Below, piece after piece: positions 1-41,492 of a DNA stretch of 41,492 nt. The notes beneath the pieces were generated by a model, which was given only the letters and a program-made list of their open reading frames with translations, was not told where the DNA came from and did no database searches. Every line of letters begins with the position of its first letter. Position 1 is the stretch's first letter. Source of the DNA: a virus; IMG/VR virus record IMGVR_UViG_3300025071_000017, positions 1-41,492 of that record; one strand, 5' to 3'. Made by a program: the position numbers and the translations under genes.

Positions 1-2
1 CT

Positions 3-1397
3 TTTAGCCCACCTGAAAATGAAAATTTTGAAGTTGTATCAAGAACTATTGAAACACTATATAGTGGCGCTAAAATACTAGGACACCCTATGATGTTGAA
101 ATGGGAGTTAGCAGAAAATATGACTAGACCTTTTGCTGATACTACTAGAGTTAAAATGAATTATAACATATGTGCTCCAAGAATGTACAAAGGTAGAATT
201 GAATCTATAGTTAGTAGAGTAACTGGTTTTGCTGATATGATACAGTTGACACATTTAAAGATTCAACAAGTATTAGCTAGAATGGTGCCTGATGGTGTGT
301 TTTTAGATATGGATGGTTTAGCAGAAGTTGACTTAGGTAATGGAACTAATTATAATCCTGCCGAAGCTTTAAATATGTATTTTCAAACTGGATCTATCGT
401 GGGTAGATCGTTAACTCAAGATGGAGATCCTAACAGAGGTAAAGTTCCTATACAAGAATTGCAAACTGGATCTGGCGGAAATAAAATTGGAACTCTAATA
501 CAAACTTATCAGTACTACTTACAAATGATAAGAGACGTAACCGGACTTAACGAAGCAAGAGATGGATCAACTCCAGATAAAGATACTTTAGTAGGTTTAC
601 AAAAGCTAGCAGCTAATGCGTCTAATACTGCTACGAGGCATTTACAACAAGCAATGTCTTATTTAACTATAAGAACTGCTGAAAACGTTTCTTTAAGAAT
701 AAGTGATTCATTAGAATTTCCTTTTACAAAACAAGCTTTAGAAAATAGTATATCAAGATACAATTTAGCTACTTTATCAGAAATAAGTAATTTAAATCTT
801 CATGATTTTGGAATATTTATAGAACTAGAACCAGATGAAGAGCAACAAGCTCAATTAGAACAAAATATACAAATAGCTTTAAAAAGTGGTGGTATTGATC
901 TAGAAGATGCTATAGATCTTAGAGAAATTAAAAATATTAAGCTAGCAAATCAAATGCTAAAAGAGCGAAGAAGAAGAAAGCAAGAAAGAGATCAAAGAAA
1001 TCAACAAGCTAATATTCAAGCTCAAGCTGAAGCTAATGCAAAAGCTTCTGAAGCCTCTGCACTAGCAGAATTGCAAAAGCAACAAGGTATTGCAGAAACA
1101 ACCGTTAATGTTGAGAGAGCTAAATCACAAATGGATATTTCTGAAATGCAACAAAAAGCTGAAATAGATAAGCAATTAATGGAGCTTAAGTTTGGATATG
1201 ACATGCAGTTAAAGCAGATGGATTTACAAGAAATAGCTACAAGAGAAAAATTTATTGAAGATAGAAAAGATGAAAGAACTAAATTAGAAGGTACTCAACA
1301 AAGCGAAATGATACAACAAAGAGATATGAATTTACCTTCTATAGATTTTACCACTGGTAAATCATTAGAAAACAGCGTGCCTGGTGCAGAGCTGTAA
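3..1397 (+). CDS. portal protein (5'-truncated by window edge)
   Basis: The reading frame is open to the left edge (the codons before the internal ATG at 90 read on as FSPPENENFEVVSRTIETLY), so the true start lies outside. The visible ~465 residues fit a portal, the dodecameric ring at the capsid vertex through which DNA is packaged: a mixed alpha/beta body, the segment around YYLQMIRDVTGLNEARDG followed by a long helix, and a C-terminal ~150-residue Gln/Glu/Lys/Arg-rich coiled coil (about nt 950-1300) like the barrel/crown helices of podovirus-type portals. It lies directly upstream of a scaffold-like protein and the major capsid protein, the normal order. The call rests on sequence pattern and position; no search was run. 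Confidence 0.75.
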   Translation, partial: FSPPENENFEVVSRTIETLYSGAKILGHPMMLKWELAENMTRPFADTTRVKMNYNICAPRMYKGRIESIVSRVTGFADMIQLTHLKIQQVLARMVPDGVFLDMDGLAEVDLGNGTNYNPAEALNMYFQTGSIVGRSLTQDGDPNRGKVPIQELQTGSGGNKIGTLIQTYQYYLQMIRDVTGLNEARDGSTPDKDTLVGLQKLAANASNTATRHLQQAMSYLTIRTAENVSLRISDSLEFPFTKQALENSISRYNLATLSEISNLNLHDFGIFIELEPDEEQQAQLEQNIQIALKSGGIDLEDAIDLREIKNIKLANQMLKERRRRKQERDQRNQQANIQAQAEANAKASEASALAELQKQQGIAETTVNVERAKSQMDISEMQQKAEIDKQLMELKFGYDMQLKQMDLQEIATREKFIEDRKDERTKLEGTQQSEMIQQRDMNLPSIDFTTGKSLENSVPGAEL

Positions 1398-1419
1398 TTA
1401 TTAATTATTATATTATATT
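1398..1419 (+). promoter_or_regulatory. AT-only TATTA-repeat leader before scaffold gene
   Basis: The gap between the portal stop and the next ATG consists only of A and T, with TATTA repeats (TTAATTATTATATTATATT). Nearly the same sequence lies directly before the gene at 5187. There is no Shine-Dalgarno. It could be an A/T-rich translation enhancer, which Bacteroidetes-type genes use, or part of a promoter; the sequence alone does not separate these. Confidence 0.4.
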
Positions 1420-2571
1420 ATGTCAGAAACAATTCAAGATAAAGAGGCTAAACCTTTAAAGATAAAAAAGCCTTCTTATAAAAAAATAGAAAACAAAGAA
1501 TACAAATTAGATTTAACTAAAAAACCAGAAGATGCCGTTCAAGAGTCAAGCCCAGAGAAAGTGGATGTGGGCGAACGATCCACAGATGGCGAGAAAGTGG
1601 GAGAAACACACGAAAAACAAACCACTGCCATTGAGAGTAAAGAAGAAATAAAATCTCCTATTACAGAAGTAGTAGAAGAAAAAACTGATGATCTTGAAAA
1701 GGAAATAAAAGAAGCAAAAAGAGATGAAAAAGTATTAGGTAAGAAGTTACCTGAAAACATCGAAAAATTAATTTCTTTTATGGAAGATACTGGTGGATCT
1801 GTTGAGGATTATGTTAGATTAAATGCTGATTACAGCAAAGTAGATAATGATACTTTACTACAAGAGTATTATTCAAAAACAAAGCCACATTTAGATAGAG
1901 AAGAAATAAACTTTTTATTAGAAGATAAATTTTCTTTTGACGAAGATGTGGATGATGAAAAAGAAATTAAATTAAAGCGGTTAGCCGCTAAAGAAGAAAT
2001 TGCAAAAGCCAAAAACTTTTTGGAAGAAACTAAGAGTAAATACTACGACGAAATCAAGTTGAGACCCGGCGTAACTCAAGATCAACAAAAAGCAATGGAC
2101 TTTTTCAATAGATACAACAAAGAACAACAAGTAGCTGAAAAGCGACACGAGAAGTTTTTAGAAAAAACAAATAACTTATTTTCTGATGAATTTGAAGGTT
2201 TCGAGTTTAATCTTGGAGAAAAAAAGTTTAATTATAAAGTTCAAAATACATCGAGTGTTGTGGAAAAACAGTCAAACTTAAACACTTTTGTTAAGAAGTT
2301 CTTAAACAATGAGGGTGAAGTTGTTGATACTGTAGGTTATCACAAAGCTATGTACGCTGCGGATAACGCCGATACTATAGCTAATCATTTTTATGAGCAA
2401 GGCAAAGCCGACGCTTTAAAAAATGTTATGGCAAAATCTAAAAATATAACAAACGAACCTAGGCCACAGGCCAATGGAGATGTTTTTATTAATGGATTAA
2501 AAGTAAGAGCAATAACGGGCGCAGATAGTTCTAAGTTGAAATTTAAAGTAAAAAACAAAAACAACAACTAA
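1420..2571 (+). CDS. putative scaffold / capsid assembly protein
   Basis: This 383-residue protein is very rich in Lys and Glu. The N-terminal ~110 residues (Lys/Glu/Pro/Ser/Thr) look disordered, the middle is predicted helical/coiled coil (for example around EEIAKAKNFLEETKSKYYDE), and there is a short basic C-terminus (KLKFKVKNKNNN). No enzyme motif is visible. A charged, helical, low-complexity protein between portal and major capsid protein is the usual place and look of a scaffolding protein, so that role is inferred from position and composition, not from recognised homology. A minor head protein is the alternative. Confidence 0.5.
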   Translation: MSETIQDKEAKPLKIKKPSYKKIENKEYKLDLTKKPEDAVQESSPEKVDVGERSTDGEKVGETHEKQTTAIESKEEIKSPITEVVEEKTDDLEKEIKEAKRDEKVLGKKLPENIEKLISFMEDTGGSVEDYVRLNADYSKVDNDTLLQEYYSKTKPHLDREEINFLLEDKFSFDEDVDDEKEIKLKRLAAKEEIAKAKNFLEETKSKYYDEIKLRPGVTQDQQKAMDFFNRYNKEQQVAEKRHEKFLEKTNNLFSDEFEGFEFNLGEKKFNYKVQNTSSVVEKQSNLNTFVKKFLNNEGEVVDTVGYHKAMYAADNADTIANHFYEQGKADALKNVMAKSKNITNEPRPQANGDVFINGLKVRAITGADSSKLKFKVKNKNNN

Positions 2572-2581
2572 AACATAAAAC

Positions 2582-4075
2582 ATGGCTTTTAATGTAAGCG
2601 GGTCTTTTCCTGCATCAATCGTTCCTATGCCAAAAAAAGTAACTGTACAAGACAATTATATTGACTTTCAGGATGCTAATTTTGACCAATGGACACAACA
2701 ATATCTACCTGAGCTTTATGAAGCTGAAGTAGAAAGATACGGAAACCGAACTTTAGGTGGTTTCTTAAGAATGGTAGGCGCTGAAATGCCTATGACATCT
2801 GATCAAGTAATTTGGTCTGAACAAAATAGACTACACATTGCGTATAATACTGTACAAGTAGCTAACGCTGGTGGTGGTTTTCCTGCTGTTACAGTAACTA
2901 TTACTCCAGGTGCTAATCCTAATCCAAGTTCTGGTATTAGAGTTGGTGCTACACTTTTAGTTTCTGATAACGCTACTGGCTTAGTTACTACTAAATTATT
3001 AGTAACTGCTTTAGCTGGTAATAATGGATATACTTTAACTTGTCACGCATACGAAGGCGCTGCTTTACCAGCTGCTTTAGTAACTGGTGCTGGTTCTAAC
3101 AGTTTATTCGTTTATGGTTCTATGTTTCCAAAAGGAAGTAATGGAATGGCTGGCGCTCTTGAGCCAAGCTTAACTACTTTTAAAAATTCACCAATTATCT
3201 TAAAAGATAATTATGAATTAAGTGGTTCTGATGCTGCTCAAATTGGCTGGATAGAAGTCGCTACTGAAGACGGAACTTCAGGATACATGTGGTATCTAAA
3301 AGCTGAGTCTGAAACTAGATTAAGATTTCAAGATTATCTAGAAATGGCAATGGTAGAATCTGTACCTAACGCTAATGCTGCTACTTTTGGAGCTAATTTC
3401 TTTCCTACTGACGGTGTTGGTGGTGGTGCTAATAATGCTGCTATCTACGGAAGTACTGGATTATTCTCTGCTATAGAGACTAATGGAAATGTATATTCTG
3501 GTTTTGCTGGAGCTGCTGCTCCTGGTTCTGGTGCTTTAGGTGATTTCGATGAAATCCTTAAAAACTTAGACAAGCAAGGTGCTATTGAAGAAAATATGTT
3601 ATTCTTATCAAGATCTACGGCTCTTGATTTTGATGATATGTTAGCTGCTACTAATGGGTCTTATAACTCAACTCAGTCAGCTTCTTACGGTTTATTTGAA
3701 AATGACGGTGATATGGCATTAAACTTTGGATTTTCAGGTTTTAGAAGAGGTTCTTATGACTTCTACAAAACTGATTGGAAATATCTAAATGATGCTACTA
3801 CTAGAGGTCTTGACAAAGAGATTGATGGTGTAATGGTTCCTGCTGGAACAACTACAGTATACGATCAAATGTTAGGTTCTAACATCAGACGTCCTTTCTT
3901 ACACGTAAGATATAGAGCTTCTGAAACTGAAGATAGAAGAATGAAGTCTTGGATCACTGGATCTGTAGGTGGAGCTTTCACATCTGATTTAGATGTAATG
4001 AGAGTAAACTTCTTATCTGAAAGATGTTTAGTTACTCAAGCTGCTAACAATTTCGTATTGTTTAAAGGAGCTTAA
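2582..4075 (+). CDS. major capsid protein
   Basis: This 497-residue protein has strikingly regular codon use (GCT, ACT, GGT, TCT preferred), as expected for the most highly expressed phage gene. The N-terminal region (MAFNVSGSFPASIVPMPKKV) is followed by the segment PELYEAEVERYGNRTLGGFLR, then a Gly/Ala/Thr-rich beta insertion at about residues 95-180, then a mixed alpha/beta core, as in HK97-fold capsid proteins with an inserted domain. It sits between the scaffold-like gene and small decoration candidates and is followed within 15 nt by a hairpin terminator. The fold is inferred; position and composition support the role. Confidence 0.75.
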   Translation: MAFNVSGSFPASIVPMPKKVTVQDNYIDFQDANFDQWTQQYLPELYEAEVERYGNRTLGGFLRMVGAEMPMTSDQVIWSEQNRLHIAYNTVQVANAGGGFPAVTVTITPGANPNPSSGIRVGATLLVSDNATGLVTTKLLVTALAGNNGYTLTCHAYEGAALPAALVTGAGSNSLFVYGSMFPKGSNGMAGALEPSLTTFKNSPIILKDNYELSGSDAAQIGWIEVATEDGTSGYMWYLKAESETRLRFQDYLEMAMVESVPNANAATFGANFFPTDGVGGGANNAAIYGSTGLFSAIETNGNVYSGFAGAAAPGSGALGDFDEILKNLDKQGAIEENMLFLSRSTALDFDDMLAATNGSYNSTQSASYGLFENDGDMALNFGFSGFRRGSYDFYKTDWKYLNDATTRGLDKEIDGVMVPAGTTTVYDQMLGSNIRRPFLHVRYRASETEDRRMKSWITGSVGGAFTSDLDVMRVNFLSERCLVTQAANNFVLFKGA

Positions 4076-4087
4076 TTAGTATATAAT

Positions 4088-4113
4088 GAGAGTGGCTTTT
4101 GTCACTCTCTTTA
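4088..4113 (+). terminator. hairpin terminator after major capsid gene
   Basis: A perfect 7-bp inverted repeat GAGAGTG/CACTCTC (4088-4094 with 4103-4109) with an 8-nt loop is followed by a short, imperfect T-run (TTTATT). It lies 12 nt after the capsid stop and is probably a leaky terminator or an mRNA 3'-end protecting hairpin. It is also why the next gene is started at 4137 rather than at the ATG at 4086, which would place this hairpin inside the coding region. Confidence 0.7.
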
Positions 4114-4136
4114 TTAATCTTTTAAATATAGAAATT

Positions 4137-4493
4137 ATGGCAAATGGAATAATAAAACTTCCTTTTGGTTCGGCAAAGCCGTTACCAAATGATCAACCAG
4201 CTTTTCTTAACCTATGTGTAGATGATGTTTATGCTGTAGATTTTGTTTCTACAACAACAATGGATTTATATTATGGTGTAGAAGATAATGCTGGTGCATA
4301 TCTAAAACTAACACTAACCTATGCTGCGGCAGAAGTAACTGAGGCTGACGCTATCAGATTAAATGCTGCTATTGCAGAAGCTTCTCAACAGCCATCTGGT
4401 TCAGTACTTTTTGAACTAAACAGTGATACAGGAGCTGCTACATCTCATTTGAGCGCAACAGCACCTTACACTATTGGAACAGGAACTATTTAA
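4137..4493 (+). CDS. small capsid-associated (decoration) protein candidate
   Basis: This is a 118-residue protein (MANGIIKLPFGSAK...). The frame opens at 4086, but that start lies inside the terminator hairpin, whereas the ATG at 4137 has the usual A/T-rich leader (TTTAAATATAGAAATT). The content is beta-rich with an Ala-rich helix (EADAIRLNAAIAEASQQ). The C-terminal half resembles the next gene product (a VDD motif, a Leu/Tyr/Thr beta strand, then a helix and a final strand), so the two may be paralogues. A position directly after the capsid gene suggests a decoration or head-completion protein; no specific family was recognised. Confidence 0.6.
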   Translation: MANGIIKLPFGSAKPLPNDQPAFLNLCVDDVYAVDFVSTTTMDLYYGVEDNAGAYLKLTLTYAAAEVTEADAIRLNAAIAEASQQPSGSVLFELNSDTGAATSHLSATAPYTIGTGTI

Positions 4494-4511
4494 CATTTAA
4501 AATTAAAAATT

Positions 4512-5126
4512 ATGAGTAATTATTTAAAAATACCAATGTTAGAAACTGGATTAGTTCATGGTATGGATATAAGCACAGATTTATCAGCTGATACTACTAG
4601 TGCAACTGCTGGTACTTATACTGTAGGTACCGCGGCTGGAACATTAGCTATAACTAGAAGTGGTTCACCTGTAGTTCTTGGAGCTGCAGTTAAATTAACT
4701 GTAGTCGTAGGTAATGGACAGACAACTATTGGTGGAACCGGTGGATCTATCACAGTAGTAGATGGTGGTGAAGGTTTAGCGTCGGGAGACGTAATGACTA
4801 TCGCTGCTGCTGCTCTTGGTGGTTCAAGTACAGCTGCTACAGTAGGTGTAGATGCTGCTAATCTTAATAGCGGTTCTTCTAATTGGGTTGCTACTAGATA
4901 CATACCTGTTGATGACATCATTTTAACGAATCCTAGTGATTCTAACACTGTAGTTTTAACTGGTGCTACTTCAATGACATATACGATTACTTTTGGTAAT
5001 CAATTTGCATCTGAAGAACAAGTTGCTGGTTTAGTAGACGCTCAAGTTGCTAAAGCTTGGTCTGCTGAAAACTCTATTCCAGTAATGGAATTAAGTTTCA
5101 AACCTCAGTCAATTGTGTTGGCTTAA
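4512..5126 (+). CDS. capsid decoration / structural protein with Gly-rich beta module
   Basis: This 204-residue protein has N-terminal MSNYLKIPMLETGLVHGMDI, then a Gly/Ala/Thr/Val-rich beta module at about residues 30-115 (GSITVVDGGEGLASGDVMTI), then a C-terminal part (about 125-204) with VDD, a Thr/Tyr strand, a helix and a final strand that parallels the preceding 118-residue protein. The beta module matches modules in the products starting at 6041, 7109 and 8530. It is probably a virion surface or minor head protein. Codon bias resembles the capsid gene, which argues for high expression. Confidence 0.6.
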   Translation: MSNYLKIPMLETGLVHGMDISTDLSADTTSATAGTYTVGTAAGTLAITRSGSPVVLGAAVKLTVVVGNGQTTIGGTGGSITVVDGGEGLASGDVMTIAAAALGGSSTAATVGVDAANLNSGSSNWVATRYIPVDDIILTNPSDSNTVVLTGATSMTYTITFGNQFASEEQVAGLVDAQVAKAWSAENSIPVMELSFKPQSIVLA

Positions 5127-5136
5127 CAACAATAAT

Positions 5137-5168
5137 AAGATCCTGTTTAGGCAGGATCTTTTTTAATT
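5137..5168 (+). terminator. rho-independent terminator
   Basis: A perfect 9-bp inverted repeat AAGATCCTG/CAGGATCTT (5137-5145 with 5152-5160) with a 6-nt loop is followed by a T-run starting within the stem and extending to TTTTT. It lies 10 nt after the stop at 5126 and ends the capsid/decoration block. Confidence 0.85.
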
Positions 5169-5186
5169 ATTATATTATATTATATT
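5166..5186 (+). promoter_or_regulatory. AT-only TATTA-repeat leader (second copy)
   Basis: After the terminator T-run the sequence reads AATTATTATATTATATT plus one more TATTATATT phase, directly abutting the ATG at 5187. It repeats the leader at 1398-1419. Because it follows a strong terminator, the downstream gene needs either read-through or its own promoter, and this element could supply it. Confidence 0.35.
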
Positions 5187-5984
5187 ATGGAAACAAAAGA
5201 AAAGAAAAAGTCTGCGCCAAAGGCTGCAGCAAAACCTGAAGTAAAAAAAGATCTTTGGGAATATAAAGATAGAAATTATTATTTAAAAGGTGGTAAATCA
5301 CCTTTAACATATACATTACCTAGTAGACATTCTAATAGATTTAATCTTGTTTGGTTTGATCCAGACTTAGGTTATGAAAGAGAATTAAGATATGCTACTA
5401 ATCAAAAATCATGTTTTGTAGACGAACAAAAAGGACAAGTCACATTAAAGCATGTAGTATTTGAAAAAGGTATGTTAATTGTTAGAAAAGAACAAAGAAA
5501 TTTACAAGAGTTCTTGGAAAAACATCCTCACAAAGGTATTATCTTTGAAGAGTTCGATGCTGTTAGTGAAGCTATTGACGAAGTAGAAACTATAGAGCAT
5601 GAAATGATAGCTTTAAATTTAGCCTACGAAATGGATATAGATAAAGCAGAAGCTATATTAAGAACAGAAATTGGATCAGAAGTGAATAGATTAGGTTCTA
5701 AAGAACTTAAGAGAGATATACTTTTATTTGCTAAAAGAAATCCATTATTGTTTATTAGTTTAGCTGAAGACGAAAATGTAGAGCTTAGAAACTTTGCTAT
5801 TGTAGCTAGAGAGCAAGGTATAATTACCTTAGACGCTGATCAAAGAACATTTAAATGGGCAACTAATGGTCGTAAACTAATGACTACGCCATTTGATGAA
5901 AGTCCTTATTCTGCTATGGCTTCTTGGTTTAAAACCGACGAAGGACTTGAAGTTTACAAGTCTATAGAGAAAAAAATGAAATAA
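5187..5984 (+). CDS. conserved phage head/assembly-module protein, unknown function
   Basis: This 265-residue protein starts with a Lys/Ala-rich tail (METKEKKKSAPKAAAK), then a small beta-rich domain at about residues 28-95 (YYLKGGKSPLTYTLPSRHSN through LVWFDPDLGYERELRYATNQ), then a helical region to the C-terminus with LKRDILLFAKRNPLLFISL and FKTDEGLEVYKSIEKK. To my recollection this pattern is common in uncultured marine phage structural modules and has no assigned role. The gene lies between the decoration proteins and the tail-adaptor candidates, bracketed by terminators on both sides, which suggests that its dosage is controlled separately. Confidence 0.6.
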   Translation: METKEKKKSAPKAAAKPEVKKDLWEYKDRNYYLKGGKSPLTYTLPSRHSNRFNLVWFDPDLGYERELRYATNQKSCFVDEQKGQVTLKHVVFEKGMLIVRKEQRNLQEFLEKHPHKGIIFEEFDAVSEAIDEVETIEHEMIALNLAYEMDIDKAEAILRTEIGSEVNRLGSKELKRDILLFAKRNPLLFISLAEDENVELRNFAIVAREQGIITLDADQRTFKWATNGRKLMTTPFDESPYSAMASWFKTDEGLEVYKSIEKKMK

Positions 5985-5998
5985 CAAGTAATTATAAT

Positions 5999-6028
5999 AA
6001 AGGTGGTTTAATCGCCACCTTTTTTTTT
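5999..6028 (+). terminator. rho-independent terminator
   Basis: An 8-bp inverted repeat AAAGGTGG/CCACCTTT (5999-6006 with 6015-6022) with an 8-nt loop is followed by an uninterrupted run of T to 6028. It is a strong terminator signature lying 14 nt after the stop at 5984, and it separates the head genes from the tail genes. Confidence 0.87.
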
Positions 6029-6040
6029 AAAAATATTAAC

Positions 6041-7102
6041 ATGGCAATAAACGTAAACACGGTATATACAACAGTGCTTAGTATACTAAATAAAGAACAA
6101 AGAGGGTATATGACACCTGCTGAGTTTAATAGAATAGCTACGCAAGTACAATTAGAAGTATTTGAAAAGTTTTTTGAAGATTATAACCAATATACACGTA
6201 TGCCAAAAACAGATGTAGAATTTGCTTCGCGAATGGACCATATTTACGAAGAGTTTCAAACATTTATGAATAGTGCTGGCGCTAGTGCTATAGGTACTCC
6301 TTCCAGCGAATTAAGTTTTACAAATGTAACAGCTTATTCAGAACCTACAGATACACATCGTATGGGCTCTATATTATATAACGCTAGTGTTAATAGACCA
6401 GAAATAGAACTAGTAAATAAAAGAGAATTTACACAACAAATACTCTCCCCCTTAACAAAGCCTACTATTAATTTTCCTATAGGCGTATATCAACAAAATA
6501 AAATAACGGTTTATCCAGGAACAGTATCAACTCCAGCCACTTCAGATGTATTGTTTAATTACATTAGAAAACCTTTAGATCCTAAATGGGGTTATATTAC
6601 TGGATCAGTTGGTCAATATGTTTATGATCCTAATCCTCAATTTTCTTTAGTACCAAGTAGAGATATTATATCTAGTGTATCAACAAATTCAACAGGTATT
6701 ACTAATGCTACTTATACTGCTACCGTAGGTACAACTAATGGTGTTTCTACTGATGGAACTGGCACTGGCCTTACATTAAGCATAGTCGTTGCAGGAAATA
6801 CTATTACGTCTGTAGTAGTAAACTCTGGAGCTGTTGGTCAAGGATTTAAGTCAGGAGATTCAATTACTGTAACTTCTGCTTTATTAACCAACGCCAACAA
6901 TTCTGTAGTTATAAAAATACAAGATGTAGATATAAACTCTGCTAATGTAGCTTTATCTCAACAATTTGAAATAAGTGATAGTCAACAAACAGAAGTTATA
7001 TTAGAAATATTAAAATACGCTGGATTAGTAATACGAGATCCACAAGTTATTCAAGCAGCTTCTCAAGAGCTAGCTCAAGAAGAAGTAAATACAAAAAGAT
7101 AA
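6041..7102 (+). CDS. head-tail adaptor / tail-ring protein candidate
   Basis: This 353-residue protein has a helical N-terminal domain (about 1-80: VYTTVLSILNKEQRGYMTPAEFNRIATQ), seen in tail-adaptor genes of many short-tailed environmental phages. A mixed domain with FPIGVYQQNKITVYPG (about 145-200) follows, then a Gly/Ser/Thr-rich beta module (about 215-300, with GTGTGLTLSIVVAG and SGDSITV), and a short helical C-terminus rich in Glu/Gln. It is the first gene after a strong terminator. A ring or tail-tube adaptor role is inferred from position and N-terminal pattern. Confidence 0.6.
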   Translation: MAINVNTVYTTVLSILNKEQRGYMTPAEFNRIATQVQLEVFEKFFEDYNQYTRMPKTDVEFASRMDHIYEEFQTFMNSAGASAIGTPSSELSFTNVTAYSEPTDTHRMGSILYNASVNRPEIELVNKREFTQQILSPLTKPTINFPIGVYQQNKITVYPGTVSTPATSDVLFNYIRKPLDPKWGYITGSVGQYVYDPNPQFSLVPSRDIISSVSTNSTGITNATYTATVGTTNGVSTDGTGTGLTLSIVVAGNTITSVVVNSGAVGQGFKSGDSITVTSALLTNANNSVVIKIQDVDINSANVALSQQFEISDSQQTEVILEILKYAGLVIRDPQVIQAASQELAQEEVNTKR

Positions 7103-7108
7103 TAAAAT

Positions 7109-8527
7109 ATGGGACTAATAAAACAAACAGCGTCACAATACTATGATGGAGAAGTAATATATACTCCAGCGGCTGCTAATAACTCTAATGTTTTAACATG
7201 GCCTAACTCAATGACTCCACTAATATGGGATGCTACCGCTACTCAAACTTCTATAAATAATTACAAATTTTATGTAGATAATGTTGAGCAAACAAAAGAT
7301 ACTTCACCTTATTTTTTAACAGAGAGTTTATCTACAACCATAGTTAATGGAGTGCAAACTCAATTATTAACTCTTACTTCAGCTGTTGAAGTAACATCTA
7401 TTGCTCAAGCGCAAGCAGGTAGTGGTTACAATGTTAATGTTATTGCTAAAACAACTGGAGGTAATGGAACTGGATTAAGTGTATTAACAAACAGTACTGA
7501 TGGTAATGGAACTATATATGAAGCAGGTTCTGGTTATCAAAATGGAGATGTTGTTACAGTTACAGGTGGTAATGGTGCTGCTCAATTTACTTTAACAACT
7601 ACTCAAACTCCAGTACCAGCTGGTTCAGATATAGCTGTTAGACTTATTAATACTTCTTTATGGGATAATTACAAGAGTTACCAATATACTAGCTTAGTAG
7701 ATGTTGTAAATAATTTTATTGTAGCATACGTAGGTATGGATAAGTTGATACCTAGAGTAAAAAGATCTGATGTTGTGTTCCACGCTAAAAGAGGTTTGCA
7801 AGAATTTAGCTATGATACTTTAAGAAGTGTTAAGTCTCAAGAGCTAACTATACCGCCGAGTTTATCACTTGTTTTACCACAGGACTATGTAAACTATGTT
7901 CAATTATCTTGGATAGATAGAGCAGGCGTAAAGCATATAATATACCCAACTACTTTAACTAGTAATCCTCAACAAGTTCCTTTACAAGATGACAAAGGTA
8001 TACCTACTCAAGATATATATGGAAACAATTTAAAAGCTACTCAATCACTAACTAACGATAGGTGGAGATCTGAAAATCAAAATGATTTAAGTGGACAATT
8101 TGATCTTAACGCACAGTCTAATCCAGGCGTTTATGATTGGGCTTGGTGGAAGATGGCCTATGGTCAAAGATACGGGTTAAATCCTGAAATATCACAAACT
8201 AACGGTTGGTTTACAATAGACGAAAGAAGAGGCGTATTTGCTTTTAGTAGTAATTTAGCTAATAAGCTTATAATACTAGAATACATATCAGATGGATTAG
8301 CTTACGATGAAGATACTAAAATACCTAAACTAGCAGAAGAAGCTTTATATATGTACATACTATATAATATAGTGGCTTCAAGATCTAATTTTCCAGAATA
8401 TATAGTAAATAGGTATAAAAAAGAAAAAAGTTCTAAATTAAGAAATGCAAAAATAAGGTTAAGTAATATAAAGCTAGATGAATTTACTCAAGTAATGCGC
8501 GGTAAATCTAAATGGATTAAAAATTAA
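7109..8527 (+). CDS. tail structural / ring protein with Gly-rich beta module
   Basis: This 472-residue protein lies 6 nt after the previous gene. Residues about 90-175 form a Gly/Thr-rich beta module (TTGGNGTGLSVLTN, EAGSGYQNGDVVTVTG) homologous in pattern to modules in three other products here. The rest contains KRSDVVFHAKRGLQEFSYDT (helical), a beta region with QDYVNYVQLSWIDRAG, and a Tyr-rich helical C-terminus with a basic end (KIRLSNIKLDEFTQVMRGKSKW). A tail-ring or adaptor role is likely from position; the exact component cannot be named. Confidence 0.6.
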   Translation: MGLIKQTASQYYDGEVIYTPAAANNSNVLTWPNSMTPLIWDATATQTSINNYKFYVDNVEQTKDTSPYFLTESLSTTIVNGVQTQLLTLTSAVEVTSIAQAQAGSGYNVNVIAKTTGGNGTGLSVLTNSTDGNGTIYEAGSGYQNGDVVTVTGGNGAAQFTLTTTQTPVPAGSDIAVRLINTSLWDNYKSYQYTSLVDVVNNFIVAYVGMDKLIPRVKRSDVVFHAKRGLQEFSYDTLRSVKSQELTIPPSLSLVLPQDYVNYVQLSWIDRAGVKHIIYPTTLTSNPQQVPLQDDKGIPTQDIYGNNLKATQSLTNDRWRSENQNDLSGQFDLNAQSNPGVYDWAWWKMAYGQRYGLNPEISQTNGWFTIDERRGVFAFSSNLANKLIILEYISDGLAYDEDTKIPKLAEEALYMYILYNIVASRSNFPEYIVNRYKKEKSSKLRNAKIRLSNIKLDEFTQVMRGKSKWIKN

Positions 8528-8529
8528 AT

Positions 8530-11500
8530 ATGCCAGAAATTAAAAATACGTTCTTGCAGTCTAAGATGAATAAAGATCTTGACTCAAGAATTATACCAAA
8601 TGGACAATACAGAGATGCTCAGAATATTAATATAAATAAATCTGAAGGTGATGATGTTGGTGCTATTGAAAACATATTAGGCAATATACAAATAACTAAT
8701 TTTGGATTCACTGATACTACTACAGAAATAATTGGTAAATATTTTGATAATATAAATGAAAGGATATACGTATTTATTACTAACTATAACGATAGTTCTT
8801 TAGATAGACTTTCTAATAGTAGTGCATCTTATGCTAATAATGATCTTTCTAGCTCAACGGTAGGTGTTAATTCTGCTTTAGCTTATTATGATTTAGTTAC
8901 AAATAGTTATGGTATACTATTATTTGGATCATGGTTAAACTTTTCTAAAACACATGAAATACTAAATGTTACTTTATTAGAAAATTTACTTTATTGGACT
9001 GACAATAGAAATCAACCTAGAAAAATAAACATTGATAGAGCTTCTTCAGCTCAGTATGACTTAACAATAGCAGGCTATAATAATCCTTACTACACGAATG
9101 AAGATCAAATTTCAGTAGCTAAATATTATCCATATAAATCTGTTCAAGTAGTTCAAAACAATACCGTCACAGGTACTACAGTAACTACACCAGGATCAGG
9201 ATATGATGAGGTTTTAGTTCCTCAAGCTATAACACAAGCTGCTGGTCAAATAACAACATCAGGCTCTGGAACTGGATTAGAAGGTGTTTTAGAACTAATA
9301 GATCCTAGCACTGGTGCTTTACAATATTTTAGAATAACTAATGGTGGTAGTGGCTATGTTAATGGTGATACAATAAATATATTACCCTCAACTGGAACAG
9401 GTGTTTGCACGGTTACAGTTACAGCAACCGCAGGAATGAGAAGTAAATCTATAGAGTTATTACCAAACGCCTTTGCTATACGATTTCAAAGTACCGGACT
9501 TAAAGCTGCTGGAACTTCTATATCTATAAATCCTGGAACTGGCACAGGTGCTATATCATGGCTACCTCAATGGGTTAATGCTATTATAAACATAAGAGTT
9601 GGACCCACTGCAACGGTAACAGCTGGCACTTTTATTACTTCTGCTACAACTAGCGCCATAACACTTAGCCAACCTATTACAGTTGTTTCTACAGATGACG
9701 TGTACAATGTAGGAGTAAATCCTGATTACGATGTTAATTACGAAGGTGACAGAGATTTTTTAAAAGATAAATTTGTAAAATTTGCTTATAGATTTAAATT
9801 TGATGATAATGAATACTCTTTAATATCGCCATTTACTCAAGAGTGTTTTGTACCTAATCAAGATGGTTATTTTTTAAGTGGAGATCAAGCTAGTACTTTT
9901 GATAGTACAATAGTAGACTTTATGGAAAATAAAATTGATTTTGTTCAATTTAGAATACCTGCACCTGACAAACTAGACGGAACATCAATGAATTGGTCAG
10001 AAGCTAATAGCTTACTTAAAATACAGTCTTTAGATATTATATACACAGATTCTGATGGTGTTGCTTTAAAAGTAGTAGATACATTAACTCAAGAGCAAAT
10101 ATTAAACAATAATGATGGAACTACATATCTATATAGCTATAAGTCAAGAAAACCTATTAGAACATTACCTGAGAAAGATTTAACTAGAGTATCAGATAAA
10201 GTACCCGCAAGAGCTCAAACTCAAGAAACTGTAGGTAATAGAATAATCTACGCTAATTACACAGCAAATTTAGGAAGGCCTGAAAACTTAGATTATAGTG
10301 TACAAGTTTCAGATAAAATAGCAGCAAACGATCCTGCAACAGGTCTTGCTACTCCTAAAACATTACAAATAGAATACCCTAATAGTAACGTTAAGCAGAA
10401 TAGAACTTATCAAGTGGGTGTTGTTCTTTGCGATAGATATGGTAGACAATCAGATGTGATATTATCATCTAATGATGCTGACGCTGTGTTGAGTGGTTAT
10501 GGTGGCTCTACATATTATCATGAATATTTTACTGAAAATGATCCATTAAGTACTTTTGTAGGTAGTGCAAGAACAGATATTTGGGATGGTGATAGTTTAA
10601 AAGTACTATTTAACCAAGTGATACCATCAACTTCTCCAGTTGAAGGTTATGCAGGCTTATACAATACTAATGGAAGTAATCCAATTGGGTGGTATAGCTA
10701 TAAAATAGTCGTAAAACAACAAGAACAAGAATATTACAATGCTTATTTACCTGGTATACTAAACGGTTATCCTATATCTATTAGTCCAGGTTTTGAAAAT
10801 ATTGCTTACGCAGGGGTATTTAGTATTAATACAGCTCATGCTGTAATCATTGGTGATAATATAAATAAGGTACCTAGAAATTTACAAGAAGTAGGTCCAG
10901 AAGATAAAGAATTTTCATCAGATGTAAACTTTTTTACTAGAGTAACTCAAACAAACTTTTATAATGGAACAGCTGCATCTAGTCAATATTATCCAAATGT
11001 TAGTCCTGATTCAGTGTCTGTTATAGGTACTTATACAGATTTAAAATTAAGTAGAACAAATCCTCAGGACTCTACTGGTGGTGTAGACTGGACAACTATA
11101 GTTAATGGAAATAGTAAAGGTGATTTAAATTCTTTAAGTCCTTTTTATAATATTCCAGGCAATAATTTTCCAGGAGTTGCAGGGACTCCTACGGTGTCTG
11201 ATGCTCAAGTTCCTTTTGAGTCTGGTAATAATCAATTAATAGCTAGATTATCTACTAGAAAATTGACTGGTATAATAGGTGGTATGAATAGCACAGGTAA
11301 TTTTAGCCCCTGGAGTGGTGGTACAAACGGAACAAATAATGTTTTATGGTATCAAAACCCAGGTCTTTCTATTATAGAAACAGAGCCTGTGACTTCTGCG
11401 TTAGATATATATTATGAAACTTCCACTAGCCAATCAATATCTCAATTAAACGCTTTTATAATATCAGGTGATATTGCTACTCCAGCAAGCGTGCAGCCAT

Positions 11501-12867
11501 TAAATTTCTTTTATCCAGAATCTTTAGGCCCAGGCGCAGATGTAACATCTGATTTTTATCCTTTAGCTCCAGATAATACAACTGTTTTAAATAATTCTAC
11601 TACAACTCTAACATTATTATCTGCTACTAACTCTTCTGGATTAGTAAATTATTTTGAGGTTATTAGAAACGCAGATAATAGTTTTAAATTAAGAACTAGA
11701 CCTGGTGTTTATAATTGGTTTAAAGCTAATAGCTGGTCAAGTGATAATTTTACATTTAATTTTAGATGTACAAACACTGTTGCAGGAGTTGTTAAAACAG
11801 GTGATTTTACTATTACACCTCCTAATTTATTAAGTAATGTACAGCCTGGTTGGATAGATAATGGTGGTAGCACTGCTAATCCACCAGTGCAAGGTAGCAC
11901 ACCTTACGGTGCAAGCGTTTTAACTTCTCAAACAGGATTTGACACGACTTATGCTCAACATTCAGGAACTTCTTCAAGTGCTCCTAATACAGCCACTTCA
12001 CCAGATCCTTTTCCTAGCAATTTAGCATTACAAACAAACGGAAATATATATCAAGCTGCTGTAGCTTTAAACGGCTTCAATGGTAGCGCTGGTGGTGGTA
12101 CTGGCGGTGCTCCTCTTCTTATTAAAAACCAATTAAAATGGATCGTAAAGAAAACAGAATTTTACTGGGAAGGAAAACCAGGTGGTGCAGATTGGGAAGT
12201 TTATAATCCTTCGTCGGCTGACTTAGGTGCTAATGGGTATAGTTATTTAAACAATAATCCAGGCTCTAATCAGATTACAGTTAACGGGCAGTATGTTAAT
12301 TTAGATTTTGCGTCAAGTCAAACTAGCGCAGTATACGGAGGAACTGGAGGTGGTGGAGATTTTACAGACACTAACACAAAAGGATCTGGAATAACTATGA
12401 GTAGTCCTCCTACTGATACAACAACATACCCAGGAGTACCAGCTCAAGTTTATTCTAACATATCTGAAACTGTTTTTCATAGGTTAAGAGCTTTAAATGT
12501 ATCTGGTTCAATTTTAGCTCCTGATTTTAATAATGGTCCTGGTAATCCAGTTGTAAATTGGGATGGAAGTGGTGGAACTAGTAATAGTATAAAACTATAT
12601 GTTTATCCAGCTTATGCAGTTGGTGGGTTTTCTGCAACAAACGCTAGTATTGTTTCTGGTTGGAAACAAATGCAAACAGTTGCAGGTAGTTTAAATGATA
12701 CGCAATATAAGGTTACTTTAGAAGTGGCCGATATAAACGATACATCAGGTGCTTTAACTAGGGAAATACAATTAACTTTCTTTGTTACTCCTTCTAGTGA
12801 AGTTACTTCAGGGTTTTTACCAGTAACAGGTCCACCTAGTGGCGGAGGTCCAGGTGGTCAAAGGTAA
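8530..12867 (+). CDS. large tail protein (nozzle/stabilisation-like, T7 gp12-position)
   Basis: This 1445-residue protein has an N-terminus (MPEIKNTFLQSKMNKDLDSR, then PNGQYRDAQNI and GDDVGAIENILGN) with the DxR-x-PNGxYRxAxNI pattern of the large nozzle/stabilisation proteins of short-tailed phages (T7 gp12-like position). The remainder is almost all beta, rich in Asn/Ser/Thr/Gly, with a GSGYxNGDTI module at about residues 205-305 and a Pro/Gly-rich, apparently flexible C-terminus (GPPSGGGPGGQR). The start 3 nt after the previous stop shows co-transcription. It probably builds the tail tip or nozzle, and the beta-rich distal part may carry adhesin domains. Confidence 0.65.
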   Translation: MPEIKNTFLQSKMNKDLDSRIIPNGQYRDAQNININKSEGDDVGAIENILGNIQITNFGFTDTTTEIIGKYFDNINERIYVFITNYNDSSLDRLSNSSASYANNDLSSSTVGVNSALAYYDLVTNSYGILLFGSWLNFSKTHEILNVTLLENLLYWTDNRNQPRKINIDRASSAQYDLTIAGYNNPYYTNEDQISVAKYYPYKSVQVVQNNTVTGTTVTTPGSGYDEVLVPQAITQAAGQITTSGSGTGLEGVLELIDPSTGALQYFRITNGGSGYVNGDTINILPSTGTGVCTVTVTATAGMRSKSIELLPNAFAIRFQSTGLKAAGTSISINPGTGTGAISWLPQWVNAIINIRVGPTATVTAGTFITSATTSAITLSQPITVVSTDDVYNVGVNPDYDVNYEGDRDFLKDKFVKFAYRFKFDDNEYSLISPFTQECFVPNQDGYFLSGDQASTFDSTIVDFMENKIDFVQFRIPAPDKLDGTSMNWSEANSLLKIQSLDIIYTDSDGVALKVVDTLTQEQILNNNDGTTYLYSYKSRKPIRTLPEKDLTRVSDKVPARAQTQETVGNRIIYANYTANLGRPENLDYSVQVSDKIAANDPATGLATPKTLQIEYPNSNVKQNRTYQVGVVLCDRYGRQSDVILSSNDADAVLSGYGGSTYYHEYFTENDPLSTFVGSARTDIWDGDSLKVLFNQVIPSTSPVEGYAGLYNTNGSNPIGWYSYKIVVKQQEQEYYNAYLPGILNGYPISISPGFENIAYAGVFSINTAHAVIIGDNINKVPRNLQEVGPEDKEFSSDVNFFTRVTQTNFYNGTAASSQYYPNVSPDSVSVIGTYTDLKLSRTNPQDSTGGVDWTTIVNGNSKGDLNSLSPFYNIPGNNFPGVAGTPTVSDAQVPFESGNNQLIARLSTRKLTGIIGGMNSTGNFSPWSGGTNGTNNVLWYQNPGLSIIETEPVTSALDIYYETSTSQSISQLNAFIISGDIATPASVQPLNFFYPESLGPGADVTSDFYPLAPDNTTVLNNSTTTLTLLSATNSSGLVNYFEVIRNADNSFKLRTRPGVYNWFKANSWSSDNFTFNFRCTNTVAGVVKTGDFTITPPNLLSNVQPGWIDNGGSTANPPVQGSTPYGASVLTSQTGFDTTYAQHSGTSSSAPNTATSPDPFPSNLALQTNGNIYQAAVALNGFNGSAGGGTGGAPLLIKNQLKWIVKKTEFYWEGKPGGADWEVYNPSSADLGANGYSYLNNNPGSNQITVNGQYVNLDFASSQTSAVYGGTGGGGDFTDTNTKGSGITMSSPPTDTTTYPGVPAQVYSNISETVFHRLRALNVSGSILAPDFNNGPGNPVVNWDGSGGTSNSIKLYVYPAYAVGGFSATNASIVSGWKQMQTVAGSLNDTQYKVTLEVADINDTSGALTREIQLTFFVTPSSEVTSGFLPVTGPPSGGGPGGQR

Positions 12868-12901
12868 TTAGTAATATAATTAAAAAATAAGTGATAATAT
12901 A

Positions 12902-14551
12902 ATGGGAGCAATAGTAGAAGTAGCATATTTTAATTCTTATGTATTAAAGTCTATAGGAATTGGTAGAACAACAACCGATGAAGGCTTGACTTATACAACA
13001 GGAGGTTTTGGTACTTGGCCAGGTCTACCATGGAATCCACCTAATTACCCTACTTTTCCTATAGAAGCTAGTGCTCAAACTGTTGAACAGTATGAATACT
13101 ACGTTGAAGAAGCTAGAATAAGAGGTGGTTATAATAATACATCTACTGGGTTTGGACCCAGAGCTTATGTGGCCGAACAAGGTGACAATGCTCAAATATT
13201 TACAAATAGTTTAATATACTCAGGTATATTTAATTCTAAAACTGATGTAAACGAAACTAATGTATTTTCTGTAGCAGAATCTATTACTAGATCTGTTGAT
13301 CCAAAATACGGTGCTATACAGTTTATACATGCTAGAGATACTGATCTAACTATATTTCAAACAGCCAAGGTAAGTAGATTATTAATAGACAAAGATGCTA
13401 TATACTCAGCAGAAGGAACATCGACTATAACAACAGCTCAAGCCGTGATAGGTACGTTAACGCCTTATGAAGGCGATTATGGCATAAGTACTCAACCAGA
13501 GTCTTTTGCTTATTATGGATTTAGAAGATATTTTTCTGATGTTAATCGAGGTGCTATTATGAGGCTGTCTAGAGATGGTTTAACAGAAATATCCCAATAT
13601 GGTATGTCTGACTATTTTAGAGATCAATTATCAGCTTTAAATAATGAATTTAAAACTTTTAGTTTTACAGGCAATGTGACTGTTGCTGGAACTCAAGTAA
13701 CTTTTGCCAGTAATTCTAGCTTTTTAGAAGTAGGTATGCAAATATTGTTTAATACTGGAGAAGTATCTTTAATAGCTTCTCTAGACTTAGCAAACAATAG
13801 ATGTAATGTTTTGTCTAGTTTAACTGGGGCCAATCCCACTTCTGCTACAGTAACTAAACAAGTAGTTGACAAAATTCAAGGATCTTGGGATGCTCATAGT
13901 AAAAACTATATATTATCAATACAACCAGCAAAAACAACTCCTACTCAATTAGATGCTTATCAAACTATAAACTTTGATGACGGAATTAAAGGTTGGGTTA
14001 GCTTTTTTACTTACAAACCAACTCAAGCTTATAGTTTAAAAAATGTTTACTATAGTTTTCAAGGTAGCACATTGTGGAGACATTACTCAGATATACCTGG
14101 TAGAAACTCTTTTTATGGAACTACTCAAAAGTCTAGTATAGAGTTCGTGTTTAATACTCAACCATCTTCTAAGAAAGTTTTTCAAACTATAAACTATGAA
14201 GGTTATAATGGTTGGGAAGTTGCAAGTTTTGTTTCAGACGAAACTGGTCCTGATTCAGGACAATTCTATACAGATACTACTAATTCTATAAAAAGTTATA
14301 GCGAAGGAGAATATACTAATAGTGTTACTGGAGAAATAGAAAGAGCTGGTTTCACTAGAAAAGAAAACTTATATACCGCTAACTTAATAAATAAATCTAC
14401 TGCAATGCCAGGAGAGGTTATCTTTGGTGACTTCATGACTGGTATTAAAGGTTATTTTGCAGTTGTAAAATTACAAACAGATTCCACTACCGATGTAAGC
14501 GGTGTGAAGGAATTATTTTCTGTAGGTTCTAAATACGTACCTTCATCTTAA
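12902..14551 (+). CDS. tail nozzle-associated structural protein
   Basis: This 549-residue protein contains YYVEEARIRGGYNNTSTGFG, a strand-rich body with SLIYSGIFNSKTDVNETN and FSVAESITRSVDPKYG, and the block YGISTQPESFAYYGFRRYFS with AIMRLSRDGLTEISQYGM. To my recollection these blocks are typical of the protein that follows the large nozzle protein in uncultured marine phages, and they fit beta-propeller repeats. A short beta insertion at about 255-315 (TGNVTVAGTQVTFASNSSFL) looks like an added domain. The gene begins 34 nt downstream of the 1445-residue gene; the two products probably assemble together. Confidence 0.62.
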   Translation: MGAIVEVAYFNSYVLKSIGIGRTTTDEGLTYTTGGFGTWPGLPWNPPNYPTFPIEASAQTVEQYEYYVEEARIRGGYNNTSTGFGPRAYVAEQGDNAQIFTNSLIYSGIFNSKTDVNETNVFSVAESITRSVDPKYGAIQFIHARDTDLTIFQTAKVSRLLIDKDAIYSAEGTSTITTAQAVIGTLTPYEGDYGISTQPESFAYYGFRRYFSDVNRGAIMRLSRDGLTEISQYGMSDYFRDQLSALNNEFKTFSFTGNVTVAGTQVTFASNSSFLEVGMQILFNTGEVSLIASLDLANNRCNVLSSLTGANPTSATVTKQVVDKIQGSWDAHSKNYILSIQPAKTTPTQLDAYQTINFDDGIKGWVSFFTYKPTQAYSLKNVYYSFQGSTLWRHYSDIPGRNSFYGTTQKSSIEFVFNTQPSSKKVFQTINYEGYNGWEVASFVSDETGPDSGQFYTDTTNSIKSYSEGEYTNSVTGEIERAGFTRKENLYTANLINKSTAMPGEVIFGDFMTGIKGYFAVVKLQTDSTTDVSGVKELFSVGSKYVPSS

Positions 14552-14559
14552 ATTTAATC

Positions 14560-15150
14560 ATGGAAGAAATAAACGATCAGATAAAAAATAATCCAATAAC
14601 TAAAGAGCAAGCTAAAAAACAGTTTATTGAAAAGACTAAAGAGTTAAACTTAAAGCATGCTTTTACATTTGATGAGGCTTGGGAAATAGGGCAAGAGTTA
14701 AGAAAAAAACAAGAATTTAGAAATAAAATGGAGTTGATTAGTGAAAAATTTAAAAACTCAGATCATTTTATAACAGGTGAAGATGCTAATAAATTAAATC
14801 CACTAAAACATAGTTTTGCAGATGGTTGTTATATTAGAGAAATATTTAACCCTGCTGGTCAGTTAATATTAACTAAAATACATAAAAAGAAACATCCGTT
14901 TTTTTTAATACAAGGTGAAATGATAGTTCTTACAGAGGAAGGTATTAAAACTCTTAAAGCACCTCACTACGGAATTACTGAACCAGGTACACAAAGAGTT
15001 ATTTACTCTAAAACAGATTGCACGTTTGTTACTGTACACGCTACAGACAAGACAGATATAAAGGAAATAGAAAAAGAAGTTATAGCTGAAGATTATAATG
15101 ATCCAGAAATAACTTTAGATCAAATTAATTTAATAAAAAAACATATATGA
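14560..15150 (+). CDS. cupin-fold protein in structural operon
   Basis: This 196-residue protein has a helical N-terminal half (about 1-75) and a C-terminal beta domain (about 85-160) with the small-barrel cupin pattern. KKHPFFLIQGEMIVLTEEG gives motif 1 (His and Gly turn), and APHYGITEPGTQRVIYS through CTFVTVHAT gives motif 2 (the Pro-Gly-x-x-Arg turn and a late His). Whether it binds metal or sugar cannot be told. Cupin proteins are recurrent in marine phage tail modules. The last bases overlap the next start (ATGA), indicating translational coupling. Confidence 0.65.
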   Translation: MEEINDQIKNNPITKEQAKKQFIEKTKELNLKHAFTFDEAWEIGQELRKKQEFRNKMELISEKFKNSDHFITGEDANKLNPLKHSFADGCYIREIFNPAGQLILTKIHKKKHPFFLIQGEMIVLTEEGIKTLKAPHYGITEPGTQRVIYSKTDCTFVTVHATDKTDIKEIEKEVIAEDYNDPEITLDQINLIKKHI

Positions 15151-15800
15151 GTTTTATAGCAGGATCACTTTTGATAGGCGCTGGATTATCAGCAGCTACA
15201 GGAATATATGCACAGAGCAAAGCTAATAATGCTAAGACTGCTGCAATAGGTTTACAACAAAGTATAACTAGACTAGAAAATCAAAGACCTCCTATAGTAG
15301 ATCCATACTCCGGTATTGAGGATTTAAGCGGTATGCTTTCAAATCCTTATGCTAATTTAGGCGTAGCTACAAATGCAGCAGAAATGAAAATAGAGCAAGC
15401 TGATATATCTTTGGCTAATACTTTAGATACTGTAAGAGCTGGAGGATTTGGTGCTGGTGGTGCTACTGCATTAGCTATGGCAGCTGCTAAAAGTAAACAA
15501 GGTGTTGTTGCTGATATTGAACAACAAGAAGCTTCAAATGAAAAACTTAAAGCACAAGGAGAGCAACAGCTTCAACAGAAGTTAATGTCTGAAAAAATGA
15601 GAGTACAAGAAGCAGAAGTTTCAGGAGCTAAATATGTTTTCGAACAAAAAGATGCTAGAAAAATGCAACAACTAAATAGGGCTCAAGCAGCTTATGATCA
15701 AAATCAAGCTCAACAAATGCAATATCAAGCAGATGCAATGTCTGCTTTTACCGGCGCTGCGACTGGAGCTACGGCTGGTCTAGGCGAGTATTTTAGTTAA
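15147..15800 (+). CDS. putative internal virion (ejection) protein, gp14-like position
   Basis: This 217-residue protein begins with a hydrophobic Gly/Ala segment (FIAGSLLIGAGLSAATGIYA, about residues 3-22) that could insert into a membrane. A Gly-rich loop (about 100-112) and a long Gln/Ala/Lys/Glu coiled coil (about 120-195) follow, with another small hydrophobic end. Composition, size and order (first of three before a giant protein) parallel the T7 gp14-gp15-gp16 ejection set. Homology is not claimed. It overlaps the cupin gene by 4 nt. Confidence 0.58.
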   Translation: MSFIAGSLLIGAGLSAATGIYAQSKANNAKTAAIGLQQSITRLENQRPPIVDPYSGIEDLSGMLSNPYANLGVATNAAEMKIEQADISLANTLDTVRAGGFGAGGATALAMAAAKSKQGVVADIEQQEASNEKLKAQGEQQLQQKLMSEKMRVQEAEVSGAKYVFEQKDARKMQQLNRAQAAYDQNQAQQMQYQADAMSAFTGAATGATAGLGEYFS

Positions 15801-15811
15801 AATAATAAATT

Positions 15812-17659
15812 ATGAGTTACGAAAAACCAACCCAAATATTAGATACTTCTTTAACTCAAGTTGTTAAAGGCTTAGATCAAAATAGAGCTATGCTATTAGC
15901 TAAAATTGAAGCTAGAAAAAAAGAAAGACAAGCTTCTCAAAAAGCTAATTTAAAACAACAAAAGCAAGAAGAAAAAGAAGCTAATGCTAGAAGAAGAAGA
16001 GAAGGTACTATTAGAAAAGGTATAGATGACAATATAGCTAAGTTTAATTCTAAATTTAGTGATGAGTATTTAACTCTAAATGATGCAACTACTGGCTCTT
16101 GGAGCTCTGCTACGGGTGAAGTTTATGATCAAATAGAAATAACTAAAGATCAATTAGAACAAGATTACGAAGCATATCAAGCAGCTTTATTAAAAGATCC
16201 TAATGCATCTCTTCAAGATATTAACCCTATATATGAACAAGGTTTTGATATTGAAACTATGTACCATGAAGAAGTAGGAGGTCCGTTAGATGATATTAAA
16301 GATGCAATAGAAGCCAACTGGAAAGAAATGGCTAATGTAGATGAAGGCTCAGAAGAATATATGCAATATAAAAAAAATATAGATGACATATTAAGACAAG
16401 CTCCTGGTTTTATAAGTATACTTAACACAACGGTAGAAGGAACTTCTACAGCTTGGGATTATAATGGTGATGTAATTGAACCTGCTGCTAACATGCCAGG
16501 TCTAATATTATATGACGGAAAGCCTGATTTTGAACTAAGGCAAGAAGCTGCTAAGATGATTCATCTTAAACAGAAACAAGGTAGATTTAATTATACTTAT
16601 AAAGATGGAAAATCGTACATGGAATATACATCTCCTACGTCTTACAATGGAAAAAATAAACTACTAATAGAAGAAGAAGTTTACATGAACGCTGTTAGGA
16701 ATGGAGATATGGGTGGACTAATCAACGTTACAGATGCTACATTTTTAGAAGAAGTAGTAGAAACTGTTTTTGATGATGGTACAGAAAATCAATATAAGAA
16801 ACTAGTAACAACTAGTAATCTAAGTGAAACAGCTACTGATGAAGAAAAAAAGAAAGTTGTTAGACAAAGAATAAAAAATTACGATAACGCAAATAAATTA
16901 TTACAAACTAAAGTAGATGCTTTTATAGATTCAAAAGGTTTAGCTAGTAATTATAATCCTAATTTAATACAGAGCAATTGGCAAATGTTAGGTGGTCCAG
17001 ACGAAAATGAAGCAGGTGGTGAAACAGTTTATGAAGGAACACCTGAACAAATTGCAAGAGCTAAAAAATTATTATATGAGCATGTAAAAAGAACTAAGGG
17101 TGGAGATACTGGTATAATTGGAAATGGAGTAACAGAAACAATTCTTAACGAAGTTGAAAATGAAGATGCTATAGATTTAGCTAGAGGAGAAGGTATTAAG
17201 CTAGATGTTAAAGAACTTAACAAGTATCTTCCAAATCTTCAAAAAACAGCTTCCGGCACTGATGGTAAGGCTGGATACTCTTACGACAATTTATATGCAA
17301 ACTTTAAATCACTTAAAGCTAATAATGGACAAGGCGCTTTGGCAGTTTTAAATTCAGGTGGAAATGGAAATTACATAACTGGTGCTGAATTAAAGACTAA
17401 ATACCCTACTATTGACTTATCTGACATAGACGATGCTCAGTTGTATGTATATAAAAGTGGTTCAAATAAGCCTACTAAAGTTAATCCAAAAGTACTTAAA
17501 GATTTTGACATATTTTTAAACGAGGTTAATAAATCAAATAGTTCGATAACAAACAAAAGCCACAACGCAGCTTTAAAGCTTATAGACAGAGATCAAGAAA
17601 TAGCTAGGTTAGAATCTGATGGGGATTCTAATTTACCACCACTGCCTGGCATGGCATAA
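15812..17659 (+). CDS. putative internal virion protein, gp15-like position
   Basis: This 615-residue soluble, charged protein has an N-terminal coiled coil (about 20-75, with KARRRREGTIRK-type basic repeats: KQQKQEEKEANARRRREG). The acidic body includes YHEEVGGPLDDIKDAIEANW and a C-terminal domain of about 120 residues with TGAELKTKYPTIDLSDIDDA. There are no catalytic motifs or membrane segments. Its location between a membrane-active-looking small protein and the giant protein suggests it travels in the virion or is ejected with DNA. The function is otherwise unknown. Confidence 0.5.
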   Translation: MSYEKPTQILDTSLTQVVKGLDQNRAMLLAKIEARKKERQASQKANLKQQKQEEKEANARRRREGTIRKGIDDNIAKFNSKFSDEYLTLNDATTGSWSSATGEVYDQIEITKDQLEQDYEAYQAALLKDPNASLQDINPIYEQGFDIETMYHEEVGGPLDDIKDAIEANWKEMANVDEGSEEYMQYKKNIDDILRQAPGFISILNTTVEGTSTAWDYNGDVIEPAANMPGLILYDGKPDFELRQEAAKMIHLKQKQGRFNYTYKDGKSYMEYTSPTSYNGKNKLLIEEEVYMNAVRNGDMGGLINVTDATFLEEVVETVFDDGTENQYKKLVTTSNLSETATDEEKKKVVRQRIKNYDNANKLLQTKVDAFIDSKGLASNYNPNLIQSNWQMLGGPDENEAGGETVYEGTPEQIARAKKLLYEHVKRTKGGDTGIIGNGVTETILNEVENEDAIDLARGEGIKLDVKELNKYLPNLQKTASGTDGKAGYSYDNLYANFKSLKANNGQGALAVLNSGGNGNYITGAELKTKYPTIDLSDIDDAQLYVYKSGSNKPTKVNPKVLKDFDIFLNEVNKSNSSITNKSHNAALKLIDRDQEIARLESDGDSNLPPLPGMA

Positions 17660-17675
17660 TTTAAAATTATAATTA

Positions 17676-20600
17676 ATGAAATATATTTGGAACAACAACG
17701 AGTACACTCAAGAAGACATAGACGCTGCTTTAGAGGCAACAGGACAAGATCTTGATACATATCTATCTGAAAATAAAATAGAGGTCTTAGAAGATGAAAA
17801 CGAAAAAAAGCTAGTAGATGTTGCAGAGAGTGCGGATGTAGCATCAGAAACTACAGCACCAGAGAATTTGGATTTAAAATCAGAGGAAGTTTCATCGGAG
17901 TCTTCTTCAGAAGATCTTGGTAAGGAAGAAGAGAAGCCAAAGAAAAAAGTAAAATTAAAATTTGATCGTTTACTGAAAGAAGAAGTAAATGTATTAGAAG
18001 ATATAGATTTAAATCCATCTGTAATAGATATAAGTTCTGCAGATAACTTTGTAGAGCTTAATAAAGATAGTGATACAACTTACGCTGGATCTATAGTTAA
18101 ACTAGAAAAGCTAGACAAAACAAAACAAGAACAAGCTACTAAGCAAATATTAGATGTACCTAAAGAATTAGAAAACCAAATAGACGAAAAAGGTTTTTAC
18201 CAAAAAGACGTAGGTAATTATTATAAAGTTACTTATAAAAATGAAGATGGTAATTTAATTCAAAGTGATTTTCCTATTTATATATCAGACGAAAACTTTA
18301 AAAGAAATATAACTAATAAATTAAAGTCAGATTTAGACGATGTTTTAAATGAAGAAAGAAATTTATTATCTCAAGGTGGAGATGTAAATGAAAACGACAT
18401 ACTTTTATTAGAAGAAAGAAAACAATCACTACAAAGTCAATTGATAAACCTTGGCGTAGATGTCAACGATGAATTTGCATGGACTAATCCTAGTGATGCT
18501 GAAAGATTAGATGAATTTGAAATTGTAGCAAAACAAGATCAGTCTATATTAGATGCAAATCCTAATGACAATGCTATTAGAGTAGCTGAGTTAAATTCTG
18601 AATTAACAAATTACACTACAGAATTAGAAAAAAGTACTGATCCTGTAGAACAAAAAAGATTACAAAAAGTAATTGAAGCCACTGGAGAAGAATTAGAAGA
18701 AGAAACAATTCTTTTAAATAAAGCTATATATACTTTAGATAAAATTAAAGCTGAAAACAATGTAGTAGACCCCACTGTAAAACCTCTTTCTACTAATTTA
18801 TTTCATAACAGCAAAATTACTACTTATGAAAAAGATTATTTTACTTATAAAAATGATAAAGGAGAACATGTAGATCCTACTAAAGTAAAAGATTATAATC
18901 TTGAAGTAACAGACAAAGGTGTAAAAAACATAAGTAAAATCTCCGCTGAAAATCTTACTAAAAATTTTAATTCAAAATATTTAAATTATGGGCTAGGTGC
19001 TGATTACGATAGATCTTTTTTAAATATCGGAGATAGTGCTATGAATGTTTATAAAAATCCACGTTACAATAAAAGTGGTAGAATAGACTTAGTAGAAACA
19101 GCTAAAGCTAATAATATTCCTTATGATACTATTATAGCACAAGAAGATTTACAGCAGTATTTAATTGACAAAGGTATTGCTACTACATTAGAAACAGGTA
19201 GTTCTTTAATAAAAACAGATAAAGAAGAGATAGTGAATCTTATTAACTTTATAGAAAAAAATCAAGGAGATTTTAGAAAAAGTAAAGAGGTTTCACAGTA
19301 TCAAAAAAGCAATGGTCAAGCAGGTAGAAATCAAAAGCTTAAACAATATAATAACGTTATAAAAAAGAGTATAAACGACGTTAAACCTTTGCTTATAAAA
19401 AACAATAACTTAATTACTAAATATGCTAATGATACAATAGAATTAAAGTCAATTCAAGAACAAGCTGCATTATATAAAAAAGAAACTGAAGCTAAGCTTG
19501 CTAAAGTACTAAAACCTAATGAAAAACTAAAAGAGCAAATACTTAGTAAAGAAAAGTTAGAACAATTAGTAACTAGAGAAGCAAACAAAATACAAGAAAT
19601 GATTAAAAAAGATCCTTCAAGATATGAAGAATTATCTAAAGGATTTGAAAATTGGCAAAATAATCTAGTAAGTAGACAGAAACAAGTAATAGAAGAGTAT
19701 AATAAAAACATATCTAAAAAAGATACAATATTAAAAAGGTTTGACAATAAATTTGATAGTAAATATGTAGATAAATTAACTGCTATAGATGAAAAATTAA
19801 AACAGTACCAACAAGACGTTACTAAATTTTCTACTGCTATAGAACAATCAATGTCGCAAGTTTCTATTTATCAAACTTTAGTTAAAACTTTAGAGTACTC
19901 TGACTCTGAATTTAATATAAAATTAGACAGAATAAATAAGTCTTTAGAAGGTGAAGGAGATGCTATATCTCAAACATGGAATATATTTACTGAACAGTTT
20001 ACTAGAACTAGTGTTGGTAGGATAGCTCCTTTTGAGCTTTTAGCAAGAGGTATTAACGAACTTGGTGGACTAGTAGGTCAATATGAGTTTGGAAGAAAAA
20101 TAGGTGGCTATACTAGAGAGCAATACGAAAGAAATAAACAACAATTAGATTTTTCAACAATAGAAAGATCTAATGCTGTGCCTGCAATAGCTAATGTATT
20201 TGCTATAAAAGGAGTTTCAGATACATATGCAAAGGCCTATTCTGAAAGCTGGATGGGTGGAACTGCTCAAGCTTTAACACAAATGGTTGGAGCTTCTATG
20301 GGAGCACCAGTAACTGGTCTTTTTGGAGGATTTTTTCTTAGCTCTTTACAAAATAGTGAAGACAAGATAATAGAAATGAGAAATGATGCTGTTAGGAATA
20401 GAGCTGACGGTGTTAGTAGAGCAGAAGCTAAAAAACAATTTGATGAAAAGTTTCCTAAATCTTCACAAGTAGCGTATGCATATATTCAAGCAACTGTAGA
20501 AGGAGCTTTATCGCATGTCAGTGGTAAGATAATGAAAGGCCAAACAGATATGTCTGCTGGTTTAATTAGAAAATTTACTAATGCTACTTTATCTAGACTT

Positions 20601-23600
20601 GGGTCAAACGCAACAGCTAGAGATATACAGTTGATGGTTAGAAAACTAGTAGGAGAAACTACAGCTAAATATATGCGCTTTGTTGGTAAAGGAACTACAG
20701 CTGGTTTAGATGAAATGCTTGAAGAAACTACTCAAGATTTTGCTGCTATGGGAATTGATGCAGCTTTTCAACGAATAACAGAATTAGACTTTGACTTGCC
20801 AGATATTACTAGTGAAGAATATGGTAAGCAATTTAAGCATATGCTTTTAGTTAGTTTTACATCTGGCTTTATTGGTGCTTCTTTTTCTACTTTAGCTAAT
20901 AGAGATTTTCTAGATCCATTAACTGAGTTTGAAAAATTGGATTTTAGAAGCAGATTACAAGCTAATCAAGAACTTTATGATCAAATTCAAAATATTAAAA
21001 GTGATAATGGTTATAGTTCTGAACTAGGTAAAATAGAAACAAATCTTGAAAATAATGTAATAACTCAAGAAGAAGCTGATCAACAAAGAAAAGAATTAAA
21101 TGATCTTGTTAGTGATTATAAAGAAATACCTAATAATTTAAATGGGTCTACTCAATATTTAATTGCTCAGAAAAAACAACAAATAAGAGAATTAAATAAT
21201 CAATTAGCACAAGGTGGTCTTAGTAATCCAGCAAATTCTAATATAAAAGAAGCTATAAAAAATATTGAAGGTGAAATATCTGAAATGTCTTCAAACTCTA
21301 ATAATCAACATAAAGAAGTAGAAGATAAAACTGATTTTGCTTTAGCTGCTCAACTTAGGTTAACTGCAAAAACAAAAGGATTAGATCCTTCAACTGCTGT
21401 TGTAGAAGTGTTTAATGAAGATAATGCGCAAGCTATAGCGGATAAATATGGATTAACTGTAGAAGAAGTTTTAAGCCCAGAAGGAGTTTATTTAAAAGAT
21501 TCTAATAGTATAATAATTTCAGAAAAAGCTTCTAAAGGAGTTAAAGAGCATGAAGGATCTCATAATTATTGGGATATAGCATTAAATAAAGCTGAAAATA
21601 AAAATGCTGTATTTGGTATGGCAGATGCTGTTATGAAGAAAATGATAGCTTTAGATCCTGCTGCAGCTGATGTTTTGCAGAACCAACTTTTAAAATACTC
21701 TAATGACTCTAAGTATACGCAAGAGCAAGTGGCAGAAGAAGTTATTACATACTATACTCAAATGAAAAAAGCTGGGTTTTTTAAAGAAAACAAAAGTGTT
21801 ACTCAAGAGATAGCAAGATGGTTTAATAGTTTGTTACAGTCTATAGGTATTCAAATAGAAGTAAATGCAGAAAATATAGACGGAATATTAGATGATTATC
21901 TTGGCAATTTATCTAAAGGTAAACTTAATGCTGCACAGAGAAGATTAGCTAGAGGCGATGTTAATATAAGTAAAAGTTTACAAGTAGAACCTGGACAAAC
22001 CTCTATAACTGCTTTGTCTGAAGATACAACCCCTGTAGTAGATATAAAACAAGATACTCAAACACAAACTAAGCAAGCTGCATCTCTACCTTTAAGTGTA
22101 GACACTAAGTCTATGTCAAATGCTTTTGATAAAAATTTAACTAATGATTTAAAAAGTAATGACGATTTTAAACAAAGTGAAGCAGCTATAGATGCTTTTG
22201 ATGCTATTGAAAGTAATTCAAATTTTAATAGTTATATAAATCAATTAATAACTAGAGATAAAAGTTTACAAAGTTTAAATCCAGAAATTAAAGAAGACAT
22301 TAATAGAAAAATAAAAGAAAATTTACAGTTAAGAATATTAAAGAATTTTAAACCAGAACTTGACGGTAATAAGCGTAGTTTATTTAGTTTTATATATGGA
22401 AAAGCAACTGACAAAGGTATGGGTGGTATTGCTTTCAGAGCTTTACAGGATATTAAAAAAGACTACGTAAAAACAGCACCAACAACTTCTATAGATAATG
22501 TGCTTGATGACACAGGTAGAACAAGAGATTTTGCTGATACTAGTATAGATATAGAAGGGTCTATAGATGAAAAAGTTGTAATACCAAGATCTAAGATAAA
22601 GCAACAAACAGAATTAGTTGACGAGCAAACTGAAGCTGAATTTGAAACTGCAGCTTTAGAAATAATAGAAGGCGTTATGCCTGACATCGAAGATAAAAAC
22701 TTTAGATCTTTTATAGATGATGTTTTTGATGCTAAATTAACTGACAAAGTTAAGAAAAAATTAGGTACTGGAAAACAGTACGAAGAGACTATAAAGAAAT
22801 TAGCTCCAAAAATGAAGAGCTTATTTCCTATACAATACTTTGTAAAGCTAGAATCACAAACGTCTCCTGAAAATAGAATTTTTACTAAACCTCCAAGGCG
22901 TTTAACTAAACAATCTGAAATAGATCAAGCTGTTTTAAGAGATGATGTTTATTTAGAAAATACAGCACAAGGCGTTAACTTATATGAGTTCAATGATTTT
23001 ACTCCTAAACAACTAGCAGACTATATTTTAGCACCACCCGTAAGCCCTACAACTGGCAAGAGAAGTGGCTTAAGAGGTAATAGAAAAACAACAACTGCAA
23101 AAGAAATAACAAAAGAAATAGGTAGAGATATATTACCATCCACCATGGATAAGGCTGGTATTGATCCAAGAGATAGATCTAAGGTAGGTGTAAAAATTCA
23201 AAGAGATCCTAGAGCTTTAATGGCTAAGGCTTTTTCATCAGAAGATAGAATTAAGTTAGAAGAAGCAGCAGCGGCTAGTGATATTAACGCTGCTGGTGTT
23301 ATTGCTGGATTACCGAAAGGAAGTATAACTGTAACTAACAGTAATAGAGCTTCTAAAATAAAACAAGTTCTTAATGATATTAAAACTTTTGGCTTATCAT
23401 TAAATGTTTTTGAATCATCTATGCCGGCTGCAGCAGGCGCTAATAGAGTGCAGGTTAATAAGAAGAAACCAAATGGTGACTTAACACCTGATGCTAAGAA
23501 GTTAGATACTTATTTAAAAAATAATAAAATAAAAGCAAAAGATGGAGTTTACTTTTATGAGCTAACAAATGGAGACTATGTAAAATCTGTGCCAGTTAGA

Positions 23601-26600
23601 AAAAAAGATGGAAGTATTGGACAAGGAGTAACTTATCCTGACGGCGTAACAAACTTAGTTCCAGCAAGAGGAAGATTATATTATGGTAAAGATGATCCTA
23701 ATTATATAGAAGCTTTAGAAACTGCTAAAGAAAATACTAAAAAAGATGCTTTAATACCTAAAAAAGTTTCTGTTAGAGAGAGAATAACTAAAGCTTTTAT
23801 AAACAAATTTAAACAAAGATCTCAAGATAATATGCAAGTGTTAGAAGATGTAGCGTTTGAGTTAGATGATGCTGTCAAAGCCGGCATGCCTGCTTCAACT
23901 GCTGCTTTAATAATAGCTCAAGGTTATCAAGCAACTGGAGGTCTAATTAAAATATCTGCTCCTTTTACTCAAGCGTCTACAGACTTCAATTATGGGCCTG
24001 AAGGATCTAAACAAGGCGATAAAAATAAAAGACCTTTTATTGAAGAGCATAACCCACCAGCTTCTACAGTAGGAGCTTCTTTAATATGGGCTATTGCTAA
24101 TAATAAAACTAGAGAAATATTTCCTTTTATTAGAAAAAACTATTTTCAAACTCAATTATCTAAAGCTGATGACTTTTTATTAGACATGGCTAAGCTAGAT
24201 AAAAGACTGCCAAAGGGTTTTAGTATATTAGATAATTCTATAATAAGATTATCTGAAGCTGGAATCAATTTAAATAAAATAATAGATCCAGTTACTGGTA
24301 AAAGTTTAGCTGAAAACTTTGGTTTAGGTGTAGCTCCTTCAGTTAATACAATGCCTAACGTTGTAGCATTACAGAGACAACTAATAAGGGATGTAGTTTT
24401 AGGTGGTGATTTAAAAACAGCTCAACAAACTTTAGCTGATTATACTAAGTTTCCAACTAATAATAATCCTAGTTTAGCTAAAACTCAAAATGACGCTAAT
24501 AAAAATACTAATAACACTTTAGCAGAATCTAAAGTTTTAGATATAGAAGGTGATTTAAGCATGAATGAACTACTTAGCAAGGCCGCTAGTATTGATGCTG
24601 CTTTAAAAAACGCTAATGCTTTAGATAAACCTATTAAAAAGATTAGAGTATTTGATTTTGATGATACATTAGCAACTAGTAATAATAAAGTATTTGCTAC
24701 AAGAGGAGATGAAAGAGTTGAAATGAACGCAGAAAAGTTTGCAACTGACGCGGCTCAAATGATAGAAGATGGATGGACTATGGATTTTAGTGACTTTGAT
24801 AATGTTACTGAAGGAGGTCGTGGACCATTATTTGAAGTTGCAAAAACAATTAAAGAAGCAAGAGGTAATGAAGACTTGTTTGTATTAACAGCAAGAGGTC
24901 CTAATGCTGAGACAGCTATATATGATTTCTTGAAAGCTGAAGGTTTAGAGTTCAAAAGAGAAAACATAGTTGGACTTGGTAAATCACCAGGTGAAGCTAA
25001 AGCAAACTGGATAATAGATAAAGCAGCTGAAGGGTATAATGATTTTTATTTTGCAGATGATGCTTACCAAAATGTTAAAGCTGTACAAGATGTGTTAAGT
25101 GTTATAGATATTAAATCTAAAGTTCAACAAGCTAAAATACAAGAATCTAAACAGCTTAGTGAAGATTTTAATAAGCTTTTAGAAGAGTCAACTGGTATAG
25201 AGTTTTATAAAGAGTATTCTCCTGCAAAAGCTAGAACAATTGGAGCGGGTAAAGGTAGATTTAAATTTTTTATACCTTATTCAGCTGAGGATTTAACCGG
25301 TTTATTATATACTACATTGACAAAAGGCCCTAAAGGTGACGCTCAAATGGCTTGGTATAAAGAAAATTTACTTGATCCTTATGCTAGAGCTATTGAAAGC
25401 TTAAGAGCTTCTAGAATAAATATGATGGACGATTTTAGACAACTAAAAAAATCTCTTAATGTTCCTAAAGATTTAAGAAAGAAAAATGATTCTGGATTTA
25501 CTAATGAACAGGCTGTTAGAGTTTACTTATGGAATAAGTCTGGTAAAAAAGTTCCTGGTTTATCTAATACAGATTTAAAAGAATTATCAGATGCAATAGA
25601 AAATGATCCTAAACTAAAACTTTTTGCAGATCAACTACAAGCTTTGACTAAAGAAGAAGAGTATACTGATCCTAGCGAGAGTTGGTTAGCTGGTAGTATT
25701 ACTGGAGATTTAATAGATATAATAAATAAAGAAAAAAGATCTAAGTTTTTAGCTGAGTCTGGATATACCGACAACGTTGATGCCATGTTTTCTAAAGAAA
25801 ACTTAAACAAGTTAGAAGCTTTATACGGTACAAAGTATAGAGAGGCAATGGAAAATATACTAGCTAGAATGAAAGCTGGTAGAAACAGATTGGAGACGGG
25901 TAATAGATTAAGCAATCAAGTTTTAGATTATATAAATGGATCTGTTGGAGCTGTTATGTTCTTTAACACTAGATCAGCTGTTCTTCAAACAATATCTGCA
26001 GTTAACTTTATGAATTGGAGTTTTAATAACCCTATAAAAGCTGGTAAAGCTTTTGCTAATCAACCACAATATTGGAAAGATTTTACTATGTTAATGAACT
26101 CTACTTATCTTAGAGATAGACGTAACGGTTTAAGACTTAATATATCAGAATCTGAAATAGCTGATGCTGCTGCAACAAGCCAGAATAAAGCTAAAGCTGC
26201 AATAGCTTATATACTACAAAAAGGTTATTTACCAACTCAATATGCTGATAGCTTTGCTATAGCTTCAGGTGGTGCTACTTTTTATAGAAATAGAGTTGAT
26301 GATTTAGTTAAGCAAGGTATGGATCAAAAAGCAGCTGAAGAACAAGCTATGCTAGAGTGGCAAGAAACAGCAGAAATATCGCAACAGTCATCTGATCCAA
26401 GTAAAATATCTGCACAACAGTCTAGTGACTTAGGTAGAATAATACTAGCTTGGGCAAACACCCCTATGCAGTATGCTAGAATACAGAAAAGAGCTATTCA
26501 AGATTTAATAAACGGTAGAGGAGATGCTAAAACAAATATAAGTAAAATAGTATATTACGGAGTTGCACAAAACGTAATATTTAATATGCTACAACAAGCT

Positions 26601-27449
26601 ACTTTTGCTTTAGGTTTTGGAGATGACGAAGACGAAATGACAGACAAAGAGTTAGAAGCTTACCAAAAAGATAAAGGTAAAAAATATTTTAGTGTTCTTA
26701 ACAGCATGTTAGATTCTACATTAAGAGGTTTAGGTATTGGCGGAGCTGCAGTTTCTGTAGGTAAAAACTTTTTATTAGATATTTATGAAAGGTCTAATAG
26801 AAAAAGACCTGAGTATGTTGACTCTGTTTGGGAATTTACTAAGTTGTCACCACCTATATATTCTAAAATATCTAAATTAAAAAATGCTGCTTGGAATTTT
26901 GATAATAAGAAAAGAAGAAAGATGATGACCACTGAAGGATTTGCTTTAACTAATCCTGCTTACGAAGCTGGTGCTAAAGTTATAACTGCAGTTACTAACG
27001 TTCCTTTAGATAGAGTATTAAACAAGTTTAATAATATACAAGGATCTTTGGATGAAGATAACGATATGTGGCAGAGAATAGCTATGCTAGGTGGATGGCC
27101 TGAGTGGCAGTTAAAAACCTCTAAGCAAAAACTAGTAGATCAGGAAAAGATATATGAACAAGAGCCTAACAAGTATAATGCTTGGGAACAAGTAAGTATA
27201 TTAAAGCAATACAAGCTAAAGAAGTATGAGTTAGATAAGCTTAAAAACGAAGATGATAGAGTTAAAAAAATATTAGAATTACAAAAATCTAAAAATAAAG
27301 TTTTTAAACCTTTAGATTCTGATAAGCCTTGGGAAATAAAAATGAGAGAAAAGATGAAAAAAGAAGGTAAGACAGATGAAGAAATTAAAGAAGCTATTAA
27401 GAACAAAAAAGAAAAAAATAAAATAAGAAAACAATTAATAGGTTTTTAA
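17676..27449 (+). CDS. giant polyvalent virion protein (HExxH peptidase + HAD phosphatase)
   Basis: This 3257-residue protein covers nearly a quarter of the window. An acidic N-terminus (1-100) is followed by long coiled coils (about 200-770), a Gly/Ala membrane-like stretch (about 866-890), and a zincin motif HEGSH at 1292-1296 with a candidate third ligand at Glu1354/1355. An EEHNPPA segment comes next. A HAD phosphatase domain shows all four motifs: DFDDT at 2327-2331, Thr2405 in LTARG, Lys2436 and DD2461-2462. The C-terminal part (about 2760-3000, FFNTRSA at 2762 and WANTPMQYARIQ at 2926) resembles the conserved tail of large polyvalent phage proteins. Polyvalent proteins are thought to be packaged and injected to act on the host at entry. 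The last-in-operon position fits an ejection protein (T7 gp16 slot). Confidence 0.72.
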   Translation: MKYIWNNNEYTQEDIDAALEATGQDLDTYLSENKIEVLEDENEKKLVDVAESADVASETTAPENLDLKSEEVSSESSSEDLGKEEEKPKKKVKLKFDRLLKEEVNVLEDIDLNPSVIDISSADNFVELNKDSDTTYAGSIVKLEKLDKTKQEQATKQILDVPKELENQIDEKGFYQKDVGNYYKVTYKNEDGNLIQSDFPIYISDENFKRNITNKLKSDLDDVLNEERNLLSQGGDVNENDILLLEERKQSLQSQLINLGVDVNDEFAWTNPSDAERLDEFEIVAKQDQSILDANPNDNAIRVAELNSELTNYTTELEKSTDPVEQKRLQKVIEATGEELEEETILLNKAIYTLDKIKAENNVVDPTVKPLSTNLFHNSKITTYEKDYFTYKNDKGEHVDPTKVKDYNLEVTDKGVKNISKISAENLTKNFNSKYLNYGLGADYDRSFLNIGDSAMNVYKNPRYNKSGRIDLVETAKANNIPYDTIIAQEDLQQYLIDKGIATTLETGSSLIKTDKEEIVNLINFIEKNQGDFRKSKEVSQYQKSNGQAGRNQKLKQYNNVIKKSINDVKPLLIKNNNLITKYANDTIELKSIQEQAALYKKETEAKLAKVLKPNEKLKEQILSKEKLEQLVTREANKIQEMIKKDPSRYEELSKGFENWQNNLVSRQKQVIEEYNKNISKKDTILKRFDNKFDSKYVDKLTAIDEKLKQYQQDVTKFSTAIEQSMSQVSIYQTLVKTLEYSDSEFNIKLDRINKSLEGEGDAISQTWNIFTEQFTRTSVGRIAPFELLARGINELGGLVGQYEFGRKIGGYTREQYERNKQQLDFSTIERSNAVPAIANVFAIKGVSDTYAKAYSESWMGGTAQALTQMVGASMGAPVTGLFGGFFLSSLQNSEDKIIEMRNDAVRNRADGVSRAEAKKQFDEKFPKSSQVAYAYIQATVEGALSHVSGKIMKGQTDMSAGLIRKFTNATLSRLGSNATARDIQLMVRKLVGETTAKYMRFVGKGTTAGLDEMLEETTQDFAAMGIDAAFQRITELDFDLPDITSEEYGKQFKHMLLVSFTSGFIGASFSTLANRDFLDPLTEFEKLDFRSRLQANQELYDQIQNIKSDNGYSSELGKIETNLENNVITQEEADQQRKELNDLVSDYKEIPNNLNGSTQYLIAQKKQQIRELNNQLAQGGLSNPANSNIKEAIKNIEGEISEMSSNSNNQHKEVEDKTDFALAAQLRLTAKTKGLDPSTAVVEVFNEDNAQAIADKYGLTVEEVLSPEGVYLKDSNSIIISEKASKGVKEHEGSHNYWDIALNKAENKNAVFGMADAVMKKMIALDPAAADVLQNQLLKYSNDSKYTQEQVAEEVITYYTQMKKAGFFKENKSVTQEIARWFNSLLQSIGIQIEVNAENIDGILDDYLGNLSKGKLNAAQRRLARGDVNISKSLQVEPGQTSITALSEDTTPVVDIKQDTQTQTKQAASLPLSVDTKSMSNAFDKNLTNDLKSNDDFKQSEAAIDAFDAIESNSNFNSYINQLITRDKSLQSLNPEIKEDINRKIKENLQLRILKNFKPELDGNKRSLFSFIYGKATDKGMGGIAFRALQDIKKDYVKTAPTTSIDNVLDDTGRTRDFADTSIDIEGSIDEKVVIPRSKIKQQTELVDEQTEAEFETAALEIIEGVMPDIEDKNFRSFIDDVFDAKLTDKVKKKLGTGKQYEETIKKLAPKMKSLFPIQYFVKLESQTSPENRIFTKPPRRLTKQSEIDQAVLRDDVYLENTAQGVNLYEFNDFTPKQLADYILAPPVSPTTGKRSGLRGNRKTTTAKEITKEIGRDILPSTMDKAGIDPRDRSKVGVKIQRDPRALMAKAFSSEDRIKLEEAAAASDINAAGVIAGLPKGSITVTNSNRASKIKQVLNDIKTFGLSLNVFESSMPAAAGANRVQVNKKKPNGDLTPDAKKLDTYLKNNKIKAKDGVYFYELTNGDYVKSVPVRKKDGSIGQGVTYPDGVTNLVPARGRLYYGKDDPNYIEALETAKENTKKDALIPKKVSVRERITKAFINKFKQRSQDNMQVLEDVAFELDDAVKAGMPASTAALIIAQGYQATGGLIKISAPFTQASTDFNYGPEGSKQGDKNKRPFIEEHNPPASTVGASLIWAIANNKTREIFPFIRKNYFQTQLSKADDFLLDMAKLDKRLPKGFSILDNSIIRLSEAGINLNKIIDPVTGKSLAENFGLGVAPSVNTMPNVVALQRQLIRDVVLGGDLKTAQQTLADYTKFPTNNNPSLAKTQNDANKNTNNTLAESKVLDIEGDLSMNELLSKAASIDAALKNANALDKPIKKIRVFDFDDTLATSNNKVFATRGDERVEMNAEKFATDAAQMIEDGWTMDFSDFDNVTEGGRGPLFEVAKTIKEARGNEDLFVLTARGPNAETAIYDFLKAEGLEFKRENIVGLGKSPGEAKANWIIDKAAEGYNDFYFADDAYQNVKAVQDVLSVIDIKSKVQQAKIQESKQLSEDFNKLLEESTGIEFYKEYSPAKARTIGAGKGRFKFFIPYSAEDLTGLLYTTLTKGPKGDAQMAWYKENLLDPYARAIESLRASRINMMDDFRQLKKSLNVPKDLRKKNDSGFTNEQAVRVYLWNKSGKKVPGLSNTDLKELSDAIENDPKLKLFADQLQALTKEEEYTDPSESWLAGSITGDLIDIINKEKRSKFLAESGYTDNVDAMFSKENLNKLEALYGTKYREAMENILARMKAGRNRLETGNRLSNQVLDYINGSVGAVMFFNTRSAVLQTISAVNFMNWSFNNPIKAGKAFANQPQYWKDFTMLMNSTYLRDRRNGLRLNISESEIADAAATSQNKAKAAIAYILQKGYLPTQYADSFAIASGGATFYRNRVDDLVKQGMDQKAAEEQAMLEWQETAEISQQSSDPSKISAQQSSDLGRIILAWANTPMQYARIQKRAIQDLINGRGDAKTNISKIVYYGVAQNVIFNMLQQATFALGFGDDEDEMTDKELEAYQKDKGKKYFSVLNSMLDSTLRGLGIGGAAVSVGKNFLLDIYERSNRKRPEYVDSVWEFTKLSPPIYSKISKLKNAAWNFDNKKRRKMMTTEGFALTNPAYEAGAKVITAVTNVPLDRVLNKFNNIQGSLDEDNDMWQRIAMLGGWPEWQLKTSKQKLVDQEKIYEQEPNKYNAWEQVSILKQYKLKKYELDKLKNEDDRVKKILELQKSKNKVFKPLDSDKPWEIKMREKMKKEGKTDEEIKEAIKNKKEKNKIRKQLIGF

Positions 27450-27458
27450 AAATATCCA

Positions 27459-27502
27459 AATATAGGGAACAAAAAAAACTGGGCACCATACCCAAAGTTC
27501 CT
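27459..27502 (-). terminator. terminator for the leftward operon
   Basis: Read on the - strand, TGGGTA and TGCCCA form a 6-bp stem (one G-U pair) with a 3-nt loop followed by G and eight T residues, a compact rho-independent terminator. An outer 5-bp pairing (GGAAC at about 27463-27467 with GTTCC at 27497-27501) could enclose it. It lies downstream of the 13-residue peptide gene and the first terminator, so the leftward operon has two stop signals. Confidence 0.65.
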
Positions 27503-27508
27503 GTAACC

Positions 27509-27543
27509 AAAAAAGGGGAGGTCATTACGACTTCCCCTTTTTA
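27509..27543. terminator. bidirectional terminator between convergent operons
   Basis: A long inverted repeat with arms AAAAGGGGAGGTC and GACTTCCCCTTTT has one G-U pair and a 5-nt loop. It is flanked by A-runs on the left and T-runs on the right, so it gives a stem plus U-run on both strands. It sits between the giant protein gene (stop at 27449, + strand) and the last leftward gene (stop at 27547), the expected location of a shared terminator. Confidence 0.88.
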
Positions 27544-27546
27544 TAT

Positions 27547-27588
27547 TTAACACCATGGGCAAAATCCGCCCGGACAGTTTTCACACAT
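27547..27588 (-). CDS. 13-residue Cys-rich peptide (CxxC twice)
   Basis: The sequence reads MCENCPGGFCPWC and stop. It has the same A/T leader before ATG (TTTAAATT) as other genes here and ends just 4 nt before the terminator hairpin, so it is the last cistron of the ribonucleotide reductase operon. Four of 13 residues are Cys in two CxxC pairs, the second (CPWC) like a glutaredoxin active site (CPYC). Possible roles are a mini thiol donor for the reductase, metal binding, or none. The call is tentative, because so short an ORF can occur by chance. Confidence 0.42.
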   Translation of the reverse strand: MCENCPGGFCPWC

Positions 27589-27598
27589 AATTTAAATT

Positions 27599-27754
27599 TT
27601 AGAATCTATAAGTAATACCAAAAGCAATTATAAAACCTCCACTAGCTATAGCTAAAGTGTTAGGATTTAAATTGATTTTTTGTTTATGTAGTATCATATT
27701 GCCAGCTGCAAGGCTAGCTAGGCTTATACCACCTATTATTGCTAATTTTCTCAT
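27599..27754 (-). CDS. 51-residue membrane protein
   Basis: The product is MRKLAIIGGISLASLAAGNM followed by a basic loop (ILHKQKINLNPN) and a second hydrophobic segment (TLAIASGGFIIAFGITYRF). Two short membrane helices or a signal-anchor plus one helix are likely. The start overlaps the stop of the upstream membrane gene as ATGA, which supports reality and coupled translation. The function is unknown; a small holin-like or inner-membrane accessory protein is possible, but no endolysin is adjacent. Confidence 0.6.
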   Translation of the reverse strand: MRKLAIIGGISLASLAAGNMILHKQKINLNPNTLAIASGGFIIAFGITYRF

Positions 27755-28011
27755 TGTTTTATTTTTATTATAAGATAAACATTAGAAAACATTATACTTA
27801 TTAAAACAATAGTTGCATATATTATAGCATCGCCTAAGTAAGGTTTAACAGCTAAAGTAAATGCAGATAAAGTTACCATTTTAATAAATAAACTTCCGTA
27901 CATAATGCCATAGCCGGCTTTTTCAAACCGACTAGTTAGCATTACTACCATAAATGTTATTACAATAACTAGTACTGCAGCAACAAATCCGTATACAGCT
28001 GACGCTATCAT
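27751..28011 (-). CDS. 86-residue three-helix membrane protein
   Basis: Hydrophobic segments at about residues 4-26 (VYGFVAAVLVIVITFMVVML), 34-57 and 62-82, separated by short charged loops (SRFEKAGYG), and a basic C-terminus (IIKIKQ) indicate a small polytopic inner-membrane protein. The start overlaps the ribonucleotide reductase stop (ATGA), so they are translated together. Size and topology would fit a class I holin, but this is only a shape argument. No family was recognised. Confidence 0.62.
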   Translation of the reverse strand: MIASAVYGFVAAVLVIVITFMVVMLTSRFEKAGYGIMYGSLFIKMVTLSAFTLAVKPYLGDAIIYATIVLISIMFSNVYLIIKIKQ

Positions 28012-29876
28012 GTTATTTCACATGAACTACCAACACAAGCTAATTCTCCAGCTAAGTCAGTTTCATCATCAACTTCTACAATTTTACTAAGATCAACATC
28101 TTTTAAGTGAGTCATAGCCATGTCGTATTGTACTTTACTTATGTCTTCAAATGGCGCTTGAGTATATGTACCTCCATCATAAGGAAGTACAGATAAACCA
28201 TTGTAATGATCTCTATTTTCCCACATCCATTTACCTGCTTGATCCCACTCTGTTTGCTTTAAACTAACAGTAGCTGAAACATTATGAGTGTTAGAGCCTT
28301 TTCTGTGACCAGGTTTAACCCACTCATTAGCTACTTTTTTTATTCTTTCAAGTAAATCAAATGGTGACTCATCTCTAAGTATTGCATTAGCAGGTGCTTT
28401 TTGTGGTATACTAATAACTGCAGTGTCATGAGGTCTAAAGAACTCATCTTCAACCAACTCAGGATGATTAGCAGATAAATACTTATACATAGATTCATTT
28501 TTGCCAACTCTGATTCTACGCGTATAATAATCATTATGCCATGCATGAATACCAGATGAAGTTCCTAACGCCAGAGATGTTGTCCCAGCAGGCTTCACAG
28601 TTGTGCATCTCGCAGCTGAATTAATACCAATTGCTTTAGCTGTCTTTGTATTCTCTCTTTTTACTATACTTGCAGCGGCCTTCATATCCAACGGCAGCAC
28701 AGCGGCACTCGCGATTCCTGTCATTGATACACCGATAAGGGCGTCCTTCTCTGTCGTATCTCTCCATACGTCTCTTAAATAATGAAAGTCAGTGTAACCA
28801 GCTTGTAGTGTACCTATAAAGCTTGCTTTTCTAACTCTATCGTTAAAATCTTCTTGTGATTCAATATCACTAGCATTTACCTCGCATAGGTTACAAAACT
28901 GAAAAGGTCTTAATGCTATTTCACAACAAGGGTTTGTGCCCCAGTCTTTATCGTTATTAAGATATATACCAGGTTCACCTGATCCTGATAGCTCTACACG
29001 TTTCCAAAGATCCATAAAAAAACCTTTAGTTACTTTATGTCTCATAAGAACAGCCGAGTTATTAGCTCTACCTCTTTGTGGATTTGTTTCCCACCAATTA
29101 CCTGATTTACAGCCAATCATTTCGTTATCTTCAGCAGAAAACAAACTAATTAAAGCAGCTCTACGTATACCGCCTGCTAAAACTGAATCTGCTATGTGAC
29201 AAACTATATCATGGGCTTCAACAGTAGTTAATGGCGTTCCATCATCTTTAGCATCGAATATACCTTTAATTTTTAGTATACACTCTTTTAACGGTTGTGG
29301 TCCTGGTGCTTTGCCGCCTGATGTAACTAGCTGAGCTCCCTTAGCTCTAATATCAGAATAATCAAAATGAACGCTAGATGATCTCTTATCGCCCATATAA
29401 GACTTCATAAGAACTTTAATTGCGTCAGCCCAACCTTCAATACTATCACCAATTAAAAACCTTCTAGTTCTTTTAGCATAAGGCTTATTAACTGGCGGCA
29501 TTTGTTTCACGTGGTGGTTTTGCACAGAGTAACCTACGCCAGTTCCACCAAGTAACAAAAACATTATCTCATGAAAACATTCAATGCTATCAACAGGTAA
29601 ATAAGCACAATTATAAACTCTATTAGGCGAGATCTCAATCGGTTTACCTCCGAATTGTAACGATCGCATAGAGGGTAAAACTTTTTTATTATATACGCTT
29701 TTGTAAGCTTCATCAATTTCATTGTGTAATTTAGGGTATTTTTTGATATGCATATTTTTATTACGCGTAACTAGTTCTTTCCAAGTTTCTCTACGATTTA
29801 ACTCAGGTACAAACTTAGCATACTTCATATATACAGTTATATCACTTAGTATCTTGTTCGATAGCTCCATCTTCAT
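28008..29876 (-). CDS. nrdJ: class II (B12-dependent) ribonucleoside-triphosphate reductase
   Basis: This 622-residue enzyme reduces ribonucleotides to deoxyribonucleotides using adenosylcobalamin. Visible features are the first redox Cys90 in NRVYNCAY, the block MFLLLGGTGVGYSVQNHHV typical of monomeric class II enzymes, the catalytic loop NPCCE with thiyl Cys317, Asn315 and Glu319, the second redox Cys328 in FCNLCE, the PAGTTS loop near 429-434, and a C-terminal redox pair Cys614/Cys619 (CX4C), as in the Lactobacillus leichmannii enzyme. At 622 residues it is shorter than that ~740-residue enzyme. It does not need oxygen or a small subunit but does need host B12 and a thiol donor. It overlaps the upstream coiled-coil gene by 35 nt; Met3 (29870) is an alternative start. 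Confidence 0.9.
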   Translation of the reverse strand: MKMELSNKILSDITVYMKYAKFVPELNRRETWKELVTRNKNMHIKKYPKLHNEIDEAYKSVYNKKVLPSMRSLQFGGKPIEISPNRVYNCAYLPVDSIECFHEIMFLLLGGTGVGYSVQNHHVKQMPPVNKPYAKRTRRFLIGDSIEGWADAIKVLMKSYMGDKRSSSVHFDYSDIRAKGAQLVTSGGKAPGPQPLKECILKIKGIFDAKDDGTPLTTVEAHDIVCHIADSVLAGGIRRAALISLFSAEDNEMIGCKSGNWWETNPQRGRANNSAVLMRHKVTKGFFMDLWKRVELSGSGEPGIYLNNDKDWGTNPCCEIALRPFQFCNLCEVNASDIESQEDFNDRVRKASFIGTLQAGYTDFHYLRDVWRDTTEKDALIGVSMTGIASAAVLPLDMKAAASIVKRENTKTAKAIGINSAARCTTVKPAGTTSLALGTSSGIHAWHNDYYTRRIRVGKNESMYKYLSANHPELVEDEFFRPHDTAVISIPQKAPANAILRDESPFDLLERIKKVANEWVKPGHRKGSNTHNVSATVSLKQTEWDQAGKWMWENRDHYNGLSVLPYDGGTYTQAPFEDISKVQYDMAMTHLKDVDLSKIVEVDDETDLAGELACVGSSCEIT

Positions 29877-30063
29877 CTTCTTTTTTAGTTACTTCTTTTT
29901 TTAGAAACTCTATCGCTTTTTCATAACCTGGCATAAGTTTTAAAGCTTCTAATGTACCTACACTTAAATCTCTTAAGTGCGTTTGTTCGTTTATTAATTG
30001 CTGCAACACATTTGTTATAGCTTTAATTTTGTTTTGCATCTCTAGCAAAGTACTTTCTTTCAT
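29842..30063 (-). CDS. 73-residue coiled-coil protein upstream of RNR
   Basis: The helical protein (MKESTLLEMQNKIKAITNVL then QQLINEQTHLRDLSVGTLEA) has a heptad-like N-terminus, a short segment around LMPGYEKAIEFL, and an acidic/Lys tail. To my recollection similar small proteins occur in marine phage nucleotide-metabolism operons with no known role. Its start overlaps the stop of the 44-residue basic protein (ATGA), and its end runs 35 nt into the reductase gene, so the three are translationally coupled. Confidence 0.65.
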   Translation of the reverse strand: MKESTLLEMQNKIKAITNVLQQLINEQTHLRDLSVGTLEALKLMPGYEKAIEFLKKEVTKKEDEDGAIEQDTK

Positions 30064-30194
30064 CTTCCTTGTCCTTTATATTTCTTTTTATATAATTTAC
30101 TTCCTATTGATCTGGAGGTTTTACATTTACTATGCACTCCTTTTCTTTTAACTCTTTTCTTTTCTTGATACGGTGATAATGTCAGTTTGGCCAT
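30060..30194 (-). CDS. 44-residue basic protein
   Basis: The product is MAKLTLSPYQEKKRVKRKGV then HSKCKTSRSIGSKLYKKKYK and GQGR. It is strongly basic (about 15 Lys/Arg) with a single Cys, so RNA or DNA binding is a reasonable guess. It was found by reading the gap between annotated frames. The stop overlaps the next ATG as ATGA. It overlaps the 3' end of the 65-residue gene by 47 nt in another frame, so one of the two could have a different extent. The function is unknown. Confidence 0.55.
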   Translation of the reverse strand: MAKLTLSPYQEKKRVKRKGVHSKCKTSRSIGSKLYKKKYKGQGR

Positions 30195-30345
30195 ATTTTT
30201 CTGAATATTTAATTAAATCTTTATATTTTAAATAACCTTTAGATTCAATACTCCAGTCTATGTACTTTTGTAATTGACGCTCGGCATATTTTTTTCTTGC
30301 TAAGTCTTTCTTTTCCCAAGAATTAAGCTCACGGTTTCGTCGCAT
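30148..30345 (-). CDS. 65-residue basic hypothetical protein
   Basis: The product MRRNRELNSWEKKDLARKKY then AERQLQKYIDWSIESKGYLK is helical and highly charged, with a C-terminal KYGQTDIITVSRKEKS. The ATG lies inside the 3' end of the resolvase gene (46-nt overlap), and the end overlaps the 44-residue gene by 47 nt. Overlaps this long are unusual in the window, so the assignment is moderate. No family is recognised. Confidence 0.45.
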   Translation of the reverse strand: MRRNRELNSWEKKDLARKKYAERQLQKYIDWSIESKGYLKYKDLIKYSEKYGQTDIITVSRKEKS

Positions 30346-30749
30346 TCCTTTTGATTTTGTGGTTTATATAACGTAACTTCTGATCTAGTATGGTATAAGT
30401 ACATTTTAAATAACTTCCAACGTATTGGGAAAGTTTCATTAGCTCTTCCTTTACATTCAATAATAAAATTAGATCCAACAAAGTCAGGAGTATATTTAAT
30501 ATTAAGTATCTTTTTTTTACCTCTATCTTTGTATTCTCCTTTGCCGTTAGATTGTCTTTCATAAACTGATTGATCATAGTTGAAAGAAGGGATCAACTCG
30601 TAAGTTGTCCCTTCATACTTAGCATCTATATTAGCTATTTTCAAAGCTAAATACATATATTTTTCAAGACCTGACTGAAAAGTAATACCATCGTATGTTA
30701 CTTTTTTAGACTGTACAGGTCCTTTCTTTTTATACCGGCGAGATCGCAT
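30300..30749 (-). CDS. T7 endonuclease I-like Holliday-junction resolvase
   Basis: This 149-residue basic protein has a PD-(D/E)XK nuclease layout: Glu29 in FQSGLEKYMY, Asp89 in YTPDF, then Glu98 and Lys100 in FIIECKGR. This matches the E...D...ExK order and spacing of T7 gp3 (SGLE, PDF, EAKGR). The family cuts four-way junctions and branched DNA before packaging and helps degrade host DNA. It overlaps the upstream MazG-like gene by 20 nt. A DUF1064-type nuclease of the same fold is the close alternative. The N-terminus is Arg/Lys-rich, as expected for DNA binding. Confidence 0.8.
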   Translation of the reverse strand: MRSRRYKKKGPVQSKKVTYDGITFQSGLEKYMYLALKIANIDAKYEGTTYELIPSFNYDQSVYERQSNGKGEYKDRGKKKILNIKYTPDFVGSNFIIECKGRANETFPIRWKLFKMYLYHTRSEVTLYKPQNQKECDETVSLILGKRKT

Positions 30750-31065
30750 CGTTCCAGTCTAGTTGTGCAGATGATGCATCAGAAGGATGTGGTGGTCTAA
30801 AACTAGCTTTATTAGCTTCATCTATAGTGTGTCTTAGATCTTGATTTTCAACCAACTCTTCACGTGCAGTTTGAATATAAAGTATAGCATCCATTAGTTC
30901 TTCTTGAACATCATTAAGATAACCAGCTAAATCTTTATGTCCACCAGTTCTTTCTTCGTGTAATGTTCTACCATACTTAGCATAGCCAACATCTGATCTT
31001 GTAACGAACTTATTGCAGACTCTTTCTACAACAGGATCTCTGAATAATATAGTCTTACTTTTCAT
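30730..31065 (-). CDS. MazG-like all-alpha nucleotide pyrophosphohydrolase family protein
   Basis: This 111-residue protein starts at MKSKTILFRDPVVERVCNKF. A longer frame begins at 31158, but the ATG at 31065 overlaps the upstream stop by only 11 nt and starts a better-looking N-terminus. The pattern RSDVGYAKYGRTLHEERT followed by VQEELMDAILYIQTAREEL (Glu55, Glu56, Asp59) resembles the small MazG-like helical proteins common in phages, probably nucleotide hydrolases that clean the dNTP pool. The C-terminal 30 residues (RPPHPSDASSAQ) look unstructured. Activity is inferred. Confidence 0.6.
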   Translation of the reverse strand: MKSKTILFRDPVVERVCNKFVTRSDVGYAKYGRTLHEERTGGHKDLAGYLNDVQEELMDAILYIQTAREELVENQDLRHTIDEANKASFRPPHPSDASSAQLDWNDAISPV

Positions 31066-31930
31066 CTTTAACAAATGTTCCGTTAACCATTTTACCAGTT
31101 CTTTTAGATATAACCTTGTATGCTGCATCAATACACTCTTCAATTGTTGTGCCGCCAAGATGAGCCATGTTGGTTAGTACAACTACCATATCACCAATAG
31201 CATCTACAAATTCAGGCTGGTCGTCTTTAAGTACGGCTCGACCTAGTTCGCCAGCTTCTTCCATTAGCTTACAGAACTGTGTTTTCTTGTCACCTTTAGT
31301 GTATAAACCTCTTTCACCAGCCCAGTCTCTTATCAACTGAAACCTGTTGTCAGTTTCCATGTAGTTTAAAGTACCATTAGATCTTGTTGTTAAAGTATCT
31401 AAATAAGATTGATAAGCATCTTTACCAAATGGAAATGATTTAGCTGCTTCAACATGATCTTCAATTTGAAAGTACTTAGCAAATGCTTTATTATATATAT
31501 AACATCTCTCCATCGTGTATTGAGATGTTGTTACGTTCTCCATTATCCATTCAATAGTTTGCATATTGATTTCAAATGTGCCGTGTGTTGTTTCCCACGT
31601 TTTACTCATGTTGTCCATTAACCTGCCTTTTAGCTTGGTAATTGGTACAGGAAACGTAGAAGTCTGCTCTGTCGCGTTTATGTGCATTGTATTAGATTTT
31701 ATTTTATTAATATATAGATCTTTATATTTTTGTCTGTCAACTCGATAACCGTAAGACTGTTGAAGTTCTAACTCGCGGTCAGATATATAATCTATATCTG
31801 TACTTTGTTCTAGAACTTCTACTTCGTCTAAGCTGTAACCTTGTTGGTCTACGACTCTAGATATAAGATCACGTGTAACACCTATTTTTTTACCCGGTAT
31901 ATGGTATAAATAATAATTAATTTTATCCAT
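31055..31930 (-). CDS. GIY-YIG-like / MazG fusion protein
   Basis: This 291-residue protein has two recognisable ends. The N-terminus (about 1-70) resembles a GIY-YIG nuclease: YYLYHIPGKKIGVT (residues 6-19), Arg25 and the Glu53-containing ELELQQSYGY helix. The C-terminus (about 195-285) is a MazG NTP pyrophosphohydrolase with canonical metal ligands EExxE (Glu224, 225, 228) and ExxD (Glu240, Asp243), plus Asp247. The middle (about 95-190) is unassigned and mixed. MazG domains hydrolyse NTPs/dNTPs to monophosphates, and some phage MazG proteins alter host (p)ppGpp signalling. The gene lies between thyA-like and a second MazG-like gene, overlapping both. Confidence 0.75.
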   Translation of the reverse strand: MDKINYYLYHIPGKKIGVTRDLISRVVDQQGYSLDEVEVLEQSTDIDYISDRELELQQSYGYRVDRQKYKDLYINKIKSNTMHINATEQTSTFPVPITKLKGRLMDNMSKTWETTHGTFEINMQTIEWIMENVTTSQYTMERCYIYNKAFAKYFQIEDHVEAAKSFPFGKDAYQSYLDTLTTRSNGTLNYMETDNRFQLIRDWAGERGLYTKGDKKTQFCKLMEEAGELGRAVLKDDQPEFVDAIGDMVVVLTNMAHLGGTTIEECIDAAYKVISKRTGKMVNGTFVKDEK

Positions 31931-32609
31931 ATATTCTAGCTCTTTCTGTTAGTGTGTTTCTTTCAGGTAATTGATCATTGTAAATGTGTAGATTATGTGC
32001 AAAATGATAATATATACCTACGTCATATCCTGTACGTTCTGAGACCATCTCTTGTAGTTTGCTGAATTGATATTGATCATTACAGAAACCGAACCAAAGA
32101 TCGTTAGAACGCATCGTAACACACATATCAAGCTTATTATCTACAACTGTAAACTGTACAGCGTAAGTACAAGGTGTATCATGTCTGTATTTACTTATTT
32201 CTTTACCATCGTAAATAGATATTGCAGCTTGCCTTGTCTCAGGGTTGTCTTTTAATTGAGCCACAACTTTATCTAGTTGATAACCTCTTTCCCATTGGTA
32301 ACCGTAATTAGAATTAACATTACCGTTGCCATCAGACATATCTTGCCATATCTTAGGTATTTTACCATATATTTCACCAAGCTTAGCTGTTGATCTATCA
32401 CCTGACAAATACCACTGCCATTCAGCTTCTGCATATTCAATATTGAAGTTTCTAGCTTCATTAGTTATTATGCGATCAACTGGGTTTAGTATAGTAAAGC
32501 CTTGGTTAAACATAGCTTTAGTACCGCTAAAGTTTTTACCTTCATATGGTATTGTACCATAATAAAAATCAAAAGCTTCACTAGCATTTTTAAATTTATA
32601 TTCTCTCAT
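31923..32609 (-). CDS. thymidylate synthase (ThyA) family protein
   Basis: This 228-residue protein makes a modified pyrimidine nucleotide from dUMP (or dCMP) with methylene-tetrahydrofolate. Visible features are Arg126 in ETRQAAI, the nucleophile Cys147 in TPCTY, the phosphate/base loop RSNDLWFGF (Arg167-Asp170), the base-reading Asn177, and the end motif HNLHIY (His208, Tyr210). It is shorter than the usual ~264 residues and has an unusual N-terminus (no DRTGTG block) and C-terminus. T4-type dCMP hydroxymethylases belong to the same fold, so that is the main alternative. A copy of the repeated promoter-like element lies directly upstream. Confidence 0.78.
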   Translation of the reverse strand: MREYKFKNASEAFDFYYGTIPYEGKNFSGTKAMFNQGFTILNPVDRIITNEARNFNIEYAEAEWQWYLSGDRSTAKLGEIYGKIPKIWQDMSDGNGNVNSNYGYQWERGYQLDKVVAQLKDNPETRQAAISIYDGKEISKYRHDTPCTYAVQFTVVDNKLDMCVTMRSNDLWFGFCNDQYQFSKLQEMVSERTGYDVGIYYHFAHNLHIYNDQLPERNTLTERARIYG

Positions 32610-32614
32610 ATATT

Positions 32615-32645
32615 TATTATCCGAATTGTATCGTATTTAGTTTGT
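32615..32645 (-). promoter_or_regulatory. repeated promoter-like element, copy 1 (before thyA-like gene)
   Basis: On the - strand the box ACAAACTAAATACGA (32631-32645), 9 nt, then GATAATA (32615-32621), 5 nt, then ATG at 32609. The stop codon of the upstream 83-residue gene is embedded in the box. Identical box, spacing and start-codon distance recur at 39668-39698 and 41179-41209. The first six bases and GATAAT are 18 nt apart, a sigma-70-like geometry that would place the transcript start about at the ATG. Confidence 0.7.
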
Positions 32646-32888
32646 ATGTTTGTCATAGTAAAACTTGTATAGCTCAAATATTTTAGGCCATAGCTCACTA
32701 ACACCGTAATGCTTAGGTGATAAAGTTGTCTTACCATTTACACTTACTTCTATATAACAGTTTTTATTTTTTTCTCCTTTAGCCGCAGCTATAGGGTATA
32801 TTTTTATTCCGTGCTTTAAGCACCATGAGTAGATCTTTCTAAGTTCTTTATTCCACATAGGTGGTTTCCATTCAACTTTCTTTATCAT
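32637..32888 (-). CDS. 83-residue hypothetical protein
   Basis: The product reads MIKKVEWKPPMWNKELRKIY then SWCLKHGIKIYPIAAAKGEK, and later YIEVSVNGKTTLSPKHYGV and WPKIFELYKFYYDK. It looks like a small alpha/beta protein in which a Trp/Tyr-rich strand precedes the C-terminal helix. Proteins of this shape recur in marine phages, but I cannot assign a role. The start overlaps the primase-helicase stop (ATGA); the stop codon lies within the promoter-like element of the next gene. Confidence 0.6.
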   Translation of the reverse strand: MIKKVEWKPPMWNKELRKIYSWCLKHGIKIYPIAAAKGEKNKNCYIEVSVNGKTTLSPKHYGVSELWPKIFELYKFYYDKHTN

Positions 32889-34597
32889 TCCCAGGGCATT
32901 GCTTCATCAAGGTCAGGTGTTTCGTGAGGTACAAAGCAGCCTGATCTAGGTTCCCAAGTAAAATAAGCTTCAGCACCGTTTTCACCTAAGTTTTGAAACT
33001 TACATTTAAGCACTTTAACTTTAGTTGTTTTAGCATCGTAGTCACGATGAACAAGTAGACCATGGTAACTAGCATCATACCATTCACCACCACCTTTTAT
33101 ATTATACATCGTTGGCTCTTCAATCTTACCATCTTGCGTCTTGTACATCTTAGTAGGATGTGCAACTATAAATACTAACACATCATACTTTTTAGCAAAA
33201 GTTTCAATCTTAGTTAAGTATTCCATTGTATATCGGTTAACGTCTTCTGTATTACAGTCAACATCTCTCACCTTGTTATATGGATCAATAACTAAACATT
33301 TAATACCTTTACGTTTAACTAGCTCAGCACCTTTGCGCAAGACAGATTCAAGAGTATAACGTTCCATATCAATAAAGAAAAAGTTTTTATTAACATGATC
33401 AGCTACCTTATTCCATTTGTCTCCGCCAATATCGCCTTTGTTAGGCATATCACCCCAGACCTTACGCATAAGCTTATGTGCATGTAAAAACGTAGGAGCA
33501 TTTTCAGGAGATGCAAACGCTGTCTTCCATTCATACTCTTTGTTATAACCTACAACCATTTGATCTACAAAGTCTGACTTACCTGAACTAGGTATACCTG
33601 TAACAGTTATAAACTGTTTAGTATACGTAGAAAAGATGTTATCAAAGTTAGGTAAACCAATTTGAAAGCCACGTTTAAAACCATTACGAACAAAGTCTGT
33701 AACTTCATCTTCAATGTCTTTAAATGTTGTGACGTTTTCTAATGGTACAGGTCTTGCATCTAAAACCCTGGACTTGAGCTCTGATGCACTGTATTTCATT
33801 AGATATTCATTAGCATCTTTACAGTCATCAAATGTTGCTAGATAACAAACCTCAGCACCAAGACGTCTTACAAGCTCTGACTGCAAAGCTAAGCCTGGTG
33901 GATCATTATCTACCGCAATGATTATCTTTTCTTTGTCATCAAAGTAATCAATACAATTATCTAAGTAATCTAAGTTGTTACTATTTAATGTAGCACCATT
34001 TGGAACTGATATAGCGTTTGTTATACCTGCTTCATGCAAAGCTAATACATCCATTTCGCCTTCAACTATAACACATGTATCATGTCCTACAGTGTTATCT
34101 ATATTGTAAAATACTTTTTCTGCTCCTTTATATAGCTTAAAGTTTTTACGTCCATCTCTGTATTTAACATTTGTAAGTATTCCACCTACGAAATAATTAA
34201 ATTGAATAGTATTCTCGGGTTTACCGGTCTGTGGCATAAACTCTTTTCCAACACTTACTTCAACATCTTTTAGTGTTTGTTCAGATATACCTCTTGTTTT
34301 AAACCACTCTATAATCTTATTGTCTAAGTTTCCAACAGTAGTTTTTTCAGGTACTACATAATCACGTTCAGCTTTACCTTTACGTTTAAATGTATGTAGT
34401 TGAAAAGATTTGTCACAGTTATGGCAAGTACCGATCCCACGCTCCCAATCATAAGAAGAGCATTTAGCTTTCTTGTTCTCAGGTTTCCTATCAATAGAAC
34501 ACAGGGGACAAATCCCCTGCGTTTTCCCTACTTCTAAGCCGTGCTGATTAAAAGACTCAATTAAGAATCCGTTTATTTCTTTATCTTCGACTTGCAT
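32885..34597 (-). CDS. primase-helicase, T7 gp4/Twinkle-type
   Basis: This 570-residue replisome enzyme lays down primers and unwinds the fork. The N-terminal zinc ribbon has Cys30/Cys33 and Cys58/Cys61. The TOPRIM primase core has VEGEMD (Glu179, Asp183) and AVDND (Asp230, Asp232). The helicase ATPase (about 300-570) has Walker A GIPSSGKS at 334-341, Walker B LVIDPY with Asp438, and the sensor region IVAHPTK followed by GGGEWYDASYHGLLVHRD. All motifs are intact, so both activities are likely. It lies 13 nt downstream of the SSB-like gene and feeds into nucleotide-metabolism genes. Confidence 0.93.
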   Translation of the reverse strand: MQVEDKEINGFLIESFNQHGLEVGKTQGICPLCSIDRKPENKKAKCSSYDWERGIGTCHNCDKSFQLHTFKRKGKAERDYVVPEKTTVGNLDNKIIEWFKTRGISEQTLKDVEVSVGKEFMPQTGKPENTIQFNYFVGGILTNVKYRDGRKNFKLYKGAEKVFYNIDNTVGHDTCVIVEGEMDVLALHEAGITNAISVPNGATLNSNNLDYLDNCIDYFDDKEKIIIAVDNDPPGLALQSELVRRLGAEVCYLATFDDCKDANEYLMKYSASELKSRVLDARPVPLENVTTFKDIEDEVTDFVRNGFKRGFQIGLPNFDNIFSTYTKQFITVTGIPSSGKSDFVDQMVVGYNKEYEWKTAFASPENAPTFLHAHKLMRKVWGDMPNKGDIGGDKWNKVADHVNKNFFFIDMERYTLESVLRKGAELVKRKGIKCLVIDPYNKVRDVDCNTEDVNRYTMEYLTKIETFAKKYDVLVFIVAHPTKMYKTQDGKIEEPTMYNIKGGGEWYDASYHGLLVHRDYDAKTTKVKVLKCKFQNLGENGAEAYFTWEPRSGCFVPHETPDLDEAMPWE

Positions 34598-34610
34598 TTA
34601 TTTGATTTAA

Positions 34611-34925
34611 TTAAAATGGTAGATCCGATTCTACCTTTGGTTGTGCTTTAGGTGCTGGAGCTTGCCCACCGCCTTCGTAAGGTATTTTGTCTGGAAAAAC
34701 ACCGTTTGTCCATACTACCTTACAGTTGCCAAGATAAGTCTTAGCTACTTTTGCTTCTCTTTCTTCTTTAGACTGGTCTATTATAACAGGTCCTTGATTA
34801 CCAAACTGATCTGGTTCATCATTCACTGTAATCGTAATAGGTAGGTATTTACCTTTCTTGCCTTCGATTATTTTTGATTTATCAATTGCATTTAAATTGA
34901 TACTTGCTTTTATTATTCCTGCCAT
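34611..34925 (-). CDS. single-stranded DNA-binding-like protein
   Basis: This 104-residue protein has a beta-rich body (MAGIIKASINLNAIDKSKII then GKYLPITITVNDEPDQFGNQ and YLGNCKVVWTNG) consistent with a small OB-fold. A Gly/Pro/Ala linker and an acidic-hydrophobic tip (ESDLPF) follow, like the DDxPF tail by which bacterial SSB recruits partners. It is located between the exonuclease and the primase-helicase. The tip is visible directly; OB-fold and DNA binding are inferred. Confidence 0.72.
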   Translation of the reverse strand: MAGIIKASINLNAIDKSKIIEGKKGKYLPITITVNDEPDQFGNQGPVIIDQSKEEREAKVAKTYLGNCKVVWTNGVFPDKIPYEGGGQAPAPKAQPKVESDLPF

Positions 34926-34926
34926 A

Positions 34927-35661
34927 TTATAGGGTTTGATTTATAAAGTAATTATTAGGATCGAAATCCTTGTTGTTAAAGAACAGATCATATATTTCAG
35001 ATGCTTTTTCAACCTTTTCAAAACCTGTTTTGTAAAAGTTATCTGAGCAATCATATATACCGATTTGTCCTGTGTTCTTATCTATAGCCATGAATAACAT
35101 ATCATAGCCAAATAAGTTCTTATATACAAAAGCTTGTGAATCATAATTGTATTTCTTAGCTGACCAATGAAACTTTTCTAAGTCTGCAGTAGTCTTTAAA
35201 TCAATAACTAATTTTTCACTGTGGTTGACAATATCAGCTTTACCTTTCCACCAGTTGCCTGCTAATTCACAGACACCAGGAACTTCAAACTCATTGCCTT
35301 CAGCGTGTATAAGATCACGACAAACTTTATTGTTCATCATCTTCTCAACTAACGCTTCGACCTTATCAACCTCATGTTGTAGTAAACAAACTTCTCCGTT
35401 TGTTATCTCTTTGTAAACTTTAGTATTACGCGAGGTAGCTTCCACAATCTTAAAATTCTTGATCTTGTCTGGTTCAAGAATAGCAGTGTGGAAGTAGCCT
35501 CCGATAAGAAAATGAGGAAACTGTTCAGATGGCTTTTTAAAATCAAGTGGATTTGTCATCAATGTTCTTATATCTGAATTAGATATAAAGTTTCTGCCAA
35601 ACTCACCATAGTAATGCTCATCGTTTTTCAGCTTCTCTAGTATTTCTTTTTTATCTTTCAT
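34927..35661 (-). CDS. RecE/Cas4-like PD-(D/E)XK exonuclease
   Basis: This 244-residue protein has the layout of the RecE C-terminal/DUF3799 exonucleases: an N-terminal helix with ISNSDIRTLMTNPLDF, the GGYFHTAILEPDK motif (His58), Asp143 in GKADIV, Asp154 and Lys156 in VIDLKTT, and the Gln176/Tyr180 helix (YDSQAFVYK). Such 5'-3' exonucleases resect DNA ends for the partner annealase, and the ERF gene is immediately upstream with a 4-nt ATGA overlap. The SSB-like gene follows immediately. Confidence 0.87.
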   Translation of the reverse strand: MKDKKEILEKLKNDEHYYGEFGRNFISNSDIRTLMTNPLDFKKPSEQFPHFLIGGYFHTAILEPDKIKNFKIVEATSRNTKVYKEITNGEVCLLQHEVDKVEALVEKMMNNKVCRDLIHAEGNEFEVPGVCELAGNWWKGKADIVNHSEKLVIDLKTTADLEKFHWSAKKYNYDSQAFVYKNLFGYDMLFMAIDKNTGQIGIYDCSDNFYKTGFEKVEKASEIYDLFFNNKDFDPNNYFINQTL

Positions 35662-36215
35662 AATGTAGCTAACTCTTGTTCTTGCTCTTTTGTTAATTTA
35701 TATTTAGATTTTATAGCATTTAATTGGCCACCGCTTTTAACATACTCCTTAGCTTTAATTAATTGAGCTGTTGATATAGCCGCTTGAGTGATTGTTTGTT
35801 TTTTACCGTGGCTATTAGTTGCATCTGAGTCTTGAGTATCATCAATCAAGAACAGATTACCTAGTGCATATTTCTTACCGTAAGAACTTGCTGCACCGTA
35901 GCGTTGTGGCATTTGCATACCTTTCTGATCTAGATCAACACCTACAATAGCTACAGCCGTAACAGACTTATGATTACCAGTGCCTGACTCTTCAGTACCG
36001 TTCATAATTCTAGCTGTTACTTTGAGTACAGCAGGATCAAAAGATATTAATTCTTCATTGATCGTTACTGCAACGTCTAACTCCTTTAAAAAGGGTTTTG
36101 TAGCTTCTAGGATGTCTTCAGCAGACCTGAAATAGTACTTGCCGAAAGAGTTAAATCTTGATTTCTTTGATTTAAACTCTGTTTGAATTTTGGTTAATTT
36201 TTGGTTTATTGTCAT
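35658..36215 (-). CDS. erf: ERF-family single-strand annealing protein
   Basis: This 185-residue recombinase promotes annealing of complementary strands. The family signature is clear at residues 101-132: QMPQRYGAASSYGKKYALGN followed by LFLIDDTQDSDA. The N-terminal helix (KLTKIQTEFKSKKSRFN) and the SAEDILEATKPFLKEL block are also typical. The C-terminal third is Lys/Gln-rich and probably flexible. It is coupled to the exonuclease gene, forming a phage recombination pair that probably repairs or concatenates genomes. Confidence 0.88.
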   Translation of the reverse strand: MTINQKLTKIQTEFKSKKSRFNSFGKYYFRSAEDILEATKPFLKELDVAVTINEELISFDPAVLKVTARIMNGTEESGTGNHKSVTAVAIVGVDLDQKGMQMPQRYGAASSYGKKYALGNLFLIDDTQDSDATNSHGKKQTITQAAISTAQLIKAKEYVKSGGQLNAIKSKYKLTKEQEQELATL

Positions 36216-36245
36216 ATATATATAATTACAGGTTTATATTGTATT

Positions 36246-37001
36246 TTACAGATAGTCAAGCACTTGCGAGTGATCTACGTTATCTATAAGTTTTTGTACT
36301 GCTTGCTTTTTAAGCTCTGATACTCTCACGTATGCAGATACACCTTTTATTTCTAAAGCTGCAGCTATATCGTTAGCAGACCACTTTTTTCCATCAAGAC
36401 CATAACTTTTATTTAAAACAAGAGCTTCATCAGAGGTTAAATGTTTATTTAATAAACTAATTATATAGCTATTTAACAGCACTTCATTGTAAGGGTCTGA
36501 TTTATCAGGTATTTGATAAACCATATTTTCATCATTTTGGTTAGCATCTATACTTAAAAATATACTATTAAAAAACATAGCTACCATTTTTTCATCTTTA
36601 CTTTTTCTCATCTCATTTAACTTGTGCTCAGGTATACGCATTGTGCCTCTATTTATATCAATAGCTCTACGTATGCCTCCTCTTATTCTTTTAGCTAAAA
36701 AAGATTTTAAAGTTTTTTCAATGTCTTCAGATTCAAATAATCTTGTTCTATCTATTTTATCAACAGCTTTACATAACTGCAAGCTTCCTTCTTGTATTAT
36801 ATCATTTATAGACATGACACCTGACGCTTCTTGTGATGTAGCAAATTTTCTAGATATATTTTCTACTAAAGGTAAAAATATTATTTTAAGTTCTTCAGGT
36901 TTATAATCTACAAATCTTTTTTGTTTTATATTAGCTATAGATACTTTAACATCTTCTTTATATCTTATATAGTTTTTTACATTATACTTTTTCATTTCCA
37001 A
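36246..37001 (-). CDS. phage-encoded sigma-70-family factor
   Basis: This 251-residue protein has sigma region 2 at about 40-130: LPLVENISRKFAT, then INDIIQEGSLQLCKAVDKID (polymerase binding), then LAKRIRGGIRRAIDINRGTM and RIPEHKLNEMRK (the -10 recognition and melting part). Region 4-like helix-turn-helix lies at about 185-240 (LTSDEALVLNKSYGLDG, then WSANDIAAALEI and VRVSELKKQAVQKL). The spacer between them is longer and acidic. It probably redirects host RNA polymerase to phage promoters. It starts 10 nt inside the upstream gene. Confidence 0.83.
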   Translation of the reverse strand: MEMKKYNVKNYIRYKEDVKVSIANIKQKRFVDYKPEELKIIFLPLVENISRKFATSQEASGVMSINDIIQEGSLQLCKAVDKIDRTRLFESEDIEKTLKSFLAKRIRGGIRRAIDINRGTMRIPEHKLNEMRKSKDEKMVAMFFNSIFLSIDANQNDENMVYQIPDKSDPYNEVLLNSYIISLLNKHLTSDEALVLNKSYGLDGKKWSANDIAAALEIKGVSAYVRVSELKKQAVQKLIDNVDHSQVLDYL

Positions 37002-37306
37002 ATTGGTTTTTCGCCTCTAGTATCTAATAAAGGTTTTTCTGTTGAATTTAAATTACAAGCACAGCTTTTAGGATTTAAAACCATTTCTATGCTCCTACTA
37101 GTATTCTCTGCTACTAGTTTGTATGCTTCGTAAATATTATCACTTATTAATCCAGCATCATGATCTATCTCTAACCATAGTTCTAAATGATTTAAATTTT
37201 GTATACATTTATTAAGGTCAGGTTGGCAATGAATAGTAGCCCAATCACCCATGTTGCTAGATGTTAATGTTAATAATGCAAAAACACTAATTATTATTTT
37301 TTTCAT
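36992..37306 (-). CDS. small exported protein with signal peptide
   Basis: This 104-residue protein has a basic start and a hydrophobic stretch (MKKIIISVFALLTLTSSNMG) that fit a Sec signal peptide cleaved near residue 18. The mature part has four Cys (HCQPDLNKC and SCACN), which could form disulphides in the periplasm. There is no lipobox. It overlaps both the HTH gene (20 nt) and the sigma gene (10 nt), so it belongs to this regulatory operon. The function is unknown; superinfection exclusion or envelope modification are possibilities only. Confidence 0.65.
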   Translation of the reverse strand: MKKIIISVFALLTLTSSNMGDWATIHCQPDLNKCIQNLNHLELWLEIDHDAGLISDNIYEAYKLVAENTSRSIEMVLNPKSCACNLNSTEKPLLDTRGEKPIWK

Positions 37307-37913
37307 ATTCTAAATTTAATAATTTTTTTTCTTCTTTAAGTTCTTCACTCATGTGTCTATAAATAGTTCTTTTAGTACATTTTAATGCATCTGCTATTTT
37401 ATTTATAGTTATTATATCATGCTCATGTATGTAAAGCATTGCTTCATACAAGTCATCTTGTTTAATTCCTTTAGCTTGACCAATTATTTTTCCTACTATT
37501 TTTAATTTATCAATAGTTGTCAATCCAGAAGAATCTTTAAAAACTACTTTACGTAGTCTGTTTTTAGTTGGTGTATCAAGATCTTGTTTAAATACATCTT
37601 CAATAACTTGCTTTATTAATTTACTACCTATGTTAAAAGTAACAAATCCGTTCTCTTTGTATATAATATACTCAGCTAGTTGTGTAAATTTAGTTTTATC
37701 AAGTTCAGGATTTAAATACCACAACGTAAGTAAATGCCATTTTAAAGATCTAATAGTGTTTATTTTAGCTTTATTATTAAACAAAGCATAATACCCGTGA
37801 GTGCCTTCAGCATAATACCAACCCCAGCTATGGCTCGATGTAGGTATATCTGAAGAGTATCTTCGATATATTATTCTATTATTATTTAAATATGTTAAAT
37901 TACGGTGTGACAT
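37287..37913 (-). CDS. helix-turn-helix DNA-binding protein
   Basis: This 208-residue protein has a C-terminal HTH at about 168-188 (ITINKIADALKCTKRTIYRH), a classical IADAL-turn-TxRTIYRHM reader, followed by a charged helix. The Trp/Tyr-rich N-terminal half (SSHSWGWYYAEGTHGYYALF) is unassigned. It precedes the exported-protein and sigma genes. A transcriptional regulator is the best reading; a replication-initiation or packaging role cannot be excluded. Confidence 0.65.
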   Translation of the reverse strand: MSHRNLTYLNNNRIIYRRYSSDIPTSSHSWGWYYAEGTHGYYALFNNKAKINTIRSLKWHLLTLWYLNPELDKTKFTQLAEYIIYKENGFVTFNIGSKLIKQVIEDVFKQDLDTPTKNRLRKVVFKDSSGLTTIDKLKIVGKIIGQAKGIKQDDLYEAMLYIHEHDIITINKIADALKCTKRTIYRHMSEELKEEKKLLNLEYEKNNN

Positions 37914-37920
37914 TTGCCCC

Positions 37921-38061
37921 TTACTTTATATCTTTAGTACTATGTGTCACCCCATATAACGTAGCTAGGTATAACTCATGTTCATTTTTTAAACCTCTTG
38001 AGTTTATTTCTTCATCAAGCCATTCTTGGCTTTTTCTTAATATCCAGTCTGAATTTTTCAT
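37921..38061 (-). CDS. 46-residue hypothetical protein
   Basis: The product is MKNSDWILRKSQEWLDEEIN then SRGLKNEHELYLATLYGVTH and STKDIK, a helical charged protein. It was found by reading the gap between longer frames. The start overlaps the stop of the 57-residue gene upstream (ATGA), and the stop is 8 nt before the HTH gene start, so it fits the operon exactly. No family is recognised. Confidence 0.6.
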   Translation of the reverse strand: MKNSDWILRKSQEWLDEEINSRGLKNEHELYLATLYGVTHSTKDIK

Positions 38062-38231
38062 AAAAATTTTAAATGGTTTTTATATTTTAATAATTGTTTT
38101 CTTTTTTCTAAGTTTACAAGACCAGTATCCATTGCTTCTTGGAATATTTCATTTTGCAATTCTTGCATTCTATGCGATACATATCTTTTATGAGATAAAC
38201 ATCGTCTTTTTTTCATAAATTTCTCTATCAT
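38058..38231 (-). CDS. 57-residue basic hypothetical protein
   Basis: The product is MIEKFMKKRRCLSHKRYVSH then RMQELQNEIFQEAMDTGLVN and a Lys-rich end. A GTG at 38249 would extend it by six residues but would put the conserved hairpin at 38242-38264 inside the coding region; the ATG at 38231 lies exactly 10 nt after that hairpin, as in the sister element, so it is preferred. The protein is basic and helical and its function is unknown. It may be controlled by the hairpin. Confidence 0.6.
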   Translation of the reverse strand: MIEKFMKKRRCLSHKRYVSHRMQELQNEIFQEAMDTGLVNLEKRKQLLKYKNHLKFL

Positions 38232-38241
38232 ACCTACAAAT

Positions 38242-38264
38242 GCCCGCACCTTGTGAGTGCGAGC
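38242..38264 (-). promoter_or_regulatory. conserved 5'-leader hairpin, copy A
   Basis: On the - strand GCTCGCAC, loop TCACAAG, GTGCGGGC form an 8-bp stem (one G-U pair); an extra ACAA/TTGT pairing lengthens it. The ATG of the 57-residue gene begins exactly 10 nt after it. The sister hairpin at 39926-39948 differs by a compensating C-G to T-A pair and one loop base and has the same 10-nt spacing. It is probably a translational control or protein-binding site. Confidence 0.7.
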
Positions 38265-38269
38265 TTGTT

Positions 38270-38389
38270 TTATTTTTCCCAGCTGTACCGGGTTTTATCT
38301 CTTATTTTATTTAGCTTATCAATTAGTTTGTAAGCTACGTCTTCGCTGATCTCATCAGCATAGAACATATCATATATTAGTCTTCTCAT
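38270..38389 (-). CDS. 39-residue hypothetical protein
   Basis: The product is MRRLIYDMFYADEISEDVAY then KLIDKLNKIRDKTRYSWEK, an amphipathic helical protein with acidic centre and basic end. The start overlaps the stop of the zinc-ribbon gene (ATGA); the stop lies 5 nt before the conserved hairpin. It is too short for usual gene callers, but the coupling and composition support it. The function is unknown. Confidence 0.62.
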   Translation of the reverse strand: MRRLIYDMFYADEISEDVAYKLIDKLNKIRDKTRYSWEK

Positions 38390-38526
38390 AAGTCTTCTTC
38401 TAAACAATCACCGCATATATCGCAGAAATCGTGGTCTTCTTGGTTCATAATTTTATTACACATTTCGCATGTAGGCTTGCCCCACGATTCAGTAGAGGCA
38501 AGACCTGAGTAGTTACAATTATTCAT
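38386..38526 (-). CDS. 46-residue zinc-ribbon protein
   Basis: The product is MNNCNYSGLASTESWGKPTC then EMCNKIMNQEDHDFCDICGD and CLEEDL. Cys20/Cys23 and Cys35/Cys38 form two CxxC knuckles (plus Cys41), a one-zinc ribbon. The frame opens at 38601, but that region lies inside the ligase gene; the ATG at 38526 overlaps the ligase stop by only 8 nt and gives a sensible protein. It is likely a small nucleic-acid or protein-binding adaptor. Confidence 0.68.
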   Translation of the reverse strand: MNNCNYSGLASTESWGKPTCEMCNKIMNQEDHDFCDICGDCLEEDL

Positions 38527-39364
38527 AATTACGTATTGCTTTGTAATGTGGATGTCTGTAACTACCTGCTTTAGTTCGCTCGAAGTATGTAAATGTAGCA
38601 TACTGACCGATGTAGTCGTGTATATTTTCTAGCATATTAGCTAAGTCTTTGTAATTATAGCCTTTACCTGGAGGACAACCGAATTTGTTTCCTTCATAAT
38701 CTTGCATAATAAACTTACCTAGTGTACCTGCACGCTTGCCTTTACCTTCATCGTAGCCTATAATTGTAGCTTCTGCATCGTGAAAGTCTTTAAACTTCAT
38801 AAGATCCCATGATCTTGTACCTTTGTACTTGCCTGATGGTGTTCTGTATATAGAGCCTTCATAACCTAGTTTAAGGTTTTTAGCATGAAATCTTTGTGCA
38901 TCATCAAAGTCAGTTGCTAATCTAGTAGATGTTACATCTAGTATTGAACTGTTTTTAAATGATGGCTCAGCTAGTAAGAACAAGTTTCTGTCTACATAAG
39001 TAGCCATTTTTAGACTTGCTACATCGTACATGTGATATTGTACTAGTTCTGCAGCTTCAGCTCTGTCAGCATCTGTTGGTTTTCTCTTTTTAACAAGAGA
39101 TATAATCTTCTCGAAGTCATCTTTTAGTCCGTGGTTGTATAGCTCGCCATCAAGCACAGTTGTAGGGTTTTTTGCAAAGAAAGGCTTTAGAGCTTGTTCA
39201 ATGTGTTCTACATTCATAAACTGGTTGTTAGCACGAGAGAACGCGCCTTTGGCAGTAAATAGACAACGTACGCCATCTAGTTTTGGTTGTATAAACGCAG
39301 GGTAATCTGCTTTATCTTCATTGTATTTATGCGCTAGCATAGCTTTAATATTTTCCACTTCCAT
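38519..39364 (-). CDS. ATP-dependent DNA ligase
   Basis: This 281-residue ligase joins nicks during replication and recombination. Motif I KLDG has the adenylated Lys28 with Arg33. Further motifs are LDGELY with Glu74 (motif III region), YHMYDV, YEGSIYR with Glu169 (motif IV) and LMKFK with Lys190/Lys192 (motif V). An OB-fold C-terminal domain (about 197-281, IIGYDEGKGKRAGTLGKFI) follows. It is near the minimal size of phage/viral ligases, without extra DNA-binding domains. It overlaps the upstream 105-residue gene by 20 nt. Confidence 0.92.
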   Translation of the reverse strand: MEVENIKAMLAHKYNEDKADYPAFIQPKLDGVRCLFTAKGAFSRANNQFMNVEHIEQALKPFFAKNPTTVLDGELYNHGLKDDFEKIISLVKKRKPTDADRAEAAELVQYHMYDVASLKMATYVDRNLFLLAEPSFKNSSILDVTSTRLATDFDDAQRFHAKNLKLGYEGSIYRTPSGKYKGTRSWDLMKFKDFHDAEATIIGYDEGKGKRAGTLGKFIMQDYEGNKFGCPPGKGYNYKDLANMLENIHDYIGQYATFTYFERTKAGSYRHPHYKAIRNYE

Positions 39365-39662
39365 GATTTAATTTAAAATTTATTACTTCTATTTTCTTTT
39401 GTATCATTGCTGCTTTTTCGTATTCTTCTCTATCTTCAAAGATCATCATAATAGTCTGCAGTCTAGCTAGTTCGCCTACAAGTCTTTCTTCTTGATTTAA
39501 GCCTAGTTCGTCTTGTTTATTGCTTGTAATATCAGATATTGTGTAGCCTTGACTTACTAGTTTTTGTATTTGTTCAGCATATTCTACGTCTGCGCCTTCT
39601 TGCTTTTCCATTATTTTATCAAATAATAGTTGAGCTAATTTTTCTATTTCGTTTTCTTTCAT
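39345..39662 (-). CDS. 105-residue protein with UVR-like helical hairpin
   Basis: The helical acidic protein begins MKENEIEKLAQLLFDKIMEK. Residues about 76-98 (EDREEYEKAAMIQKKIEVIN) match the pattern of the UVR interaction motif of UvrB/UvrC-type proteins (ExYExAAxxxxxI). A role as an adaptor is possible but unproved. The gene has its own copy of the repeated promoter-like element directly upstream and leads into the ligase gene, so it probably heads a transcription unit. Confidence 0.65.
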   Translation of the reverse strand: MKENEIEKLAQLLFDKIMEKQEGADVEYAEQIQKLVSQGYTISDITSNKQDELGLNQEERLVGELARLQTIMMIFEDREEYEKAAMIQKKIEVINFKLNHGSGKY

Positions 39663-39667
39663 ATTAA

Positions 39668-39698
39668 TATTATCTGTTAGTAATCGTATTTAGTTTGT
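39668..39698 (-). promoter_or_regulatory. repeated promoter-like element, copy 2 (before the 105-residue gene)
   Basis: The box ACAAACTAAATACGA (39684-39698) is followed by exactly 9 nt, GATAATA (39668-39674), 5 nt and the ATG at 39662. Here the upstream stop (39700-39702) is just outside the box, so conservation of the box cannot be explained by coding constraint. Copy 2 heads the ligase-containing unit. Confidence 0.72.
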
Positions 39699-39699
39699 G

Positions 39700-39915
39700 T
39701 TATACTGATTGTAGTTTATCAAGTCTGTTTAGTTTTTCTTTATTAGTTAAACTATTCCAATCGCTTGGTGGTTGCCAATCTGGTATACTAGCTCTCATTG
39801 TAGAGAAAACTATTCTTTCTTTATAAGCTATAGCTTTGTCTTTTAGCTTATCTTCTTGTTTAGTGTCTAAGTCACCTAGTAACATAAACGCTTGCATTAT
39901 TCCTATATTATTCAT
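39700..39915 (-). CDS. 71-residue hypothetical protein under hairpin leader
   Basis: The product is MNNIGIMQAFMLLGDLDTKQ then EDKLKDKAIAYKERIVFSTM, later PPSDWNSLTNKEKLNRLDKL. It is a helical protein with no family recognised. The ATG lies 10 nt after the conserved hairpin and at the 3' foot of a larger multibranch leader, suggesting regulated translation. It ends immediately before the promoter-like element. Confidence 0.6.
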   Translation of the reverse strand: MNNIGIMQAFMLLGDLDTKQEDKLKDKAIAYKERIVFSTMRASIPDWQPPSDWNSLTNKEKLNRLDKLQSV

Positions 39916-40000
39916 ACCACGAAAAGCCCGTACCTTTTGAGTACGAGCTAATGTTACTTTCGTTACCTGCTGGTCGGGCCTATTCAGTAACTATCGTGGA
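39916..40000 (-). promoter_or_regulatory. structured multibranch mRNA leader (possible RNA switch)
   Basis: On the - strand an outer stem CCACGA/TCGTGG (39994-39999 with 39917-39922) encloses a 5-bp stem GTTAC/GTAAC (39987-39991 with 39962-39966) and the hairpin at 39926-39948. An internal GCCCG (39975-39979) can pair perfectly with CGGGC (39926-39930) of the hairpin's 3' arm, an arrangement exclusive of the hairpin. The leader fills the gap between two genes and ends one base before the ATG at 39915. It lacks a tRNA T-loop. No known riboswitch class was recognised. Confidence 0.55.
39926..39948 (-). promoter_or_regulatory. conserved 5'-leader hairpin, copy B
   Basis: On the - strand GCTCGTAC, loop TCAAAAG, GTACGGGC form an 8-bp stem with a 7-nt loop, 10 nt before ATG. 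Compared with copy A the fourth-from-loop pair region carries a C-G to T-A change on both arms, preserving pairing, and the loop differs by one base (C to A). The two copies are embedded in otherwise different sequence. Confidence 0.72.
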
Positions 40001-40017
40001 AACTAAACTACTATTAA

Positions 40018-40467
40018 CTAACTAACAGTCTGATTAATCTCTTCTGATTCAGTAAATTCTTCCTTTAACCATGCTAATTCTGCCATGTCAAAGTTGTAAT
40101 CACTGTCTTCATTCATAATTTCGTCATATATCTTGTCTGCTATTTCTTGAAATTCTTCTAGCAGTACATCATCAAAGTATATATCATCTAAGAAGTATTG
40201 ATCTGCATATATTACGCAGTGGCCATTAGAATAATGTACCATTTCCATAATAGCTTCAGCTACGTCGGAGTCATAATAATATACATCTTCTGATATACAA
40301 ATACTTTTCATGTCATTAGTTACTACCCATAAAGAATAGCCATCTACAGTTGTTTCTTCGTATGCATATATATCTGCGTTGCCATAAGCATTTTCATCTA
40401 TTTTTATGCCGTGGTATTTTTTTACAGCATCTATTATTTTTTCTTGTGTTGGTTCTTTTGTTTCCAT
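40018..40467 (-). CDS. 149-residue highly acidic hypothetical protein
   Basis: The alpha/beta protein begins METKEPTQEKIIDAVKKYHG, with a beta-rich centre (YAYEETTVDGYSLWVVTNDM) and a very acidic C-terminal half (FLDDIYFDDVLLEEFQEIAD and EEFTESEEINQTVS). The strong excess of Asp/Glu is reminiscent of phage proteins that mimic DNA or bind host factors, but there is no direct evidence for that here. It starts after a short A/T leader. Confidence 0.62.
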   Translation of the reverse strand: METKEPTQEKIIDAVKKYHGIKIDENAYGNADIYAYEETTVDGYSLWVVTNDMKSICISEDVYYYDSDVAEAIMEMVHYSNGHCVIYADQYFLDDIYFDDVLLEEFQEIADKIYDEIMNEDSDYNFDMAELAWLKEEFTESEEINQTVS

Positions 40468-40483
40468 GTTAGTTAATTTTAAT

Positions 40484-40594
40484 TTATTTTAAAAATACGC
40501 CGTTAATTGCTAGTAAGCTGAGTGCCCCTACGGCGAGAAGGGACACTACAAACCACACTGTATCAGTGAATTGTTCTTTTTCTTTTTTATCCAT
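40484..40594 (-). CDS. 36-residue single-pass membrane protein
   Basis: The product is MDKKEKEQFTDTVWFVVSLL then AVGALSLLAINGVFLK. A charged N-terminal tail is followed by one membrane helix (about 13-33). The start overlaps the stop of the 120-residue gene by 8 nt. It fills the otherwise empty 40468-40586 gap. It could be a small envelope-targeted early protein; no family is recognised. Confidence 0.62.
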   Translation of the reverse strand: MDKKEKEQFTDTVWFVVSLLAVGALSLLAINGVFLK

Positions 40595-40949
40595 TTGACT
40601 TGTTAATTTGTTTTATTGTGTATAGCACAAGTCTTTTTAGTCTTTCAGCTCTTGAATATATAAGCATTCTTGCCTTAGTATCTGACTCTACAAGCATGCC
40701 AAAAGAGTTAACAGCTTTCCATTTTGTTTTATAAGTTGGATTTAGCTGATAACAAGTGTGGTACTTGTGATTTGATACTGGATTTGTAGCCATTAAGTAT
40801 TTTCTGATATAACCTGACTTAAATTCAGCTATAGTGCCACCTGTTGGTAATTCAAACATAGTTGTACCGTTGTTTTTTTGTCTATTAGTAGTTACATCTT
40901 TAACACCTAGTGCATTTAATGTATCAATTGCTAGTTTTTCTTCTTTCAT
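40587..40949 (-). CDS. 120-residue hypothetical protein
   Basis: The product begins MKEEKLAIDTLNALGVKDVT; the middle is beta-rich (NGTTMFELPTGGTIAEFKSG, YIRKYLMATNPVSNHKYHTC) and the C-terminus helical and basic (YSRAERLKRLVLYTIKQINK). It is well-formed and basic overall, possibly nucleic-acid binding. It starts 2 nt after the stop of the 73-residue gene. Confidence 0.62.
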   Translation of the reverse strand: MKEEKLAIDTLNALGVKDVTTNRQKNNGTTMFELPTGGTIAEFKSGYIRKYLMATNPVSNHKYHTCYQLNPTYKTKWKAVNSFGMLVESDTKARMLIYSRAERLKRLVLYTIKQINKSNG

Positions 40950-40951
40950 AT

Positions 40952-41173
40952 TTATTTATTTATTAGCCATTCACCCCATATAATCTGTGACTGAGTAAGA
41001 TCGTGATACCATACATCGCCAAATGTACAGAGAGATCTTATGTCGTCAATAGTTAATTCAGAATAATTGTCTTTTTGTTTTAGTTTATCAAATAGCCAGT
41101 TGACAGATTTATACTCTTTAGCATTTTCTTTCAACTTATCTTTGATATGTGGTTTTAATTTATCGTATAACAT
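40952..41173 (-). CDS. 73-residue hypothetical protein
   Basis: The product MLYDKLKPHIKDKLKENAKE then YKSVNWLFDKLKQKDNYSEL and TIDDIRSLCTFGDVWYHDLT is helical and Lys/Asp-rich. It is the first gene behind copy 3 of the promoter-like element, so probably it heads an operon with the 120-residue and 36-residue products. The function is unknown. Confidence 0.62.
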   Translation of the reverse strand: MLYDKLKPHIKDKLKENAKEYKSVNWLFDKLKQKDNYSELTIDDIRSLCTFGDVWYHDLTQSQIIWGEWLINK

Positions 41174-41178
41174 ATTTA

Positions 41179-41209
41179 TATTATCTTTAAGTGTTCGTAT
41201 TTAGTTTGT
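41179..41209 (-). promoter_or_regulatory. repeated promoter-like element, copy 3
   Basis: The box ACAAACTAAATACGA (41195-41209), 9 nt, GATAATA (41179-41185), 5 nt, then the ATG at 41173. The TAA stop of the upstream gene lies inside the box, as in copy 1. The 9-nt spacers differ among the three copies, so the two boxes are conserved independently of a longer repeat. Confidence 0.72.
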
Positions 41210-41491
41210 GAGAGTTTTCATTATTCTACCTAGAATTTCACCGTGATGCTCATGATAAAACTCGAACCATTGATCTTCAAATATATCCATGCCTTCATCA
41301 GTTAGATAAGTTTGTTCTTGAAATACAGTATACTTATGCATTTCATCATTTACTGCTTGAAATATTATATCAAACATATAGTTCTCAAGACAATTTACTA
41401 TTTCATTTATAGCTTTATCGGGATCTAACGGTGATTGCAAGAAGGATTTAATAGGCACAGGATCTGCACCTTTATTTGGTACAGTGTATTT
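41201..41491 (-). CDS. acidic hypothetical protein (5'-truncated by window edge)
   Basis: The frame is open to the right edge (KYTVPNKGADPVPIKSFLQS...); the GTG at 41458 is possible but no ATG is visible, so the true start is probably outside. The visible ~96 residues are helical and acidic (DEGMDIFEDQWFEFYHEHHG). It ends within promoter-like element copy 3. No family is recognised. Confidence 0.55.
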   Translation of the reverse strand, partial: KYTVPNKGADPVPIKSFLQSPLDPDKAINEIVNCLENYMFDIIFQAVNDEMHKYTVFQEQTYLTDEGMDIFEDQWFEFYHEHHGEILGRIMKTLTN

Positions 41492-41492
41492 A

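Follow-up and report, generated by a model that had tools for sequence, protein, structure and literature searches.

Two early-region hairpins of a viral genome appear to be helices of a three-way-junction RNA with exchangeable modules

Each of two short hairpins in a 41,492-nt contig of a marine Flavobacteriia-type phage (IMG/VR record IMGVR_UViG_3300025071_000017; this whole stretch is called the window below) is, as read from its relatives, helix P2 of a larger, predicted three-way-junction RNA. Sequence comparison demonstrates the scaffold with its covariation and shows putative modules being exchanged among copies, genes and scaffolds; that RNA domains apparently move from one scaffold to another is our main result. 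The three-way-junction structure is well supported by the same comparison, while its function is something that we infer. That the RNA itself is the likely product, a decoy or effector scaffold made from early transcripts, seems to us an evenly balanced proposition.

The two hairpins had been singled out by a first-pass annotation at 38242-38264 and 39926-39948 on the minus strand, and both are present there, reading GCTCGCAC-TCACAAG-GTGCGGGC and GCTCGTAC-TCAAAAG-GTACGGGC, respectively. As described in that annotation, both have an 8-pair stem and a 7-nt loop and stand exactly 10 nt before an ATG, and the both-arm C-G versus U-A change between the two copies is real (GTAC/GTAC versus GCAC/GTGC). 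One of the eight pairs is U.G, and the two ATGs have their first base at 38231 and 39915, respectively. A ninth U.G pair reduces the effective loop to 5 nt. On the coding strand, the stem is followed by UUUU in element 1 (hairpin 39926-39948) and by AUUU in element 2 (hairpin 38242-38264). A degenerate pattern covering both hairpins, with up to three mismatches allowed, matched only these two sites in the 41.5-kb window, for which shuffles gave an expectation of 0.00. Hairpins with 8 bp, a 7-nt loop and at least five G-C pairs number only three in the window, two of them being the hairpins described here. The pair is not due to chance.

The portal protein encoded in the window is closest to those of podoviruses of Flavobacterium, Cellulophaga, Maribacter and Tenacibaculum. 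From about 27.7 kb, the minus strand carries genes for ribonucleotide reductase, a MazG-like protein, thymidylate synthase, a primase/helicase, ERF and an ATP-dependent DNA ligase; the label "early" is given to this block because of its replication and nucleotide gene content. The location of the hairpins within it supports their earlier placement in an early region. They lie among small genes without assigned function, one on each side of the ligase gene:

38058-38231, minus strand: 57-aa gene, directly 3' of element 2
38519-39364, minus strand: ATP-dependent DNA ligase, between both elements
39700-39915, minus strand: 71-aa gene, directly 3' of element 1; a KAFMLLGDL-type family with homologues found
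40018-40467, minus strand: 149-aa gene, directly 5' of element 1; its stop codon is followed by the element leader TAGTAGTTTAGTTT

Neither the 71-aa nor the 57-aa gene had a match in PHROG or Pfam. Elsewhere in the window, a strong hairpin (GGGGAGGT/ACTTCCCC, 27515-27537, plus strand) stands where the late and early gene blocks converge and is probably the terminator that they share.

Reading the relatives side by side gave the element the form (A)CCACGA - slot A - GCTCNNAC - slot B - GTNNGGGC - TTTT - CGTGGTA. The outer strands, CCACGA and TCGTGG, pair as helix P1, which encloses slot A and P2. The element follows the stop codon of the preceding gene and in most cases leads up to the next start codon. 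Its parts in the window are assigned as follows:

39916-39999, minus strand: element 1, 84 nt, comprising P1, slot A with module M4, P2, UUUU, P1 and a final U (fold with P1 6/6 and P2 8/8, z -4.3; relatives)
39994-39999, minus strand: element 1, P1 5' strand CCACGA, pairing with 39917-39922 (conserved or compensated across relatives)
39917-39922, minus strand: element 1, P1 3' strand TCGTGG (fold and relatives)
39949-39993, minus strand: element 1, slot A with module M4 (arm 39953-39991, GTTACTGAATAGGCCCGACCAGCAGGTAACGAAAGTAAC); relatives put other modules here
39926-39948, minus strand: element 1, P2 GCTCGTAC/GTACGGGC, with the loop 39934-39940 (TCAAAAG) as slot B, replaced in relatives by up to 53 nt
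38242-38264, minus strand: element 2, P2 GCTCGCAC/GTGCGGGC with loop TCACAAG (pattern and model match)
38232-38240, minus strand: element 2, probable P1 3' strand TTTGTAGGT, pairing with 38327-38335 in the predicted fold
38327-38335, minus strand: element 2, tentative P1 5' strand GCTTACAAA, inside the end of the upstream ORF (9 pairs with 38232-38240)

The 5' strand of P1 in element 2 is only tentative because, for that copy alone, the shuffle p value is ~0.1. P1 of the CTACGA/TCGTAG type occurs at the homologous site in L031, L033, L034 and L013, and homologues of the P2 of element 2 occupy the same site in L002, L009, L010 and L011 and, with other stems, in L013, L031, L033 and L034. Of 54 elements, P1 forms in the folds of 49 and P2 in those of 50, at a mean z of -4.4; these figures are partly circular since P1 was picked by scanning. 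When single copies were compared with shuffles, P1 was mostly not significant, and its support therefore comes from the comparison between copies. A leader beginning with ACAAACTAAATACGA is repeated before genes of the window (32631-32645, 39684-39698, and 41195-41209, minus strand) and directly follows the element in some relatives (L005, L059, L196); its pairing with TTTAGTTT could extend P1. Many related contigs end less than ~3 kb from an element, and the window itself ends 1.5 kb past element 1, as if assembly breaks at sites that vary in the population.

The exact hairpin pattern was found in 15 other viral contig stretches, for which our estimate from information content gives an expectation far below 1. 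P2 is 100% paired in 17/17 distinct skeletons, with no unpaired P2 substitution among these homologues, and eight of them carry a double-sided change. All four combinations were seen at the two variable P2 pairs, L034 having GCTCACAC/GTGTGGGC. For P1, divergent homologues have CTACGAA/TTCGTAG, a C-G to U-A change relative to copy 1, and copy 2 of the window shows a G-C to A-U change. With homologues of site 3 added, double-sided changes fall at four pairs of P1 and P2. In total, 97.3% of the P1 and P2 cells are paired, compared with 31-32% when the partner was slid by one column, and the observed covariation score and paired percentage were reached in 0 of 500 shuffles; these counts are inflated by related sequences, the P1 5' strands were partly chosen by eye, and the 3' half was the search key, which makes its invariance partly a matter of ascertainment. 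A search of 46 related records with two mismatches allowed gave just one variant of the 3' half. Collectively, the compensatory changes in both P1 and P2 support the selected RNA structure that had been proposed for the hairpins.

MAFFT alignment of the minimal elements (A4) misplaced P1, and the covariance model (R1) was built from trimmed skeletons. In the window, this skeleton model scored strongly only at the two known elements (51 and 38 bits, the trimmed skeletons of both being in the training set), and it also finds divergent homologues just downstream of the ligase gene, the position of window copy 2, in L031, L013, L034 and L033. A complementary arm lies beside the 3' pattern in 51/56 distinct viral cases, whereas bacterial genomes, in which 111 pattern matches in 99 stretches are about the chance expectation, have such an arm in only 14/111. 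The 3' pattern GTNNGGGCTTTTCGTGGT is repeated in Phycicoccus jejuensis (L100, L133, L141, L155, L156), spaced mostly at multiples of 51 nt, and in Nostocoides japonicum (L122, L132), spaced at 73-78 nt; this is presumably an unrelated actinobacterial repeat.

Lengths vary in both sockets: 0 to ~130 nt for slot A, which separates P1 from P2, and 7-53 nt for slot B, the loop of P2. In L033 and others, a whole arm of 30-53 nt stands in place of the P2 loop with the stem kept, and the loops of the window appear to be merely minimal slot-B content. The idea that a protein would recognize the loop as an operator is not supported, given this free replacement, even by whole arms. A boxB-like loop operator was set aside on the variation of the loops (TCAAAAG, TCACAAG, TTAACCG, CGTAAATG, whole arms), a pseudoknot of loop and tail because the two copies would need different registers and other sequences can take the loop's place, and domain V of a group II intron, despite a slight AGC...GUACGG resemblance, because there is no bulge and the pairing is wrong.

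When 48 elements were sorted, their upstream contexts fell into 11 classes, slot A into 29, slot B into 12 and downstream contexts into 13; of the six pairwise comparisons of these groupings, five contained four-gamete sets. Such sets are the mark of reassortment, the modules in the sockets apparently recombining independently of the flanking genes. Element copies stand in tandem with no gene between them in L083 and L062, and all copies in ligase-oriented loci are on the ligase strand. The named modules include M1, M4 and the GAACTGGTGAGGGATCG module. In M1 (…ATGAGTGTGAT…GTAACTYGA…), 9/16 pairs are compensated; M4, which is also found in L007, L059 and, in degenerate form, L080, has 4/9 predicted pairs compensated in four sequences only. 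As judged from these changes, the modules are probably structured in their own right. An internal-loop module, CCGCGGC/GCAAAGG, was seen by eye in both strand orders, a circular permutation of loop and closing end (L001, L005, L008 and L069 versus L202, L223, L224 and L189), which suggests that the internal loop is the conserved part.

The scan for M1 also matched RNAs other than the hairpin element, and modules of the element were seen in no fewer than two further RNA scaffolds of marine phages. In L187 (3729-3834, minus strand) and L191 (5069-5174, minus strand), M1 lies inside the tRNA-like domain of tmRNA without the rest of tmRNA, in RNAs of ~106 nt that score 40.4 and 34.3 bits, respectively, against the Rfam tmRNA model (gathering score, 47). 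The tRNA-like domain is present in this sister scaffold, and ~106 nt leave no room for an mRNA-like domain. The 3' end of the tmRNA-like domain was found in 62 viral contig stretches. These minimal tmRNA-like RNAs measure 71-152 nt, have G3-U70 and A73 (alanine identity features) and a 3' ACTA, and contain one exchangeable module in place of the rest of tmRNA. Their socket holds many different modules; the closing stems usually differ from one RNA to another but remain complementary, with 35 stem classes among 56 RNAs. ARAGORN detected no tmRNA or tRNA in the loci of this scaffold; it found none in the window either, where the P2 loops are not T-loops of the TTCRANY type and the element has no tRNA-like T-arm.

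Furthermore, exact shared 12-mers connect modules of the hairpin element with the tmRNA-like scaffold and with a third scaffold, ACGAGGTGAGGGTGGTA…ACGGCAGGATAAAG…CCTGCCCGACCTCGT. This third scaffold, ACGAGGTGAGGGTGGTA[..]ACGGCAGGATAAAG[..]CCACACCTGCCCGACCTCGT, has two variable slots and was found in L188 (about 5050-5450, minus strand) and L192-L195. Back-to-back arrays of tRNA-like and other structured scaffolds, each with a variable insert, were observed in L205 (about 8600-9060), L206, L214 and L187. A small CxC…CxxC zinc-ribbon-like protein with a basic C terminus (MYCRCG…CVDCST…HKTGNTIQIVSQE…WRRK) is encoded just upstream of the RNA arrays or beside site 2 of the element, at 35 or more loci within L197-L256 and in L003, L015, L054, L060, L069 and L082. 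A Pfam search with it gave no match; it is a possible partner.

The RNA itself is probably the product because the modules persist while flanking genes, loops, start-codon context and scaffolds change, and because copies stand in tandem with no gene between them; RNA rather than DNA is favoured because G.U pairs occur in P1 and P2. In this proposal, the element would be encoded in the sense strand of an early operon, with the P1, P2 and UUUU junction as a fixed scaffold and with slots A and B, the latter at the P2 tip, carrying exchangeable structured RNA modules. The RNA, a domain of the early transcript that may be excised from it, would display its arms to bind host proteins or RNAs, the arms being the putative working parts and the scaffold their holder. 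Arm diversity would arise by recombination at conserved scaffold sequence. From its early-region location, diversity and rapid turnover, the likeliest role would be to help in taking over the host or in countering its defences, as a decoy or an effector; possible targets include RNA-binding or RNA-cleaving defence proteins and the translation apparatus. More broadly, we tentatively propose, as a possibility short of an even chance, that marine Flavobacteriia-type phages have a combinatorial RNA system, in which a few standard scaffolds, sometimes arrayed, would share a library of modules swapped by recombination, yielding fast-diversifying effectors or decoys directed at the host's RNA-based defences or at its machinery for translation.

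Among the points against the RNA as product, an ATG directly follows P1 in 35 of the 48 copies, both window copies among them, which fits cis-regulation. The main rival to the RNA as product, rather unlikely in our judgement, is a leader that folds ahead of the start codon and so regulates how the following early gene is translated, or attenuates it, with a protein or RNA on the modules as a possible mediator; the elements are, moreover, always in sense orientation. However, the downstream genes are of many unrelated kinds, copies stand in tandem without an intervening gene (L083), and the same modules occur in tRNA-like RNAs that are no start-codon leaders. The 13 downstream classes and the 13/48 copies without an ATG also differ from the single gene family and fixed start-codon geometry of a riboswitch-like leader. 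The hairpins had first been read as an undescribed cis-regulatory RNA or operator. The undescribed, selected RNA structure in an early region is supported; a mere start-codon hairpin is not, given that the downstream gene varies among relatives and that some copies are in tandem or have no ATG there, and neither is a loop-binding operator. The 10-nt spacing to the ATG is common among relatives but not invariant, the ATG being absent from its fixed place in 13 of 48 copies.

A quite improbable reading is that the element punctuates early mRNAs as a substrate of a host RNase, separating them as tRNAs do and leaving near-leaderless messages. The tight fit between stop and start (for example, TAA|CCACGA…TCGTGGT|ATG in L060) is in line with this, as are tRNA-like RNAs at comparable positions in related loci, but the large library of conserved exchangeable modules would be left unexplained, and neither a T-arm nor any other tRNA signature is present in the hairpin element. 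We consider it very improbable that the element is mobile DNA or a recombination site (MITE-, PeSL- or attC-like) with structure as a mere by-product. Gene neighbours are indeed shuffled around it, there are several copies per genome, and it has a terminal inverted repeat (ACCACGA/TCGTGGT) and nested insertions; against this, all copies in ligase-oriented loci have one orientation relative to transcription rather than the either-orientation placement of MITEs, stem types are site specific with compensatory changes, G.U pairs and substitutions that preserve them are meaningless at the DNA level, and an unsystematic look noticed no target-site duplication. An intrinsic terminator, in which P2 and UUUU would end the upstream transcript, has hardly any chance of being correct: a G+C-rich hairpin precedes four U residues, but a terminator scan of the coding strand was negative at both hairpins, the tract of element 2 is only AUUU, the U tract runs directly into the P1 strand UCGUGG, and the next gene begins 7-10 nt on, with no room for a promoter.

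Searches of Rfam 15 with the window, the relatives and, at a permissive threshold, each element alone gave no relevant match at the gathering cut-off; permissive matches at the elements, such as Thr_leader at 13 bits, were at chance level. The element was not found in deposited phages, and the skeleton model had no match in Manatee Spring phage ctfjg026 (whole record) or Flavobacterium phage elemoA 5-9B (first 45 kb). No description of it was found in the open literature. Within that open-access scope, and with the caution that function is what we infer, we regard the putative modular-scaffold principle as new.

PeSL cassettes, the closest known idea, treated by Arbiol in 2010 and Comeau in 2014, are reportedly defined by an early promoter and a terminator stem-loop. 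They resemble the element in being a short repeated stem-loop between small early genes, with neighbour genes shuffled around a conserved element; such junctions were found here as well (11 upstream and 13 downstream classes, with a four-gamete set). In contrast, no terminator was found at the window element, which has a three-way-junction fold and sockets with exchangeable structured modules. A sigma-70-type promoter scan near the elements was not above chance, promoters of Bacteroidota or of phages lying outside that consensus. Because the element fails the terminator test, it was not filed as a PeSL, which the title of one paper presents as a promoter-terminator motif of T4-type phages (title as cited in PMC4503421). 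The tRNA-like domain of tmRNA (Rfam RF00023) is approached by the sister-phage scaffold (L187, L191 and more), in which acceptor, D-like region and T-arm are retained and the same modules recur, but this scaffold has no mRNA-like part or pseudoknots, ends in 3' ACTA and falls below the gathering cut-off, and the window element has no T-arm. GOLLD and ROOL are large phage-associated structured RNAs, unexplained and of fixed architecture, for which we know of no module exchange. They, too, are unexplained structured RNAs carried by phages, but they are much larger, and the element has no Rfam match. In fungal mitochondria, mobile GC clusters and double-hairpin elements are G+C-rich and nested in an A+T-rich genome. 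The element likewise forms nested G+C-rich hairpins in an A+T-rich genome; unlike these clusters, it is strictly in sense orientation, and it combines a fixed scaffold with conserved modules whose stems are compensated.

Point changes within a fixed architecture are the usual way in which structured RNAs evolve, whereas in this family RNA domains seem to move among scaffolds much as domains do among proteins. The element family may also serve as a compact test, provided by nature, of how modular RNA can be. If the RNAs act as effectors, these phages would possess an RNA counterpart of the small early anti-host proteins, and their modules would form a library of natural binding motifs ready for use in fishing directly for the targets.
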